Source of the DNA: Alienimonas chondri
Lineage (GTDB): Bacteria > Planctomycetota > Planctomycetia > Planctomycetales > Planctomycetaceae
NCBI RefSeq assembly: GCF_013036045.1
Contig: NZ_WTPX01000003.1
Span: 1-64,000, forward strand
Length of the DNA stretch: 64,000 nucleotides
Direction: 5' to 3'
The stretch's first letter is position 1, and each line of letters begins with the position of its first letter. The notes beneath the pieces are model-generated. The model was given only the letters and a program-made list of their open reading frames with translations, did not search any database and was not told the origin of the DNA. This document shows, one piece after another, positions 1 through 64,000 of the stretch. The position numbers and the translations under genes were made by a program.

Positions 1-1
1 C

Positions 2-2116
2 CCCGAAACCACGGATCGCACCTTCGCGGAAGACACGGTCCCCTCCGCACCGGGCGGCGAGACGCATCAAACAGCGGGCGAGGGACACGAAACGTTGACC
101 ACGGCCCAGGGCGTCGCGGTCGCGGACGATCAGAACTCCCTGAAAGTCGGCGGCCCCCGCGGGCCGGTGGCTTTGGAGGACTTTCAGCTCCGCGAGAAGA
201 TCTTCCACTTCGATCATGAACGGATCCCCGAGCGCGTCGTGCACGCCCGCGGCTACGGCGCCCGGGGTTACTTCGAGAACTACAAGCCGCTGACGGATCT
301 CACCGCGGCGGACCCGTTCAGCGAAGCGGGGCTGAAGACGCCGGTGTTCACGCGGTTCTCCACCGTCGCGGGCAATAAGGGCAGCGCCGACCTCGCCCGA
401 GACGTCCGCGGCTTTGCGGTGAAGTTTTATACCCGTGCGGGGAACTGGGATCTCGTGGGGAACAACATCCCCGTGTTCTTTATTCAGGACGCGGTGAAGT
501 TCCCGGACCTGATTCACTCCGCCAAGCCGGAGCCGGACCGGGCCTTCCCGCAGGCTCAAACCGCCCACGACAACTTCTGGGACTTTATGTCCCTGATGCC
601 GGAAGCGACCCACATGGCGATGTGGATCATGTCCGACCGGGCGATCCCGCGTTCCTTCCGCTTTATGGAGGGCTTCGGCGTGCACACCTTCCGCCTGGTG
701 AACGCGAAGGGGAAATCGACCTTCGTGAAGTTCCATTGGAAGCCGAAGCAGGGACTGCAATCGGTGGTGTGGAACGAGGCGTTGAAGATCAACGGCGCCG
801 ACCCGGATTTCCACCGCCGCGACCTCTGGGGAGCGATCGAAGCGGGCGACGAAAGCGGCGACTACCCCGAATGGGAACTCGGCCTGCAAACCTTCTCCGA
901 AGAGGACGCCGACCGTTGGATCAAGGAGTACGGCTTCGACGTGCTGGACGCCACGAAGCTGATCCCGGAGGAACTGGTTCCGGTGAAGCCCGTCGGCAAG
1001 ATGGTCTTGAACGAGCGCGTCGATAATTTCTTCGCCGAGACGGAACAGGTCGCCTTCTGCACGCAGAACGTCGTGCCGGGGATCGACTTCACGAACGATC
1101 CGCTGTTGCAGGGCCGGAACTTCAGCTACCTCGATACGCAGACGAAGCGTTTGGGCGGGCCGAACTTCACCCATATCCCCGTGAACGCCCCGAAGTGCCC
1201 GTTCCACCACTTCCAACAGGACGGGCATATGGCGATGCACAACCCCGTCGGCCGGGCGAACTACGAACCGAATAGCTGGGGGCCGGAGCACAACCCGAAA
1301 GAAAACCCGGAGACCGGTTATCAATCCCTCCCGGTCGAGGAGAGCGGCCCCAAGGTCCGCGTCCGCAGCGAGACCTTCGCCGACCATTACAGTCAGGCCC
1401 GGCAGTTCTATATCAGCCAGACGCCCGAGGAGCAGACGCACATCGCCGACGCCTTTACCTTTGAGCTGAGCAAGGTGCAGACGCCGGCGATTCGCAAGCG
1501 GATGGTCTCCCATCTGTTGAACGTCGACGCGGATCTCGCCCGGACCGTCGGCGAACAATTGCGGCTGGAGGAGATGCCCGCCCCCGCCGACGCCGCGAAG
1601 CCGACCCGGCAGGATCTCAAGCCGTCGGACGCGCTCAGTATTATCAAGAACGGCCCGGCCAGCTTTAAAGGTCGGAAGGTCGGGGCGCTGGTGACCGACG
1701 GCGTCGACGCCGACTTGCTGGCCGGCCTGATGAAGGCCTGCAAAGCGGAGGGCGCGATGCTGGAGTTGATCGCCCCGCACGTCGGCGGCGTGACGGACAG
1801 CGCCGGCAAACACCACGACGCCGACGAGAAAATCGACGGCGGTCCCTCCGTCCTCTACGACGCCGTCGCCCTGCTGCCGTCGGCGGACGGGGCGGTGGAA
1901 CTGAAAACGATGCCGCCCGCCCGCGACTTCGTCGCGGACGCCTTCGCCCACAAGAAGTTCATCGCCCACGTCAAAGCCGCCACGCCCCTGTTGGGCAAAG
2001 CCGGCGTGGTGCCGGACGATCTCGACGGCGGCTGCGTCGAATTGAAGTCGGCGTCCGACTGCGACGCCTTTGTCAAACAGTGCCGCGCCCTGCGGTTCTG
2101 GGATCGGAAAGCGTGA
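2..2116 (+). CDS. katE: Large-subunit catalase (HPII/KatE type), 5' end outside window
   Basis: Heme catalase that converts hydrogen peroxide to water and oxygen in the cytoplasm. Visible hallmarks are the distal-heme segment around [11 protein letters not shown], the [10 protein letters not shown] segment with the active-site Asn, and the proximal heme Tyr in [10 protein letters not shown]. The last 150 or so residues (from about [12 protein letters not shown]) form the extra flavodoxin/DJ-1-like domain that marks the HPII class over small-subunit catalases. The first possible start inside the window is a TTG at 95, but the frame is open back to base 2 and encodes a polar stretch ending ETLTT, which resembles the N-terminal extension of HPII enzymes. 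The real start is therefore probably to the left of the window and this entry is partial. The gene reads away from the window edge with no visible operon partner. Confidence 0.95.
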
Positions 2117-2285
2117 ATCGGAGAGCGTGAATCGGATATCATGCGAGGATGCGCGCTCCGACGCGCCGCGGCGTCGCTCAAGCCGGGACCGTTCGGACCC
2201 CGTCGGGTTCGCCCGACGTGGGCGCCGGCGGTCCCGGACCGTGGCGGCCCCCCGCGAGTCGTTCTCCCCTCACCGAAGATCCTCC

Positions 2286-2465
2286 ATGATCGCTCAGCAT
2301 TCTCCCATGGCCGACCAGGTCTCGCTCGCACGACGTTTCGCGACGACATTGACCTTGATCGCAGCCCTCACGGCGGGCCTCACCTCGTTGACCGGCTGCG
2401 ATGAAACTGTCGAAGGCCCGGTGGAGCAGTCCGAAGAACTTGATCCGCTCCCCGAGGACTATTGA
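2286..2465 (+). CDS. Small predicted lipoprotein
   Basis: A 59-residue ORF with a lipoprotein signal: a short positive stretch (LARR), a hydrophobic run rich in T, L and A, and a lipobox LTGC. The mature part is only about 25 residues and acidic (DETVEGPVEQ, ending PLPEDY). The ATG at 2286 is preferred; an in-frame ATG lies at 2307. Tiny lipoproteins like this are common next to DUF1559 genes in planctomycetes, and the next gene, convergent across a hairpin, is one. No function can be assigned. Gene status rests mainly on the lipobox and on the ORF ending just before a perfect terminator hairpin. Confidence 0.6.
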   Translation: MIAQHSPMADQVSLARRFATTLTLIAALTAGLTSLTGCDETVEGPVEQSEELDPLPEDY

Positions 2466-2552
2466 TCGCAGTGGAGAGCTGAGCGCCGTAGTCGGCGTCT
2501 GCCCCGCGGGCCGGCGCTCGCCGGCGTTCCGCGGAAGCCTCCCGCTGAAACA

Positions 2553-2590
2553 CAACCGCCCCCGATCGCGCTGGCGATCGGGGGCGGTTG
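2553..2590. terminator. Strong bidirectional hairpin terminator
   Basis: A perfect 17-bp inverted repeat (arms 2553-2569 and 2574-2590) with a 4-nt GCTG loop. It sits between two convergent genes, the lipoprotein ending at 2465 and the DUF1559 gene ending at 2631. There is no clear T-run, so it would act by stem strength. Confidence 0.75.
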
Positions 2591-2630
2591 CTTGCGGCTG
2601 AATCCCACCGATCGACGGGCGGCGTAGCGA

Positions 2631-3821
2631 TCAGAACCCGTTGGTGACCGTCTCGCCCGCATTGCGGGTTCCCAGCGCTCCCCAGATCCCGTAAGGGCTG
2701 CGGCCGCTGGTGACCATGGCTGCGTTCTGATTCCCGACGTCGATCGTCTCCGAGATAAAGTGAACGGAGCCGTCGGTCAGGACGACCTGCACGCCGCCGG
2801 AGTGGTTGCTGGTCGCGGAGAAGATCCCGCCGGGCGACCCGTCGTAGATTGGGTTTTTGCAGCTGGGGCCGTTGGGGGGCGTAATCGTATTAAACCCCGT
2901 GTGGCAGGTGGCGCCCTGCGCCCACCGGCTGCCGCGGACCCACTGCGAGTTCCGGTCATGCATCATCGCGATGGACGGGGCGTAGTAACCCGGTTCGTTC
3001 GGGTCGGCGACGGCATCGGTGCAGTTCGCGCCGGGATTGGTGTAGATCTCCGGACCGAGATCCCAGGCGACGTTCCCCTTATACCGACGGGTTTTGTCGC
3101 CGCGAACGAATTCCCCGTACAGGATCGTGGTGGTGGTTCCGTCGCGAACGTCCCGCATGCCGAGAGACTGCCCGCGAACCGCCATGCCGCGGGTCATGCC
3201 CGTGTAGTTGGGTCCGGTCTGCTCGCCGCTTTCTCCTCCGGTTCCCTGTGACTGGTTCAACGGCGGGTTATTTCCGCCGTTGGTCGTGTTGCCGTTGCCG
3301 TTGTCGCCCCAGTTCATGCCGTAGTTGGAGTCCGCGAGGTCCGTGACTCGCGTACCGTCCGACGGACACAGCAGAAACGCGATCTGCGTGATCCAGGGGT
3401 CGTAGTTCGTCTGCCAGGGAGCCGGACCCATCGGGGGATAGTTCGGCCCCTTGTTGTACGGCTTGGAGATCTCGTTCCACAGCGCCGTTTGATCCAGGTA
3501 CGGCGTCATCGCCACGAACGAACTCAACGCGGCCCGGTTGCTGTTGGCCGTGGTCTTGCCGTTGTGGCCGTTTTTTCCGAAGCCTGTGCCGCCGCAAGCG
3601 ATCGGGAATACTTTATAGGTACTGTGGTAATTATGCGCCGCCAAGCCGATCTGCTTGAGGTTGTTCTGACATTGGCCGCGGCGGGCGGCCTCGCGGGCCT
3701 GCTGAACGGCAGGCAACAGCAGGCTGACCAGGATCGCAATAATCGCGATCACCACCAGCAGTTCGATGAGTGTAAAGCCGCGGCGCGACGGCTTCGGCGG
3801 AGCGGAAACAGGAAATCGCAT
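2631..3821 (-). CDS. DUF1559 prepilin-like secreted protein
   Basis: A 396-residue protein with a type IV pilin/type II secretion pseudopilin N-terminus: [20 protein letters not shown], cleaved after Gly by a prepilin peptidase. It is followed by the conserved DUF1559 segment [27 protein letters not shown]. The C-terminus carries the family's His...Asp-Gly motif ([18 protein letters not shown]). DUF1559 proteins are hugely expanded in planctomycetes and are thought to be envelope or fibre components, but the role of individual members is unknown. It is transcribed away from the esterase at 4188-5141 and is convergent with the small lipoprotein. A second member lies at 52981-53934. Confidence 0.9.
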
Positions 3822-4187
3822 GACGACCTCGTAAAGTGAAGAGGACCCCGGGATGGGAACCGGCTGGAATCAGCCTTCTCCGATCATAGCCGGTCGGCGA
3901 GACGATCGCATCAGCGGTCCCCTCACATTCCCCAAGCCTCCTCCAAGCCGAAAGATCGAACGAAACGGCTGCTGCCGAAGGGCGAGGAACCATCCCGGCG
4001 CCCGCCCGATCGCCCCGCTATCCTTGCCTTCGCCCAGAACGCGGCCCCAGGACGACCTCGGAGGTCGAACCTTCGCAACGTCGGGCCGTGGGGACGCATC
4101 ACGCTCCGCCGGGACGCGTTCGCGTCCGCCCTTCGGCGCCGAACCGGACGCCCGGGAGCGGGCGTCGCGGTCCCGTTCGGACGTCGA
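3822..4187. other. Intergenic region, no gene seen
   Basis: 366 bases between two minus-strand genes. It must hold the DUF1559 promoter. A 7-bp stem with a 6-nt loop at 4147-4166, just past the esterase stop, could terminate that gene. ORFs read here are compositional artefacts with no recognisable protein features. Confidence 0.4.
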
Positions 4188-5141
4188 TCAGTTCGCCGCA
4201 GCGTCCTTCCAGCCACGCCACAGCCAGACGAGGCGATCTTCGAAGCCGTCGCTGGCGGATTCGCTGTTGTGGCCGCCCTCGCCCCACCAGGTCTTGTAGT
4301 CGTAGCCTTTATATTCCAAGGCGCTGGCCATCTGTTGGTTCGCCAGCCACCAGTCGCCATGGTCGTTGGACAGGTCGCCGGAGCCGTCCTGCAACGCCAC
4401 GCGAATCGGCTTCGGCTCGTTCTTGCGGATCATCACCGGGTACTCGTGGCCGCCGGGAACGCCGGTCCCGCGACCGCCGCGGATGCCGGTGAACGACCCG
4501 ATATGCGAACTGACTTTCCCGAACCCCTTCGGCTGTCCGGCGGTGAACCACGCGGCGCTGAAGGCGCAGATTCCGCCGCTGCTGTTCCCGCAGATCGCCC
4601 GTAGCGCCGGGTCTTCGGAGACGTTCAGCCCCTTCAATGCGACGGGCAATAATTCGTCGTTGAGGTAATTGACGTAGGCGTCGGTGACGGTGTCGTATTC
4701 GATGCTGCGGTTGCCCGGCTTCAACGTTTTGCCGTCGACCTTCACCTGCCATCCGCGGCCCTCCGGCGCCTTGCCGCCCAGTTCGTTCTTCACCTGGGAG
4801 GCGGAGAAGCCCGGATCGACCATCACCGCGATCGTCGGCGGCATCTTGCCGGAGGCGATCAGCCGATCGAACGTCCCGGGGACGTTGAACGGGCCGTCCT
4901 TCCGCACGAAGTTGTGGCCGTCCTGAAAGACCATCAACGCGGCGGGCGTCTTCGGGTCGTACTGGGCCGGAACGTACACGCTATAGGCCCGCAGCGTGCC
5001 GGGATAAATCTTCGAATCAGCGAAGACGCCGTCCGTGACTTTTCCTTCCGGGACGGCGCCCTCTTCCTGGTGGTCCGGCGCCGGCCCGGCGGCGGGCAAC
5101 AGGGCGAGTAACAATGCGGCGGGCAGCGGAGCGGCGATCAT
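4188..5141 (-). CDS. Secreted alpha/beta-hydrolase esterase (Fes/esterase-D-like)
   Basis: A 317-residue alpha/beta hydrolase with an N-terminal hydrophobic signal peptide (PLPAALLLALLPAAG). The nucleophile elbow is GNSSGG, putting the catalytic Ser at about residue 187. The upstream segments YSVYVPAQYDP and VFQDGHNF match the putative-esterase family that includes enterobactin-esterase-like and feruloyl-esterase-like enzymes. The terminal GGHNSESASDGFEDRLVWLWRGW region supplies the likely catalytic His. The substrate cannot be read from sequence; a carbohydrate ester is plausible given the degradative genes around it. It is divergent from the zinc peptidase gene, with a shared 220-bp control region. 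Confidence 0.8.
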   Translation of the reverse strand: MIAAPLPAALLLALLPAAGPAPDHQEEGAVPEGKVTDGVFADSKIYPGTLRAYSVYVPAQYDPKTPAALMVFQDGHNFVRKDGPFNVPGTFDRLIASGKMPPTIAVMVDPGFSASQVKNELGGKAPEGRGWQVKVDGKTLKPGNRSIEYDTVTDAYVNYLNDELLPVALKGLNVSEDPALRAICGNSSGGICAFSAAWFTAGQPKGFGKVSSHIGSFTGIRGGRGTGVPGGHEYPVMIRKNEPKPIRVALQDGSGDLSNDHGDWWLANQQMASALEYKGYDYKTWWGEGGHNSESASDGFEDRLVWLWRGWKDAAAN

Positions 5142-5362
5142 CGGCGGGAGCGAATGGGAAGGAGGGACAAGCGATCGAAAGCGTACCCGCCGATCCGTTC
5201 CCCCCGCCAGCGGACCGGGGGAGGCAGACCGGGAGGCCGCCTGAGAACTGTCGACGGGCGGTATCTTCCCCTGCCCGACCGGGACGTCCCCGAGGACGCG
5301 GCTCGTTCGGCTCGCTACCGTGCCTCATTCAGTCTTCGCCCCCCCGTCGAAACGAGCCCGAG

Positions 5363-6198
5363 ATGCAGTGGAGAGGTCGCCGCGAGAGCAGCAATGTGGA
5401 GGACCGCCGCGGCGTCCCGGCCAAGGGCTTGGCCCTGGGCGGCGGGGGGATCGGCACGCTGTTGATTATCGGCCTGTTCTGGCTGCTGGGCGGCGATATC
5501 GGGCAGGTCGCCCAGATGCAGCAACAGGCCGGCGGCCCCCCGGCCGCGAATCGTCCGGCGAGCGAAGATGACGAAGCCAAGGACTTTCTCGAAGTCGTCC
5601 TCGCGGACACGGAGGACGTCTGGCGGGCTCAGTTCGAGCAACATTACCCCCGCCCTTATCAGGACACGACGCTGGTGATGTTCACCGGCGCCGTCGACAG
5701 CGGCTGCGGCCGCGCGAGCAGCGGCGTCGGTCCCTTTTATTGCCCGGCCGATCGACAGGTTTATATCGACCCGAGTTTCTTCACGCAATTAAAACGTCAA
5801 CTCGGCGCCCCGGGCGATTTCGCCGCCGCCTACGTCGTCGCGCACGAGGTGGGCCATCATGTGCAGAACCTGCTCGGCTATAGCGACCGCGTCAACGCCG
5901 TGCGGCGGGGCGGAAACGAATTAGAAATCAACCGCGCGAGCGTGCGGCTGGAACTCCAGGCGGACTTCCTCGCCGGCGTCTGGGCGCACCACGGCCAAAA
6001 GGAGAAGCGGTTTTTAGAGGAAGGAGATATTGAAGAGGCGTTGAACGCGGCCTCGAAGATCGGCGACGACACGTTGCAGCGCCAAGCGACCGGCAGCGTG
6101 AACCCGGACGGATTCACCCACGGCACCAGCGAGCAGCGGGTGCGTTGGTTTCGCAGGGGTTTCGAGACAGGCGATTTGAGCCTGCTCGACCAGCCGTT

Positions 6199-6223
<25 letters not shown>
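5363..6223 (+). CDS. Neutral zinc metallopeptidase (YpfJ/KPN_02809 family)
   Basis: A 286-residue, membrane-anchored predicted metallopeptidase. It starts MQWRGRRESSNVEDRRG, the usual N-terminus of this family, then has one transmembrane segment (GIGTLLIIGLFWLLGG, about residues 35-50). The DVW..QF...Y..P.....FTG block follows, with CG.A....GPFYCP typical of the family. The zinc site is HEVGHH in VVAHEVGHHVQNLLG, followed by RLELQADFLAGVWA, which supplies a downstream acidic ligand. The ATG at 5363 is chosen because the family N-terminus begins there; the frame is open further upstream but without homology. The physiological substrate is unknown. It stands alone, with the tRNA-Leu gene next downstream. 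Confidence 0.9.
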
Positions 6224-7701
<1,478 letters not shown>

Positions 7702-7704
7702 GGG

Positions 7705-7944
7705 TCAGGCTCCAGTCGTGGTGGAGGGATCGCAGGTGGCCGGCACGGCCTGTCGACACTTCGCCGCCTGCACATATCGGTCGAGGTCGCGGGGGTCGTA
7801 CCGCACCCAGCGGCCGTCCCGCAGAACGGGAATCGGCCCCTTGGGGGCGGTCAGATCGAGCAGCTTCCGCTCGGAGATGGTCAACCACCCGGCGGCCTGC
7901 CGGCGGGTGAGAAGTGCGGCGGTCGGAGTCATAACGGGCGGCAT
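7705..7944 (-). CDS. Excisionase-like HTH protein
   Basis: A 79-residue protein with one MerR/excisionase-type winged HTH: LLTRRQAAGWLTISERKLLDL, then a wing with PVLRDGRWVRYDPRDLDRYV. This HTH_17 pattern is standard for small excisionases and directionality factors. It lies 3 bp upstream of the integrase on the same strand, so the two are almost certainly co-transcribed. It probably binds near an att site to bias the integrase toward excision, and may also regulate the integrase. An internal ATG at 7932 (MTPTAALL) is an equally possible start. Confidence 0.82.
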   Translation of the reverse strand: MPPVMTPTAALLTRRQAAGWLTISERKLLDLTAPKGPIPVLRDGRWVRYDPRDLDRYVQAAKCRQAVPATCDPSTTTGA

Positions 7945-7992
7945 GGGCTTCGGGGGGAGAGGTTAGCGCGACCGGGGGGCCGGCGCGAGGGG

Positions 7993-9303
7993 TCAGGCGG
8001 CAGGCAGGCCGCGCTTCCGGCGATGCTTTTCCATCAGCTTTCGTACGCCGGCATCCTTCTGTCCGAGCTTCGCGGCGTTCGCGGAGATGAACGCCAGCAG
8101 TTCGGGAACGGTGCCGACCGGTGCCCCACAGTCCACGGCGATCCCGGCGGCGTAGCTCATCATCGTTTGGGCGGCTTTCTCCGGCCGAATCAGGGAGCGG
8201 TCTACCGGCTTCACCGAGGCGAAGGCGGTGCGTTCGTCCCAGCCACCGAAGGTGTCCTGCACGAGCCGCCAGAAGTCGGACGGCGCCGCTCTCGACTGGT
8301 GCCCGTTGGCCTTGTCTGGCACCCCATCCGTCAGCATGAAGAAGGTTCTGCCGTCATCACCGCCGCTGATCTTGCGGGCGATGTTCGGCAGGTTGTCGAG
8401 AACGTCGAGGGCCGTGCGGTAGCCGTGATCGGCCAGCCACGCCCCCATCAGCCGATACTCGACCCGGACCGCCGGGCCGAGGTCTTCCAAGTCCGTAAGT
8501 TCGTGCTCATGCCAGCGGTCCCGCAGCATGCATTGGCGATAGCCGTAGGACTTGGACGACAGCTCCCGCAGCTTGTCATAAATCGTCAGCAGCAGCCGCT
8601 TGCCGCTCCCCACCTTCAGCCCGGTCGGGGCGTTCCCTTCCGTAAACCGCACATGCTTCTTCGCGGAACTGACGAACCGGCCCGCGTCGTAGGGGACCAG
8701 CACGTCGCGGTGCATGTCGCGGCAGTAGAAATCGCCGCAGAGGTCCACCCGCTTCACCCACTCGTCCACCACCTCGCCGCCGAGCTTCTCGATGACGTGG
8801 TTCTGCACCGAGAGAGCAGACCGCAGACCGTAGACGACGCAGGCATCCCCGGTGATCCGGCGACGAAAGTTATAAAGCGTTCGATCGGTCGACGGACGCG
8901 GGTCGAGGTGCAGGACGATCGAGTCCCCGCCCGGTCCGGTTTCCAGCCGCAGTTCGCAGTGCGAATCCCTGCCGCTCCCGGCCCCCCGCCCGTGGACATG
9001 CCAGGTCGCGCCGGGTTCGGCGATCGTTTGCGGCGTTCGCTTCTCCCGAGCAACGGCCCGCAGCGCCCGATATTGCTCCCAGCCTACCGGCAGCGCTTTG
9101 GGCCAGCGAATTACGCCGCCGGTCTCCCACCAGTCGACGGCTCGGTGTGGGTTGGGGTCCCGGTCGAGGCGGCGGCGGGCATCCCGCATCGCGTCGCGTT
9201 CAGTGTTCCGCGGTGATGATTGGCGGTTAGAAGGTCCCGTGATACTGGGGCACGGGGGCTGCTCGAAGGCGGAGGAGCGGCGGTCGTTATTGGCGGTGGT
9301 CAT
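7993..9303 (-). CDS. Rep_trans-like replication initiation protein
   Basis: A 436-residue protein resembling the Rep_trans replication-initiation-factor family used by rolling-circle plasmids and integrative elements. Visible landmarks are VKRVDLCGDFYCRD (about 183-196), the GSGKRLLLTIYDK block (about 232-244) and AVRVEYRL (about 278-285), in the order and spacing of that family. Such proteins nick a double-strand origin with a Tyr to start replication; which Tyr is catalytic here is not clear. The first 38 residues look unstructured, so the Met at residue 39 is a possible alternative start. It precedes the excisionase and integrase genes on the same strand. The hairpin at 9380-9438, upstream of its start, is a candidate origin. 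Confidence 0.68.
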   Translation of the reverse strand: MTTANNDRRSSAFEQPPCPSITGPSNRQSSPRNTERDAMRDARRRLDRDPNPHRAVDWWETGGVIRWPKALPVGWEQYRALRAVAREKRTPQTIAEPGATWHVHGRGAGSGRDSHCELRLETGPGGDSIVLHLDPRPSTDRTLYNFRRRITGDACVVYGLRSALSVQNHVIEKLGGEVVDEWVKRVDLCGDFYCRDMHRDVLVPYDAGRFVSSAKKHVRFTEGNAPTGLKVGSGKRLLLTIYDKLRELSSKSYGYRQCMLRDRWHEHELTDLEDLGPAVRVEYRLMGAWLADHGYRTALDVLDNLPNIARKISGGDDGRTFFMLTDGVPDKANGHQSRAAPSDFWRLVQDTFGGWDERTAFASVKPVDRSLIRPEKAAQTMMSYAAGIAVDCGAPVGTVPELLAFISANAAKLGQKDAGVRKLMEKHRRKRGLPAA

Positions 9304-9379
9304 CAGATCCCGTCCGTGGGAGGTGAAGAAACGAAAAGTAAAGTTACCGATCTGCCGTCCTGAGCGTCGCCAGTCGATC

Positions 9380-9438
9380 CGGCGGCGGGCGGGCGTCGCT
9401 CCGCCGAGGCGGAGCGTCGCGCCGCCCGCCCGCCGCCG
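9380..9438. other. Long GC-rich hairpin upstream of rep (candidate origin or terminator)
   Basis: A 16-bp outer stem (9380-9395 with 9423-9438) and a 9-bp inner stem (9397-9405 with 9408-9416) separated by a small asymmetric bulge. It lies between the end of the HTH gene at 9486 and the rep start at 9303. It may be the nick-site hairpin for Rep, or a terminator and attenuator controlling rep expression. Confidence 0.55.
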
Positions 9439-9485
9439 ATCCGCCAGCTACGCCACGGATCGCCCCCTCGAAGATTCGTTCCGTT

Positions 9486-9887
9486 CTACTCCAGACTTCG
9501 GGCGATGAGGATGTCCCGCCATGCGTCGCATTCAGTGCGTGGGACGTACGAAAACTCTCTCCGCGTGCGGGTGCGTTCTCCGCCCAAGGCGCCGCGGACG
9601 GTGTCCTGCAACTCGTAGAGCAGCACCGTGAGGCCGCCCCGTTTGACCCGCTTGTGCACGGACGGACGGGAGACGCCGACGTACTCGGCGACCCACTCGT
9701 AGGGGACCAGTTCCCCGCCGAAGTCTTCGTGCACTTCGCGGAACCAGGTCGCCAACGTCGCTTCGCCCCCGCTGTCCCGGTAGACGCGGGTGCCGGGGTC
9801 GATGTGGACGGCCTGATTCTTCCCCTGCGGGATAAGGCAGCGTGCGGCATAGTCGGCGAGGCGGGGGTCCGGAGAGATGTCGGGCAC
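9486..9887 (-). CDS. HTH protein of the integrative element
   Basis: A 133-residue protein with a GTG start (reads VPDISPDPRLADYAARC). The central segment LVPYEWVAEYVGVSRPSVHKRVKRGGLTVLLYEL looks like a helix-turn-helix with a short wing, similar to the DNA-binding proteins that accompany Rep in small planctomycete elements. It is possibly a copy-number or lysogeny-type regulator. It lies between two large hairpins (9380-9438 and 10037-10111), which suggests an independent transcription unit. No family name can be given with confidence. Confidence 0.62.
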   Translation of the reverse strand: MPDISPDPRLADYAARCLIPQGKNQAVHIDPGTRVYRDSGGEATLATWFREVHEDFGGELVPYEWVAEYVGVSRPSVHKRVKRGGLTVLLYELQDTVRGALGGERTRTRREFSYVPRTECDAWRDILIARSLE

Positions 9888-10036
9888 GGATTCGTTGCAC
9901 GGCTGGGTTGTACTCGCTCGCCGGCGAGAGGGAACCCCAACATGCTACGAAATGTTGCCCGGCGCCGTCGCGTGCGTCGCGACGTGCCGGCCGGACCTGC
10001 CGGACATCGGCTCGGGCTCGACAAGAGGGGACCGCC

Positions 10037-10111
10037 GCCCCTCCCGCCTTCGCCGTCGCGTCACCCCTGCATCGGGCGAAGGGCTGACGCGACGGCGAAG
10101 GCGGGAGGGGC
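10037..10111. other. Perfect 27-bp inverted repeat in the element
   Basis: The arms 10037-10063 and 10085-10111 are exact reverse complements, separated by 21 nt. The repeat lies just downstream of the cargo gene (stop at 10124) and upstream of the HTH gene. It is far longer than other terminators in the window, so besides termination it may be a replication (single-strand or double-strand) origin or a dimer-resolution site. Confidence 0.7.
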
Positions 10112-10123
10112 TATCTGAGTCGA

Positions 10124-11452
10124 TCAGAAGCCCAGTCGACTCTTTAAATAGTCTTTCAGGAGGTCGACTGATGCCTTGCCCACTACTCCAGCCGAACTGA
10201 GCAGGAACGTTTTCAGCTTCCGTTCAGCCGGCTTCTTATCTCCGGCAGGTAAGGCCGCATCTTCAAGTTCCCGCAGCGACACCAACAACGCCTCTCTCTC
10301 CTTACCCCCCTGTCGGGCGATTAACTGTCGGAACTGCTGTCCGGCTTCGGCGATGCCCGCTTCCCCAGAGAGCTCATCATAGATGATTTCTCTTGCTCGC
10401 TCGTTGCTGACCATCGGTGCCGACCTCAACGGCATACTGCGAACACCACTGCCGATAGACGTCAGTTTTTCGAGATCACCCACGAAAGGCTGCCTGAAAG
10501 CATCGTCCACAAGCATCTCAATTTCCCGTCCGTCGGGAGTCTGTTCCTCCGCGAGCTCTTGCTCGAGCCGATGCCGGATTGCAAGTAAACGACGTTCTCT
10601 CTCTTGTTGCATGTCTAACCGAAGCCTCCGAACCTCTCTGCCATATTTTTCCACGAGGCGGCTTGCCTTTGCAGAATTGACGCTTGCCAAAGCCAACACC
10701 TCCGCCGCCTTTTCCGGCGCCGCCTCACTCAGGCTTGCCAGATCGCTAAAGTTCCTGTAGTGCGACTCGACATCTACTGCCTCTTCCAGTTCAGCGCGAA
10801 CTTCGTAGAAGCTGCCACTTGGCGTCTGCTTGACTTCCAACTTCGCTGAGACACCCGCCACGCTCGAGAGGTAGTCGCAGAACAAGCGGATTACGCGGTC
10901 GGTCTCCTCGGCATACAGCTGTGCCTTAGGGACGTACGTACGGAAGAGCAGTTTACTGTCACTTTCCCTTAAGAAATCTGTCGTAAGGACGGTTACTTCA
11001 GCGTTTTTTCGGTAGGTGACGAGTTCCATCCCTCGCAAGTAGAACAAGGGGTGCACCAGATCTCGCACTTCCGGCGTTATTCTCGCATAGAGGTCCGCCC
11101 AATCATCATCTGGGTCAGCGGTCTCCCCGCAGCTGAACAAATCTTCGTGCACGACCACAAGGTTCGGCACGCTGGATATGAGATCCAGCAGTCGTTTTGC
11201 GACATCTTCGTACTCAGGATGGCAGAAGTTGAAGTAGGCATCGAGAGAGAGCCGCATCGAGACGGCAGTCACTTCGTGGGAGTCAAACAGATCGACGATC
11301 GACGCCCAGTTCGCCGGCCCTGATTTCAGTCGCTTCTTCTTGTACGGTTTTCCGGCCTGCTTGAGAAAGTCGACAATGCCCGCGTCACCCATCATCGGCT
11401 CTAAGAGAAGCACCAGCCCGCCTCCCTCTATCGATTCCTCTCCTTGAGACAT
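10124..11452 (-). CDS. Unrecognised cargo protein of the integrative element
   Basis: A 442-residue protein that I do not recognise. Residues 10-30 (GGLVLLLEPMMGDAGIVDFL) and 95-105 (PNLVVVHEDLF) look like beta-strand and helix elements of a globular N-terminal domain. Residues 150-225 look mixed alpha/beta. Residues 255-305 are strongly charged and probably form a coiled coil (EVRRLRLDMQQERERRLLAIRHR), followed by a helical C-terminal part ending LLKDYLKSRLGF. There is no signal peptide or transmembrane segment, so it should be cytosolic. The gene is visibly AT-richer than its neighbours, a sign of recent transfer. As the only cargo of a small mobile element, next to the attachment site, an anti-phage or other fitness role is plausible, but nothing in the sequence proves it. 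Confidence 0.8.
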   Translation of the reverse strand: MSQGEESIEGGGLVLLLEPMMGDAGIVDFLKQAGKPYKKKRLKSGPANWASIVDLFDSHEVTAVSMRLSLDAYFNFCHPEYEDVAKRLLDLISSVPNLVVVHEDLFSCGETADPDDDWADLYARITPEVRDLVHPLFYLRGMELVTYRKNAEVTVLTTDFLRESDSKLLFRTYVPKAQLYAEETDRVIRLFCDYLSSVAGVSAKLEVKQTPSGSFYEVRAELEEAVDVESHYRNFSDLASLSEAAPEKAAEVLALASVNSAKASRLVEKYGREVRRLRLDMQQERERRLLAIRHRLEQELAEEQTPDGREIEMLVDDAFRQPFVGDLEKLTSIGSGVRSMPLRSAPMVSNERAREIIYDELSGEAGIAEAGQQFRQLIARQGGKEREALLVSLRELEDAALPAGDKKPAERKLKTFLLSSAGVVGKASVDLLKDYLKSRLGF

Positions 11453-11533
11453 CGTAACCTACCGCGAGATAACGTTTTGGAGTGAAGGAACATGGCCGGC
11501 CCTTCCGTTCAGCACGCTTGGGCCTATCGCAGG

Positions 11534-11730
11534 TTATCCGGCTTCGGAGGCCCCGCCTACTCCGCCGTTCCGGCCAATCATGTCATCGAAAGCCATCCGA
11601 CATTGATGACAGAGCGCACGATAGCTGGCGAGTAGCTGCCTCATACTGGGGGACGGTGCACCGGATTCTGCACCGCCTACCGTAGCACGCGGCGCGGATT
11701 CGCAGCATCCGCAGCCTTCCCCGTTCTCGC
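11534..11730 (-). other. Alternative integrase tail, in frame only in the circular element
   Basis: Reading leftward from the att copy at 11731-11750 in the integrase frame gives 65 codons to a TAA at 11534. This includes a GGAESGA motif that also occurs in the integrase just before the left att core. On excision and circularisation this stretch would replace host-encoded residues 427-500 of the integrase, giving a 491-residue protein. In the integrated state it is cut off from the integrase. Confidence 0.6.
11657..11677. repeat. Candidate integrase arm sites, distal side
   Basis: Repeats the block at 6557-6577 with 19 of 21 positions identical and in the same orientation: two TGCACCG heptamers 13 bp apart. 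It lies 53 bp inside the distal att copy. Confidence 0.5.
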
Positions 11731-11750
11731 TTCGAATCCCGTCCCGGCCA
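11731..11750 (+). repeat. Attachment core, distal copy
   Basis: An exact 20-bp copy of the tRNA-Leu 3' end at 6423-6442, same orientation. Bases upstream differ from the tRNA, so this is a tRNA fragment brought by the element and not a second gene. Confidence 0.92.
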
Positions 11751-12096
11751 CTGTTTTTGTCGCGTCGTCTGCGGGGGCAGGAGAGTCCGCTGCGGATGGC
11801 CGTTGGTTGCGTCGCGGTCCTCGACAGTGCCGGCGATTCGCTCAGGGAGGCCGTTGCGACGACTGCGGCCTTGGGGGCGGGATCGGCTTGGCAGAGGAGC
11901 TCCGCATCGTCTGGGTCGGGCTGTGACGAACACGGGTTCTGCGGCCGGACGAATCGGTCAGCAGACGGGCAAAACATGCGCGGGGGTTGACGGCGTCGAG
12001 CGAAGCGACGTTGCCGCCCGGCGGCTCCCGGCGTGCAGATCCGGTACAACGCGGCGGAACGGCGGCTTTCCTCCTCGCTTTCAATCACCGAACTCC
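11751..12096. other. Intergenic region before the sialic-acid cluster, no gene seen
   Basis: 346 bases of host DNA that followed the tRNA before integration. It begins CTGTTTTTG, a possible tRNA terminator, and must contain the promoter for the sialic-acid genes. No convincing ORF, hairpin or operator was found. Confidence 0.4.
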
Positions 12097-13020
12097 ATGG
12101 CTTCGATCACCGGCCTCGTCGCCGCGACCCACACGCCCTTCGCGGCGGACGGGCGGCTGTACCTTGATGCGGCGGCCCCGCTGGTCGACCGGCTGGTCGC
12201 GGACGGCGTCGCCGGATTGTTCGTCTGCGGCAGCACGGGCGAGGGCATGTCGCTGACGGCGGACGAACGTCGGGCGACGACGGCGGCGTTCGTCGCCGCG
12301 GCGGCCGGTCGCGTGCCGGTCCTCGCCCATGTGGGCCATAACAGCCTGGCCGAGGCCCGATCGCTGGCGGCTCATGCGGCGGAGGTCGGCGCCGACGCCG
12401 TCTCCGCGACGTCGCCCTCCTACTTCAAGCCGAACAGCGTCGCCGCGCTGGTCGATTGCGCCGCGGAGATCGCGGCCGGAGCCCCGGACCTCCCCTTTTA
12501 TTACTATCACATCCCGGCGCTGACGGGCGTGAACCTCGATATGGTCGAGTTTCTGACGCGGGCCGGCGAGCGCATCCCCAATCTCGCCGGGCTGAAATAT
12601 ACCGCTCCGCTGCTGCACGAGTTTCAGGCCTGCCGAGCGGAGCAGGACGGCCGGTTCGACATCCTCTGGGGTTGCGACGAAATGCTGCTCGGAGCGCTGG
12701 CGACGGGCGCCCGGGGGGCGGTCGGCAGCACCTATAACATCGCGGCGCCGCTTTATCGACGGCTGATCGACGCGTTCGAGGACGGGAATCTGGAGGAAGC
12801 CCGCCGCCTTCAGGCGCTGTCGGTGCAGCTGGTTCGGACCCTCAGCGGCTTTCCGTTCCATGCCGCGACGAAAGCCGTGTTGAAGATGCGGGGCATTGAC
12901 GTCGGGACCTGCCGGAGTCCTTTAGCGACGCTTGCTGAGGCCGACACAGCACGCCTCCGCCGGCAACTCGAAGAGATCGGCTTCTTCGAGTGGTCGGGCG
13001 ACGCGGCCTCCGCTGGTTGA
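12097..13020 (+). CDS. nanA: N-acetylneuraminate lyase (sialic acid aldolase)
   Basis: A 307-residue class I aldolase of the DapA/NanA family that cleaves Neu5Ac to ManNAc and pyruvate. The carboxylate-binding motif is GSTGEG (45-50), the active-site Tyr is Tyr137 in YYHIPALTG, and the Schiff-base Lys is Lys167 in GLKYTA. The HIPALTGV signature separates NAL from dihydrodipicolinate synthase. The ATG at 12097 fits the family's N-terminus (MASITGLVAATHTPF); the longer open frame upstream has no homology. It is the first gene of a same-strand cluster with sialidase, NanM-like epimerase, transporter and AGE epimerase, which confirms the substrate. Confidence 0.92.
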   Translation: MASITGLVAATHTPFAADGRLYLDAAAPLVDRLVADGVAGLFVCGSTGEGMSLTADERRATTAAFVAAAAGRVPVLAHVGHNSLAEARSLAAHAAEVGADAVSATSPSYFKPNSVAALVDCAAEIAAGAPDLPFYYYHIPALTGVNLDMVEFLTRAGERIPNLAGLKYTAPLLHEFQACRAEQDGRFDILWGCDEMLLGALATGARGAVGSTYNIAAPLYRRLIDAFEDGNLEEARRLQALSVQLVRTLSGFPFHAATKAVLKMRGIDVGTCRSPLATLAEADTARLRRQLEEIGFFEWSGDAASAG

Positions 13021-13082
13021 ACGCCCTGACGGACGCCACTTTAGGACCCCGACGCCGCGATCTCGCGCTCCCGACACCTCGC

Positions 13083-14351
13083 ATGAGCAGTCCGATGTCC
13101 GCCCTGAACGCCGCCCGCCCGGCTCCGCCGAGACCGCCTAGGAACTCGCGCCTCCTCGCGGCGGGCGCCTGGCTCGTCGCGTTTGCCGCGGCGTTCGCCC
13201 CGTCGGCCGCCGCGGCGGACTTCTCCAAATCGGTCGTGTTTGAACGCGGCGAATCCGGCTATCCGATCTTTCGGATCCCCGCGATCGTCGAAGCCGCCAA
13301 CGGGGATCTGCTGGCCTTCGCCGAGGCGCGACAGGGGGGCGACGCCAGCGAGATCGATCTGGTGCTCAAGCGCTCCATCGACCGCGGACAGACCTGGACC
13401 GGCCTGACCGTCGTTCAGGACGACGAAGCCTTCCGCAAGTACGCCGACAGTCCGGACCAACCGCTAACCGTCGGCAACCCGGCGCCGGTCGTCGATCGGG
13501 CCGACCCGGATCATCCCGGCCGCATCTGGCTGCCGTTCACCCTGGAGAACGCCCGCGTCTTCGTCACTTACAGCGACGACCACGGCGAAACCTGGGCGCC
13601 GAGGCGGGAGATCACCGCGGCGGTCAAACGACCGGACTGGGGCTGGTACGCGACGGGGCCGGTGCACGGAATTCAACTCCGCCGCGGCCCCCACAGCGGC
13701 CGGCTCGTCGTCCCGTGCGATCACCGGCTCGGGGACTCCGGGGCCGATCGCGGACCGAACGGCGCCCACGCGATCCTCAGCGACGACCACGGCGCCACCT
13801 GGCGGCTCGGCGCGATCGACGACACCTATGAGGACGGCTTGAACGCCAATGAAACAACCGTCGTCGAACTCAACGACGGCCGCCTGTACTTCAATACCCG
13901 CGATCAGAACGGCCCGGCGCCCGGCGCCCGCGGCGAGGCGTTCAGCCGGGACGGCGGGGACACGCTGGAGCGGATCACCGGCCTCTATTCGCTCTATCGA
14001 CCGAGCGAGCGCACGCTCGATACCCCCGTCGTTCAATCCGCCCTGCTGCGGGCCGAATCGACGCTCGACGGCGGCCCGGCGGACGTCATTCTCTTCTCCG
14101 GTCCCGACGAGAACGGCCCGACCGGCCCCGGCCGCAGCGATCTACGAATCCGGTGTTCGTTCGACGAGGCCCGCTCCTGGCAGGACGGCCCGCTGATCCA
14201 TGAGGGATTCGCGGCCTATAGCGATCTGGTCCGCCTGGGAGACGGGGCGTACGGCGTGTTGTTCGAGGCCGGCAAGGACGGAGCGGGCTATCAACAAATC
14301 CTCTTCGCCCGCTTCACGCTCGCGGATCTCACGCCGCCGCCGTCGCCCTAA
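13083..14351 (+). CDS. nanH: Secreted exo-alpha-sialidase (GH33)
   Basis: A 422-residue sialidase releasing terminal sialic acids from glycans. After a long signal peptide (hydrophobic AAGAWLVAFAAAFAPSAAA) comes the FRIP motif in YPIFRIPAIVE (63-66), whose Arg binds the sialate carboxylate. EAR (81-83) and the acid Asp in SEIDLVL (about 92) follow. Asp-box repeats are visible as SIDRGQTWTG, SDDHGETWAP and SDDHGATWRL, with a degenerate SFDEARSWQD, consistent with a six-bladed propeller. Starts at 13083 and 13095 are both possible. It sits 62 bp after the aldolase gene in the same cluster and would supply the cluster's substrate outside the cytoplasm. Confidence 0.92.
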   Translation: MSSPMSALNAARPAPPRPPRNSRLLAAGAWLVAFAAAFAPSAAAADFSKSVVFERGESGYPIFRIPAIVEAANGDLLAFAEARQGGDASEIDLVLKRSIDRGQTWTGLTVVQDDEAFRKYADSPDQPLTVGNPAPVVDRADPDHPGRIWLPFTLENARVFVTYSDDHGETWAPRREITAAVKRPDWGWYATGPVHGIQLRRGPHSGRLVVPCDHRLGDSGADRGPNGAHAILSDDHGATWRLGAIDDTYEDGLNANETTVVELNDGRLYFNTRDQNGPAPGARGEAFSRDGGDTLERITGLYSLYRPSERTLDTPVVQSALLRAESTLDGGPADVILFSGPDENGPTGPGRSDLRIRCSFDEARSWQDGPLIHEGFAAYSDLVRLGDGAYGVLFEAGKDGAGYQQILFARFTLADLTPPPSP

Positions 14352-14418
14352 TTACGCCGCTGGAGAACCCGGCCAGCCCGGTCGGAAACACCGTCGTCCT
14401 GACCGCGGAAGACTTGGA

Positions 14419-15705
14419 ATGACGCATTCGTTGCTGCTCGGCCTGCTGCTCGCCGCGTTTCCCGCCCAAGGCGGGGACGCCCCCGGCGTAGGCCGCTTAG
14501 ACGACCGGCCGGTCGAGTTTCGTGCTTTCAAGACGCTGCCGGACCCGCTCGGCTTCGGCGGGCCGATCGCGGGATCGGTCGGCGCCGGGGAGGACGAGAC
14601 GCTGATCGTCGCCGGCGGGGCGAACTTCCCGCACGGGCCGCCGTGGGCCGAGGGCGAGCGGCCCGCGGGGGCGAAGGTCTGGCACGATCGCACGTTCTTC
14701 CTGCGGCCGGGCGACGGGGCGTTTCGCGAGGGGCCGCGGCTGCCGTACCCGCTGGCGTACGCTCCCTGCGTCGAGGCGAACGGCGGGCTGTACGTGCTCG
14801 GCGGGGAGACGTTCTCGGCGGAGACCGGCCCGCAGGACACGGCGGAGGTATTGCGAATCGTCGGCGGGTCGGGGGACGAACCGCCACGCATTGAACGGCA
14901 CGCCCTGCCGCCGCTGCCGAAGCCCTGTTCCTATCACGCGGCGGGGCGGATCGGCCGCACGCTGTTCGTCGCGGCGAGCCACCCCCGCGGGGACGACAGC
15001 CGCACCTTGGATGCAGCGGCCTTCTGGTCGCTCGATCTCGCTGCGAAGAACCGCCGATGGGTCGAACGCCCCGTCTGGCCGGGACCGCCGCGGCACAAGA
15101 TGGCGCTCGCCATCGCCCGCGGGCCGCTTGCTGACACGGGAGAAGCGACGGGCGAGCGGATTTATCTCATCAGCGGTTCGACTTGGGCCCGCGACGCCGA
15201 CGGGGAGCACGATCTCTCAAAATATCGTTACTTCGACGACGCCTTCGCGTTCGATCCGGCGACCGACCGCTGGGAGCGCCTCGCCGATCTGCCGGCGCTG
15301 CCCGAGACGCGGACTATCGATACGTCGGACTATACGTTCGATAAATCGCGCAACGCCTGGACGGTCGCGAGTGAAGACAGTCCGCCGGCCGACCCGGCGG
15401 CGTTGTTCGATGGAAACCCCCGCCCCGCCGCGGCGGCCTCGGCGATTGGGGACGGCGATCGGGTGTTGCTCGTCAGCGGATCGACCGGGCGGTACGTCAC
15501 CCTGCCGGTTCGCGATCGGCCGGCGTTTCCCGCGGAAGTGCTCGCCTATGAGATCGACACAAACGCTTGGAGCGTCGTCGGTCGCGTACCGACGCCGGTC
15601 GTCACGACGGCGCTGGTTCGCTGGAACGGGCGATCCGTCCTCATCAGCGGCGAGGTCCGCCCCGGGGTCCGCACGCCCCTGCTTCAATCGACTCCGGCGC
15701 CGTGA
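14419..15705 (+). CDS. nanM: Kelch-type N-acetylneuraminate epimerase (NanM-like)
   Basis: A 428-residue kelch-type propeller with a signal peptide (MTHSLLLGLLLAAFPAQG). Kelch blades are visible at LIVAGGANFPHG, LYVLGGETF, IYLISGSTWARD and VLLVSGSTG, and the protein closes with SGEVRPGVRTP, equivalent to the conserved end of NanM/mutarotase proteins. NanM interconverts alpha- and beta-Neu5Ac; sialidases release the alpha anomer while the beta form dominates in solution. Placement between sialidase and transporter fits that role. The start at 14419 gives a clean signal peptide. The 3' end overlaps the transporter start by 4 nt (GTGA), implying translational coupling. Confidence 0.87.
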   Translation: MTHSLLLGLLLAAFPAQGGDAPGVGRLDDRPVEFRAFKTLPDPLGFGGPIAGSVGAGEDETLIVAGGANFPHGPPWAEGERPAGAKVWHDRTFFLRPGDGAFREGPRLPYPLAYAPCVEANGGLYVLGGETFSAETGPQDTAEVLRIVGGSGDEPPRIERHALPPLPKPCSYHAAGRIGRTLFVAASHPRGDDSRTLDAAAFWSLDLAAKNRRWVERPVWPGPPRHKMALAIARGPLADTGEATGERIYLISGSTWARDADGEHDLSKYRYFDDAFAFDPATDRWERLADLPALPETRTIDTSDYTFDKSRNAWTVASEDSPPADPAALFDGNPRPAAAASAIGDGDRVLLVSGSTGRYVTLPVRDRPAFPAEVLAYEIDTNAWSVVGRVPTPVVTTALVRWNGRSVLISGEVRPGVRTPLLQSTPAP

Positions 15706-17300
15706 CTGTTCCGCTCGCCCAATCCGCCGACGCTCAATCCGCCGAGGTGTCGTTCGGACTGACGAACTGGCTGGTGCTGATCGCCTATCTCGCGGGGATG
15801 GTTTGGATCGGCGTGCGGTGTTCGCGCACGGAGTCCGGGACGGAGGACTTTTTCCTCGCCGGGCGCCGTATTCCCTGGTGGGCGGCGGGGCTGTCGATCT
15901 TCGGCACGCAGCTCTCGGCGATCACCTTTATGGCGATCCCCGCGACCGCCTACGGGGACGACTGGGTGCGGATGACGTTGAACCTGATGCTGCTCGCCGC
16001 GTTGCCGGTGGTGGCGCTGTTCTATCTGCCGTTCTATCGCCGCACGGGCGTGGCGACGGCCTACGAGTACCTCGAACGCCGGTTTAATCTCGCCGTTCGC
16101 TGGCTGGCAAGCGGGCTGTTCATCCTGTTGCAGATCGGTCGGATGGGCGTCGTGTTGTATCTGCCGGCGATCGCGCTGGCGGCGGTGACGGGGATGAACG
16201 TTTACGTCTGTCTGGCGCTGATGGGCGTGCTGGCGACGATTTATACCGTGTTGGGCGGCATCGAAGCGGTGATCTGGACGGACGTCGTGCAGGTGGTCGT
16301 GCTGATCGGCGGCGTGCTGATCTCATTGGCGGTGATTACCAGCCGGGTCGGGGGCGTGGGGGAATTAATCGAGGCGGCCGGCGCCGCGGACAAGTTTCAG
16401 ATCGTCGAGACGATCCCCGCCGACCCGCCGACTCCCACACCCGCGGAGGAGGCCGATGGCCGGATCGACGTCCCGCCGTGGCTGAGCGGCAACGCCTTCT
16501 GGATCATGGTCGTCGGCGGGTTCGTGATGGCGCTCACGCCCTACACCACCGACCAGACCGTCGTGCAGCGGTACCTGACGACGCCGAACGAAGCGGCGGC
16601 GGTGCGCAGCGTGTGGTTGAACTTCTGGATGACGGCGCCGACCGCGTTGCTCTTCTTCGGCTTCGGGACGGCGTTGTTCGTGTTCTACGAGACGTTCCCC
16701 GGCCTGCCGCTGCCGGAGACGGCGGATGAGATCGTGCCGTGGTTCGTGGTGTCGCAACTGCCCGCGGGGGTCGCGGGGCTGGTGATCGCGGGGGTGTTCG
16801 CCGCGGCGATGTCCTCGCTGGACAGCAGCATGAACAGCGTCGCGACGGCGATCGTCAACGACTTCCACGTCCGCCTGCGGCCGAAGACGACCGACAAGGC
16901 CCGCCTGCGATTGGCCCGCCTCCTCACCGTCGTGCTGGGGGCGCTGGGTACGGGCGTCGCGGCGGTGCTGGCGAGCGTGGAGATCAAATATCTGCTCGAC
17001 TTCTTCATGACGATGCTGGGCCTGTTCGGCGGCGGCCTCGGCGGGCTGTTCGCTCTGGCCGTGTTCACCACGCGGACTAATGCGACCGGCGCCCTCGTCG
17101 GTTTGATCGTCGGCACCGTCATCACCGCGGGCGTCCAATTCGCCACGGAGGTGAACGGGTTTCTCTATGCGGCGATCGGGTTCATGATCTGCCTCGTGAT
17201 CGGCTACGGGGTGAGCCTGCTGACGAAGGGCGACGCCCGCGACCTCGCCGGCCTGACCATTCACACGACGGACCTCCGCGGACGCCCGGCGGCCGGTTGA
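15702..17300 (+). CDS. Sodium:solute symporter (SSS), probable sialic-acid transporter
   Basis: A 532-residue SSS-family permease with about 13 hydrophobic segments. Family marks are the N-terminal GTEDFFLAGRRIPWWAAGLSIFGTQLSAITFMAIPA, the GGIEAVIWTDVVQ region of TM6, and the AAAMSSLDSSMNSVATA sodium-site helix. It would import the sugar released by the secreted sialidase, and SSS-type sialic acid transporters are known in other bacteria. Substrate is inferred from position between NanM and AGE. The GTG start at 15702 overlaps the previous stop (GTGA), and its own stop overlaps the TTG of the next gene, so the three are translationally coupled. Confidence 0.87.
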   Translation: MTVPLAQSADAQSAEVSFGLTNWLVLIAYLAGMVWIGVRCSRTESGTEDFFLAGRRIPWWAAGLSIFGTQLSAITFMAIPATAYGDDWVRMTLNLMLLAALPVVALFYLPFYRRTGVATAYEYLERRFNLAVRWLASGLFILLQIGRMGVVLYLPAIALAAVTGMNVYVCLALMGVLATIYTVLGGIEAVIWTDVVQVVVLIGGVLISLAVITSRVGGVGELIEAAGAADKFQIVETIPADPPTPTPAEEADGRIDVPPWLSGNAFWIMVVGGFVMALTPYTTDQTVVQRYLTTPNEAAAVRSVWLNFWMTAPTALLFFGFGTALFVFYETFPGLPLPETADEIVPWFVVSQLPAGVAGLVIAGVFAAAMSSLDSSMNSVATAIVNDFHVRLRPKTTDKARLRLARLLTVVLGALGTGVAAVLASVEIKYLLDFFMTMLGLFGGGLGGLFALAVFTTRTNATGALVGLIVGTVITAGVQFATEVNGFLYAAIGFMICLVIGYGVSLLTKGDARDLAGLTIHTTDLRGRPAAG

Positions 17301-18526
17301 GCCGCGTTCCGAATCTCTCACGCACCGAGCGCCCCGCCGTGGACGACGACCGCCGCAACCAACTCCTCGCGACCTACCGCGACGGGCTGCTGAACGACGT
17401 GCTGCCCTTTTGGACGCGGCACGCCGTCGATCGGGAGCACGGCGGATTCCTCACCTCGCTGGATCGCGACGGCACGGTCGTCGACACCGACAAGTCGCTG
17501 TGGCCGCAGGGCCGCTTCGCCTGGCTGCTGGGCGAGTTATATAACTCGGTCGAACCGCGGGAGGAGTGGCTCGAACTGGCCCGGCACGGCGTCGAGTTCC
17601 TCGATCGGCACGCCGTCGACCCGGTCGACGGCCGGATGTGGTTCGCCGTCACCCGGGACGGGCGGCCACTGCGCAAACGCCGCTACGCCTTCACGGAGAG
17701 CTTCGCCGCCATCGCCTACGGGGAGTACGCCCAGGCGACCGGCCGCGACGAGTACGCGGCGAAGGCCGAAGCCGCCTTCCGCCGGTTCGTCGAGCACGGC
17801 ACGACCTTCCGCGACCCCTCGCCCAAGTGGACGGACACCCGGCCGACCGCGGGGCTGGGCGGGCCGATGATCACGATCGTCACCGCGAGCGAACTGCGTG
17901 ATTCGATCGGGTTGGAAGACGCCGACGCTCTGATCGACGAGGCGATCGAGACGATCCGCACGAAGCACGTGAACGCAGACCTCCGCTGCGTACTGGAGAC
18001 GGTCAGCCCCGAGGGCGAGCCGATCGATTCCTTTGACGGCCGCACGTTGAACCCCGGCCACGCGATCGAGGGGGCGTGGTTCACTATGAAGGAGGGCCGG
18101 CGCCGCGGGGACAACGCCCTTGTGCAGCTCGGTCTGACGATGCTCGACTGGACGTGGAAACGCGGCTGGGACGCCGAGCACGGCGGCATGTTGTACTTCA
18201 CCAGTACCGACGGCCGCCCGGTGCAGGAGTACTGGCACGATATGAAGTTCTGGTGGCCTCATAACGAAGCGATCATCGCCACGCTGCTGGCCTATACGCT
18301 CACGGGCGACTCGAAGTACGCCGCCTGGCACGCCCTCGTCCATGACTGGGCTCACGAACGCTTCGCCGACCCGGAGCACGGCGAATGGTTCGGCTACCTC
18401 CACCGCGACGGCACGCCCAGCAGCTCGCTGAAGGGCAACTGGTGGAAGGGGCCGTTCCACCTCCCGCGGATGCAGCTCGAATGCTGGCGCCTGCTGGCGG
18501 AGCCCTCGCCCGCGTGGCGGCATTGA
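17297..18526 (+). CDS. AGE-type epimerase (N-acylglucosamine 2-epimerase)
   Basis: An (alpha/alpha)6-barrel epimerase of about 400 residues that converts ManNAc to GlcNAc, the step after the aldolase. Conserved segments are WPQGRFAWLLGELYN, MWFAVTRDGRPLRKRRYAFTESFAAIAYGEY, LNPGHAIEGAWF with its active-site His, and KFWWPHNEAIIATLLAY with the second His. The TTG at 17297 overlaps the transporter stop (TTGA). A GTG at 17339 (reads VDDDRRNQLLATYRDGLL) starts closer to the family N-terminus and is the main alternative. No ManNAc kinase or NanE is present in the cluster, so this enzyme is the expected route. Its end lies 21 bp from the convergent regulator. Confidence 0.9.
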   Translation: MSRVPNLSRTERPAVDDDRRNQLLATYRDGLLNDVLPFWTRHAVDREHGGFLTSLDRDGTVVDTDKSLWPQGRFAWLLGELYNSVEPREEWLELARHGVEFLDRHAVDPVDGRMWFAVTRDGRPLRKRRYAFTESFAAIAYGEYAQATGRDEYAAKAEAAFRRFVEHGTTFRDPSPKWTDTRPTAGLGGPMITIVTASELRDSIGLEDADALIDEAIETIRTKHVNADLRCVLETVSPEGEPIDSFDGRTLNPGHAIEGAWFTMKEGRRRGDNALVQLGLTMLDWTWKRGWDAEHGGMLYFTSTDGRPVQEYWHDMKFWWPHNEAIIATLLAYTLTGDSKYAAWHALVHDWAHERFADPEHGEWFGYLHRDGTPSSSLKGNWWKGPFHLPRMQLECWRLLAEPSPAWRH

Positions 18527-18547
18527 GGGCCGCCGGCCGGGCGTGCG

Positions 18548-19747
18548 TCAGGGGTCGGTCCGCCCTTGCGACTGTCGGCGGTAGGCGCCGGGGGTGAGGC
18601 CGGTTTCGCGTTTGAAGACGGCTCCAAGCCGCTCCTGATACTCGTATCCCGCGAGCGGGCTGATCTGTTCGAGCGTCATCGTCGTCTCCGTGAGGAGCTG
18701 CTTCACGCGGGCGACCTGGGCCGCGGTGATCTCCTGGTGGGGCGTGCGGCCGAGTTCCGCCCGGAACCGTCGTTCGAGCTGTCGCCGGGACAGCGTGGAG
18801 AACGCCGCCACGTCCTTCACGTTGATGCCGTCGCAGGCGTGGTCGCGGATATAGCGAACCACCCGGGCGAGTTCCCGATCCTCGACCACCGCGACGCGGG
18901 TCGAGAGGCGTTCCGTGACGGTCCGGGGGGGGACGTAGCGGACGGGGGGCCCGCCGGACCGATCGGGCAGCGAACCGGCCGGACCGTTCATCAATTCAAA
19001 CAGCGTTTCCCCGGCGAGGAAGCCGACGCCCTCCGCATCCGGCCGCACGCTGGAGAGCGGGGGATCGCACAGCGGACAGATCACGTCGTCGTCGTCCACC
19101 CCCACGACGCCGAGGTCGTCCGGTACGGCGATCGCCGCGGCGGCGCAGGCGTTGAGCACCTGTTGGCCGCGGACGTCGTTGCAGGCGAACAGGCCCGTCG
19201 GCGGCTTCAACGATTGCAGCCACCGTGAGAGCGGCTCCAGATCGAACAATCCGGACTGCTCCACCGCCGTCAGCGACGTCGTCGGCCGGCTGGGCACGAG
19301 ATAGACGGAGAGCGGGGCGCCGGCCGCTTCGACCAACGCCCGGAACCGCTTCAGCCGCGCCTCGGAATAGTGGGCGTGCTGGTACCCGCAGAACGCGAAC
19401 CGCCGGAACCCCCGTTCCCGTAGATGATCGAAGGCCAGACGGGCGACGGCGTCGTCGTCCGTTTCGATTTGGGGAACGCCGCGATGGGAATACCGGCACC
19501 ACACGTCGACCAGCGGCACGCCCAGGTCGCGTAACGGGTCGATCGTCCGCTGCGACACCCGCGCGATCGCCCCATTGATCGCCAGTCCGCCCAGCCAGGG
19601 GGGAAGCTCGGCGTCGAGCGTCATTTCATGGTGGATCAGCGTCCAATTCGTCCGCGTCCGAGCAAACGCCGCGACCCCGCGGAGCAGTCCTCGGCCGTAC
19701 GCCCGGGAGGATTCGACGAATAGCGCGACGCGGGGACGGGGCTTCAT
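18548..19747 (-). CDS. XylR-type transcriptional regulator (LacI-like sensor plus AraC HTH)
   Basis: A 399-residue regulator. Residues 1-270 are a periplasmic-binding-protein/LacI-type sugar sensor (MKPRPRVALFVESSRAYGRGLLRGVAAF, with DDLGVVGVDDDDVICPLCDPPLSSVRPDAEGVG). The last 110 are an AraC-type double HTH (INVKDVAAFSTLSRRQLERRFRAELGRTPHQEI, then AGYEYQERLGAVFKRETGLTPGAYRRQ). This is the architecture of E. coli XylR, which activates on binding a sugar. It is convergent with the sialic-acid cluster and divergent from the DUF1549/1553 operon, sharing a 174-bp promoter region with the latter. It may control either or both; the inducer is unknown, with sialic acid or ManNAc as candidates. Confidence 0.87.
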   Translation of the reverse strand: MKPRPRVALFVESSRAYGRGLLRGVAAFARTRTNWTLIHHEMTLDAELPPWLGGLAINGAIARVSQRTIDPLRDLGVPLVDVWCRYSHRGVPQIETDDDAVARLAFDHLRERGFRRFAFCGYQHAHYSEARLKRFRALVEAAGAPLSVYLVPSRPTTSLTAVEQSGLFDLEPLSRWLQSLKPPTGLFACNDVRGQQVLNACAAAAIAVPDDLGVVGVDDDDVICPLCDPPLSSVRPDAEGVGFLAGETLFELMNGPAGSLPDRSGGPPVRYVPPRTVTERLSTRVAVVEDRELARVVRYIRDHACDGINVKDVAAFSTLSRRQLERRFRAELGRTPHQEITAAQVARVKQLLTETTMTLEQISPLAGYEYQERLGAVFKRETGLTPGAYRRQSQGRTDP

Positions 19748-19921
19748 CAGGCGCTGCGGGGTGTCGCAAATCGTTCAACGGGCGTCGCACTCTATCCTCG
19801 ACCCCGACCCATCGGCGTCTACGATGATGTCTGGCGCGATCCGTTTTTCACCGACGCTCCCGATGTACCGGGGGTCCGTATCGCCCCGCTTCCCTCTCGA
19901 TTCCCCTGTCATAGGCTCGGC

Positions 19922-22900
19922 GTGTCGCTCACCGCACGATTGCTCTGCCTCCTGACGGCCGCGGCCTGGCACGGCGCGGTCGTTCCGGGCGCCGTCGCGG
20001 CGGACGACGCGGCGACCGGGGCCGGGGCGCCGACGGCGGAGCAGCTTCAGTTCTTCGAGACGAAGGTCCGTCCGCTGCTGGCGGAGCGGTGCTATTCCTG
20101 TCACAGCGCGAAGGCCGATCCGATTCAGGCCGGGCTGCTGGTCGACAGCCGGGCCTCGCTGCTGGCCGGGGGGGACTCCGGCGCCGCGCTGGTTCCCGGC
20201 GAACTGGACGACAGCCTGCTGATCGAAGCGGTGCGGTACGAATCGTACGCCTACGACATGCCGCCCAGCGGCAAGCTGCCGGACGAGGAGATCGCGACGC
20301 TGGAACGCTGGGTCGCGATGGGCGCCCCCTGGCCCGAGGAAGCCGCCCCGACCGCAGACGCCGCCCGCCCGCAGTTCGACCTCGAAGCCCGCAAGGCGGA
20401 GCATTGGGCCTGGCAGCCGATCGCCTCCCCGGAGGCGCCCGCCGTGGAGGACGAGTCCTGGCCGCGCTCGGACATCGATCGGTTCATCCTCGCGGACTTG
20501 GAAGCGCACGATCTGGCGCCGGCCGAGGACGCCGATCGGGCGGCGCTGCTGCGGCGATTGTCGTTCGACCTGACCGGGCTGCCGCCGACGCCGGAGCAAT
20601 TGAACGCCTATCTCGCGGACAAGTCCCCGGACGCGACCGCGACGCTGGTCGACGAACTGCTCGCCTCCCCGCACTTCGGCGAGCGTTGGGGGCGGCATTG
20701 GCTCGACCTGATGCGGTACGCGGAGTCTCGCGGGCAGCAAAACGACAGCGACGCCCCGAACGCCTATCAGTACCGCGATTATCTCATCCGCGCCCTCAAC
20801 GCGGACGTGCCGCACGATCAATTGGTGCGGGAGCACCTCGCCGGCGACCTGCTAGCGGAGCCGCGGTTGAACCCGGACGACAGCTTTAACGAATCGATCC
20901 TCGGCACGGGTTTTTGGTTCCTCGGCGACTGGGTGCATTCGCCGGTCGATATCCGCAAGGACGAGGCGGACCGGTTCGACAATATGATCGACGTGATGTC
21001 CAAAACCTTTTTGGGCATGACCGTCTCCTGTGCCCGCTGTCACGATCATAAGTTCGATGCGATCTCCACGGCGGACTATTATGCCCTCGCCGGGTTCCTG
21101 CAGGGCGCCGATTATCGGCAGGTGCGGTTTGAATCGCTGGAGCACAACCGCCGCGTCGCCGAGCAGATCGCCGCCACGGACGCGAGCTACCGTTCCCGCC
21201 TCGCGGACCTGCTGGCCGACCGCGGCCCCGCCCCGCCGAAGCCGCGGAGTGAAGCGCTGCGCGAGGCGATCCTCGTGGATTACGGCGCCCTGCCGGCCGG
21301 CGAGTATCGACAGAACGGCTATATGTTCGGCCCGCGACCGGTCCGGGCCGGCGAGCCCTACTGGGCGGAGGTCGACGGGCGGCCCGCACTGCGCATCGCC
21401 GCGACGGATGCGGCGATCAGCGATCCGATCTGGAATGGTTTGCAGTCCGTCTCGGAGCCGGCGACGCTTAATCGGGACAAACTCCGCCCCCTGCCGCGCA
21501 GCGGTCGGACGCTCCGCACGCCGACGTTCGAACTGACCGACGGGACGGTCGCCTGCCGCGTCCGCGGCGCCGGGCACGTGGTGGCCTGCGTCGACTCCCA
21601 CCGCATGGTCGCCGGGCCGTTGCACGGGGAGACGATCAAGAAGTTCGCCGACGGCGACGACTGGGTCGTTCTGAACCTCGGCCGATACGTCGGGCACCGG
21701 CTGCACCTCGAGTTCACCCCGGCGAAGGGTGCCCAACTCGAAGTGTCGCTGATCGCGCAGGGTCTTTCCCCGAAGCAGCGGGCGCAGTTCGACCGTCAGA
21801 CGGCCGCGGCGGAGGCGTTCGCCGTGGAGGCGCAGCGGGCGTTGGAGGCCGAGGCCGGCGATTTGGTGCAGGAGTGGGCGAAGGAACGCGACGCGCTGCG
21901 GGAAACGATTCAGTTCCGGTCCCGACTGGCGATCGCGGCGCTCGACGGCACTGGCGAGGACCAGCCGATCTTTATCCGCGGGAACTCCTCGAACCCGGGG
22001 GAGATCGTCCCGCGGCGGTTCCTCGCGGCGATCGCCGGGGAGGAGCCGATGCCGATCGAGTCCGGCAGCGGGCGGCTGGAACTCGCCGCCGCGATCAACG
22101 CGCCCGACAACCCGCTCACCGCCCGCGTCGCCGTCAATCGGGTCTGGCATTCGCTGATGGGACGCGGAATCGTGCCCACGCCCGACGATTTCGGCGTGCT
22201 CGGACAACGGCCGACGCACCCGGACCTGCTGGATCATCTGGCCTCGCAGTTCCTGAAGGACGGCCGCAGCCTCAAGCGGACGATTCGCTCGATTGTGCTG
22301 TCGCGGACCTATCAGATGAGCAGTCGCCCGGATCCCGCCGCGGTCGCGGCGGATCCGACGAACCGGCTGTGGCACCATCGGCCGCCGAAGCGACTGGAGG
22401 GGGAAGCGATTCGCGACGCCCTGCTGGCGCTCTCGGGCCGGCTCGACCCCACGCTGCACGGGCGGTCGATTCCGATTCATCTCACCTCGTTCATGGACGG
22501 CCGCGGCCGTCCGAAGCAGAGCGGGCCGCAGGACGGAGCGGGTCGGCGATCGATCTACGTCGCCGTGCGAAGGAACTTCCTGTCGCCGTTCATGCTGGCG
22601 TTCGACACCCCCGCCCCGTCCAGCACGATGGGGCGTCGGAACGTCTCCAACGTGCCGGCGCAGGCGTTGATCCTCCTCAACGACCCGTTCGTCGCGGAGC
22701 AGGCCCGGGGTTGGGCGAAGCGGGCGCTGGCGGCGTCTCCCGACAGCCGCGAACGCATCGAGTGGCTGTATGAGACCGCGTTCGCTCGACCGCCGTCGGA
22801 CGCCGAAGTCGCCGTCGCCGAGCAATTCCTGCGTGTTCAAGCGAAGGAGCGGGGCGTTCCCGCGGACGACGCTCTATTGTGGGGCGATCTGGCGCACGCG

Positions 22901-22936
22901 CTCATCAATACCAAAGAGATGATTTTCCTCCGATGA
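19922..22936 (+). CDS. Secreted DUF1549/DUF1553 protein with cytochrome-c-like domain
   Basis: A 1004-residue planctomycete-type protein. A signal peptide (GTG start, LLCLLTAAAWHGAVV) is followed by a planctomycete cytochrome C domain with heme motif CYSCH and a typical VDSRASLLAGGDSGAALVPG. A DUF1549 domain (LRRLSFDLTGLPPTPEQ; HWLDLMRYAESRG; TVSCARCHDHKFDAIS, a second CxxCH) follows. The C-terminal part is DUF1553 (NPLTARVAVNRVWHSLMGRGIV; SNVPAQALILLNDPFVAEQA). These proteins nearly always pair with a DUF1501 gene, as here with a 4-nt overlap. The role is unknown; a redox or carbohydrate-related job in the planctomycete periplasm is usually assumed. Confidence 0.92.
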   Translation: MSLTARLLCLLTAAAWHGAVVPGAVAADDAATGAGAPTAEQLQFFETKVRPLLAERCYSCHSAKADPIQAGLLVDSRASLLAGGDSGAALVPGELDDSLLIEAVRYESYAYDMPPSGKLPDEEIATLERWVAMGAPWPEEAAPTADAARPQFDLEARKAEHWAWQPIASPEAPAVEDESWPRSDIDRFILADLEAHDLAPAEDADRAALLRRLSFDLTGLPPTPEQLNAYLADKSPDATATLVDELLASPHFGERWGRHWLDLMRYAESRGQQNDSDAPNAYQYRDYLIRALNADVPHDQLVREHLAGDLLAEPRLNPDDSFNESILGTGFWFLGDWVHSPVDIRKDEADRFDNMIDVMSKTFLGMTVSCARCHDHKFDAISTADYYALAGFLQGADYRQVRFESLEHNRRVAEQIAATDASYRSRLADLLADRGPAPPKPRSEALREAILVDYGALPAGEYRQNGYMFGPRPVRAGEPYWAEVDGRPALRIAATDAAISDPIWNGLQSVSEPATLNRDKLRPLPRSGRTLRTPTFELTDGTVACRVRGAGHVVACVDSHRMVAGPLHGETIKKFADGDDWVVLNLGRYVGHRLHLEFTPAKGAQLEVSLIAQGLSPKQRAQFDRQTAAAEAFAVEAQRALEAEAGDLVQEWAKERDALRETIQFRSRLAIAALDGTGEDQPIFIRGNSSNPGEIVPRRFLAAIAGEEPMPIESGSGRLELAAAINAPDNPLTARVAVNRVWHSLMGRGIVPTPDDFGVLGQRPTHPDLLDHLASQFLKDGRSLKRTIRSIVLSRTYQMSSRPDPAAVAADPTNRLWHHRPPKRLEGEAIRDALLALSGRLDPTLHGRSIPIHLTSFMDGRGRPKQSGPQDGAGRRSIYVAVRRNFLSPFMLAFDTPAPSSTMGRRNVSNVPAQALILLNDPFVAEQARGWAKRALAASPDSRERIEWLYETAFARPPSDAEVAVAEQFLRVQAKERGVPADDALLWGDLAHALINTKEMIFLR

Positions 22937-24444
22937 GTACTCCCTACCGCTATCCCTGCGAGCGAGCCGCGGGCGTCGGACAGTTTTCGCCCAACCCGGC
23001 GTCGCCCGTTCCGACCTCCCGCCGCGAGATGCTGCGACGGTGCGCCAGCGGCTTCGGCGCCGTCGCGCTGGCCGGGCTGCAGTCGGATCCGGTCTATGGG
23101 TTCGCGGACGCCGAACCGGCCGAGGGCGGAGTCGGCGATGCCGGCGGCCGCAACGCCGGACACGGGCCGCACCACACGCCGCGGGCCAAGAACGTCATTT
23201 TCCTGTATATGGACGGGGGACCGTCGCAGGTCGACACGTTCGATCCCAAGCCGGCTCTGACGAAGTACGACGGCAAATCGCCCGGCGAACTGTTTCAGGT
23301 GGAACCGACGCAGTTCGACAACGTGGGCAAGGTGCTCGGCAGCCCCTGGAAGTTCAATCAGTACGGCGAATCGGGCCTGCCGGTCAGCGATTTGTTCCCG
23401 CATGTCGCACAGTGCGCCGACGAACTGGCGGTGATTCGGTCGATGACTTCGGAGTTCCCGGAGCACACCTTCGCCAACTACTTCCTGCACACCGGCAGCG
23501 GCTTGCAGGGCCGGCCGAGCATGGGCGCCTGGACGACCTACGGCTTGGGCAGCGAGGCCCGCGACCTGCCCGGATTCGTGGTGATCAACGGTGGGCTGAT
23601 TCCCCCCGGCGGGCTGGATTGTTTCGGCAGCGGCTTCCTGCCGGCCGCTTATCAGGGGTCGGTGTTCAAGCCGTCCGGCAGCGGCGTGGCGAACGTCGAA
23701 CGCCGCGAGGCCTCCGCGGAGCGGCAGCGGGAGAAGCTGGATTTGATCGGCCGACTCGACAGCTTCGCCGTCGAGCGATTCGGGGAGCATGACGCGATCG
23801 AATCCGCGATCAAAAACTACGAACTCGCCTACTCTATGCAGGCGGCGGTGCCGGAGGTGATGTCGATCGGCGACGAATCGGCGGCCGTCCGCACCGAGTA
23901 CGGAATGGACGCGGAGTTCGAGCCCACCCGCATCTACGCCTCGCAATGCCTGATCGCCCGCCGCATGGTCGAGCGGGGCGTGCGGTTCATCGAACTGACC
24001 TGCCCCGACGTCGCCGGCGACCGCTGGGACCAGCATAACAACCTGAAAAAGGGCCATGAGAACAACGCCCGGGCCGTCGATCAGCCGATCGCCGCGCTTC
24101 TAAAGGACCTGCGGCGCCGCGGTTTGCTGGACGAGACGCTGGTGGTGTGGGCCGGGGAGTTCGGCCGCACGCCCTTCGCCCAGGGGAAGAACGGCCGCGA
24201 CCATAACCCGTTCGGCTTCACCGTCTGGATGGCCGGCGGCGGCGTGAAGGCGGGGACCGTCCTGGGGGCGACGGACGAATGGGGTTATAAAGCGATCGAG
24301 AACCGCTTCGAGATGCACGATTTGCACGCCACGATCCTGCACCTGCTGGGCGTGGACCACACCCGCTCCACCTATCGCTTCGGCGGACGCGACATGCGCC
24401 TGACGGACGTCAAAGGCCATGTCATCAAAGGGGTCGTCGCTTGA
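22933..24444 (+). CDS. Tat-exported DUF1501 protein
   Basis: A 503-residue member of DUF1501, an alkaline-phosphatase/sulfatase-fold family. A twin-arginine signal is visible (SRREMLRRCASGFGAVALAGL). Family motifs include AKNVIFLYMDGGPSQVDTFDPKP at the metal-site strand, VVWAGEFGRTPFAQGKNGRDHNPFGFTVWMAGGGVK, and the closing ILHLLGVDHTRSTYRFGGRDMRLTDV. The ATG at 22933 overlaps the upstream stop (ATGA), and the stop overlaps the TTG of the symporter gene. The obligate-looking partnership with DUF1549/1553 suggests that they act together. Substrate unknown. Confidence 0.92.
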   Translation: MSTPYRYPCERAAGVGQFSPNPASPVPTSRREMLRRCASGFGAVALAGLQSDPVYGFADAEPAEGGVGDAGGRNAGHGPHHTPRAKNVIFLYMDGGPSQVDTFDPKPALTKYDGKSPGELFQVEPTQFDNVGKVLGSPWKFNQYGESGLPVSDLFPHVAQCADELAVIRSMTSEFPEHTFANYFLHTGSGLQGRPSMGAWTTYGLGSEARDLPGFVVINGGLIPPGGLDCFGSGFLPAAYQGSVFKPSGSGVANVERREASAERQREKLDLIGRLDSFAVERFGEHDAIESAIKNYELAYSMQAAVPEVMSIGDESAAVRTEYGMDAEFEPTRIYASQCLIARRMVERGVRFIELTCPDVAGDRWDQHNNLKKGHENNARAVDQPIAALLKDLRRRGLLDETLVVWAGEFGRTPFAQGKNGRDHNPFGFTVWMAGGGVKAGTVLGATDEWGYKAIENRFEMHDLHATILHLLGVDHTRSTYRFGGRDMRLTDVKGHVIKGVVA

Positions 24445-26252
24445 CGTTCGCATTCTTCAACGCGGGGCTTCCTCCGCTCGCCAGCGTGGGCGGAGGCGTC
24501 GGCGCGGACGCCGCGGACAGCGGCGTCCGCGTGCATCTGGGCGCCGTCGATCTGACGGTCGCCGCGGTCTATCTGGTGGGCATCGTCGCGATCGGTTTGA
24601 TCGCCGGGTGGCGTCATAAAAAACGGGAAGGCGCGGCGGACGAGTATTTTCTGGCCGGCAAGAGCCTCGGCTGGGCGAGTATCGGCCTGGCGCTGTTCGC
24701 CACGAACATCTCCACGCTGCACCTCGTCAGCCTCGCTCAGAACGGCTTCGACACCGGGCTGCTCAACGGCAACTTCGAGTGGATGGCCGGCTTCACGCTG
24801 GTGCTGCTGGGGCTGTTCTTCGCCCCCTTTTATATTCGATCCGGCATCGCCACGCTGCCGGACTTCCTGGAACGCCGCTACAACCGCGTCTGCCGCGACT
24901 GTCTGGCGTTCGTCTCCGTGCTGACGGCGGTCGTGATTCATATCGCCTTCGCTCTGCTGACCGGCGGCATTATCCTCGAGGAACTGCTGGGTATCCCGAT
25001 GATGGCCAGCATCGTCGTGCTGTGCGCCTTGACGGGGCTTTATACGATCGTCGGCGGGTTGCTGGCGGTCGTGGTGACGGAGTCGATTCAAACCGTCGTG
25101 CTGCTGGCCGGCGCCGCGATTATCACCGGGCTGGCCTTTTGGAATCTGGGCGGCCCCGCGGACGCCCCCGGCGGCTGGGACGGCTGGCAGAACCTGCAAT
25201 CGATCCTGGCTGAGAAGGGCGAGGAGCGCAAGCTGTCGATGCTCCGCCCGCACGGCGACCCGGACGGCATGCCGTGGTACGCCATTCTGCTGGGCTACCC
25301 CGTGCTGGGCATCTGGTACTGGTGCGCGGACCAGACGATCGTGCAGCGGGTGCTGGGCGCCAAGGACGAACATCACGCCCGACAGGGGCCGATCTTCGCC
25401 GGGGTGTTAAAGATTTTGCCCGTGTTCCTGTTCGTGCTGCCGGGGCTGCTGGCCTACGCCCTGCATCAGGACGGACGGCTGGATCTCTCGATGCTCGTCG
25501 TCGACGGCGAGGTGCAGTCCAAAGGCGTTTACGCGGGGATGATCACCGAACTGTTGCCGCTGGGCTTGCGGGGCGTGATCGTCGCGGCGTTGATGGCGGC
25601 GTTGATGAGCACCGTCTCCGGGGCGCTCAACTCGATCTCGACCCTCGTCAGCTACGACGTCGTGCGACGCTTCCGGCCGAACACCGACGACCGGGCGCTG
25701 GTTCGGGCGGGTCGCATCTCGGCCGCGGTCGCGTTGGTTCTGGCAATCGTGTTGGTGCCGGCGTTGAACCTGTTTGAAAGCATCTTCAACGGCATGGCGA
25801 GCATTATTTCGCACATCGCTCCGCCGATCACCGCGGTGCTGGTGCTCGGCGTGTTCTGGAAGGGCGCCAGCGCCCGGGCGGCCGCGACCACGCTCATCGG
25901 CGGCTCGCTGCTGGGCGTCGCGGTCTTCACGACGAATACGCTCCTCCCGGACGGTCCGCTGAACCAACTGCCCGGCGGATTTATGATGATGGCGTTCGAC
26001 CTGTGCGTCATCTGCATGATCGCCCACGTCGCGCTCAGCCTGCTGTGGCCGGACCCGCCGCCCGCATCGGTCGCGGCCGCGGGGCCGGGAAGCGCCGGCG
26101 AAAACACCGCGGGGCTGGTCGGTTCGGATCTCGCCTGGGAAACCCCGCTGGCCGCATTGAAGATCCCCGGTCGCAGTCGGCTGGGCGATCCGCGGCTGCT
26201 CTCGGCTCTGCTGTTGGCGGTGATGGTCGTGCTGTACGCCCTGTTCCGATGA
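24441..26252 (+). CDS. Sodium:solute symporter (SSS/SGLT type), second copy
   Basis: A 603-residue SSS permease closer to the SGLT sugar-transporter branch. Marks are the extracellular N-terminus, AADEYFLAGKSLGWASIGLALFATNIS, IVGGLLAVVVTESIQTVVLLAGA, WYWCADQTIVQRVLGAKDEHHARQGP (the SGLT-type WCxDQ motif) and ALMAALMSTVSGALNSISTLVSYDVV at the sodium site. It ends with a transmembrane segment (LLSALLLAVMVVLYALFR). The TTG start overlaps the DUF1501 stop (TTGA), so the three genes form one operon. It probably imports a sugar made available by the secreted enzymes nearby; which sugar is not determinable. Confidence 0.9.
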   Translation: MTFAFFNAGLPPLASVGGGVGADAADSGVRVHLGAVDLTVAAVYLVGIVAIGLIAGWRHKKREGAADEYFLAGKSLGWASIGLALFATNISTLHLVSLAQNGFDTGLLNGNFEWMAGFTLVLLGLFFAPFYIRSGIATLPDFLERRYNRVCRDCLAFVSVLTAVVIHIAFALLTGGIILEELLGIPMMASIVVLCALTGLYTIVGGLLAVVVTESIQTVVLLAGAAIITGLAFWNLGGPADAPGGWDGWQNLQSILAEKGEERKLSMLRPHGDPDGMPWYAILLGYPVLGIWYWCADQTIVQRVLGAKDEHHARQGPIFAGVLKILPVFLFVLPGLLAYALHQDGRLDLSMLVVDGEVQSKGVYAGMITELLPLGLRGVIVAALMAALMSTVSGALNSISTLVSYDVVRRFRPNTDDRALVRAGRISAAVALVLAIVLVPALNLFESIFNGMASIISHIAPPITAVLVLGVFWKGASARAAATTLIGGSLLGVAVFTTNTLLPDGPLNQLPGGFMMMAFDLCVICMIAHVALSLLWPDPPPASVAAAGPGSAGENTAGLVGSDLAWETPLAALKIPGRSRLGDPRLLSALLLAVMVVLYALFR

Positions 26253-26282
26253 GGAACAATCCGCCCCCTCCACGTCTTCACC

Positions 26283-26352
26283 AACCCGAATCGTCAGCGA
26301 AGGACGCCGCGCCGAGGGCTGCCCCCACGGTCCCTCGCTGACGCTTCGGGTT
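26283..26352. repeat. Imperfect palindromic interspersed repeat (REP-like)
   Basis: Arms 26283-26304 and 26331-26352 form a 22-bp inverted repeat with two mismatches around a 26-nt loop. The arms read AACCCGAA...TCAGCGA and TCGCTGACGCTTCGGGTT. Similar palindromes are familiar from planctomycete genomes, where they are often mistranslated. It lies between two operons on the same strand and may stop transcription from the symporter gene. Confidence 0.65.
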
Positions 26353-26424
26353 ACTATCGACCCGCTCCGCGGGCGTCCCTTCGTTCGCGCGGCTTGAAGC
26401 TCCCTGCACTCAGTCAATCGATTC

Positions 26425-27456
26425 ATGGAACAGCGTCGCCTCGGCCGGACCGATCTCTCCGTCAGTCTGCTGTCGGTCGGGGGGTTATATACGTCGTCGC
26501 TGGCCGGCGGGACGGAGGAGACGGCGCGGATCATGCGGCGGGCGGTCGACTACGGCATTAACGCGATCGACACCGCCCCCGCCTACGCCGATAGCGAGGC
26601 GACCGTCGGTCGAGCCATCGCCGGGATCGAGTCCCCGCTGATCGTCACCACGAAGCTCGGCGGTCGGCCGCAACCGTTCGACGCCCGGGATATCAAAGGG
26701 CTGCGGGCGTCGGTCGAGGAGAGCCTGCGTCTGCTCGGGCGGGAGGTGATCGACGTGTTGATGGTGCATGAACCCGACCGCCCGGGGCAGTATCCGTGGT
26801 GGACGAGCTACGACCCGCTCGACGGGCCCGCGCTGCAGCTGATCGACGAACTAAAGAGGGCCGGCACGATCCGGTTCGCCGGGCTGGCCGGCACGACGGT
26901 GACCGAACTGACCGCGCTGGTGGAGAGCGACCGGTTCGACGTGGTCCTCACCGCGTTCAATTATAACGCCCTGTTCCGCGAGGCCCGCGAAACCGTGATC
27001 GCCGCGGCGATCGAGCGGGACATGGGCGTCGTACTCGCCTCGGCGCTCGGGCAGGGCTTCCTGACGAAACGGGCGGACGAGGAACTCGCGGCGAAGCCGG
27101 TCTGGCTGGCCGAAGCCCGCCGTCGTCAGTTCCTCGCCTATTATCAGTTGCTGGACGAGGCCGGGATGTCGCCGGCGGAACTGTGCCTGCGGTTCGCGAT
27201 CAGCGACCCGGCGGTGTCGACGATCCCGATCGGCTGTAAAACGGTCGGACATCTGGACGCCGCCGTCGCCGCGGTGGAGAAAGGCCCGCTGCCCGCGGAT
27301 GTCCGCACGCGGCTCGACGAAATCGCCGCTCTCGTGCCTCATCGGCCTTATGAGGAACCGATGATCCTGCCCTTCGGCCGCGATTATTTCGGACCGGGCA
27401 TCGCCAATATGGGCGCCGCCGTGCAGGTCGGTCGCCTCGAACAAGAGAACGGATAA
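26425..27456 (+). CDS. Aldo/keto reductase
   Basis: A 343-residue AKR with a (beta/alpha)8 barrel and NAD(P)H-dependent sugar or aldehyde oxidoreductase chemistry. The catalytic tetrad is visible as Asp and Tyr in INAIDTAPAYADSE, Lys in VTTKLGG and His in DVLMVHEPDRPG. The late VSTIPIGCKTVGHLDAAV segment is the cofactor phosphate-binding loop. Sequence style (LGRTDLSVSLLSVGG; PWWTSYDPLDGPALQLIDELKRAG) is like the L-fucose or galactose dehydrogenase-type AKRs found in planctomycete sugar operons. It starts an operon with a sulfatase 4 bp downstream and a propeller protein, so an oxidation step on a desulfated sugar is a reasonable guess. Confidence 0.88.
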   Translation: MEQRRLGRTDLSVSLLSVGGLYTSSLAGGTEETARIMRRAVDYGINAIDTAPAYADSEATVGRAIAGIESPLIVTTKLGGRPQPFDARDIKGLRASVEESLRLLGREVIDVLMVHEPDRPGQYPWWTSYDPLDGPALQLIDELKRAGTIRFAGLAGTTVTELTALVESDRFDVVLTAFNYNALFREARETVIAAAIERDMGVVLASALGQGFLTKRADEELAAKPVWLAEARRRQFLAYYQLLDEAGMSPAELCLRFAISDPAVSTIPIGCKTVGHLDAAVAAVEKGPLPADVRTRLDEIAALVPHRPYEEPMILPFGRDYFGPGIANMGAAVQVGRLEQENG

Positions 27457-27460
27457 TTCC

Positions 27461-28921
27461 ATGACCGCTCGAACCGCGTTCGCCGCGCTGCTGCTCGCCG
27501 TCGCCTCCGCCGCCCCGGGGGCGGATCGGCCGAACGTCGTGCTGATCTTCACGGACGATCAGGGCTATCAGGATCTCGGCTGTTTCGGCTCGCCGGATAT
27601 CAAGACGCCGCACCTCGACCGGATGGCGGCCGAAGGACTGCGCCTCACCAGCTTTTACGCCCAGCCGGTCTGCGGCGTCTCGCGGGCGGCGTTGATGACC
27701 GGTTCCTATCCCATCCGCACCGCCGAACCGAGGAATCTCAAGCGATTGCATACGGTCCCGCACCCCCGGGAGGAGACGATGGGCGAGGTGCTCCGCGACG
27801 CCGGCTACGCCACGGCGTTGATCGGAAAATGGCATCTTGTCGAGCAACGCCGCCGCGGACCGGAGCGGTTTGACCCAGCCCTGATGCCGAACGCCCGGGG
27901 ATTCGACTTCTTTTACGGCACGCCGATGTTCAACGGCTACACGGTGCGAACGGACGAGACGGCGTTCCGCAGCCCGATTTATCGGAACGAAGCCGTCGAG
28001 GTTCCCGCCGTCGAAAGCTGGGACCGCATCACCGCCGACTACACCCGCGAAGCGACCGCTTGGATTCGCCAGAACCGCGATCGGCCGTTCTTCCTCTATC
28101 TCGCCCATAATCTGCCCCACATTCCGCTGGGCGCGTCGGAGGACTTCAGAGGGAAATCCGCGGCCGGCCCGTACGGGGATGCGATCGAGGAAATCGACTG
28201 GTCCTGCGGGGAGATTTTCCGCACTCTTAAAGAGCTGGACCTCGATGAGAACACGCTGGTCGTCTTCACCTCCGACAACGGCCCCTGGGTGGAGACCACC
28301 CGCGGGATGAAGCCGGGCGGCAAGCCGTTCATCCCGCGGGAGCACTCCGGCCGAGCGAAGCCGCTGCGGGGCTGGAAGATGTCGGCGTGGGAGGGCGGCT
28401 CGCGGGTGCCGTTCCTCGCCCGCTGGCCCGGTCGCATCCCGGCGGGGCGGGAGTCGGACGAATTGCTGACGACGATGGACCTGCTGCCGACGTTCGCCTC
28501 CCTCGCCGGCGCCGAATTGCCCGACGTGACGCTCGATGGAAAAGACGCTTCCGCGTTTCTGCTGGGGAAGACGAACGAAAGTCCGCGGGACGAATATCTT
28601 TATTACAGCGGCTGCCTGTTGACCGGCGTACGGTCGGGACGGTGGAAGCTCGTGCTGCCCCGCGAGGCGAACCCGTCGGGGCTGGGTTGGTGGGGGCGAA
28701 TGATTGAAGCCGTGCCCGAGACGCAGTTATTCGACCTCGACGCCGACCCCGGCGAGACGACGAACGTCGCAGGCGCGCATCCGCAAGTCGTCGCCCGCTT
28801 GATGGACCGTATCGAAGCCGCCCGGGAGGAACTGGGCGATCTCGACCGCGTCGGCGCCGGCGCCCGCTTCTTCGATGACGGCCCCCGTCGCCTTCAGGTT
28901 CCGATCAAACCCCAAACTTAA
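27461..28921 (+). CDS. Secreted sulfatase with atypical CGVSR active-site motif
   Basis: A 486-residue S1-type sulfatase with a signal peptide (AFAALLLAVASAAPGA). Metal-binding residues are FTDDQGY (Asp32, Asp33) and FTSDNGPW. The formylglycine position is Cys71 in VCGVSRAALMTG. The usual core is C-x-P/A-x-R; here Val occupies the third place, which could affect conversion by the formylglycine-generating enzyme. The HPRE/WHL-type segments (LIGKWHLVEQ) are intact. It follows the aldo/keto reductase by 4 bp and precedes a secreted propeller by 23 bp, in one operon. Substrate is probably a sulfated polysaccharide or oligosaccharide. Confidence 0.9.
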   Translation: MTARTAFAALLLAVASAAPGADRPNVVLIFTDDQGYQDLGCFGSPDIKTPHLDRMAAEGLRLTSFYAQPVCGVSRAALMTGSYPIRTAEPRNLKRLHTVPHPREETMGEVLRDAGYATALIGKWHLVEQRRRGPERFDPALMPNARGFDFFYGTPMFNGYTVRTDETAFRSPIYRNEAVEVPAVESWDRITADYTREATAWIRQNRDRPFFLYLAHNLPHIPLGASEDFRGKSAAGPYGDAIEEIDWSCGEIFRTLKELDLDENTLVVFTSDNGPWVETTRGMKPGGKPFIPREHSGRAKPLRGWKMSAWEGGSRVPFLARWPGRIPAGRESDELLTTMDLLPTFASLAGAELPDVTLDGKDASAFLLGKTNESPRDEYLYYSGCLLTGVRSGRWKLVLPREANPSGLGWWGRMIEAVPETQLFDLDADPGETTNVAGAHPQVVARLMDRIEAAREELGDLDRVGAGARFFDDGPRRLQVPIKPQT

Positions 28922-28944
28922 CGCCCCGCCGCGAAAGCTACGCC

Positions 28945-29934
28945 ATGACAGATCGCCGACTTCCCTCCCCCGCCCGCCGGACGACGTGGGGCCGCTATAC
29001 AGCCGCGCTCGGTGCCCTGATCGCGGGCGCCCTGACGGTCGCCCCGGCGATGGCCGCGGAGCCGGAGACGACGCACGGGTTCCTCGCCTTCGGCAAAACG
29101 ACGTACCGCGTCGATGACGCCGGACAGACGACCTGGACCTACCCGGCGAACACCCGCGACGGCTACCAACTCCCCGACGGGACGCTCGTGCTGACGCTCA
29201 GTCGCTCCAAGCGATTCCCGGGCGGGGCCGTTATGGAGGTCGCGCCGGACGGGACGGAGAAGCTCCTCTGGAAAGGAACGCAATCCGAGGTCAACGGCGC
29301 CCAGCCGACCGACGCCGGCACGATCGTGCTTACCGAAGCCGGCGAAGCGCCGCGGTTGTTGGAGATCGAGCGGGACGACACGGTTCTGGTCGAGTTCCCC
29401 CTCGTCTGTCAAAAAGAGAACCACCATCTGCAAACGCGGATGGCGCGGAAATTAAAAGACGGGACATACCTCGTGCCGCACCTGCTCGACTTCGCCGTCG
29501 TGCAGTACGACGCGGAGGGCAACGTCCTGAAACGATTCGATACGACCGTCCCCGGCGACGAGGATCGCTCGATTCATACTTGGCCGTTCACCGCGATCCG
29601 CCACGGCGACGGCCGCACGTTGGTCTGCTGCACGAACGGCAATCGCGTGATAGATTTCGACGCGGACGGCAACGTCGTCTGGCAACTGACGAACGACGAC
29701 CTGCCGGGCCCGTGGCTGCAAGATCCCTGCGGCGGTCAGGTGCTGCCGAACGGGAACGTCGTCATCACCAGCTACGCCGCGGGGCGGCGGAACGTGAACG
29801 CGCCGAAGCTGTTCGAGGTGACCCCCGAGAAAGAGGTCGTCTGGACGCACCGGGACGGCCGAAAGGTCGGTATTCATCACTTTCAGATCCTCACCACCAA
29901 CGGCGAGCGCCTGCCCGGCCCGCCGATGAAATAG
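28945..29934 (+). CDS. Secreted PQQ-like beta-propeller protein
   Basis: A 329-residue protein with an N-terminal signal (YTAALGALIAGALTVAPAMAAE) and repeated beta-propeller blades. Blade motifs include TRDGYQLPDGTLVLTLSRS, VQYDAEGNVLKRFD, VIDFDADGNVVWQLTNDD, GGQVLPNGNVVITSY and LFEVTPEKEVVWTHRDG. The D-x-D-G-N-V-V-W repeat pattern is typical of arylsulfotransferase-like and PQQ-like propellers. No catalytic motif is evident. It is the last gene of the aldo/keto reductase-sulfatase operon and may bind or process the operon's substrate in the periplasm. Confidence 0.78.
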   Translation: MTDRRLPSPARRTTWGRYTAALGALIAGALTVAPAMAAEPETTHGFLAFGKTTYRVDDAGQTTWTYPANTRDGYQLPDGTLVLTLSRSKRFPGGAVMEVAPDGTEKLLWKGTQSEVNGAQPTDAGTIVLTEAGEAPRLLEIERDDTVLVEFPLVCQKENHHLQTRMARKLKDGTYLVPHLLDFAVVQYDAEGNVLKRFDTTVPGDEDRSIHTWPFTAIRHGDGRTLVCCTNGNRVIDFDADGNVVWQLTNDDLPGPWLQDPCGGQVLPNGNVVITSYAAGRRNVNAPKLFEVTPEKEVVWTHRDGRKVGIHHFQILTTNGERLPGPPMK

Positions 29935-29988
29935 CCGCCGAAGTCCGGGGAAGGACGGGAGGCCGGGCGGAGCCGGGCCTCGGATCGC

Positions 29989-31350
29989 TTACAGCGCCCC
30001 TCGCAGCAGCAGGGCCGGCAGCACGCTGATCGCGGTGTTCGCGACCTCTTCGCAGGTCGTGTACTGCACGATGATCACGTCCTCGGGCTGGATGAGGATC
30101 CGCTCCCGGGGGTCGGTCAGCGCCCGGGCGAGGTCGACGCGGATCACCACCTCGCCGCAGTCGTTCGGCAACTGGCGGATCACGATCGCCTTGCTCGGAG
30201 GGAACGCGGCGCCTCGGTTGCCGCCGAAGACGCTGATGCCGCCGGCGCCCGTGCCGCTGGCGCCGAGTTCGCCCTTGGCCGCGGCGATGGCCTGGAGGAT
30301 GTTCAGGTCGTAGTCGCGGGGGAGCAGGTACTCGCCGCCGCCCAGCGTGCCGCCGGTGTAGTACTTCTCGCGGTCACGAGCCGGGATATAAACGATGTCG
30401 CCGGCTTCCAGCGTGATGTCTTCCTCCATGAAGGTCGGCGGGGCTTCCGGATAGAATCGCAGCGGGATGCGGATCGCCCCCGGGCCGTACGGGTCCGGCA
30501 GCGGCGGGCGGCAGCCGCAGGGGACGGGCTGTCGGCGAATCGCAGCGATGCGAGCGTCGAACTCCGCCCCGCCGGTCTCACCGCCCTTGAAGATAATCGC
30601 CTCGTTCAACGCCTCGTTGCCCGGCAGGCCGCCGGTGGCGGAGAGGGCGGTCAGCAGGTCGTTTTCGCCGGCCTTGAGGTCCACCAGGAAGCCGGAGCCG
30701 CTTTTGCCGCCGGCGTCGTTGTCGGTCGGGTTCTGCACGCCGCCGGCGTCCTCGCGGATGACCAGCACCCGCACCTCGCGCTGCCGCTGGAGGGTGACGA
30801 TGATGCCCGTGTCGGACAGTGCTTCCGGCTTGAGGATGTCGTCGTCGATATAGGCTTGCCGGACCTTTGCCTCCGCCTCGGCGAGAGTCATCCCCATCAC
30901 CGGGACCGGGGCGATCAGCGGCAGGGAGACCGTTCCGTCCTCGCGGATCGGCACCGGGAAGCCGATCGACGGCGGGATCGAGGCGTCCTCCGGGAAATTC
31001 ACCGGGGGCACGCTGTCCTCCTCGCCCAGGATGCCCTCGATATAGACGCCCAGCACGTCGCCGGCGGCGAGGGCGTAGACCTCGTTCGGACGCTGCCGCA
31101 GGCGGGCCTTGCTGGTTTCGATCAGATCGTCCTTCGACCGCGCCAGCGCCGCCGGCGGGAGCCGACGCGCGGGGATCGCTTCGATACAGGCGCTGCCGAG
31201 CGAACCCAGCGACATGCTCTGGCACCCCGGAGCCAGCACGACCGCCGCGAGGGCCGCCAGCAGAACCGCCGGGCGACCGCCTGCCCGGGGGATGAGGCGA
31301 CCTGGGGCGAGGCGACGTGCGAGCGAGCGGGAGGGCAAGGAAACGATCAT
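29989..31350 (-). CDS. Polysaccharide export outer-membrane lipoprotein (Wza-like)
   Basis: A 453-residue polysaccharide biosynthesis/export protein. It begins with a lipoprotein signal (LLAALAAVVLAPGC, lipobox APGC). A Poly_export domain follows (YALAAGDVLGVYIEG; PVPIREDGTVSLPLIAPVPVMGMTLAEAEAKVRQAY). One or more SLBB-like domains come next (VRVLVIREDAG...KAGENDLLTALSATGGLPG; ITLEAGDIVYIPARDREKYYTGG; LLPRDYDLNILQAIAAAKG). The Wza family forms the outer-membrane channel for exopolysaccharide. Planctomycete versions are longer and Pro-rich, as here. It is downstream of, and probably co-transcribed with, the Cys-rich lipoprotein gene at 31475-32419. No polymerase or flippase genes are in the window. 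Confidence 0.88.
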   Translation of the reverse strand: MIVSLPSRSLARRLAPGRLIPRAGGRPAVLLAALAAVVLAPGCQSMSLGSLGSACIEAIPARRLPPAALARSKDDLIETSKARLRQRPNEVYALAAGDVLGVYIEGILGEEDSVPPVNFPEDASIPPSIGFPVPIREDGTVSLPLIAPVPVMGMTLAEAEAKVRQAYIDDDILKPEALSDTGIIVTLQRQREVRVLVIREDAGGVQNPTDNDAGGKSGSGFLVDLKAGENDLLTALSATGGLPGNEALNEAIIFKGGETGGAEFDARIAAIRRQPVPCGCRPPLPDPYGPGAIRIPLRFYPEAPPTFMEEDITLEAGDIVYIPARDREKYYTGGTLGGGEYLLPRDYDLNILQAIAAAKGELGASGTGAGGISVFGGNRGAAFPPSKAIVIRQLPNDCGEVVIRVDLARALTDPRERILIQPEDVIIVQYTTCEEVANTAISVLPALLLRGAL

Positions 31351-31474
31351 GGCGGGCGTCCGTATGTCCCCGACCGGCGCGATCGGTCGGTGCGGGAGGA
31401 TCGGGGGCGGAACGGTGTGAAGAAGGGGTGGGCCGCCGAAGCGGACTCGGGCAGACGGGAACCGCGGGGGGCGG

Positions 31475-32419
31475 TCAGCCGTCGCCGCTCCAAAGAGTCG
31501 TGACCTTCGGGCCGGCGTCCCCGCGCAACGAGGCCGAATCGCCTTCCCTCAGGCCCGCGTCGCCGTCGTCGGGGGAGAGTTCGAACTGCGGAAAGCTCGG
31601 CGCCGGAGAAAAGTCCGGTTCGGGGGGGCCGTCGGCGCCGGGGACCGCCTCGGCGTCCAGCAGATCCTGGAGCAGGCCGTTCGGACTCGGATCGCCGGCG
31701 CTGCCTTCGCCGCCGGTCTCGCCGCCTTCCGTCCCGTCGGCTTTGGGCGGGAGCAGCGGGATCGGGGCCGGGGCGGGCACGGGTTCCTCAAGCACCGGTC
31801 CTTCCTCGAACGCCGGCATGTCCGATTGATTGGTCGGGGCAGAGATCGCATTCGTCGGCGTCTCCAACCCATACGGATCGAACGCCGCGGGACCGCTGTG
31901 GGGAACCGGGCCGCGGGCGCCGGGCATGCCCCCCGGCTGGCCGCCGCAGATGTCGCGGAGCGGCACGGTATTCAGACCGGCGACGCCGTCCTGCCCCGCG
32001 GCGATCGCCCCGTGGGCCCAGCCGTCGTAGTAACAGTTCAAGCGCTCGGTTCGCTCGCAGGGGTCGCTGGTACTGCATCCCCAATAGCTGGGAGGCGGCG
32101 TGGGCGGGGCGCAACAGTCGTCGCCGTACAGCGAGACCTCCGTATAACCGCTCTTAAAGCCGCACTTAAAATCCAGCGGATAGGTACAGCAATTGTGGAA
32201 CAGGTCGCCCCGGTGCAGGTAGGCCTTCTCCGCGGCGAAGCGGATCTGCAAACCGGTCTTCGCTTCGTAGAGGTTGCTCTGCAGGCCGCCGGTCGAGCAG
32301 CCGACCAACGCCGCCGCCAGCACCGCCCGCTGTCCGTACCGTCGAATGCGGGTCCGGCGCGAAGCTCCAGCGATGCGGCTCCAAGTCAGTCGGGTCGGCA
32401 AGGGCGGAGGTTCTTCCAT
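31475..32419 (-). CDS. Cys-rich planctomycete lipoprotein upstream of the Wza-like gene
   Basis: A 314-residue predicted lipoprotein: basic n-region (SRRTRIRRYGQR), hydrophobic VLAAALVGC with a lipobox. The folded part (about 45-160) contains FAAEKAYLHR, LDFKCGFKSGYTEVSLYGDDCCAPPTPPPSYW and LNCYYDGWAHGAIAAGQDGV. The 'DFK.GF..GY ... P..YW ... ..YDGWAHGA' pattern recurs in planctomycete hypothetical proteins. This copy is enriched in Cys, with CC pairs suggesting disulfides. The C-terminal half is low-complexity, Pro- and acid-rich. It lies 124 bp upstream of the export gene on the same strand, so a role in exopolysaccharide export or anchoring is inferred, not shown. Confidence 0.78.
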   Translation of the reverse strand: MEEPPPLPTRLTWSRIAGASRRTRIRRYGQRAVLAAALVGCSTGGLQSNLYEAKTGLQIRFAAEKAYLHRGDLFHNCCTYPLDFKCGFKSGYTEVSLYGDDCCAPPTPPPSYWGCSTSDPCERTERLNCYYDGWAHGAIAAGQDGVAGLNTVPLRDICGGQPGGMPGARGPVPHSGPAAFDPYGLETPTNAISAPTNQSDMPAFEEGPVLEEPVPAPAPIPLLPPKADGTEGGETGGEGSAGDPSPNGLLQDLLDAEAVPGADGPPEPDFSPAPSFPQFELSPDDGDAGLREGDSASLRGDAGPKVTTLWSGDG

Positions 32420-32824
32420 CCGGGCGCGGGCGCCCGGGCGATGAATAGCGGGAGGAAGCCGCCGAACCGCGCAGCGACGCAGGGTCGCCGCAATCCGTTC
32501 AACTGGCTCATCCTGCTCATCGGGACGACCCCGCCGGTTACTTGAGGCGCGGAAGAGTGGAATCCGAAGAATCGGCCGATTTCCGCAGAAGTCCGTCCGT
32601 CGAACCTATTTGCATGGAGCGAAGCCAGGTCGCCGACCGCATGCCGACCGCTCCGGCGTCGCCGACGCGGACCGACCCCGGAGCGGGGCCGCCAGCGGGG
32701 CCGAGCGCCGGTCGCCGGCTTCGTACCCCTTCGCCGGGGGGCCGGGTACCGTGAGGGAACCTCCGGGACGGCTCGTCGCCTCCGCGGCCGTCCGATCGAA
32801 TCGACCGCAGCCTGCCGCTCCGCG
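32420..32824. other. Divergent intergenic region, no gene seen
   Basis: 405 bases between the lipoprotein gene (minus) and the S15 peptidase gene (plus), expected to hold both promoters. No convincing ORF, hairpin or operator was seen. Confidence 0.4.
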
Positions 32825-34822
32825 ATGATCGTCCTCGTTGCTTCGTCCGCCTTCCAAACTCCGTGCCGTTCACGTCGACCGGCGTTCTCCGGCCTGCTCG
32901 GGGCGGCGTTCGCCGGCCTGTTTTGGAGCGGGGTCGGCACGGCGATCGCTCAGGACGACGCCCCGCCGCCGGCTGGGGAGGCGTCTGCGGAAGAGGCGAT
33001 CCAGCAGCAGTTTGAGGACGGCCGGGCCGCCGTCATGCCGGCGTTCAAAGATCCGGACGAGTGGATCCGCGAAGACCTGTTCGTCGAGATCGACTCGGAC
33101 ACCGACGCCGACGGCCGCCCGGACCGCATTCATATCGCCGTCACCCGGCAGGCCCAGACGCGGCCTTCCTCGGAGGGGGGCGAGGATCTGAAAGTGCCCG
33201 CCCTGCTGTTTATGAGTCCGTATTACGGTCGGGCACTTAATCTCGCCCCGGAGAACTTCTGGAACACCCGACACGCCTTCGGCGCCGCTCCGCCGCCGCC
33301 CACGACGATGGAGCATGCCGCCGCGGAGATCAAACGGCCGGTCATTACGACCCGTCATCTCAAAGATTGGGTGCCGCGGGGCTACGCGGTGGTGCACGCC
33401 TCCTCGCCCGGCACGGGGCTGTCGCAGGGTTGCCCCACGGTGGGCGGGCAGAATGAATACGACGCCCCCAAAGCCGTCGTCGATTGGCTCTGCGGTCGTA
33501 TCCCGGGCTATTCCGAACCGACCGGCGGCGAGCCGGTCACCGCCGATTGGTGCACCGGCAAGGTGGGGATGTCCGGCACCAGCTACAACGGCACCCTCGC
33601 CTTAGCGGGCGCTCAGACAGGCGTGGAAGGGTTGGAGGTCGTCATCCCCGTCGCCCCCAACACCTCCTATTACCGCTACTACCGCAGCAACGGCTTGGTT
33701 CGCTCCCCTGGGGGCTACGTCGGCGAAGACGCGGACGTGCTGGGCGAAGCGATCCTCGCCGGCTCCGAGGCGACCTGGGACGCCTGCGACTGCCTGCAAC
33801 GGCGGTTGTTCTCCGCCGGGAACCTCGACCGCGCCACCGGCGATTGGAACGATTACTGGGCGGAAATCGACATGCTCCCCCGCATGGAGAAGGTTCAATG
33901 CGCGATCCTGATGTCCCATGCGTTCAACGACTGGAACGTGATGCCGGAGCACAGCGTCAACATTTATCAGCGAGCGAAGGAACTGGGCATCCCCGCGGCC
34001 CTTTATATGCACCAGGGCGGACACGGCGGGCCGCCGCCGATCGACTTGATGAACCTCTGGTTCACGCACCACCTGTTCGGCGTGGAGAACGACTGGAACG
34101 AAGGCGGCAAAGCCTGGATCGTCCGCGAGGGCGATCCTCGGGAGAAGCCGACCCGCTATGAGGATTATCCGCACCCGGCCGCGGCGCCGGTCGAACTGGC
34201 CCTCACCCCCGGCGCCCCGCAGATCGGCGGCCTGACCCTCGCCGACGCCGAGTCCCCCGCCCCGGCGCCGACCGCGGAGACGTTCGAGGACAACTTCTCT
34301 TTCAATGGAGAGGTGCTGGCTCAGGCCGAGTGGACCGACCACCGCCTGCTGTACGCGACGCCGCCGCTGACGGGGCCGGTGCACCTGTCCGGCACGCCGG
34401 AGATCGCGGTGACGCTGTCGGTCGATCGCCCGGCCGCGAACCTGTCGGTTTGGCTGGTCTCGCTGCCGTGGGAAGAGGGCCGGAACGTTTCAATCACGGA
34501 CAACGTCATCACCCGCGGCTGGGCCGACCCCCAAAACCACGCGGACTTCCAAGGCCCCGGCGAACCGCTGGAACCCGGCCGCAAGTACGACGTGACGTTC
34601 GACCTGCAGCCGGACGATCAGATCATCCCCGCCGGTCAGCAACTCGGCCTGCTGATCTTCTCCACCGATAAAGACTTCACCCTCCAGCCCGATCCCGGGA
34701 CAAAGATCACCGTGCACCTCGAAGAGACGCGGCTACGCTTGCCGATCGTCGGCGGGACCGGGGCGTTGAAGAACGCGTTGCGTCCCGCGACCGACGAAAC
34801 GGATCCCGCCGCCGAGGAGTGA
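32825..34822 (+). CDS. Secreted X-Pro dipeptidyl-peptidase family (S15/CocE-like) hydrolase
   Basis: A 665-residue alpha/beta hydrolase of the S15/CocE family with a signal peptide (hydrophobic FSGLLGAAFAGLFWSGVG). The catalytic domain has the nucleophile in GMSGTSYNG (Ser about 253), the oxyanion-side segment FMSPYYGRALN, and YAVVHASSPGTGLSQGCPTVGG. The helical cap follows. A C-terminal jelly-roll domain (LATPPLTGPVHLSGTPEIAVTLSVDRPAANLSVWLV... ITDNVITRGWADPQNHADFQ) is typical of X-Pro dipeptidyl peptidases. It would remove X-Pro dipeptides or cleave esters in the periplasm; the S15 assignment is favoured by the C-terminal domain and cap motifs. It is a monocistronic unit, convergent with the PQQ propeller gene. 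Confidence 0.88.
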   Translation: MIVLVASSAFQTPCRSRRPAFSGLLGAAFAGLFWSGVGTAIAQDDAPPPAGEASAEEAIQQQFEDGRAAVMPAFKDPDEWIREDLFVEIDSDTDADGRPDRIHIAVTRQAQTRPSSEGGEDLKVPALLFMSPYYGRALNLAPENFWNTRHAFGAAPPPPTTMEHAAAEIKRPVITTRHLKDWVPRGYAVVHASSPGTGLSQGCPTVGGQNEYDAPKAVVDWLCGRIPGYSEPTGGEPVTADWCTGKVGMSGTSYNGTLALAGAQTGVEGLEVVIPVAPNTSYYRYYRSNGLVRSPGGYVGEDADVLGEAILAGSEATWDACDCLQRRLFSAGNLDRATGDWNDYWAEIDMLPRMEKVQCAILMSHAFNDWNVMPEHSVNIYQRAKELGIPAALYMHQGGHGGPPPIDLMNLWFTHHLFGVENDWNEGGKAWIVREGDPREKPTRYEDYPHPAAAPVELALTPGAPQIGGLTLADAESPAPAPTAETFEDNFSFNGEVLAQAEWTDHRLLYATPPLTGPVHLSGTPEIAVTLSVDRPAANLSVWLVSLPWEEGRNVSITDNVITRGWADPQNHADFQGPGEPLEPGRKYDVTFDLQPDDQIIPAGQQLGLLIFSTDKDFTLQPDPGTKITVHLEETRLRLPIVGGTGALKNALRPATDETDPAAEE

Positions 34823-34963
34823 TTGCGGCGACTCCCGATCGTCGGGTTGAGGATGGCGTTCTCTCGGGGATCGCGCGTCGCTGGCGGTTTCGCGGCGCCG
34901 TTCCCTGTCCGGGGCACTGCGAAACCGCAAGTGCCCGGGGGGACATGCACTTCGTGGAGACAC

Positions 34964-36319
34964 TCACTCGCGAGCGTCGCGCCTTCCTGCACCGTCCGCC
35001 GGCGGGTCGCCGATCGACCAGAGGGCTTCGTCGGTGCGGATCAGCAGTTCTTCCTCGGTGGCGACGACGGAGGCGTTCGTCGATTCCCCCAGGTCGTTTT
35101 CGGCGACCAGCTGGAAGGCCTCCGGGTCGGGTCGGAAGACGGTGGTGACGCCGGACTTCGTCAGCAGGAACGCCAGGCCGTCGCCGGTCAGGGTGACGCT
35201 GGACCAGGTGCCGCCGTCGCCGGCCCGGGCCTTCCAGCGTTCCTCGCCGGTGTTCGCATCCAGACAGTGCAGGACGCCGCCCATGTTGCAAATGTAAACG
35301 AAGCCGTCGACGACCACGCCGGTGCCCAGCCAACTGCCGCCCTTGGGTTGGTGCCACAGGCGGCGGGTCTCCGTCACATCGCCGCGACCGCCGGCCCGCA
35401 CCGCGAACGACGCTCCGCCGTACCCGCCCAGCACGACGACGACGTCGCCCGCGGCCATCGGCGAGGCGTACGCCAACGGGGCGGCTCCGCCGCAGGTCCA
35501 CAGCCGTTCGCCGGTGGCGGGATTGAAGCCGCTGACCCGCCGCGGCAGCGTCATCACCAGTTCCGTGCGGCCGTCGACCTCGACCAGGATCGGCGTGCCC
35601 CAGGTTCCCCGCAGCCGTTTTTCGCGCGGCTTATCGCTGCGATAGTCGTTGGCGTTGCCGTCGTTTTCCGGTCCGCTGAGGTTCCGCTCCGCCGCGTCGT
35701 CCAGGGCGTCGACCTGCCAGACGGTCTCGCCGGTGGTCTTGTCGACTGCGATCAGGAACTCCCGCGGGCCCGGGCCGAACGGCAGGATGCACAGGTTGTC
35801 ATACAGGATCGGGGAGGAGCCGTAGCCCCATTGATGCTCCTGCCGGCCGAGATCGCGGCGCCACAGTTCGGTTCCGTCCACATCCCAGCAGATCAGCCCC
35901 GCGGAGCCGAACCAGGCGACGACCCGCTCCGCGTCGGTGGCGGGCGAAGCGGAAGCATAGGGGTTGGTGCGGTGGGTGGATTCGCCTTCGTCGTACGCCA
36001 CCCCCCGCCGCCAAAGCTCCCGCCCCGTCGCCCGGTCGAGGCACCAGAGTTCGCGGCGGCTCCCCTCCGTCACCGGTTGCGTGAGGAAGATGCGGTCCCC
36101 CCACACGACCGGCGTGGAGTTCCCCGCCTCCGGCAGCGGCGTCCGCCAGCGAACGTTGCGGTCCGGCCCCCATTCCGTGGCCGTCGGGGCTGCCTCCGTC
36201 GTGCCGTCGCCCGCGGGCCCCCGCCATTGCGGCCAGTTGGCGTCGCCCTCTCCGCCGAACGCCGGCACAGCCGCGACGAGCAGAGCGAGCAGAAATGAGG
36301 AGGAACGTCTGAGCGACAT
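34964..36319 (-). CDS. Secreted PQQ-binding-like beta-propeller protein
   Basis: A 451-residue propeller with a signal peptide (SSFLLALLVAAVPAFGG) and the WPQWRGPAGDG opening found in the large planctomycete PQQ-repeat family. Blades are visible as LWCLDRATGRELWRRGV, LICWDVDGTELWRRDLG, IAVDKTTGETVWQVD, SGFNPATGERLWTCGG and LHCLDANTGEERWKARAGDG. No dehydrogenase active-site motif is present, so it is likely a BamB-like scaffold or binding protein and not an enzyme. Function unknown. Confidence 0.88.
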   Translation of the reverse strand: MSLRRSSSFLLALLVAAVPAFGGEGDANWPQWRGPAGDGTTEAAPTATEWGPDRNVRWRTPLPEAGNSTPVVWGDRIFLTQPVTEGSRRELWCLDRATGRELWRRGVAYDEGESTHRTNPYASASPATDAERVVAWFGSAGLICWDVDGTELWRRDLGRQEHQWGYGSSPILYDNLCILPFGPGPREFLIAVDKTTGETVWQVDALDDAAERNLSGPENDGNANDYRSDKPREKRLRGTWGTPILVEVDGRTELVMTLPRRVSGFNPATGERLWTCGGAAPLAYASPMAAGDVVVVLGGYGGASFAVRAGGRGDVTETRRLWHQPKGGSWLGTGVVVDGFVYICNMGGVLHCLDANTGEERWKARAGDGGTWSSVTLTGDGLAFLLTKSGVTTVFRPDPEAFQLVAENDLGESTNASVVATEEELLIRTDEALWSIGDPPADGAGRRDARE

Positions 36320-36390
36320 GCGGGCAGTCTGATCGCGGAGTTGGAAACGCCGCCCGGCGCCGATTCGGACGGACGGCCGAAGATCATAAC

Positions 36391-36414
36391 CGGGACCGCT
36401 GCCGGACGGTCCCG
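36391..36414. terminator. Hairpin terminator candidate
   Basis: 8-bp stem (36391-36398 with 36407-36414) and 8-nt loop, 40 bp past the stop of the minus-strand gene at 36455-38011. No strong T-run. Confidence 0.5.
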
Positions 36415-36454
36415 TGCATCGACCTCAAGACCGGCGCCCAGGTCGGCGCTCGTG

Positions 36455-38011
36455 TTACTCTTTCGCCTGCACGCCGGGCAGATTTAACGCGAGGATCGCG
36501 TCGACCGTGGCGTCCGCGGTCGCTTGAATGGCGGTCGTTTTGCGGAGCTTCGTCCCGTATTCCAGTTGGATCGACGGAATGCCGTCCTCCTGCTGGGCGC
36601 CGTGGTCCCAGACGATCCAACCGCCGGTGTAGCGGGACTCGGGGCCGTCGCCCTCGGGCAGCATGGCGAAGCCGTTCGACTTCATGGCGTCGGCGAGCCG
36701 CAGGTGGATCGGGCGTTTGCCGGGAGATTCGACCTCCTCGCCTGCTTGATAAGGCGCCCCCGCGGTGACTCCGCTCCGGGTGCCGCGAAAGACCGAGTCT
36801 TTTTCCGCCGACTGGCCGTGAATATCGAGCAGCAGTCCCCTGCCCTGCTGCCGGCGGATCAAGTCGTCCAACTTTTGGTGATAAAGGTCGTACGCCGGCA
36901 GGGCGAGCGGATGTTCGACGCCGGCGCCGCGGGGCCGGTTGGCGTCGATATATTTCCGGCTGAATCGCGCCACCACCAGCGAAGGACGCTTGCCGGTGCG
37001 CTGTTCCAGCCCGTCCGCGACCAGCAACGCCAGTTGATCGACGCGCGTGTCTCGCGAGGTGACGAATTTGTACTTTCCGGTGTCCTCTCCGACGCCCGGC
37101 TGAAAGGCTTCGCCCGTCCGCTCCGGCACGCCCGGCACCAATGCGCGACCGCCATGGGGGGCGGAGAGGATGATCGGCAGGTCGCCGGCCTCGAAGTGAA
37201 TCAGTTCCTCGGCCGCCCGGACCGGCGTCCAGTTCCGGGCGACCTCATCGCCGGGGTATTGAGCGCTCGAGGTCCGTCGGGCCGACCAGAACAACGCCTT
37301 GCGGAGCATCTCGCGGGTTTCTTCCCGCGCTTCGGGGTGCGGGCTGAAGCACACCACCCGCCCGTCGCCGAACTCGCCGGCGGCCACCGCCGTCGTGCCG
37401 GGCATCACCCCGCCGGGCACCCCGTCTTTGTGTACCTCGGTTTTGAACGTCGCCAGCTCCTGATAGTCCGGCAGATCGTCGACCCCGCCGGGCGCCAGCA
37501 GCGGGCCCTGAGCGTATCGAATCTCCCCCTCCGGCCCCGGCACGCCGAGCAGGGTTCGGCCGGACCGCGTGAAAGCGAGCGTGACGTTGCCTTTCCCCCG
37601 CGCCCAATGAGCGCGATCCAAGACTTTCGCGTCGAGGACGTGCAACGACCAATCGTAATCGCTGGTCGCTAAATAGGCGCCGGCGCAGATCCCGATCATT
37701 CCGCCCCCCTCCCGGATAAATTCGCGAACTTGCTCGCGTCCCTCTTCCCGCAACGCCTTGCCCTGCTTGCTGCCGCTACCGCCGGGGTGGATCACGAGGT
37801 CGAAATCGTCCAACACGCCGGTGCGAATCGACAGGGCGCCGACGCGCGTGACGACAACGCCCGGCGTCTCGGCCAGCATCTCAGCCAGCCCGTCGATATC
37901 GCCGCCGGTACCGGTGTCGGTATAGAGCGCGATGCGAAGCGGCCCGGGTTCGATCTCCCCGGGCGGAGCGAGGCAAAACGCGGCGAGGCAGAGAGTCGCG
38001 GCGAACATCAT
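36455..38011 (-). CDS. Fusion: BPL_N/amidotransferase-like domain plus N-formylglutamate-amidohydrolase-like domain
   Basis: A 518-residue secreted protein with two unrelated domains. After a signal peptide, residues 25-250 resemble the biotin-protein-ligase N-terminal (BPL_N) class I glutamine-amidotransferase-like fold: IALYTDTGTGG, DLVIHPGGSGSKQGKAL, and a nucleophile-elbow-like GMIGICAGAYLA with Cys109. Residues 270-515 resemble N-formylglutamate amidohydrolase, a zinc hydrolase: IILSAPHGGRALVPGVPERTGE, RDTRVDQLALLVADGLEQRTGKRPSLVVARFSRKYIDANRP, and LLLDIHGQSAEKD supplying a likely metal His. Both halves suggest amide-bond hydrolysis, perhaps on peptidoglycan-derived or secreted peptides. 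The combination is unusual and its substrate unknown. It is transcribed after the NhaC-type antiporter, 110 bp away. Confidence 0.75.
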   Translation of the reverse strand: MMFAATLCLAAFCLAPPGEIEPGPLRIALYTDTGTGGDIDGLAEMLAETPGVVVTRVGALSIRTGVLDDFDLVIHPGGSGSKQGKALREEGREQVREFIREGGGMIGICAGAYLATSDYDWSLHVLDAKVLDRAHWARGKGNVTLAFTRSGRTLLGVPGPEGEIRYAQGPLLAPGGVDDLPDYQELATFKTEVHKDGVPGGVMPGTTAVAAGEFGDGRVVCFSPHPEAREETREMLRKALFWSARRTSSAQYPGDEVARNWTPVRAAEELIHFEAGDLPIILSAPHGGRALVPGVPERTGEAFQPGVGEDTGKYKFVTSRDTRVDQLALLVADGLEQRTGKRPSLVVARFSRKYIDANRPRGAGVEHPLALPAYDLYHQKLDDLIRRQQGRGLLLDIHGQSAEKDSVFRGTRSGVTAGAPYQAGEEVESPGKRPIHLRLADAMKSNGFAMLPEGDGPESRYTGGWIVWDHGAQQEDGIPSIQLEYGTKLRKTTAIQATADATVDAILALNLPGVQAKE

Positions 38012-38121
38012 ATTGATCGTCTTTCAGAGAGGACGGCAGAGTACCCCAAGCGTGTGTCCGACCGATGCGCAAAAATGTCGGGGGGCCGTGGACGTTGAAT
38101 ACAAAGTGGAGCGAAGCGGAC

Positions 38122-39966
38122 TTAGACGAAGAAATACACGGTCGCGGTCCAGAGCGCCGCGGCGAGCAGGGCCGCGTACGACGCGGGGACGATCTGCGTT
38201 TTGACGTGGTCCATCAGGTCACAGCCGGTCGTCATGGCGCTGAGGATCGTCGTGTCGGAGATCGGGGAGCACTGGTCGCCGAATACGCTGCCGTTCAGCA
38301 CGGCGGCGAAACAGACGGACATAAACAGCTCCGGGCGATCGACCCCGGCGGCGCCGGCGACCTCCCAGGCCAGCGGCATCGCCAGGGGAAACGCGATGGC
38401 GTACGTCCCCCAACTCGTGCCGGTGGAGAAGGCGATGACCATCGTGATGAGCTGGAGCGACGCGGGCAGGGCGAGATAAGAGATCTGCCCTCCCAATAAT
38501 TCGACGAGGTACGCCCCGGCGCCGACCTCCCGGCTGATCCCGCCGACCGTAATCGCCAGCAGGAGCACGACCGAGGCGAGCACGACGCCCTTCATGCCGT
38601 CGCCGATGCCTTCAATAACATGCCGCAGCCGCATGCCTCGACCGAGCGCCGTCACGACCGACGACAGCAGGGCGAGTCCGAACGCCCAGTTCACCTCCGG
38701 CGTGCCGGTCAGGACGAACGTGCCCACCGCCGTGCCGATCAGCAGTATGAACGGGACGAAGAACTCCAGTACATGCGGCCGATAACCGGCCGGCACGCGG
38801 GCGACCGTCAGTTCGGCGGAACTCAGCGGGGAGACCCCCGGCGCATCGAGTTGCCCCGTCGTTCGCGCTCGTTCGCTCGCCTCGCGAATGCCGGCGCCGG
38901 CGAATCGGGTATAATCGAGGCTCAGCAGAAACGTGCCGCTGACCGCGAGGATGCCGTAGAAACTGAGCGGAACGCTGCGGAAGAAGAATGCGATCCGGTC
39001 CTCCTCCGTCGCGAGAAAGGCGACGCCCGGCACGAAGATCAAAGCCTGCACGTAAGCGGGCCAAGCGTTGAACGCCAAGACCGACGCGATGGGCGAAGCC
39101 GTCGAATCGACGATATAGGAGAGTTCCTCGTGACTGACCCGCTCCCTGTCGGCGACCGGCTTCACGATCGTACCGACCAGAACCACGCTGACGGTCCCTC
39201 CCTGAAAAAACAGAACCCCCATCAGCCAGGCGACCAGCTTGGCCGATCGCGGTCCCCGGACGAAGCGCCGGGTCATGAACTCCGCGAAGGCCTGGGCTGC
39301 CCCCGTTCGGGACCAAATGCCCATGAGGCTGCCCAGCAGCCAGAGATAAAGCAGCAGCACCGTGGCGGCGCCTTTGCTCGATAGGCTGGGAAGCAGGACC
39401 GCGTCCGTGATATCGAAGCGGCCGAGCATCAACGCCCCGACGATCACCCCGCTCAGCAGCGCGGTCAGGGGTTCTTTCGTGAGCAGGCATAAGGCGATCG
39501 CGACACCCGCGGGCAGCAGCGACCACAGGCCGAAATGGAACTCCGCTTCCAGCAGGGAATAACGGGCGCCGACGACGCCGTCCTCCTCCTCCGTCTCGAA
39601 GATCCATTGGCTGTCGAGTTCCGGCTCGCCTTGCAGCCCCCGCAGCGCCTCCGCTCTCAGGGGAGATTCCGCATAGGGCACGACGGGTCCGACGGCGGTC
39701 TCCTCACCGTGGGATCGATAAGTCAGCTCGCCGGCGTCGTTTTCATAGACCTGATAGGCAATTTTCCGTTCACGCCACTCCGGGTCGACCTGCACGAAGA
39801 CATACAGTCCGCCGACCAATCCACCGAGAATCGCCGCGGCGGCGAGAATGCGCGAGGGACGAAGCCGTCCGCCTGTTCCCCCGACGACGCCCGTGCCCTC
39901 GGCCGCCCCGGTCGCGGCCTCTTCCACCGCCGGAATCGGCGTCGCGGCACGCGACTGCTTGTTCAT
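38122..39966 (-). CDS. NhaC-family Na+/H+ antiporter
   Basis: A 614-residue inner-membrane antiporter of the NhaC/ion-transporter superfamily with about 12 transmembrane segments. Telling motifs are [95 protein letters not shown] and [22 protein letters not shown] 100-residue soluble stretch between TM1 and TM2 is longer than usual. Start: the ATG at 39966 ([10 protein letters not shown]) is favoured; the open frame extends another 21 codons upstream. It is divergent from the VOC gene at 40046, with a 79-bp gap. Confidence 0.88.
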
Positions 39967-40045
39967 TTCGACTGAACGTGTGAACGTGGGCCGCCGACGT
40001 ATGCCGGCCTGTGATGGGGCGTCCCCCATTCTACTCCATCCTTGG

Positions 40046-40492
40046 ATGCGACCGATGCCGCTGCCGTTTCATGTCGCCGTTCCGGTCCGCGAGTTGGGGC
40101 CGGCGCGGACGTTCTATCGGGACGTTCTCGGCTGCGCCGAAGGCCGTGTCGACGCCGGCAAGCCGCCGCGATGGGTGGACTTCAATCTGTTCGGCCATCA
40201 GTTCGTCATCCATGAAATCCCGGGCGACGACGAGGCGTCTATCGCGGGACGCAATCCGGTGGACGGCGACGCCGTCCCGGTGCCGCACTACGGGGCCGTG
40301 CTGGAGATCCCGACGTGGACGGCGCTCGCCGAGCGATTGAAAGCCGCGGGCGTGGAGTTCGTCATCCCCCCGCGGACTCGATTCGCCGGCGCCCCCGGAG
40401 AGCAGCGGACAATGTTTCTCCTTGATCCCTCCGGGAACGCTCTGGAGTTCAAAGCCTTCGCCGATATCGAGCGACAGTTGTTCGCGACTTAA
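40046..40492 (+). CDS. VOC-family (glyoxalase/bleomycin-resistance fold) protein
   Basis: A 148-residue single-domain vicinal-oxygen-chelate protein. Features are [23 protein letters not shown] (first beta-alpha unit with metal-ligand His), [15 protein letters not shown], the second unit [25 protein letters not shown], and [15 protein letters not shown] with the last metal-binding Glu. The family includes dioxygenases and glyoxalases; the function here is unassigned. Starts at 40046 and 40055 are both plausible. A good terminator follows at 40560. Confidence 0.85.
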
Positions 40493-40559
40493 CGTTCACG
40501 GATCGGGTTCGTTCTCGCTCTTCGCGTCTGTCAGTTCACGGTCGCATCGCAATCGGAAT

Positions 40560-40590
40560 CGCCGGCCCGTGAAAACACGGGCCGGCGTTT
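40560..40590. terminator. Intrinsic terminator between convergent genes
   Basis: Perfect 12-bp stem (40560-40571 with 40576-40587), AAAA loop, then TTT. It separates the VOC gene from the convergent 1002-residue protein gene, whose stop lies at 40603. Confidence 0.85.
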
Positions 40591-40602
40591 CAAGATCCTT
40601 CT

Positions 40603-43600
40603 TCAAGGCGACTGCTCGCCGTCTCCATGCGGCCAGGGAGCGGTTCCCAAGACGTCGCCCGGTTGAAGGTCCGCGGGATCGATCACCACGTGCTTCACCT
40701 TGCGGCGGTTCCAGGTATAGGTGAGATGAACCAGGCCGTCGTCGGCTTGAATCATCGCCGGGTAGGAGAACTCGCCGGTGTCTTCACGTTCGACGGCCGC
40801 GACGGCGCGCCACTGCTTGCCGTCCTCGCTGATCGCCAGGTGCAACTCGTTCCGCTTGCCCCAGCCGTCCTTCCGCTCGCCGCCCAGGTGGTTATAGAGC
40901 AACAGGTGGCGACCGTCGCGGAGGGTGAGGGCTTCGATGCCGGAGTTGTTGTTCGGCAACTCGGTCTGCGACAGCTCCGTCCACGTGCGTCCGCCGTCGC
41001 GGGAGAACGATTCGATAATACGTTCGTTCTTGGAGCGGAACAGCGCCTGAAGTTCCCCGTCGCCGTGCCGAAGCAGCGTCGGCTGGATGACTTGGAAGGG
41101 CTGCGTTTCCGGTTCGTATCGCTCCCAGGACGAACCGAGCTCCGGACGGTCGAGGTCCGTCAGCCGCTCCATATGAAAGCGCCAGTCGCCGTCATGCTCC
41201 GTGGAGGACGGGCACAGCAGGGTGCCGTCTTCCAGCAACGTCGGTTTGCCGCGAACGGGGCCGTCGATTCCCTCGGGCAGGCGCCGCCGATCGCGGAACG
41301 ACCGTCCGGCGTCGTAGCTGAACATCACCTCGCCCCACCATTCCTGCGGGTTCGGGCCGACCTTGAAGAACAGCATCGTCGGACCGTCGCCCGGCGGCTG
41401 GAACAGCACGGGGTTCCACGTGGGATAACGCAGTCCCGCATGTTGCACGCCGTCGGCCCACTGCTTCGGGGAAGACCATCCGCCGCCGTCGTGATAGCTC
41501 GACCAGATGCCGACGTCCGGGTTCTTTTCCCGCGTCCCGCCGAACCACGCGGCGACCAGTCCCCGCGGCGTCTGAACGATCGTCGACGCATGACACTCTT
41601 TGAACGGGGCGGAGTTAAAGATGAACTCCTCCGAGACCAGACCGGCGAACCGCGGCGGCTTGGCCTCGCGCGGCGCCCGTGCCTGTAACTCGTCTTGCGA
41701 GAACGTCATGCAGTCGTCGTGCTTAACAAAATAGATGCGTCCGTTCTCCGCCCCCACGACCAGGTCCGGCTTGCCGTCCTGATCGAAGTCGCAGGCGGTG
41801 GGGCTGGAGGTGTGACCGGCGACGTTGCGGGCCGCCAGATTCCCGATCTTCTTGAGCACGATTTTGCCGTCGCGGTCTTCACAGTTGCGATACCACGTGG
41901 CGTTCTCGGAGTTCACCAGCAGATCCAACCGTCCGTCGCCGTCCCAATCGACGACGTCCAGCTTCACCCGGCCGCTGCGGCCGGCCGAACGATCGTTTAG
42001 TTGCAGGGGGAGGTTGTCTTCGTCGATAAAGATGCGGGTTTCCTCAGAAGCCCGGCTGTGACAGGTGAGATAGCCCTCCTGATCGAGCATCACCAGATCG
42101 AGCTGCTCGTCGCCGTCGAAGTCGATCGCCACCGGCGTGGTCCGCCACTGGGTTTGCAGGTTCGCCGCGTTCGTCTTCCACCAATAAAACTCCGGCGGCG
42201 ATTCCTTCGTCCAGAGATCGAGCGGGCCCTCGGTGAAACCATCGCCGGTGCGACGCAGCAACGTCAGCTTCGGCCAGATGGAATTGACGATCACGTCGTC
42301 GCCGCCGTCGCCGTCCCAGTCGGCGACGGACAGCGTCGTATACCCCCACTTCGCTTCGGCCGGACCTTGAATAGAGCCGTTCGGACCGGCGAGCACGCGA
42401 TAGGTCTTGCCGTCGACTTCAAGTAGCTCCGGGGCGCTCCACTTCGTGCCCCGACCGTCGAGGTTGGTGAAGACCGCGATATTGCCCGCGGTGTTGCCGC
42501 AGATCAGATCCTCGTCGCCGTCGCCGTCCCAATCGTGGGCGTAGGGGGTCGCGAGGGCCCCGAACTTCAACGTGTCGGCCTGCTGCTGGAAATAGGCCGG
42601 TTGTTTGAACGCGGGCGTCGCGGCGCCGGCGGGGGTGACGTTCTCCACGAGCGCCACGCGGCCGTCCTCGTCGCCGACGATCAGGTCCATATCGCCGTCG
42701 CCGTCCCAGTCAAACGCGGTCGGCGTGATCATCTGGAGGTGCATCGTCAACGGCTTGCCGTCCGTGCCGTTGAGTTTGAACCCGGTGGCGTAGTCCGGCT
42801 GCTCCCGCGTGCCGACGTTTTCAAACCAGGTGAACCCGTCGAGGAACTCCCCGCAGATCAGATCAAGATCGCCGTCGCCGTCGAAGTCCGCGAAGTTCGG
42901 GCTGGGCCAGCCATAGACGTCGATCGGCGCTCCCCCCGCGTGGATTTTGGTCGGCTCGTCAGCGTAGGAACCGTCCACGTTTTCGATCAGATAGACCCAG
43001 CCGTGCAGCGGGCCGTTCCGCCACCGTCCCTGGGCGTCGTAGGCCTGATCCCAGACGTAGTCGTTCCAGTCGCCGACGCCGACGACGAGATCTTGATCGC
43101 CGTCCCCTTCCCAATCGACGTATCGCCACATCCGAGCGCGCGTATTGCCGGGATGAAATCGCGCCCGGTCGTAAATTTTGCGGCCGCCGCCCGTCAGACC
43201 GTCCGTTTTGAAGTCGGCGAATTCAACGTTCTCTCGCAGCACCCGTGGCTCGCCGTCGACGTAGCTGACCTGCACGTTCTGCCCCGTCGGGCCGAGACGC
43301 ACGGCCGGTTTGAACGCCGGCACCTTGACGGTGGGATCCTGCGTCGGGTTTTCAAAGTAATATAACCCGTTGGTCGGCTTGTCCGGGCCGGAGACGACGA
43401 GGTCCATATCCCCGTCGCCGTCAAAGTCCATCGGCAACGGCCACGCCCACAGCCCGACGCCGAGGTCGACCTCCAGCCCCGGGTTGTTGTATTCCAGCGG
43501 TCGTAGCTTCCACTGAGGATCTTCGGCGTGCAGATTTGAGTCGCACAGCCCCGTGATCAATAGCAGGGCGGTCGTTTTGAGAGAGCGCGTCATGAGCGAA

Positions 43601-43611
43601 TGAGAGGGCAT
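40603..43611 (-). CDS. Large secreted protein: FG-GAP/VCBS propeller plus sialidase-like BNR domain
   Basis: A 1002-residue protein with a signal peptide (LKTTALLLITGLCDSNLHA). Residues 55-650 contain repeated FG-GAP/VCBS units with Ca-binding cores such as DFDGDGDMDLVVSG, DWEGDGDQDLVVGV, DFDGDGDLDLICGE, DWDGDGDMDLIVGD, DWDGDGDEDLICGN and DWDGDGRLDLLVN. Residues 665-985 are a BNR_2 sialidase-like propeller: FKECHASTIVQTPRGLVAAWFGGTREKNPDVGIW, Asp-box-like SYDAGRSF and SRDGGRTWTE, and NNNSGIEALTLRDGRHLLLYN. Related domains occur in sialidases and other exo-glycosidase-like proteins. The true start may be the Met at 43593. It would bind and possibly cleave glycans at the cell surface. Confidence 0.85.
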   Translation of the reverse strand: MPSHSLMTRSLKTTALLLITGLCDSNLHAEDPQWKLRPLEYNNPGLEVDLGVGLWAWPLPMDFDGDGDMDLVVSGPDKPTNGLYYFENPTQDPTVKVPAFKPAVRLGPTGQNVQVSYVDGEPRVLRENVEFADFKTDGLTGGGRKIYDRARFHPGNTRARMWRYVDWEGDGDQDLVVGVGDWNDYVWDQAYDAQGRWRNGPLHGWVYLIENVDGSYADEPTKIHAGGAPIDVYGWPSPNFADFDGDGDLDLICGEFLDGFTWFENVGTREQPDYATGFKLNGTDGKPLTMHLQMITPTAFDWDGDGDMDLIVGDEDGRVALVENVTPAGAATPAFKQPAYFQQQADTLKFGALATPYAHDWDGDGDEDLICGNTAGNIAVFTNLDGRGTKWSAPELLEVDGKTYRVLAGPNGSIQGPAEAKWGYTTLSVADWDGDGGDDVIVNSIWPKLTLLRRTGDGFTEGPLDLWTKESPPEFYWWKTNAANLQTQWRTTPVAIDFDGDEQLDLVMLDQEGYLTCHSRASEETRIFIDEDNLPLQLNDRSAGRSGRVKLDVVDWDGDGRLDLLVNSENATWYRNCEDRDGKIVLKKIGNLAARNVAGHTSSPTACDFDQDGKPDLVVGAENGRIYFVKHDDCMTFSQDELQARAPREAKPPRFAGLVSEEFIFNSAPFKECHASTIVQTPRGLVAAWFGGTREKNPDVGIWSSYHDGGGWSSPKQWADGVQHAGLRYPTWNPVLFQPPGDGPTMLFFKVGPNPQEWWGEVMFSYDAGRSFRDRRRLPEGIDGPVRGKPTLLEDGTLLCPSSTEHDGDWRFHMERLTDLDRPELGSSWERYEPETQPFQVIQPTLLRHGDGELQALFRSKNERIIESFSRDGGRTWTELSQTELPNNNSGIEALTLRDGRHLLLYNHLGGERKDGWGKRNELHLAISEDGKQWRAVAAVEREDTGEFSYPAMIQADDGLVHLTYTWNRRKVKHVVIDPADLQPGDVLGTAPWPHGDGEQSP

Positions 43612-43656
43612 AGGGCGAGTCGGTCGAATGGTCGAGGCGGCGCTAGACGAGGCGTC

Positions 43657-45183
43657 TTAAGGCACGCGGTCCGTGCGAACCGTCTTGAACAGCGGATCGT
43701 TGAGCATCTCCATCGATGCCAGCAGCTTGCGATGGAGTTCTTCGATCGCGGCCCGGATCTCCGGCGCCGGGTCGTCGATTCGGTTGCGGGACTCCTGCGG
43801 GTCGACTTGCAGGTCGTAGAACTCGTCGCGACCGGCGTTGTGGAAGTCTCGGATGAGCTTGTATCGAGGCGTGCGATAGCAGCGCATCGAAGCGACGGCG
43901 TAGTGATGCATGCTGTATTCCGCGTAGAAATCGTTCTCCCAGTTGGTCGGCGATTCCCCCCAAAGCAGCGGCGTGAGATCCCGGCCGCGCAGGACGAGAT
44001 CGTCCGGCCGCTCGACCTGCGCCATCGACAGCAGGGTGGGGAAGAGATCGAGGCTGGATGCGGTCTGCTTGATCACTGTGCCCGGCGCCACTGTGCCGGG
44101 CCAACGAATGATCGCGGGAACCTTCAGCGACAGGTCGTACATATTCGGCCGGTACTTGTCGGAGACGACCCGCGTGCCCTGATGCGTTTTCCCCGGGGGC
44201 TTCGTGCGGGTCGCCCAGATGCCGTTTCCTTTATGCCAGATCCCGTTGTGCCCCATGTTATAGCCGTGGTCCGAGGTGAAGATCACCACGGTGTCGTCCG
44301 CCACGGCGAGGTCGTTCAGCGTGTCGAGCAACCGCCCCAGGTTCCGATCGACGCCGCTCGTGCTCGCTAAATATTCCCGCATGTAACGGTCCATCAATTC
44401 GAGGTTTAGATCGTCGAACTCCGGCAGGGGAACATCAGCGTCAGCGTAAGGCGCCCAGTCCTCCGGCGCGACCGGCAGCCAGCGGCCATGCGGCGCCCGG
44501 GTGTGGAAGCAGAGCAGAAACGGCGAATCGCCCTCCGCCGATCGCTGTAGAAACGCGATCGCTTCGTCGGTCAGAAGATCCGTCGTGAGTCCCTTGAACT
44601 GCCGGACTTGGCCGTCCTTTTCGAGGGGCGGATCGTCGGGCGTGGTTCCGCCGGAGGTCAGCCCTATAAAGTAGTCGAAGCCGTGCCGCGTCGGGTGCTG
44701 TGCTTCGTTCCCCGGCAACGTCCAATCGCCCAAATGCCACTTGCCGACGAGGCCCGTGTGATACCCGCTCTGCTGGAGGGCCTCCGCGAACGTGACGCTG
44801 GCGTCAGGGTCCAACGCGACCTGCGCGTCCGGATCGAACAGTTTATGATCGGGCGCCGTGATGAAGTCGTATACGTCGAACTCCGAGGCGTACCGGCCGG
44901 TCATCAACGAGACCCGGGCCGGGCTGCAAACCGGCGTCGTGCAGAAGAAGTTCTGAAAGACTGCGCCCTCGCGAGCCAAGCGGTCCATATGCGGCGTATG
45001 AGCCGCCGGCACGTCGCGGAACCAACCCTGCGCAACCGCGTTTCCCATCGCCCAGGGCGCCTGATCGTCCGTGACGATGACGACGATATTCGGCCGTTGG
45101 CCGACCTCCGGCCCCGCCCCGGCGCCCTCCGGAGGACCGAAGGCCGGCATGGCCAGAGCGATGAGCGTTGCGATCGAGATCAT
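43657..45183 (-). CDS. Secreted sulfatase (CSPAR type)
   Basis: A 508-residue S1 sulfatase with a signal peptide (MISIATLIALAMPAFG). The formylglycine motif is canonical: Cys86-S-P-A-R90 in TPVCSPARVSLMTGR. Metal ligands lie in VIVTDDQAPW and IFTSDHGYNMGHNGIWHKGNG, and VGKWHLGDW is intact. The HKGNG and YMREYLASTSGVDRNLGRLLD stretches resemble choline-, arylsulfatase- and heparan-type members. It is the middle gene of a minus-strand series: sulfatase 45236-46750, then this one 52 bp downstream, then the FG-GAP/sialidase-like protein 45 bp further. A co-transcribed set acting on a sulfated, possibly sialylated, glycan is likely. Confidence 0.92.
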   Translation of the reverse strand: MISIATLIALAMPAFGPPEGAGAGPEVGQRPNIVVIVTDDQAPWAMGNAVAQGWFRDVPAAHTPHMDRLAREGAVFQNFFCTTPVCSPARVSLMTGRYASEFDVYDFITAPDHKLFDPDAQVALDPDASVTFAEALQQSGYHTGLVGKWHLGDWTLPGNEAQHPTRHGFDYFIGLTSGGTTPDDPPLEKDGQVRQFKGLTTDLLTDEAIAFLQRSAEGDSPFLLCFHTRAPHGRWLPVAPEDWAPYADADVPLPEFDDLNLELMDRYMREYLASTSGVDRNLGRLLDTLNDLAVADDTVVIFTSDHGYNMGHNGIWHKGNGIWATRTKPPGKTHQGTRVVSDKYRPNMYDLSLKVPAIIRWPGTVAPGTVIKQTASSLDLFPTLLSMAQVERPDDLVLRGRDLTPLLWGESPTNWENDFYAEYSMHHYAVASMRCYRTPRYKLIRDFHNAGRDEFYDLQVDPQESRNRIDDPAPEIRAAIEELHRKLLASMEMLNDPLFKTVRTDRVP

Positions 45184-45235
45184 AAGTTTTCTACCCGAAG
45201 CCGGGCGACGAAGAAGCGTACGAAGAGCCGGCGCC

Positions 45236-46750
45236 TTAGCGGTCGCGATGATGAGCCTTCAAATCCGCGAACTCGTCAAGGCGTTCGCGGAACGCCGCCA
45301 CGGTGGGCGCCCACGCCGGTTCATCTGCGCGGTTGATCGTCTCTCGCGGGTCGTCCCGATGGTCGTAGAGTTCCGTGGCGACCACCCGGCCGGTTTGGAA
45401 GTCGCGCCACTCGGTATAGCGGAACCGGTCGCTCCGCAGAGAATATCCCATCGCCTCCGGGGCGACCCCGGCCTTCGGATACCCGGGACGCGGGTGCTGG
45501 GTGAAGGCGACCTCGCGAACGGTCGCCGCCGGGTCTTCGAAAAGGGGACGCAAGCTGTGCCCCTCCAGCCCCGACGGCGGCGTGAGGCGGCTATAATCCG
45601 CGATCGTTGGATAAATATCGAGCAGTTCCACCAATGACTGCGTCCGCCGGCCGGCCGTCGACTGCCCCGGCACGGAAATCATCAGCGGCACCCGAGCGTC
45701 CAGTTCAAAGTTGGAAGTCTTGCACCACAGGTCGTGCTCGCCGAGGTGAAACCCGTGATCCGACCAGAACACGACGATCGTCTCGTCTCGCAAATCGAGG
45801 CGAGCCAGTTCGTCGAGCACCTTGCCGATCTGGGCGTCGACGTAAGAGATCGCCGCGTAATAGCCGTGACGCAGCGTGCGGACGTCGTCCGGGGTCAGGC
45901 CCGCCGGGAAGTCCCGCATAATTTCTCTGCCGTCGTGCAGGGCGATCGACGGCACGCCGGTTGGCGGCTCCGGGTTTGTGGGCGGGGCGATCTCGGCGGG
46001 ATCGTACATCGCCCAATATTTCTCCGGGGCGTTGAACGGGAGATGCGGCTTCCAGAATCCTACCGCGAGGAAGAACGGTTCGTCTTTGATTTCGTTCAGT
46101 CGATCGACGGCGAGCTTCGCGATCTGTCCGTCCCAATACGCCTCGTCCGGAACCTCGCGTCGCTCGGCCCGCGGGATCGCGACGGCGTCCGCGGGGCGTT
46201 CGCCCTCGACCTGTGCGACGTCGTGGCCGTGATTGCCGTAGTGCAACTGCTGCGGCCGGCTCCACGACGCCGGGTCGCCCTTCCATTCGTCCTGGCGATA
46301 ATTATGAAAGATCTTCCCGATGCCGTGCGTCTCGTAGCCGGCCTGTTTGAACAGCTGGGGCAGCGTGACGACGTCGGGGCGGCGTTCGCGGAAGTGCGTC
46401 AGCAGATCCGTGAACCCCAGCGAGTCGATCCGCAGCCCGGTAAGAACCGACGCCCGCGACGGATTGCACAGCGCCTGCTGACAATACGCCCGCTCGAACA
46501 GCAGGCTGCGTGCGGCCAGCGCATCGAGGTTCGGCGACTTGACGATCGGCGACCCGTAGCAGCCCAGTTCGGCCCGCATGTCGTCCACCGCGATGAACAA
46601 CACGTTCGGCCGATCTCGGCGCGGCCGATCGGCGGCGCGGCCGACTGCGACCAACCCGCCCGCGAACGCGACCAGCAAGGCGAGGAGGATCGGGGAGAGC
46701 CGCCGGCAGACCGTCGCGCCGATCCGTTCACGAGCCGGCGTCAGAGTCAT
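45236..46750 (-). CDS. Secreted iduronate-2-sulfatase-like sulfatase
   Basis: A 504-residue sulfatase resembling iduronate-2-sulfatase. After a signal peptide (LSPILLALLVAFAGGLVAVGRAA) come NVLFIAVDDMRAELGCYG (metal-binding Asp pair) and the canonical Cys95-N-P-S-R99 in LCNPSRASVLTG. THGIGKIFHNY replaces the usual GKWH and is typical of the iduronate-sulfatase branch. FFLAVGFWKPHLPFNAPEKYW and FWSDHGFHLGEHDLWCKTSNFE follow. The ATG at 46750 gives the signal peptide; the frame is open for 63 more codons upstream without homology. It appears to lead the operon of two sulfatases and the sialidase-like protein. Confidence 0.92.
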   Translation of the reverse strand: MTLTPARERIGATVCRRLSPILLALLVAFAGGLVAVGRAADRPRRDRPNVLFIAVDDMRAELGCYGSPIVKSPNLDALAARSLLFERAYCQQALCNPSRASVLTGLRIDSLGFTDLLTHFRERRPDVVTLPQLFKQAGYETHGIGKIFHNYRQDEWKGDPASWSRPQQLHYGNHGHDVAQVEGERPADAVAIPRAERREVPDEAYWDGQIAKLAVDRLNEIKDEPFFLAVGFWKPHLPFNAPEKYWAMYDPAEIAPPTNPEPPTGVPSIALHDGREIMRDFPAGLTPDDVRTLRHGYYAAISYVDAQIGKVLDELARLDLRDETIVVFWSDHGFHLGEHDLWCKTSNFELDARVPLMISVPGQSTAGRRTQSLVELLDIYPTIADYSRLTPPSGLEGHSLRPLFEDPAATVREVAFTQHPRPGYPKAGVAPEAMGYSLRSDRFRYTEWRDFQTGRVVATELYDHRDDPRETINRADEPAWAPTVAAFRERLDEFADLKAHHRDR

Positions 46751-47114
46751 CACAGCATCTTTCCGGCCGGCGTTTCTGGATCCTGACCGATCGTAACCCG
46801 TGGATTTGTACCATGCGAACGTGCCCCGATTTCCAGGAAGTCCGCATCGGGAAACTTCGTCCGCTTCAGGAACCTTCGGCGCCGAGGTGGTTCGTAAAGA
46901 GCGCGGTCGGCCTCCCGATCGACGGCCGCCCGTCTGCAATCTTTGCTGCCGCGAACGAGGCGGCGGGCGCTCGCCGCACCAATGCTAGGCGGTCTCAACT
47001 ACGGTTTCGCGTTGCCGCGTTCGTCCTCAGGCGATGTCGGCATGCCGAATGCCTTGCATCCCTGCGGCCCGGCGATTCGACCGGGCGGCCCCGTCCCTCT
47101 CAGGGAGTTGAGTG
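46751..47114. other. Divergent intergenic region, no gene seen
   Basis: 364 bases between the iduronate-sulfatase-like gene (minus) and the Arg-rich secreted protein gene (plus). Expected to hold both promoters. A CAGGGAG stretch at 47101-47107 is a plausible ribosome-binding site for the plus-strand gene. Nothing else was identified. Confidence 0.4.
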
Positions 47115-47858
47115 ATGAAGAATCTTGTGACGAGCTTCGCCGCCTGCATGCTGACGGTCGTTCCCACGTTCGGCCAAAGTCTGCCGGCGTCCACCCAGCC
47201 GTTCTACGACGAGTTCGGCGCCGATCCGCTCGATTCCGGCCTCGCGGCCCCTGCCCCGTACGCCCCGGAACCGTTTTTCCCCGGGCCGAACGATCTCGAC
47301 CGGAATCCCTCTGATCCGTTCGCTCCTGGATTCGATAAGTATCGGCAGCGCGATGAGGACCGCGGGCGGTACGAGGACCGCGGGCGGTACGAGGACCGCG
47401 GCCGATATCACAACGGGGGCATCGGCACCCCGGCGACCGATGATCGGGACGGAACCGATCCGCGTGCCTCACGCGGCCGGCGCCGCGGTCCCCGGCCGGA
47501 CCGCATCGGCCCCCCCGACCGGACCGGCATGCCGCAGAGCCAAATCGGAGAGTGCGTCGATGGCGTATGCTGTATTCATGGATCGGACAGCGGTCCAGTC
47601 GATCGCCCGCTCGACCGGCGTCGCGAGGCTCCCGGATACAACGATGGCCTCAGTCCCGGCTTCGAATCGGACCGCGATGCGCTGCGGACGCGGCCGGCGC
47701 CGAACCGCCGGACGATGCCCTTCGACCGGTTCGGCGACGACGATACGACCCGCTCGGGCGCCGATCTTCGCCGCTTCCCCCAAGCGAATCGCATGACGAC
47801 GTCCTATAGTCGCGATCTGATCGGCTCGACGGCCTCGCCCCGCTGGGACGGCCGCTAA
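47115..47858 (+). CDS. Secreted low-complexity Arg/Asp/Pro-rich protein
   Basis: A 247-residue protein with a signal peptide (MKNLVTSFAACMLTVVPTFGQ) and a disordered, repeat-rich body. Residues 81-98 are three copies of a hexapeptide EDRGRY encoded by an 18-bp tandem repeat. There is a small Cys cluster (GECVDGVCCIHG, about residue 140) that could form disulfides or bind metal. The rest is rich in DR, GP and RR pairs. I recognise no family. The signal peptide, an SD-like GGGAG upstream of the ATG at 47115, and the long open frame ending at a strong hairpin support a real gene. Confidence 0.65.
   Translation: MKNLVTSFAACMLTVVPTFGQSLPASTQPFYDEFGADPLDSGLAAPAPYAPEPFFPGPNDLDRNPSDPFAPGFDKYRQRDEDRGRYEDRGRYEDRGRYHNGGIGTPATDDRDGTDPRASRGRRRGPRPDRIGPPDRTGMPQSQIGECVDGVCCIHGSDSGPVDRPLDRRREAPGYNDGLSPGFESDRDALRTRPAPNRRTMPFDRFGDDDTTRSGADLRRFPQANRMTTSYSRDLIGSTASPRWDGR
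47355..47408 (+). repeat. 18-bp tandem repeat, three copies, in coding sequence
   Basis: Units at 47355-47372, 47373-47390 and 47391-47408. The first two are identical (gaggaccgcgggcggtac); the third diverges in its second half. In frame, each encodes EDRGRY, so copy-number change would lengthen or shorten the protein by six residues. Confidence 0.85.
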
Positions 47859-47881
47859 TCGACCGGCGGAACGGCCGCAGA

Positions 47882-47909
47882 CCGGCGAACGCTTACGGGC
47901 GTTCGCCGG
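47882..47909. terminator. Hairpin between convergent genes, overlapping the phnX stop
   Basis: Perfect 11-bp stem (47882-47892 with 47899-47909) around a 6-nt loop that contains the stop codon of the minus-strand phosphonatase gene. It separates that gene from the plus-strand gene ending at 47858. Confidence 0.6.
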
Positions 47910-48729
47910 CGGCCAGTCGAGAGGCGATCTCGGTAAGAACCGGGGGCAGATCGGCCGCGGTCGGGATGACGTAGTGGGCGCCGGCGTCGCGGAACGTCGC
48001 TTCGATGGGCGTGAGGGCCGCGGTTCGCTCCGCGGCCGGCATCTTGTTCCACTCGGCGAGAGAGACGCCCAAGGCGTTGCCGCTGGCGCTCAGGCCCACG
48101 CCCCAGCAGCCGGCGTTGCGGGCGGCCTCCACGCCCATCGGCGTGTCGTCGACTTTTACGGCCCGCCAGATCGGCGCGGCGTCCATTCGTTTGAGAGCTT
48201 CCAGCAACATCCACGGCCGCGGCCGCCCCGCGGGCACGTCGTCGCTGCACACCGCGGCGTTTGGAGCCACGCCGGCCGCCTTGGCCAAGGGCAACACGAC
48301 GCTCATCAGATCGCGGTTATAACCAGTGGTGGAGCCGATCGGCACCCCCGCTTCGGAGAGCGCCTGTAAGAGTTCCACGACGCCGGGAATCGGCTCGCAG
48401 TGCCGGCCCAGCACCTCCTTCTGCAGCGGGAGGAACTCTTTATAGAGCCGATCGATCTCAGCGTCCGTCGGTTCTGACCCCTGCTTGTCCGCCCAGCGGG
48501 TCTTCACGTCGTCCAGAGCCAATAATGCGGCGATATGATCGCGTTTGGCGGCGCCCATCGGGCCGCGGGCCTGAGCCTCGGTGACCGGGACGCCGGAGGA
48601 CTCGAACACCGCCCGGAACACCTCGACCGGCGCCCGGCTGCCGAAATCGATCATCGTGCCGGCCCAGTCGAAGACGACCGCGGAGAGTTCCGACGCGACG
48701 GCGGCGGGGAGTGCGGGAGAGTCAGTCAC
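47893..48729 (-). CDS. phnX: Phosphonoacetaldehyde hydrolase (phosphonatase)
   Basis: A 278-residue HAD-superfamily enzyme that splits phosphonoacetaldehyde into acetaldehyde and phosphate. The HAD nucleophile is Asp21 in VVFDWAGTMIDFGSRAP, a phosphonatase-specific motif. The Schiff-base Lys unique to this family is Lys62 in GPMGAAKRDHIAALL. HAD motif 2 is GSTTGYNRD, and the distal Asp motif is in VKVDDTPMGVEAARNAGCWGVGL. It is the last gene of the phosphorus operon, 84 bp after the permease gene. No 2-AEP transaminase (PhnW) is nearby, so its substrate is probably supplied by the alcohol dehydrogenase at 50205-51485. Confidence 0.94.
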   Translation of the reverse strand: MTDSPALPAAVASELSAVVFDWAGTMIDFGSRAPVEVFRAVFESSGVPVTEAQARGPMGAAKRDHIAALLALDDVKTRWADKQGSEPTDAEIDRLYKEFLPLQKEVLGRHCEPIPGVVELLQALSEAGVPIGSTTGYNRDLMSVVLPLAKAAGVAPNAAVCSDDVPAGRPRPWMLLEALKRMDAAPIWRAVKVDDTPMGVEAARNAGCWGVGLSASGNALGVSLAEWNKMPAAERTAALTPIEATFRDAGAHYVIPTAADLPPVLTEIASRLAAGERP

Positions 48730-48813
48730 TGGAGATGTCTTAATGGGGCAAGTCGTGAGAGTGTCCTGAAGGCGACGGCGGCGGGCGGTTCGAGGAGGTC
48801 GGACCGCCGTCGC

Positions 48814-50208
48814 TCAAACCGCCATTGTTTGGGGCGTCGCCGAAGCGGGCGCCGTGACGACTGAGGCGTTCTCCTCCTCCGGCTTCTCCTCAGGGCGCCG
48901 AAGCACGCGGAGGAAATAGACCGTCGCGACGGTCAACGCGACCGCGGAGGCTGCGGCGGTCGCTAACAACATGCCGCGAAAGAGGGGTAACGCGTCGCCG
49001 TCCGCGCCGATCGTTTCGCCGGGTCGCGACAACGAACGCCACAGCAGGAGCGCGGTATGTCCGAGATACCCCGACGAGTCCGCCAGATACATCAGGAACC
49101 CGATGTTACACGGTCGGCCCGCGGCGGCGATGATGCGCTCGAACACCGTGGTATGAAAGGCGACGTACGGGACGTACAGCCCCACCCCGCACGCGACCAT
49201 AAAGGGGAACGGGCCGAGAGCCCCGGCGCCCTGCCCCGCCGCGGCGGCGGCCGCCACGCAGAAGCCCGCGACCATCAGCCCCAGCGTCACCGCGAGGGCC
49301 GTTCGGTTGTCGCGGACGAAGATGAATAACGCACACGCCGCGGTCACCAGGATGGCGACGACCGTCTCGCTGCGAGCGAAGACCGACGGCTCCCCCGCCA
49401 CGCCGAGATCCCGCCAGATCTCCACGGCGAAATCGTCTCGCACCGTGCGCACGATGGTCAGCGTGACGTAGACCCCGACCATCAACACCAACCCCGGCCA
49501 ATACGCGGCTAAGAATTGCCGACGATCGTCCCGCGTCATCGCATTGCGAGCGGCGCGGCGGCGGCGATCCTCGGCGCCGGGCGGCGGCGTGCGGGAGAGC
49601 GCCCACACGGAGACCAGCAGCGGCACGAAAAACAGGGCGCCGGCCGCCGCGGGCATCGTATATTCGCTCAGCCCCGCCTCCCCGATCAACCAGCGTCCCA
49701 CCGACTTCACGACGCCGCTGGACACGATAAAGCTCGCGGACAACGCCGCGGTCAACGCTTCGGTCTGTCGGCGTCCTTCTAAATAAGCGATCACCAGCCC
49801 GAACACCATGCCCAGCGGCAAACCGTTCAGGAACAGCGCCAACGGCTTCCACCCGACCGGCAGGATGGCGAACAGAACTAATCCCAGTTCCGCCGCCACG
49901 ATCAGACTGAGAATCCCCAGCGCCCGCCGCCCGGCCGGCATCTCGGAGACGATTTTGATGCCGATGAACTTGGAGAGCGTATATCCGGCGACCTGAGCGA
50001 CGACCAAGGCCACCTTCAAATCCAGCCCGAACAGCGTTTCCCCGTCGAACGTGCCCGCCGTAAACGGTTTGCGAAAGGCGTACATGCAAAAGTAGGTGCA
50101 GAACGCGGCCGCCGCCGCGATCGCGAGCGAGGTTCGCGTCGCCGAGTCGTACGCCGGCACGGCGTCGCCGTCGCCGGGGTCGTTGACGGTACGCAACGAG
50201 TCGCTCAC
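48814..50208 (-). CDS. MFS-type permease (DUF5690-like) in the phosphonate operon
   Basis: A 464-residue membrane protein with about 12 hydrophobic segments in two halves separated by a charged loop (PPPGAEDRRRRAARNAMTRDDRR). Sequence features (AAFCTYFCMYAFRKPFTAGTF; YTLSKFIGIKIVSEMPAGRRA; NGLPLGMVFGLVIAYLEGRRQTEALTA) resemble the DUF5690 branch of the major facilitator superfamily, which recalls glycerol-3-phosphate/organophosphate antiporters (the YAFRKPF segment). The GTG start at 50208 overlaps the dehydrogenase stop (GTGA). Its position between dehydrogenase and phosphonatase suggests phosphonate or organophosphate uptake; this is inference. Confidence 0.8.
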   Translation of the reverse strand: MSDSLRTVNDPGDGDAVPAYDSATRTSLAIAAAAAFCTYFCMYAFRKPFTAGTFDGETLFGLDLKVALVVAQVAGYTLSKFIGIKIVSEMPAGRRALGILSLIVAAELGLVLFAILPVGWKPLALFLNGLPLGMVFGLVIAYLEGRRQTEALTAALSASFIVSSGVVKSVGRWLIGEAGLSEYTMPAAAGALFFVPLLVSVWALSRTPPPGAEDRRRRAARNAMTRDDRRQFLAAYWPGLVLMVGVYVTLTIVRTVRDDFAVEIWRDLGVAGEPSVFARSETVVAILVTAACALFIFVRDNRTALAVTLGLMVAGFCVAAAAAAGQGAGALGPFPFMVACGVGLYVPYVAFHTTVFERIIAAAGRPCNIGFLMYLADSSGYLGHTALLLWRSLSRPGETIGADGDALPLFRGMLLATAAASAVALTVATVYFLRVLRRPEEKPEEENASVVTAPASATPQTMAV

Positions 50209-51485
50209 AGGGAGGGCGCCGGCAGGGGAGCGGGTTGGCGCACGTCGGGAACTGCCGGCGCCGGAGCCCGGTCCGCGCGACGACCGGCGCGTAACAGTCG
50301 CACGAGATCCTCCGGTTCGGCGTGCCGCGGGTTATTGGAAAGCCGTTGGACGTTCACGCACTCCGCGAGCCGGCGGGCGTCGTCGGCGACGCCCGCGGCT
50401 TCGAGCGAAATCGGACTCCCGACGGCCTCGACCAATCGTTCGATCGTCGCGGCGGCTCGCGGGGCCGAGTCGGCACCGAGCAGGCCACACAAGAGTTGAA
50501 TCCGGTCCCGCACCGCCGCCGGTCCGCGCGGGTCGGTGCAGTCGGCTTCCGTCACGCCGGCATTGAAGAGGAGCGCCGGCCCGAGCGTCAGCGCCGCCGC
50601 CGAGCCGTGCGGGATGCCGTACCGGCTCGTCAGCCCGTAGGACAGGGCGTGCGGCAGCGTCGTCTTGCTGATATTAATCGCTCGACCCGCGAGGTGAGAC
50701 GCCTGGCTCATCGCGTCGCGGGACTGCGGCGTCGGGCCGTTCACCGCATCCGGCAGATGCCGCAGCGCCAGGCGGATGGCTTCCGACGCGAACCCGATCG
50801 ACTCGTCCGTCGCCCCCACGGCCCAGATCGATTCGACCGCCTGACAGAGGGCGTCTAAGCCGGTCGCCGCCGTGATGCGGGGCGGCAGGCTGTCGGTGAG
50901 GCGACTGTCGACCACGGCGACGTTCGGCAGGATCGACGGCGCCGCCAGCGAATATTTTTCGCCGCGAACATAGACGACCGCGTAATGGGTCGCCTCGCTG
51001 CCGGTGCCGGCCGTCGTCGGGACGGCAATCAGCGGGAGGGCGGTTTCCGGCAGCGGGCCGTTCCGCAACACGACCTCCTCCAACAGCGACGGATCGACGG
51101 AGTCCTGCCCCCGCCCCACCGGCACCAACGCCGTGATCAGCTTGGCGAGATCGATCGCGGTCCCCCCGCCGACCGCCAAGACGATCTCGGCGCCGGAGGC
51201 CCGGAACGCCGCGATCCCGCGGACAACGTCTTCCAGCTTCGGATTCGGCTCGAAGGCGGTGAAGAACGTCGCGTGATAGGCGTCGAAACAGGGCGCCAAC
51301 GCCGCCTCGGCTCCGGAAGGGCCGTACGCCGCCTCATCCAACACGACGAACGCGCGCTCGACCGCATAGTTCGCAATCCATTCGGGAACCGAATCAACGG
51401 CGCCGGGACGAAGAATGACGGTCTGCTGCATATGTTCGGAAGTCGCTGGCAAAACGAGAGGGGCGATCGCGGGCGGTTCGACCAC
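50205..51485 (-). CDS. Iron-type alcohol dehydrogenase, probable phosphonoacetaldehyde/hydroxyethylphosphonate oxidoreductase
   Basis: A 426-residue group III (iron-dependent) alcohol dehydrogenase. The NAD-binding GGGTAIDLAKLI, the metal-site segments DALCQAVES and HALSYGLTSRYGIPHGSAAALTLG, and AVPTTAGTGSEATHYAV are clear. Enzymes of this branch include phosphonoacetaldehyde reductases, which interconvert phosphonoacetaldehyde and 2-hydroxyethylphosphonate. Next to phosphonatase and with no phosphonate biosynthesis genes in the window, oxidation of hydroxyethylphosphonate to phosphonoacetaldehyde is the likelier direction. It lies 24 bp after the PhoD gene and overlaps the permease gene by 4 nt. 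Confidence 0.82.
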   Translation of the reverse strand: MVEPPAIAPLVLPATSEHMQQTVILRPGAVDSVPEWIANYAVERAFVVLDEAAYGPSGAEAALAPCFDAYHATFFTAFEPNPKLEDVVRGIAAFRASGAEIVLAVGGGTAIDLAKLITALVPVGRGQDSVDPSLLEEVVLRNGPLPETALPLIAVPTTAGTGSEATHYAVVYVRGEKYSLAAPSILPNVAVVDSRLTDSLPPRITAATGLDALCQAVESIWAVGATDESIGFASEAIRLALRHLPDAVNGPTPQSRDAMSQASHLAGRAINISKTTLPHALSYGLTSRYGIPHGSAAALTLGPALLFNAGVTEADCTDPRGPAAVRDRIQLLCGLLGADSAPRAAATIERLVEAVGSPISLEAAGVADDARRLAECVNVQRLSNNPRHAEPEDLVRLLRAGRRADRAPAPAVPDVRQPAPLPAPSL

Positions 51486-51509
51486 GTTTCGGAGGTAAAA
51501 CGCAAGTCG

Positions 51510-52865
51510 TTAGGCGGAAGTCAGATCGTCCGCGTTGCATTTCAGCGACCACATCTCCCGCCCGTCTCGCTGCACCCATTCCGCCTGCAGGGCGGGCGGA
51601 GATGCGGTCGAATCGACGGTCACGTGCAACCAGACGTGCGGCACGGCTTCGCCCCGCACCAGATTCGGGTGCGGGACGTTCAACGAAGGAATCGTGCGGC
51701 CATGGATGGGCGAGACGATCATCTGATAAATCGGGTAGCCGACCTGCTCCGTCGTTTCGTACTTCAACAAGCGAGAGCAGTGAATATCCCCGCCGATCAG
51801 CACGACGCCGGAGATCGTCTCCTCGCCGAGGAAGTCGAACAACGCGGTCCGCTCGTGGGTATACGTCCCCCAGTCGTCGGATTCGCGATTCTCCTTGTCG
51901 TCCCAGATCATGCCGCAGGCGATGAACTTAAACGGCGCCGTCGACTTTTTCAGGCCGTCCTTCAACCAAGCCCACTGCTCCGCTCCCAGCAACGTCGGCT
52001 GCGACGAATCGACCGGCGAAGGGCCGGTCTGAGAGAACCAGCGGGTATCCAGCAGGAACACCTCCGCGGGCCCTCGACGGAACTTCGTATAGATGCCCCC
52101 GGCGTCGCCGCCGTACTCGCGATTCGCCCGGTACTCGACCAGCGCCTGCCGGGTGTTCTCCTTCCCCGGGAGGCGACCGTCGGAGTCGTTCTGACCGAAA
52201 TCGTGGTCGTCCCAGGCGCCCCAGGTCGGCGTATGACGGACCAGCGCCGCAAGCTCCGGAACGGACAGGAACGCCCGATGCCGGTCGCGGGCCGTGTTGA
52301 GGTTCGTCGAGTCGATATACGGCGTATCGCCGAGCAGCACGAGCGCCTCGGCGTCGCGTTCGGCGATCTGCGTCCACAGCGTCGAGGGGTCCAGATCCGC
52401 ACAGGAGCCGAACGCCCACGTGGACCGGGAAGGCTCGGCCGGATCGGGCGCCGTGCGAAAACGGAGATCGTCCGCCGCGATCGTTACGTCCCGGCCGGCG
52501 CTGACCATATACCGATAATCGGTCGCCGGTTTGAGGCCGTCGATCCGCCAGTTCACGCACAGATCGTTTTGCGGAGCGCTGACCGCGACGGCCCGTTCAA
52601 CCCGTCGATCGGACTCCGCTTCGAACACCTCCAGTTCCCATCGCCCCGGCGCCGGCGGTCGCGCCCAGAGCACGGCCTCGGTGTCGGAGACGTGCCCGAC
52701 CATCGGCCCGACGAACCCGTCCGGCGCCCCGTCGTTCCGCAAACCGCTTCCCGGCGCCCCGTCTTTGGCTCGCAGCGTCTGCGGGAAAAATGCGGCGCCG
52801 ACGGCAGTCGAGGCGAGCGTCGCCTGGAAACGACGACGGTTCAGCGGGGGATCAATCACGGTCAC
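51510..52865 (-). CDS. phoD: Tat-exported PhoD-like alkaline phosphatase
   Basis: A 451-residue PhoD-family metallophosphatase that releases phosphate from organic phosphodiesters and monoesters outside the cytoplasm. It has a twin-arginine signal ([19 protein letters not shown]) and an N-terminal Fn3-like PhoD_N domain ([25 protein letters not shown]). Metal-site motifs are [31 protein letters not shown] and [12 protein letters not shown]. It is the first gene of a four-gene operon with the alcohol dehydrogenase, permease and phosphonatase, which suggests phosphate-starvation control, although no Pho box was identified. Confidence 0.9.
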
Positions 52866-52980
52866 GCTTTACCTTAAAGCCGATCAAAATGGGCGCCTGC
52901 CGAGAAAAAACGGTTCGACGGACGCCCGCGACGGTTCAACAGAGGGCCGATGCAACAAGCGCCCCCCCTCAGCGACGGGG

Positions 52981-53934
<954 letters not shown>

Positions 53935-53987
53935 AGAGTTCGGGCGGAGGAAGAAGATGAAAGTGACTGACGGTCAATCAGAACGGC

Positions 53988-54212
53988 TTAGTCTTGTGAG
54001 CCGTGGAGGACCGCCTCGTCCGACGGCGGCGGCGGGCCGTCGTCTCCGGCCTCGCCCGTGGCCGTCGGCTCCGCGACGAACGGCGGCGGCGGTTCGGGAG
54101 CTGAATCGGAACAGCCCGAGAGAAACGCGACAGTACACGCCGTAGAGGCGGCAAGGACAAAACGGCGGAGGACCACGCGGCAGCTCGAAACGGTGCGGGA
54201 GGCCGTCAGCAA
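53988..54212 (-). CDS. Small Pro-rich lipoprotein
   Basis: A 74-residue predicted lipoprotein: LRRFVLAASTACTVAFLSGC with lipobox LSGC, then a Pro- and acid-rich mature tail (SAPEPPPPFVAEPTATGEAGDDGPPPPSD). It is the same kind of protein as the one at 2286-2465, and like it lies beside a DUF1559 gene, here as the upstream partner. No function can be given. Confidence 0.68.
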   Translation of the reverse strand: MLTASRTVSSCRVVLRRFVLAASTACTVAFLSGCSDSAPEPPPPFVAEPTATGEAGDDGPPPPSDEAVLHGSQD

Positions 54213-54421
54213 GACGATCCTGACGGCGGGACTAGGATGCGCGCGGCGTGACTGCCGGGCAACATAGTAACCTGTGAGTCTTTCATGAAGACCCCGCGAA
54301 GCGACGGCGAGGCCGGCGCTTTTCCCGTTCTACACAGCCGTTGTGAGGTCGGCTTCGGGCGACGCCCATTCCTTCGCAGGGCGAGGGACGGCGCAGTGCG
54401 GGCGACGGCAGGGCGGACTCG

Positions 54422-54985
54422 TCAGTTGCCGGAGGCGTGGAACACGCAGAGGACGACGGCCTGTTTTTTAAATGAGTTGACGAGCCGGTGCGGCACGTTC
54501 GCGTCGAAATACAGGCTGTCGCCGGCCGACAGTTTGTGCGTTTCGCCGTCGTATTCGAACCGGACGGCGCCGGACTCGACGAACAGAAACTCCTCGCCGG
54601 GGTGCGGCAAAGCCTCTTCCCGCGCCACGCCGGGCGGGATGGTAATGAGGAATGGGTCCATCGATCGTGAGGCCCGCTTGTGGGCCAGCAACTCGTACAC
54701 CGAGGTGTTCTCCTCGGAGCGGTCGCGTTCCACCGTCTTTCGCTCGTCCCGCCGCACCAACACCAGCGCCGGCTTCTCGTCCAGCCCCTCGAACAACTCG
54801 GAGAGCGGTACGTCCAACGCCTGGGCGATCTCCCCCAGCGCCGGCAGGGACGGGGTGATTCGGAAGTTCTCGACCTTAGAGAGCCAACTGCGGGTTTGGC
54901 CGGTCCGGGAGGCGACCTCCTCCAACGTCATCCGCCGGTCCAGCCGATGTGACCGGATTCGTTGGGCAAGTTCGACGAGGTTCAC
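54422..54985 (-). CDS. XRE-family regulator with C-terminal cupin
   Basis: A 187-residue regulator with an N-terminal XRE/Cro HTH ([60 protein letters not shown]). The C-terminal cupin_2 domain is [44 protein letters not shown]. This HTH-cupin architecture (SutR/PuuR-like) senses a small molecule in the cupin barrel. The GTG start at 54985 (reads [10 protein letters not shown]) gives the usual family N-terminus; the ORF continues upstream with only Arg/Pro-rich sequence. It is divergent from the gene at 55215, with a 15-bp inverted repeat between them that is a candidate operator. Confidence 0.85.
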
Positions 54986-55103
54986 GGGCGGCACGTGCGG
55001 ACGCGGTGGTCTCCGCACGACGGACCGCGGAGGGGCGGGCCGCAGATTATGCCGGCGCCGGGCCGTGCCCCGCAAACCCGCGTTTCGTTCCTCGGCGTTC
55101 CCC

Positions 55104-55146
55104 CGTCGAGCGTCCCGGGCGCTTTAATGGACCGGGACGCTCGACG
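55104..55146. promoter_or_regulatory. 15-bp inverted repeat in divergent promoter region
   Basis: Arms cgtcgagcgtcccgg (55104-55118) and its exact reverse complement (55132-55146) with a 13-nt AT-containing spacer. It lies between the start of the XRE-cupin gene and the start of the EEP-family gene, so an operator, or a hairpin in the plus-strand leader, is likely. Confidence 0.55.
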
Positions 55147-55214
55147 AGGGCGGCCGCTGTTCATCGGCGCTTGCGTGGCCCATGCTGCGTGCGCCTCGAT
55201 TCAGAAACGATCCG

Positions 55215-56126
55215 ATGACGACCGCCCGCCGCCCCGCCTCGCTGCTCCTCGCCATGGCGGGGGCCTTCCTACTGCCTGCGATCGGATCGGCTGCGGAGCC
55301 GGTGCGGGTGATGAGCTTTAATATCCGCTACGGGTCCGCCAACGACGGCGAGAACGCCTGGCCGCTTCGTCGAGAGTTCGTCGCGGAAACGATTCGCGCA
55401 TTTGCCCCGGATTTACTGGGCACGCAGGAGACGTTGGCCTTTCAACGGGACGAACTCTCCGCCCGGTTGCCCGGCTACGCCGTGTTCGCCGCCGGCCGCG
55501 ACGACGGACGCGAAGCGGGCGAGATGATGGCGATCTATTATCGCACCGACCGCTTCGAGAAGCTCGACGGCGGGCACTTCTGGCTCAGCGAAACGCCGGA
55601 CGAAGCGGGCAGCAAAAGCTGGGACAGCTCCCTGCCCCGCATGTGCACCTGGCTAAAGCTCCGCGACAAACGCCCGGACGGCGCCGGCGTGTTCTGGGCG
55701 TTCAATACCCACTTCGATCATCGCGGACCGAAGGCGCGGGCGGAGTCGGCGACGCTGATTCGGCGGAAGATCGCCGCGATCGCCGGCGACGGCCCGGCGC
55801 TGCTCACCGGCGACTTCAACGCCGCCCCGGGCAGCAAGCCGTATCAAAACCTTTTCGCCGCGACCGACGCCGCCGGCCCGGCGTTGCGCGACAGCTATCA
55901 AATTAAACACCCCGACGGCGAGCCGGGCGAGTCGGCCGGGACCGCGGGCGGGTTTCGCCGTGGGGATCGGGGCGAGCGCCGCATCGACTGGATCGCGTTC
56001 ACGCCCGGGTGGACGATCAAGGAGGCCGCGATCGATCGTACGAACCGCGACGGCCGCACGCCCTCCGACCACGACCCGGTCACCGCGGTGTTGGAACGGG
56101 TCGAAGCCGCGACCGCCGAAGACTGA
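55215..56126 (+). CDS. Secreted endonuclease/exonuclease/phosphatase-family protein
   Basis: A 303-residue EEP-fold metal-dependent phosphoesterase with a signal peptide (SLLLAMAGAFLLPAIGSAAE). Catalytic landmarks in order: RVMSFNIRYG (Asn), DLLGTQETLAFQ (metal Glu), FWAFNTHFDHRG (His), LLTGDFNAAPGS (Asp/Asn) and RRIDWIAF with the final TPSDHDPVTAVL (Asp/His pair). The group includes exodeoxyribonuclease-like, sphingomyelinase-like and phosphatase members; secretion argues for a lipid head-group, sugar phosphate or nucleic acid substrate outside the cytoplasm. The ATG at 55215 gives a cleaner signal peptide than the one at 55182. Its stop is 7 bp from the convergent RND gene end. Confidence 0.88.
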   Translation: MTTARRPASLLLAMAGAFLLPAIGSAAEPVRVMSFNIRYGSANDGENAWPLRREFVAETIRAFAPDLLGTQETLAFQRDELSARLPGYAVFAAGRDDGREAGEMMAIYYRTDRFEKLDGGHFWLSETPDEAGSKSWDSSLPRMCTWLKLRDKRPDGAGVFWAFNTHFDHRGPKARAESATLIRRKIAAIAGDGPALLTGDFNAAPGSKPYQNLFAATDAAGPALRDSYQIKHPDGEPGESAGTAGGFRRGDRGERRIDWIAFTPGWTIKEAAIDRTNRDGRTPSDHDPVTAVLERVEAATAED

Positions 56127-56133
56127 TCGTCGC

Positions 56134-59100
56134 TTAGAAGCCGGCGCCGCTCAGCGCGGGATCGCGGGTGAACGCTCGGTCCTCGTAAGCCGGTCGACGC
56201 TCGCGGGGCCGCGGCCGCCGGGGCGTCGGCGGCGGCGTATCGTCCTTCGGTTCGTCCTCTTCGTCTCGCCAGAGCTTGCGGATGGCATATCCTCGAAGGT
56301 CGCGGGTCAGGCTGAACAGCGTCGGCACCAACACCAGGGTGAATAGCGTCGCGACCAGCAGTCCGCCCAGCACGACGCTGCCCAACCCGCGGTAGAGTTC
56401 GCTGCCGGCGCCGGGGAACAGCACCAGCGGCAGCAAGCCCAGCACCGTCGTCGCGGTCGTCATAAAGATCGGCCGGACCCGCGTGCGGATGCTGTCCAGC
56501 AAGGCTTCGTTCGGCTCCATGCCCCCCACCCGCAGGTTATTGAGCGCCTGGTGAACGATCAGGATCGCATTGTTCACCACGGTCCCGATGAGAATAAAGA
56601 ACCCCAGCATCGTCAGCACGTCCAACGGCTGCGAGTAGATCAGGTTCAACGCCTGTAACCCCAGCACGCCGCCGAGCGCTCCGGGGACCACCGTGCAGAT
56701 AATCACCAGCGGATAAATCCAGCTCTCGAACAGCCCGGCCATCAAGAGATAAGTAATCAGCAGGGCGAGGGCGAGGTTCACCCATAACGCCTGCCAGGTC
56801 TGCTCCAGCTTGTCGGCGGTCCCGGCGAGGTTAATCCGCATGCCGGGACCGAGGGCGTTTTGTTCGATAATCGGGGCGATCACTTGGCTGCGGATCGTTT
56901 CCATCGCCGTTTCCAAGGGAACCTCCGGCGGCGGAGAGACTTCGATGGTGATGCTGCGGACGCGCTCCCGGTGGTTGACCTGTTCCGGCCCGCTGGTGAG
57001 CCGCACCGTCGCGAGCGCTTCCAACGGCACCAATCGCCCCTCCGGCGTGGCGACGGGCAGCGTGCGGAGGTCGTCGGCGCTGCCGACGTAGCGATCGCGG
57101 CCGACGAGCGTCAGATCGATCTTGTCGCCGCCCATGAAATAATCGCCCACGAACGCTCCGTCGATCAGCGCATCCGCGGTAAAGCCGAGGTCCGTCGCCG
57201 TCACCTGCATATCCGCGGCCTGCACCAGTTTGGGTTCGATATGCACCTCCGGGCTGGAGAGGTCCAGACTGGGCACCGGTCGCACCTGGGCTTCGGGATA
57301 GATCCCCTTCGTCGCTCCGAGGATCCGGCCGCCCGTCGCCACGAGTTGTTCGAGGTCCGGGCCGGTGATTTCCACGTCGATCGTGCGTCCGGCGGTCAGG
57401 CCGCGTTCAAACAGACTGGACTGTTTGGCGACGGTGAAGGTGCCGGGCAGCTTGGCGCCGACCTCCTGCACCAGCGGAACGAGTTCGCTGACGCGCGCCG
57501 GATCATCGGCCCGCAGACCGAGGAACACCTCCCGCCCCCGAGCGACGAAGAAGAAGTCTCCGATAATCGGATAGTCCAGCGCCGCCGCCTCGGGCGTGCC
57601 CGGTTGAGTGTTCCAGTAGGGCTTGAGGTCCGCTTCGACCTGCTCGCCCATCTCCATCAACTGATCGAGGTTATATCCCGGCGGGGGCAACAGGATGCCG
57701 AACACCAGGTTGCGGTTGCCGGTCGGCAGATATTCGGCCTGCGGCACGAGCCACAGACAACTCAGCGAGACGCCGAACAGCGCCGCGACCGCGACCAGCC
57801 GGCGGACGACGCCCCGTTGCAGCCAGGCATTGAAGCCGACAATGAGGTTCGTGAAGCCGCCGCCCGCCCGCTCGATCGGGGCGACGATCCCGCGGGAGAT
57901 CCGCGTCGACGCGGAAGCCGTCTTTGAACGCTCCGTCGCCGCCTGTCGATCTGCCCGACGACGGCCGAACAGCCGCGCGGACGCGGTGGGGATCAACGTC
58001 ATCGACACGACCAGCGACAACGCTACGGCTCCGCTGATCGCCAGCGCGATGTCGCGGAACAACTGCCCGGCTTCCTCCTGAATAAAAACGATCGGCAGGA
58101 ACACCGCGACGGTGGTCAACGTCGAGGAGAGCACCGCTCCCCAGACCTCTTGCGTGCCGTTGACCGCGGCGGTCATGGGCGGCTCCTTCCACTCGTCGTA
58201 CCGCCGATAAATATTCTCCAGCACGACGACCGCGTTATCGACCAGCATGCCGACCGCGAACGCCAGCCCGGCGAGGCTCACGACGTTCAACGACCGCCCC
58301 AGCATATCCAGCAACAAAAAGGTGCCGACGATGCTGGTCGGAATCGCCAGCCCGACCACCAACGCCCCCCGGGCGAACCAGAACCCGGCCCCGACGATAA
58401 TCGCCAGCGTCAGCATGAAGTACCACGGGGAGAACAGCGCCGCGGCCAGCGCGGTGACGGCGATCAACGGGGCCACGATCAGCGCCCGCACGCCGAGGTG
58501 CAGGAACAGCATCAGCACGATCATCGTCAGCGCGCCGCCGATCACGATGTTCTGCTGCACGAGGTCGACGGCGGAGTAGATATAGTCCGTCTCGTCATAG
58601 ACCTGCGTGAGCTGCAACCCGCGTTCCTTGAGGATGCCTTCGTTCAGATCCGCGGCGACGGCCCGCAGGCCGTCCATCACGTCCAACACGTTCGCGCCGG
58701 TTTCGCGTTGGGCGTTGACGGCGATGCTCGATTCGCCGAACCGCCGCACTAATCCGTCCGGCTTCTTGAAGCCGAGCTTCACCTCGGCCACGTCGCGAAT
58801 ATATACGGGCGCCCCGTCGACCACCGCGAGCGGTTGATCGGCGACCTGCTCGGGAGAGCGAAACTGCCCCAGCGTGCGGACCACGTAGCGGCGTTTGCCT
58901 TCCCAGAAGTCGCCGGCGGAGACGTCCGCATTGCGTCCCTGCAGCACCCGTCGCACGTCCGGCAGCGTCAGCCGCCGGGCCGCCAGCCGTTGCGGATCGA
59001 CGATCACCTGCAGCTCTTCTTCCAGCCCGCCCCGCACGTTCGCCTGGGAGACGCCGGAGACGCGTTCCAGCCGGGCTTCGATTTCGTCCTCGGCGAACCG

Positions 59101-59721
59101 TTTTAATTCGGAGACGTTGAGTTCCGGCGGGGGGAGCAACGCTTTGACCGCCTCATGATCCTCCGCCAGCAACCGCAGACGCAGCATCGCCAAGCCGGGG
59201 TTGTGGGCCTTGCGGACCTCCGCGAGTCCCTCGCTCAGCTCCGGGTTCTCCGCCTCCAGCGTCGCTAATTCCTCCTCCGTGGGGAACCGCGAGCCGAGGA
59301 TGAACCAGGCGATCGGGCGATCGGAGGAGTTCGCCGTGCTGATGACCGGTTTATCGGCGTCCCGGGGATACTGCGGCACCTGTTCCAACCGACCGATCAC
59401 GTCGACGACGGCCCGGTCCATCTCCGTGCCGACGCGGAACTCCATCGTGATGCGGGCGCTGGAGTCGTTGCTCTCGGAGGTGAGCTTCGTGACGTTCTCC
59501 ACGCTTTTGAGCTGCTCCTCCTGCTCCACGACGATCTCGCGTTCGATCTCCTGCGGGCTCGCGCCGGGCCAGCGGGTTTCGACGGTGATCGTGGGCGTTT
59601 GCACCTCCGGCGTGAGCTGCATCGGCATTCGGCCGAGCGCCACCAGGCCGAACATCATCGTCAGCAGCACGCCGACGGCGACTTTGACCGGGTTGGCGAC
59701 GAGCGAAGCGATAAAGTTCAT
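56134..59721 (-). CDS. RND efflux pump inner-membrane permease (AcrB/HAE1 type)
   Basis: A 1195-residue RND transporter, longer than the usual 1020-1050. Typical features are the N-terminal VALGRMPMQLTPEVQTPTITVETRWPGASPQEIEREIV, the TM4 proton-relay motif GMLVDNAVVVLENIYRRY with Asp, the periplasmic docking and pore domains, and the second-half ILIGTVVNNAILIVHQALN and LVATLFTLVLVPTLFSL. Extra length comes partly from soluble insertions after TM4 (RRRADRQAATERSKTASASTR) and a charged, Pro-rich C-terminal tail. It is driven by proton-motive force and exports hydrophobic compounds. The membrane-fusion partner is encoded 82 bp upstream. No TolC-type outer-membrane gene is in the window. Confidence 0.93.
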   Translation of the reverse strand: MNFIASLVANPVKVAVGVLLTMMFGLVALGRMPMQLTPEVQTPTITVETRWPGASPQEIEREIVVEQEEQLKSVENVTKLTSESNDSSARITMEFRVGTEMDRAVVDVIGRLEQVPQYPRDADKPVISTANSSDRPIAWFILGSRFPTEEELATLEAENPELSEGLAEVRKAHNPGLAMLRLRLLAEDHEAVKALLPPPELNVSELKRFAEDEIEARLERVSGVSQANVRGGLEEELQVIVDPQRLAARRLTLPDVRRVLQGRNADVSAGDFWEGKRRYVVRTLGQFRSPEQVADQPLAVVDGAPVYIRDVAEVKLGFKKPDGLVRRFGESSIAVNAQRETGANVLDVMDGLRAVAADLNEGILKERGLQLTQVYDETDYIYSAVDLVQQNIVIGGALTMIVLMLFLHLGVRALIVAPLIAVTALAAALFSPWYFMLTLAIIVGAGFWFARGALVVGLAIPTSIVGTFLLLDMLGRSLNVVSLAGLAFAVGMLVDNAVVVLENIYRRYDEWKEPPMTAAVNGTQEVWGAVLSSTLTTVAVFLPIVFIQEEAGQLFRDIALAISGAVALSLVVSMTLIPTASARLFGRRRADRQAATERSKTASASTRISRGIVAPIERAGGGFTNLIVGFNAWLQRGVVRRLVAVAALFGVSLSCLWLVPQAEYLPTGNRNLVFGILLPPPGYNLDQLMEMGEQVEADLKPYWNTQPGTPEAAALDYPIIGDFFFVARGREVFLGLRADDPARVSELVPLVQEVGAKLPGTFTVAKQSSLFERGLTAGRTIDVEITGPDLEQLVATGGRILGATKGIYPEAQVRPVPSLDLSSPEVHIEPKLVQAADMQVTATDLGFTADALIDGAFVGDYFMGGDKIDLTLVGRDRYVGSADDLRTLPVATPEGRLVPLEALATVRLTSGPEQVNHRERVRSITIEVSPPPEVPLETAMETIRSQVIAPIIEQNALGPGMRINLAGTADKLEQTWQALWVNLALALLITYLLMAGLFESWIYPLVIICTVVPGALGGVLGLQALNLIYSQPLDVLTMLGFFILIGTVVNNAILIVHQALNNLRVGGMEPNEALLDSIRTRVRPIFMTTATTVLGLLPLVLFPGAGSELYRGLGSVVLGGLLVATLFTLVLVPTLFSLTRDLRGYAIRKLWRDEEDEPKDDTPPPTPRRPRPRERRPAYEDRAFTRDPALSGAGF

Positions 59722-59803
59722 CCCGATCTCCGAAAGGCGCCGGATGCGCCTCTTTCAATAATTCAAGAAAGAGAGGGCCGCGAAGCCGCCCGGAAGAGGG
59801 CCG

Positions 59804-61117
59804 TTACCGGCCGGCGGTCGCCGACTTCGGCGTCCAGCGAACCGTCGGGGCGCCGCCGCCCTTCGGCGGGAGAATGCGTTCGTTGCCGAGCACGACCACC
59901 AGATCATCCGCGGACAGATCGCCGATGACTTGAATCGCATCGCCTTCCGCGACGCCCAATCGGACCGGCACCGCACGGGCCTCGCCGGTCCGCTCGCCGG
60001 CTCCGGAGCCGGTCACGCCGGATTTGGCGACGGCCCAGACCATCGGCTGCGGCCCGCCCAGCACCAGGGCGTCCTTGGGAGCCAGCAAGGCGTCCGTTTC
60101 GGCGCCGGTCGGGAGCATGACCTGTGCCAACATGCCGGCCTTCATCAACGGGCCGCCGTCGTCGATCACGTTCGTCACCCGCACCCGCACCGGGAAGGTT
60201 CGCGAGCGGGAATCGCCCTGCGGCACCACGGAGGACACCTTCCCCACGAACGTCTGGTCCGGCAGGGAGGGAACGTCCACACGGGCGTCAATGCCGGGGC
60301 GAATATGGGGGACGTATTCCTCCAACACATGCGCTTCGATCTCCACCTCATCCAGCGCGGCGATCGCGGCGACCGGGTCGCCGCTGCTGACCCACTCGCC
60401 CTGCTCCGTATGTTCCTCGATGACGTAGCCGGCGAACCGGGACCTCACCGTATATTTGGCGATCTGGTCGCGCAGTTTTTCCACGGTCGCCTCTTCCAAC
60501 GCGACCTTCGCCCGCGCCTGTAAAATGCGTTCGGGCCGCGGACCGGCCTCGGCGAGTTCGAGGGCGGCGAGGGCTTCCTGATAGTCCTGTTCCGCCTTCA
60601 CCTGAGCCGCAGCCGCCTGATCGACGTCGTCCTGCGTCATCGCGGAACTGCGGTCGTAGAGCAGCTCCACCCGCTTGCGGCGGGTCTGCATAAACTTCCG
60701 CGTCGCATCGGCGGACGTCGCCCGCGCCTGTGCCTGCCGGAGTTCCTCCGGCCGCGTGCCGTTTTCCAGCTCAGCCAACTCCTGCCGCATGAGGTCGAGC
60801 TGCGCCTCAGCCGCTTTTAATTCCAGATCGATCGTGCCGGTCAACACCTGCGTGAGGGTCTGCCCGGCCTCCACGCGGTCGCCGCGTTCGATCGGGAAGT
60901 CCACGACCCGCCCGCCCACGGCGCTGCCGATCACCGCGAGCTTCAACGGCATGACGGTGCCCACGAACTCCCGCCCGGAGGCGACCTGGGCCTGCCGGAT
61001 CGGCGCGACCTGCACCAAGGTCGCCGACTCCTGCGCGGCGGCGGGAGCCGCGAACGCTGAGAGGAGGCTGACCGCCGCCGCAATGGGCGCACGGTAGACC
61101 AAAGCGTTCAAATTCAT
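59804..61117 (-). CDS. RND efflux membrane-fusion protein (HlyD/AcrA family)
   Basis: A 437-residue periplasmic adaptor with a signal peptide (APIAAAVSLLSAFAAPAAAQ). The lipoyl half-motif is GSAVGGRVVDFPIERGDRVEAGQTL, and a long coiled-coil hairpin runs over about residues 105-225. It is followed by the second lipoyl half (YTVRSRFAGYVIEEHTEQGEWVSSGDPVAAIAALDEVEIEAHV) and beta-barrel and membrane-proximal domains (DVPSLPDQTFVGKVSSVVPQGDSRSRTFPVRVRV). The ATG at 61117 is chosen for its GGGAGGGAT-type leader and signal peptide; the frame is open 32 codons further. It pairs with the RND permease gene directly downstream. Confidence 0.92.
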   Translation of the reverse strand: MNLNALVYRAPIAAAVSLLSAFAAPAAAQESATLVQVAPIRQAQVASGREFVGTVMPLKLAVIGSAVGGRVVDFPIERGDRVEAGQTLTQVLTGTIDLELKAAEAQLDLMRQELAELENGTRPEELRQAQARATSADATRKFMQTRRKRVELLYDRSSAMTQDDVDQAAAAQVKAEQDYQEALAALELAEAGPRPERILQARAKVALEEATVEKLRDQIAKYTVRSRFAGYVIEEHTEQGEWVSSGDPVAAIAALDEVEIEAHVLEEYVPHIRPGIDARVDVPSLPDQTFVGKVSSVVPQGDSRSRTFPVRVRVTNVIDDGGPLMKAGMLAQVMLPTGAETDALLAPKDALVLGGPQPMVWAVAKSGVTGSGAGERTGEARAVPVRLGVAEGDAIQVIGDLSADDLVVVLGNERILPPKGGGAPTVRWTPKSATAGR

Positions 61118-61290
61118 GGGAGGGATCTCAGGCGGGCGCGGATTGAACGGGGGCCGTCCGGCGCCGCCGCTCCACGAACGGCGGACCAGAAGATCCGCCG
61201 TTGCAACGATCATCCACTCTCCGAGCCAGCATTTCCAGAGCCGAAGAAGGATCCGTCGGAAAACAGCCGGCCGAACGGTCGGTCAACCAG

Positions 61291-62406
61291 TCAGTCGATC
61301 GGCCGCGGATCGCAGTCGGCGAGGGCCATCAGGGCGAACGCGGTGGCGAGGCTCGGGTCGCCCTCGAACCACCGTTCGTTCTCGTTGACCCAGCTTCCGT
61401 TCTCGTTCTGCTCTGCCAGCAGGCGTTCGGCGAGATCCTTTCGCCAATCGCGGGCGACGCCGGCGTCGTCGGTCAGGCGATCCATGTCAGCGATGTCCAG
61501 CGCTTTCCCGAACAATTGGTAGTAGTAATACAGACCGGCGCTCCCCATGCCGGGGTTCTCTTTGACGGTGTAGTTCTTGCCGATCCAATCGATCGCCGCC
61601 TGCACGCGGGGATCGTCCTCCTCCAGGCCGGCGTAGACCATGGTTTTAAAACCGGCGTAGGTCATGCTGCCGTAGCTCCGCAAACCGCCCTGCGGCGTGC
61701 GACCGGCGGGGGACTCTTCGGCCGCGGGATGATAATAGAACCCTCCGTCGTTCACCGCGGCGGCGGAAGCGCTTTGGTTGTGTTCGGATTCCAGATTCTG
61801 ACAGCGGGAGACGAAGATTAACGCCTTTTGAATGGCCGGGTCGTCCTCCGCGGCGCCGGCGGCGCGGAGCGCCTCGATCAGGTAGGCCGTGTTGGACAGG
61901 TCCGGGCGACCGCCGCCCGGACCGTATCCGATTCCGCCGTAGGCGACGTCGCCGGACTCCACGCCCTGCTCTTCGTCGAACTGCATGCCGCGGAGGAACC
62001 CGTCCGCACGTTTCACGATCGCGGCGTACTCCTCCGGGTCGGCGGCCTGCAACAGCGTTACGCAGACGGCGGTTTCATAGCCGGGCAGGCGGCTGTCCGG
62101 CACGGCGATACGACCGTCCTCCTGAGCCGCCCCGGCGATCTTCGCCAGCCCGGCGGCGACGGCGGGGTCGTCGGTCTTCAGCCCGGCGGCCATCAGGCCG
62201 TGCGTCGCCAACGCGGTGATCCCGATGGCATCCGGCGAGGACCAGCTGCCGTCGTCCGCCTGCGCGGTCTTCAGGAATGCCACCGCTTTCTGACGAGCGG
62301 ACGCGAGAGCCTCGGCGTCCGGTCCGAGCGACTCCTGCGGGGCCGCGACAGCCGGCGCCGCGAGGGCGAAGGCCGCCAGCATGCAGGCGGTGATCGTCAA
62401 TTTCAT
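61291..62406 (-). CDS. Secreted squalene-cyclase/prenyltransferase-like alpha-barrel protein
   Basis: A 371-residue protein with a signal peptide (ITACMLAAFALAAPAVAA) and alpha/alpha-barrel repeats like those of squalene-hopene cyclases and the prenyltransferase beta subunit. Repeats are visible as AVAFLKTAQADDGSWSSPDAIGITALATHGLM, NTAYLIEALRAAG, GFYYHPAAEESPAGRTPQGGLRSYGSMTYAGFKTMVYAGL and WRKDLAERLLAEQNENGSWVNE. The catalytic DXDD motif of squalene-hopene cyclase is absent, so cyclase activity is unlikely. Planctomycetes encode many such secreted repeat proteins of unknown role. It is divergent from the partial cytochrome gene, and 173 bp upstream of the efflux operon on the same strand. 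Confidence 0.85.
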   Translation of the reverse strand: MKLTITACMLAAFALAAPAVAAPQESLGPDAEALASARQKAVAFLKTAQADDGSWSSPDAIGITALATHGLMAAGLKTDDPAVAAGLAKIAGAAQEDGRIAVPDSRLPGYETAVCVTLLQAADPEEYAAIVKRADGFLRGMQFDEEQGVESGDVAYGGIGYGPGGGRPDLSNTAYLIEALRAAGAAEDDPAIQKALIFVSRCQNLESEHNQSASAAAVNDGGFYYHPAAEESPAGRTPQGGLRSYGSMTYAGFKTMVYAGLEEDDPRVQAAIDWIGKNYTVKENPGMGSAGLYYYYQLFGKALDIADMDRLTDDAGVARDWRKDLAERLLAEQNENGSWVNENERWFEGDPSLATAFALMALADCDPRPID

Positions 62407-62643
62407 CGGGAGATCCTGTTATCGGGAGATCCTGAGGTGGGCCGGAACGCAGCTGCGGAGAGGCGGCCTGCGGGCGATCGCGAATCGCCGTACGGGTCCA
62501 TGCGTCGAACGGCGCCGGCGGGGGCCAGGATTTCTCCGGATCGCGATTCGCCCTCCCGGGCGCCCGCCGGACTCGCACGTTAGGTTTGGGAATCCCGATC
62601 CGTTTTCGGGGAGTTCGTTCCTGATTCGTACGGCGTTTCCCGC

Positions 62644-64000
62644 GTGCCCCATCCTCCTCTGACCGCTTCGCGCCGCCCCCTTCGCTCGAAGCCGTTCGCG
62701 GCGTCTGTCTTCGCGCTGACGCTGGCGTCGGTCTTTTCGTCCCCGGCGCTCGCCGCGTCGTTGCAACAGCAGCTCGAGAACGCCGACCCCGCCCTCGTGG
62801 CCCGCGAGGCCCGTTTGCGAGGCGACGCCCATCGGGGGGCGTTGGTGTACTACACCTCCGCCGCCGCCTGCGTGAACTGCCACGAATCGGATGAGGGCCG
62901 CTCCCCGCTGGGGCCGGATCTGACGAAACTGGGCGAGGACGCGACGGACGTTCATCTGGTCGAATCGTTGTTGCGGCCTTCAAAAGCGATTCGCGAGGGT
63001 TACCACACCGTTCAGATTCTCACGGCGGACGGACAGCTTCGCGCCGGGATGTTCGTTCGGGAGAACGACGATGCGATCGTCCTGCGAGAGGCGGAGTTCC
63101 TCGAGAACGAAGTCTCCATTCCCAAACGGAACATCCTCGAACGCGGCGAAGCGGACACCTCGATGATGCCCGCCGGGCTGGTGTCGACGCTGAAATCGCA
63201 GCGAGAATTTCTCGATCTGTTGAGCTACCTGTTCGCGGTGCGGGACGGCGGTCCCGCCCGCGCGGAAGAACTGAAGCCGCCCGCGGAGGCGCTCGTCGTC
63301 AAGGACGACACCGCGAACCTGGACCACGCCGGGATTCTTCGCGCGGTTGAGAAAAGCAATCACCAGCGCGGCGAGACGATCTATCAATCCGCCTGCATCG
63401 AGTGTCATGGACCGGACGGCAACACGCCCTCGCTGGCGACGGCTCGGGCGTTCGGCACGCAGAAACTGAAGTACGGCTCCGACCCGTACGGCATGTTCCA
63501 AACCCTCTCCCACGGGAACGGATTAATGCGGGCGACCACCGCCCTGTCCCCCCGCGAACGGTACGAAGTCATCGGGTATATCCGCGATCGATTCATGAAG
63601 GGATCGAACCCCGACTATCGCCCGCTCACCGACGATTATCTCAAGACCCTCCCGATCGGCACGGAGAACGGCGAGATCGACCTCCCCCCCGATCGCGACT
63701 ACGGCCCGGCGCTCGCCTCGCAGTTGGGCCGAGAGGTGAACAGCGCTCTCACCATTCAACTGGACGGCCTGACGATCTCCTATGACCTGCATTCGATGGA
63801 TCAGGCGGACGCTTGGTCCGGAGGCTTTCTGAACCTCGACGGCACGCAACATAAACGCGGCCGCGGCGAGGGCTATCCGCAACCTCAAGGGGAGGAGGTC
63901 GAAGCCTTGAACCTGTGGAATTGGGGACACGGCGGGACGCTGGATTATTCGACCGACGACCTGCTTCCCCGCGGCCCGATGCCGCGACGGTGGATGGATT
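62644..64000 (+). CDS. Secreted c-type cytochrome/heme-binding protein (DUF6797-like), 3' end outside window
   Basis: An open frame of at least 452 codons running off the right edge, starting at GTG 62644. It begins with a signal peptide (FAASVFALTLASVFSSPALA). Residues 60-200 form the planctomycete heme-binding domain: heme motif CVNCH at 76-80, LGPDLTKLGEDATDVHLVESLLRPSKAIREGY, and SMMPAGLVSTLKSQREFLDLLSYL. A second cytochrome c domain has CIECH at 251-255 and a distal YGMFQTLSHGNGLMRATTALSPRERYEVIGYIRDRF. The last part, ALTIQLDGLTISYDLHSMDQADAWSGGFLNLDG, looks like the start of a DUF6797-type domain. Such proteins are large periplasmic redox proteins of unknown partner. It is divergent from the barrel protein at 61291-62406. 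Confidence 0.9.
   Translation, partial: MPHPPLTASRRPLRSKPFAASVFALTLASVFSSPALAASLQQQLENADPALVAREARLRGDAHRGALVYYTSAAACVNCHESDEGRSPLGPDLTKLGEDATDVHLVESLLRPSKAIREGYHTVQILTADGQLRAGMFVRENDDAIVLREAEFLENEVSIPKRNILERGEADTSMMPAGLVSTLKSQREFLDLLSYLFAVRDGGPARAEELKPPAEALVVKDDTANLDHAGILRAVEKSNHQRGETIYQSACIECHGPDGNTPSLATARAFGTQKLKYGSDPYGMFQTLSHGNGLMRATTALSPRERYEVIGYIRDRFMKGSNPDYRPLTDDYLKTLPIGTENGEIDLPPDRDYGPALASQLGREVNSALTIQLDGLTISYDLHSMDQADAWSGGFLNLDGTQHKRGRGEGYPQPQGEEVEALNLWNWGHGGTLDYSTDDLLPRGPMPRRWMD

Follow-up and report, generated by a model that had tools for sequence, protein, structure and literature searches.

What is a 442-residue protein of no nameable family doing in a small tRNA-borne element of Alienimonas chondri, and might it serve in defence against phages? 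A sequence-only reading of the window (the whole stretch of 64,000 nucleotides analysed here) had proposed the gene as the only cargo of a mobile element, lower in GC than its surroundings and lying at the end farther from the integrase. The open reading frame was found as described, with its ATG start and length matching, and we consider it a true gene rather than a chance opening since six homologues span its full length, at 30-33% identity, and the longest frame in 300 shuffles of the region did not exceed 273 residues. Its composition does set it apart, with a GC content of 0.551 against 0.669 for the remainder of the window, and the gene is foreign even to its own vehicle: its GC3 is 0.63, compared with 0.82-0.86 for the integrase, replication-initiator-like (Rep) and helix-turn-helix (HTH) genes of the same element. 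These three genes resemble the host in this respect, and the cargo is therefore probably newer than the element that carries it. Its placement at the integrase-distal end was also borne out. Whether it is the only cargo depends upon the small HTH gene, the description being correct if that gene is taken as core and incorrect otherwise. A sigma-70 scan, which is uninformative for a planctomycete, found no promoter.

The vehicle (positions 6446-11753, 5.3 kb; Table 1) is an integrative mobile element at a tRNA gene. It is bounded by an att repeat, encodes its own tyrosine integrase and has an unoccupied counterpart in a genome of the same genus (L027 6567-6664), where tRNA-Leu(TAA) is continuous and the element absent. 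The best agreement between att-sized repeats among 300 shuffles was 17/23, against 22/23 for the real pair. At the unoccupied site the left flank aligns at 74.5% and the right flank for just 7 bases past att, so the insertion is documented mainly on one side. The integrase, Rep, HTH and cargo genes all lie on the minus strand between the att repeats, with the cargo as the sole non-core gene. The integrase domain match stops at about residue 358-364 (near 6610) and the rest of the frame spans attL and the tRNA, so the protein would have a different C-terminus once the element is excised; this final part (6199-6600) runs through attL and then antisense through the tRNA, and the frames of related integrases at other loci likewise read through att and tRNA. 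The inverted repeat next to the cargo, which within the source genome occurs only in this element and its sister, is a candidate origin or core cis site. Rfam matches to mir-3937 and mir-1181 on this palindrome fell below threshold and were rejected as an artefact of the near-perfect hairpin. A 698-residue open frame (7120-9216, plus strand) lies antisense to the integrase and Rep genes, with a similar frame of 803 residues in the sister element, and is probably a by-product of high GC.

Table 1. Features of the tRNA-Leu(TAA) element (window positions) and predicted modules of the cargo protein (residue numbers).
Feature	Position	Strand	Evidence or remark
tRNA-Leu(TAA), integration target	6358..6442	+	ARAGORN, Rfam
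attL, 23-nt repeat at tRNA 3' end	6423..6445	.	repeat; orthologous unoccupied tRNA site in same-genus genome
Tyrosine integrase	6199..7701	-	PF13102 E 1.8e-6, PF00589 E 1.9e-6, phrog_1 E 8.9e-31
Subterminal 28-nt repeat	6550..6577	.	86% to partner 11651-11678; possible arm-type integrase site
Replication-initiator-like protein (Rep)	7993..9303	-	weak PF05144 (Phage_CRI) E 0.024; 77.5% identity to sister Rep
Small HTH protein, excisionase/regulator-like	9486..9887	-	weak HTH matches only
32-nt near-perfect inverted repeat	10037..10111	.	between HTH gene and cargo; common only to the two sister elements
Cargo gene, 442 aa, ATG start	10124..11452	-	ORF call; end-to-end homologues
Subterminal repeat	11651..11678	.	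partner of 6550-6577
attR, 22/23 identical to attL	11731..11753	.	next 7 bases match unoccupied site
Rossmann-like N-domain	residues ~10-165		predicted model
Beta-alpha-beta-beta module	residues ~168-220		predicted model
Long conserved helix/coil	residues 260-300		predicted model; helices precede it
Linker before C-terminal helices			weakly predicted
C-terminal helical domain	residues 351-440		predicted model

Whether the gene serves the element itself can be judged from a sister element on another contig of the same genome (C354, L026 5131-9597), which lies in tRNA-Leu(GAG) with its attR 4.4 kb away. Its integrase is 60% and its Rep 77.5% identical to those of the window element, and it has the same inverted repeat and a similar subterminal repeat pair close to both ends. 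No homologue of the cargo is present in it; in place of the cargo and HTH genes it has a frame encoding a YTGPGGG-repeat protein (about 8868-9398, minus strand) and a ribbon-helix-helix-like gene. Other planctomycetes also have related integrases at tRNA genes, with differing contents. Given that the sister lacks the gene and that related tRNA integrases travel with other contents, the 442-residue gene is best regarded as variable cargo and not as an element function. A core role in replicating, partitioning or excising the element could be imagined from its location inside the element and beside the common palindrome. We regard this as highly improbable, and as largely refuted by an element that keeps so similar a Rep without the gene; homologues on integrons, phages and bare chromosomes, and a composition unlike that of int and rep, also speak against it. 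The vehicle as a whole resembles the small tRNA-integrated Rep elements of the IME or satellite-like kind in its tRNA target, tyrosine integrase, Rep-like protein, small HTH gene and single cargo slot, but belongs to a planctomycete family and has no recognisable capsid-hijacking or mobilisation genes. Tandem related integrases were seen in planctomycete genomes 3' of tRNA-Gln (L028 6280-8802) and of tRNA-Asn (L034 604-4720, in the source's own genome), which suggests stacked elements.

The cargo protein is a member of a rare and undescribed family. Scans of the window protein against Pfam, NCBIfam, PADLOC and PHROGs gave sub-threshold matches only, as did Pfam and PADLOC scans of five members, and these (MZB, E 0.21; DUF763; Shg1) were rejected. 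PADLOC 2.0.0 found no defence family for any of the five at E values up to 5, and nothing credible was recovered from the PDB by sequence or profile. Seven members are known, including the window protein, with pairwise identities of 29-84%: four in genomes, namely a Brocadia metagenome-assembled genome (MAG; L012), Vibrio sp. S17_S38 (L013), a Thermoflexus-labelled MAG of the Chloroflexota (L014) and the planctomycete MAG RI_361 (L015), and two in IMG/VR contigs (L039/L042 and L040/L041). The family is very rare and patchy across phyla. A single-protein query matched 2 of 391 other Planctomycetota, and no members besides the seeds turned up in samples from the Vibrio phylum (398 genomes), the L014 phylum (301) or the Vibrio order (296), these samples partly overlapping and the first pass of the searches being liable to miss distant members. 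The plasmid and phage records searched held no match to the family. Three weak genome matches (E 0.005-0.006; L004-L006) were dropped as they overlap long frames of other families, and a search with the C-terminal helices alone gave one match in IF-2 and one short stretch, both discarded.

Homologues confined to conserved chromosomal contexts had been named at the outset as evidence against a defence role. Those recovered lie elsewhere: one is in an integron array, one in the cos-proximal slot of a P2-like phage and one in a second phage-like contig, and the others are isolated insertions. The Vibrio homologue is an integron cassette, with attC-like sites on both sides and same-strand neighbours. 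Seven genes run on one strand from a GNAT gene toward gdhA, and the intervals hold attC-like sites that start with TAACAA and end with CGTTA, most of which fold as hairpins better than shuffles do. For the sites around the homologue the folding z is -0.6 upstream and -3.4 downstream, the upstream one being an exception to the hairpin rule that was recognised through its 70% identity over 61 nt to another site of the array. The same genome has a split integron-integrase-like gene on a different contig, below the family cut-off. The copies in L012 and L014 may well be of cassette origin too. Their DNA is 82.6% identical over a stretch that opens 26 nt ahead of the start codon and closes 20 nt past the stop, and only there, an isolated unit of about 1.4 kb in unrelated surroundings, and the similarity ends in attC-core-like GTTAGGC/GTTAAGC and GCCTAAT/GCCTAAC. 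Both genomes have integron integrases above the NCBIfam cut-off, which none of 14 controls has. No complete attC was recognised at either locus by a home-made scanner that missed even the Vibrio sites, so that its negatives mean nothing.

Among the phage-like contigs, the homologue in L041 (1954-3396) adjoins the portal, terminase, scaffold and capsid genes of a P2-like phage, with the portal separating it from the remaining head genes. Peduoviridae phages of Pseudomonas have portals 69% identical to this one, and in these relatives the corresponding slot holds different small genes. Between gpA and the portal gene, P2-like phages of E. coli have a hotspot in which old, tin and further tested defence systems are found (Rousset et al. 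2022, PMC9122126). The L041 gene is likewise an accessory gene by the portal of a Peduoviridae-type phage, but neither sequence nor profile comparison links its family to a known system, and the contig begins 2 kb left of the homologue, showing the slot from the portal side only. In L042 the homologue is surrounded by phage-like helicase, exonuclease and primase genes, and a 327-bp copy of a helicase segment (8465-8791 and 9592-9918, 84% identical) ends 79 nt before it. The chromosomal copy in L015 starts 48 nt after a fumarylacetoacetase-like gene, the last 266 bp of which (9680-9943) recur 6.5 kb downstream (16213-16478) at 90.6% identity; the 6.5-kb stretch between the duplicated ends begins with the homologue, as would be expected after insertion through one-sided homology. 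No partner gene common to the loci was found across the contexts read, and the gene therefore probably acts alone. No known defence gene was recognised beside a family member in any locus read. Several apparently independent insertions without a common partner point to a self-sufficient and often transferred gene, and its mobility between distant bacteria by unrelated kinds of mobile DNA is well supported.

We therefore read the gene as self-contained accessory cargo, mobile as a single-gene unit and recently captured by a small tRNA-integrating, Rep-encoding element, with phage defence as its most likely role, a reading in which our confidence is about evenly balanced and whose defence part we infer from location. 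Defence leads because screens have found many single-gene defences in vehicles of two of these kinds (PMC9122126; PMC12409362), with about 10% of V. cholerae integron cassettes being anti-phage (PMC12409362); the family's rarity and patchiness also count in its favour. Such a function would protect the host and hence the vehicle too. Like the reported anti-phage cassettes (Darracq et al. 2025, reviewed in PMC12409362), the Vibrio homologue is a single gene between attC-like sites; its comparison with those systems went through PADLOC 2.0.0 only, and it is a candidate by location. Against defence we count that genes of other kinds also travel in integrons and phage accessory slots, and seven known members are too few for a statistical test of defence-island enrichment. 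Defence thus stands as a well-motivated guess, the odds of which are raised by location.

The same contexts could suit other roles. The gene may be a non-defence fitness or stress gene, such as a regulator or metabolite binder, carried as ordinary integron or mobile cargo: the roles of most integron cassettes are not demonstrably defensive (PMC12409362), and the predicted Rossmann-like domain could bind a metabolite. Conflict genes are a better fit to its extreme rarity, cross-phylum patchiness and occurrence in phage genomes, and we think this explanation unlikely, if still one to be taken seriously. Less probable again is a factor for conflict between elements, by counter-defence or superinfection exclusion, which would aid phages and elements rather than the cell generally. 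Two of the seven members do lie in phage-like contigs, one of them in the accessory slot beside the P2-like portal, but members in an integron array or alone on a chromosome would be unexpected for pure counter-defence, and the size and multidomain make-up of the family are, as a matter of general knowledge, unlike those of small anti-defence proteins. A selfish toxin-like or addiction gene lacking a recognised antitoxin would account for single-gene spread and for a C-terminal helical module; with no second small gene alongside it across the loci and no match to a toxin family, we consider this very unlikely.

If defence is the role, the predicted architecture offers some indication of how it might be exercised. 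AlphaFold2 modelling of the whole protein with five sequences gave a mean pLDDT of 68.7, the N-terminal third scoring better; a second model, of the part from residue 162 in the Brocadia homologue, used seven sequences and reached a pLDDT of 80.2 and a pTM of 0.73. The sequence-only reading had described a globular N-terminal part, a coil at about 255-305 and a helical tail; all three are seen in the models, but the description was incomplete, as Rossmann-like and beta-alpha-beta-beta modules are predicted in addition. The most conserved stretch lies in the long helix (Y270, E273, R276, D280, E284, E286, L290, I292 and E297). In the family alignment the N-domain has 18 invariant residues, including Y37, K38, K40, S44, P46, N48 and W49 of an invariant face, G..YKxKxLxSxPxNW. 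No Asp, Glu, His or Cys is invariant in residues 1-165, which argues against a classical enzyme there. Mechanistically, the conserved coil may join subunits into an oligomer, and the N-terminal domain may use its invariant face to bind a ligand or a trigger that derives from the phage. The signal would then be relayed to the cell by the middle alpha/beta domain and the C-terminal helical one, most likely with growth arrest or a block of phage development as the outcome. These sensor and effector roles are speculative and are proposed from the anatomy of the models only.

The structure prediction that had been proposed as a check yielded no housekeeping or element-maintenance match and no discriminating fold, and the structure searches found no known sensor, effector or defence fold. 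The N-terminal part is modelled as a flavodoxin/Rossmann-like alpha/beta fold, which VIA aligns to a plant TIR (Z 9.5, rmsd 4.0, 126 aligned) and to a receiver (Z 8.3, rmsd 3.9, 115 aligned). Unrelated hydrolases and dehydrogenases score equally, however, and with designed folds also tying no fold was assigned from the Foldseek and VIA results. The catalytic Glu of TIR NADases and the phospho-acceptor Asp of response-regulator receivers are not conserved in the cargo family. A match of the C-terminal helices to the YicC C-terminus (Z 6.5, rmsd 3.9, 78 aligned) was within noise for helical bundles. The cargo module at 168-220 was compared with TRADD-N (PMC8195603), which has an RRM-like fold with a Ser in the beta2-beta3 turn: the module is predicted as beta-alpha-beta-beta only, its invariant turn residues are T210 and G213 rather than Ser, and it has no Pfam match.

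We tentatively entertain a larger claim, which we hold less firmly than the defence role itself, that this is a new single-protein immune family with an undescribed combination of folds (a Rossmann-like sensor without catalytic acids, a beta-alpha-beta-beta module, an oligomerising coil and a helical output) that integrons, P2-like phages and tRNA elements have carried between phyla. None of the defence and domain libraries searched contains the family, although its single gene was found in at least three unrelated vehicles and in no fewer than three phyla. Should it prove defensive, it would be a one-gene system with no recognisable fold, overlooked by present profile-based detection, and its copies in Vibrio and the P2-like phage represent laboratory-tractable homologues for a direct test.
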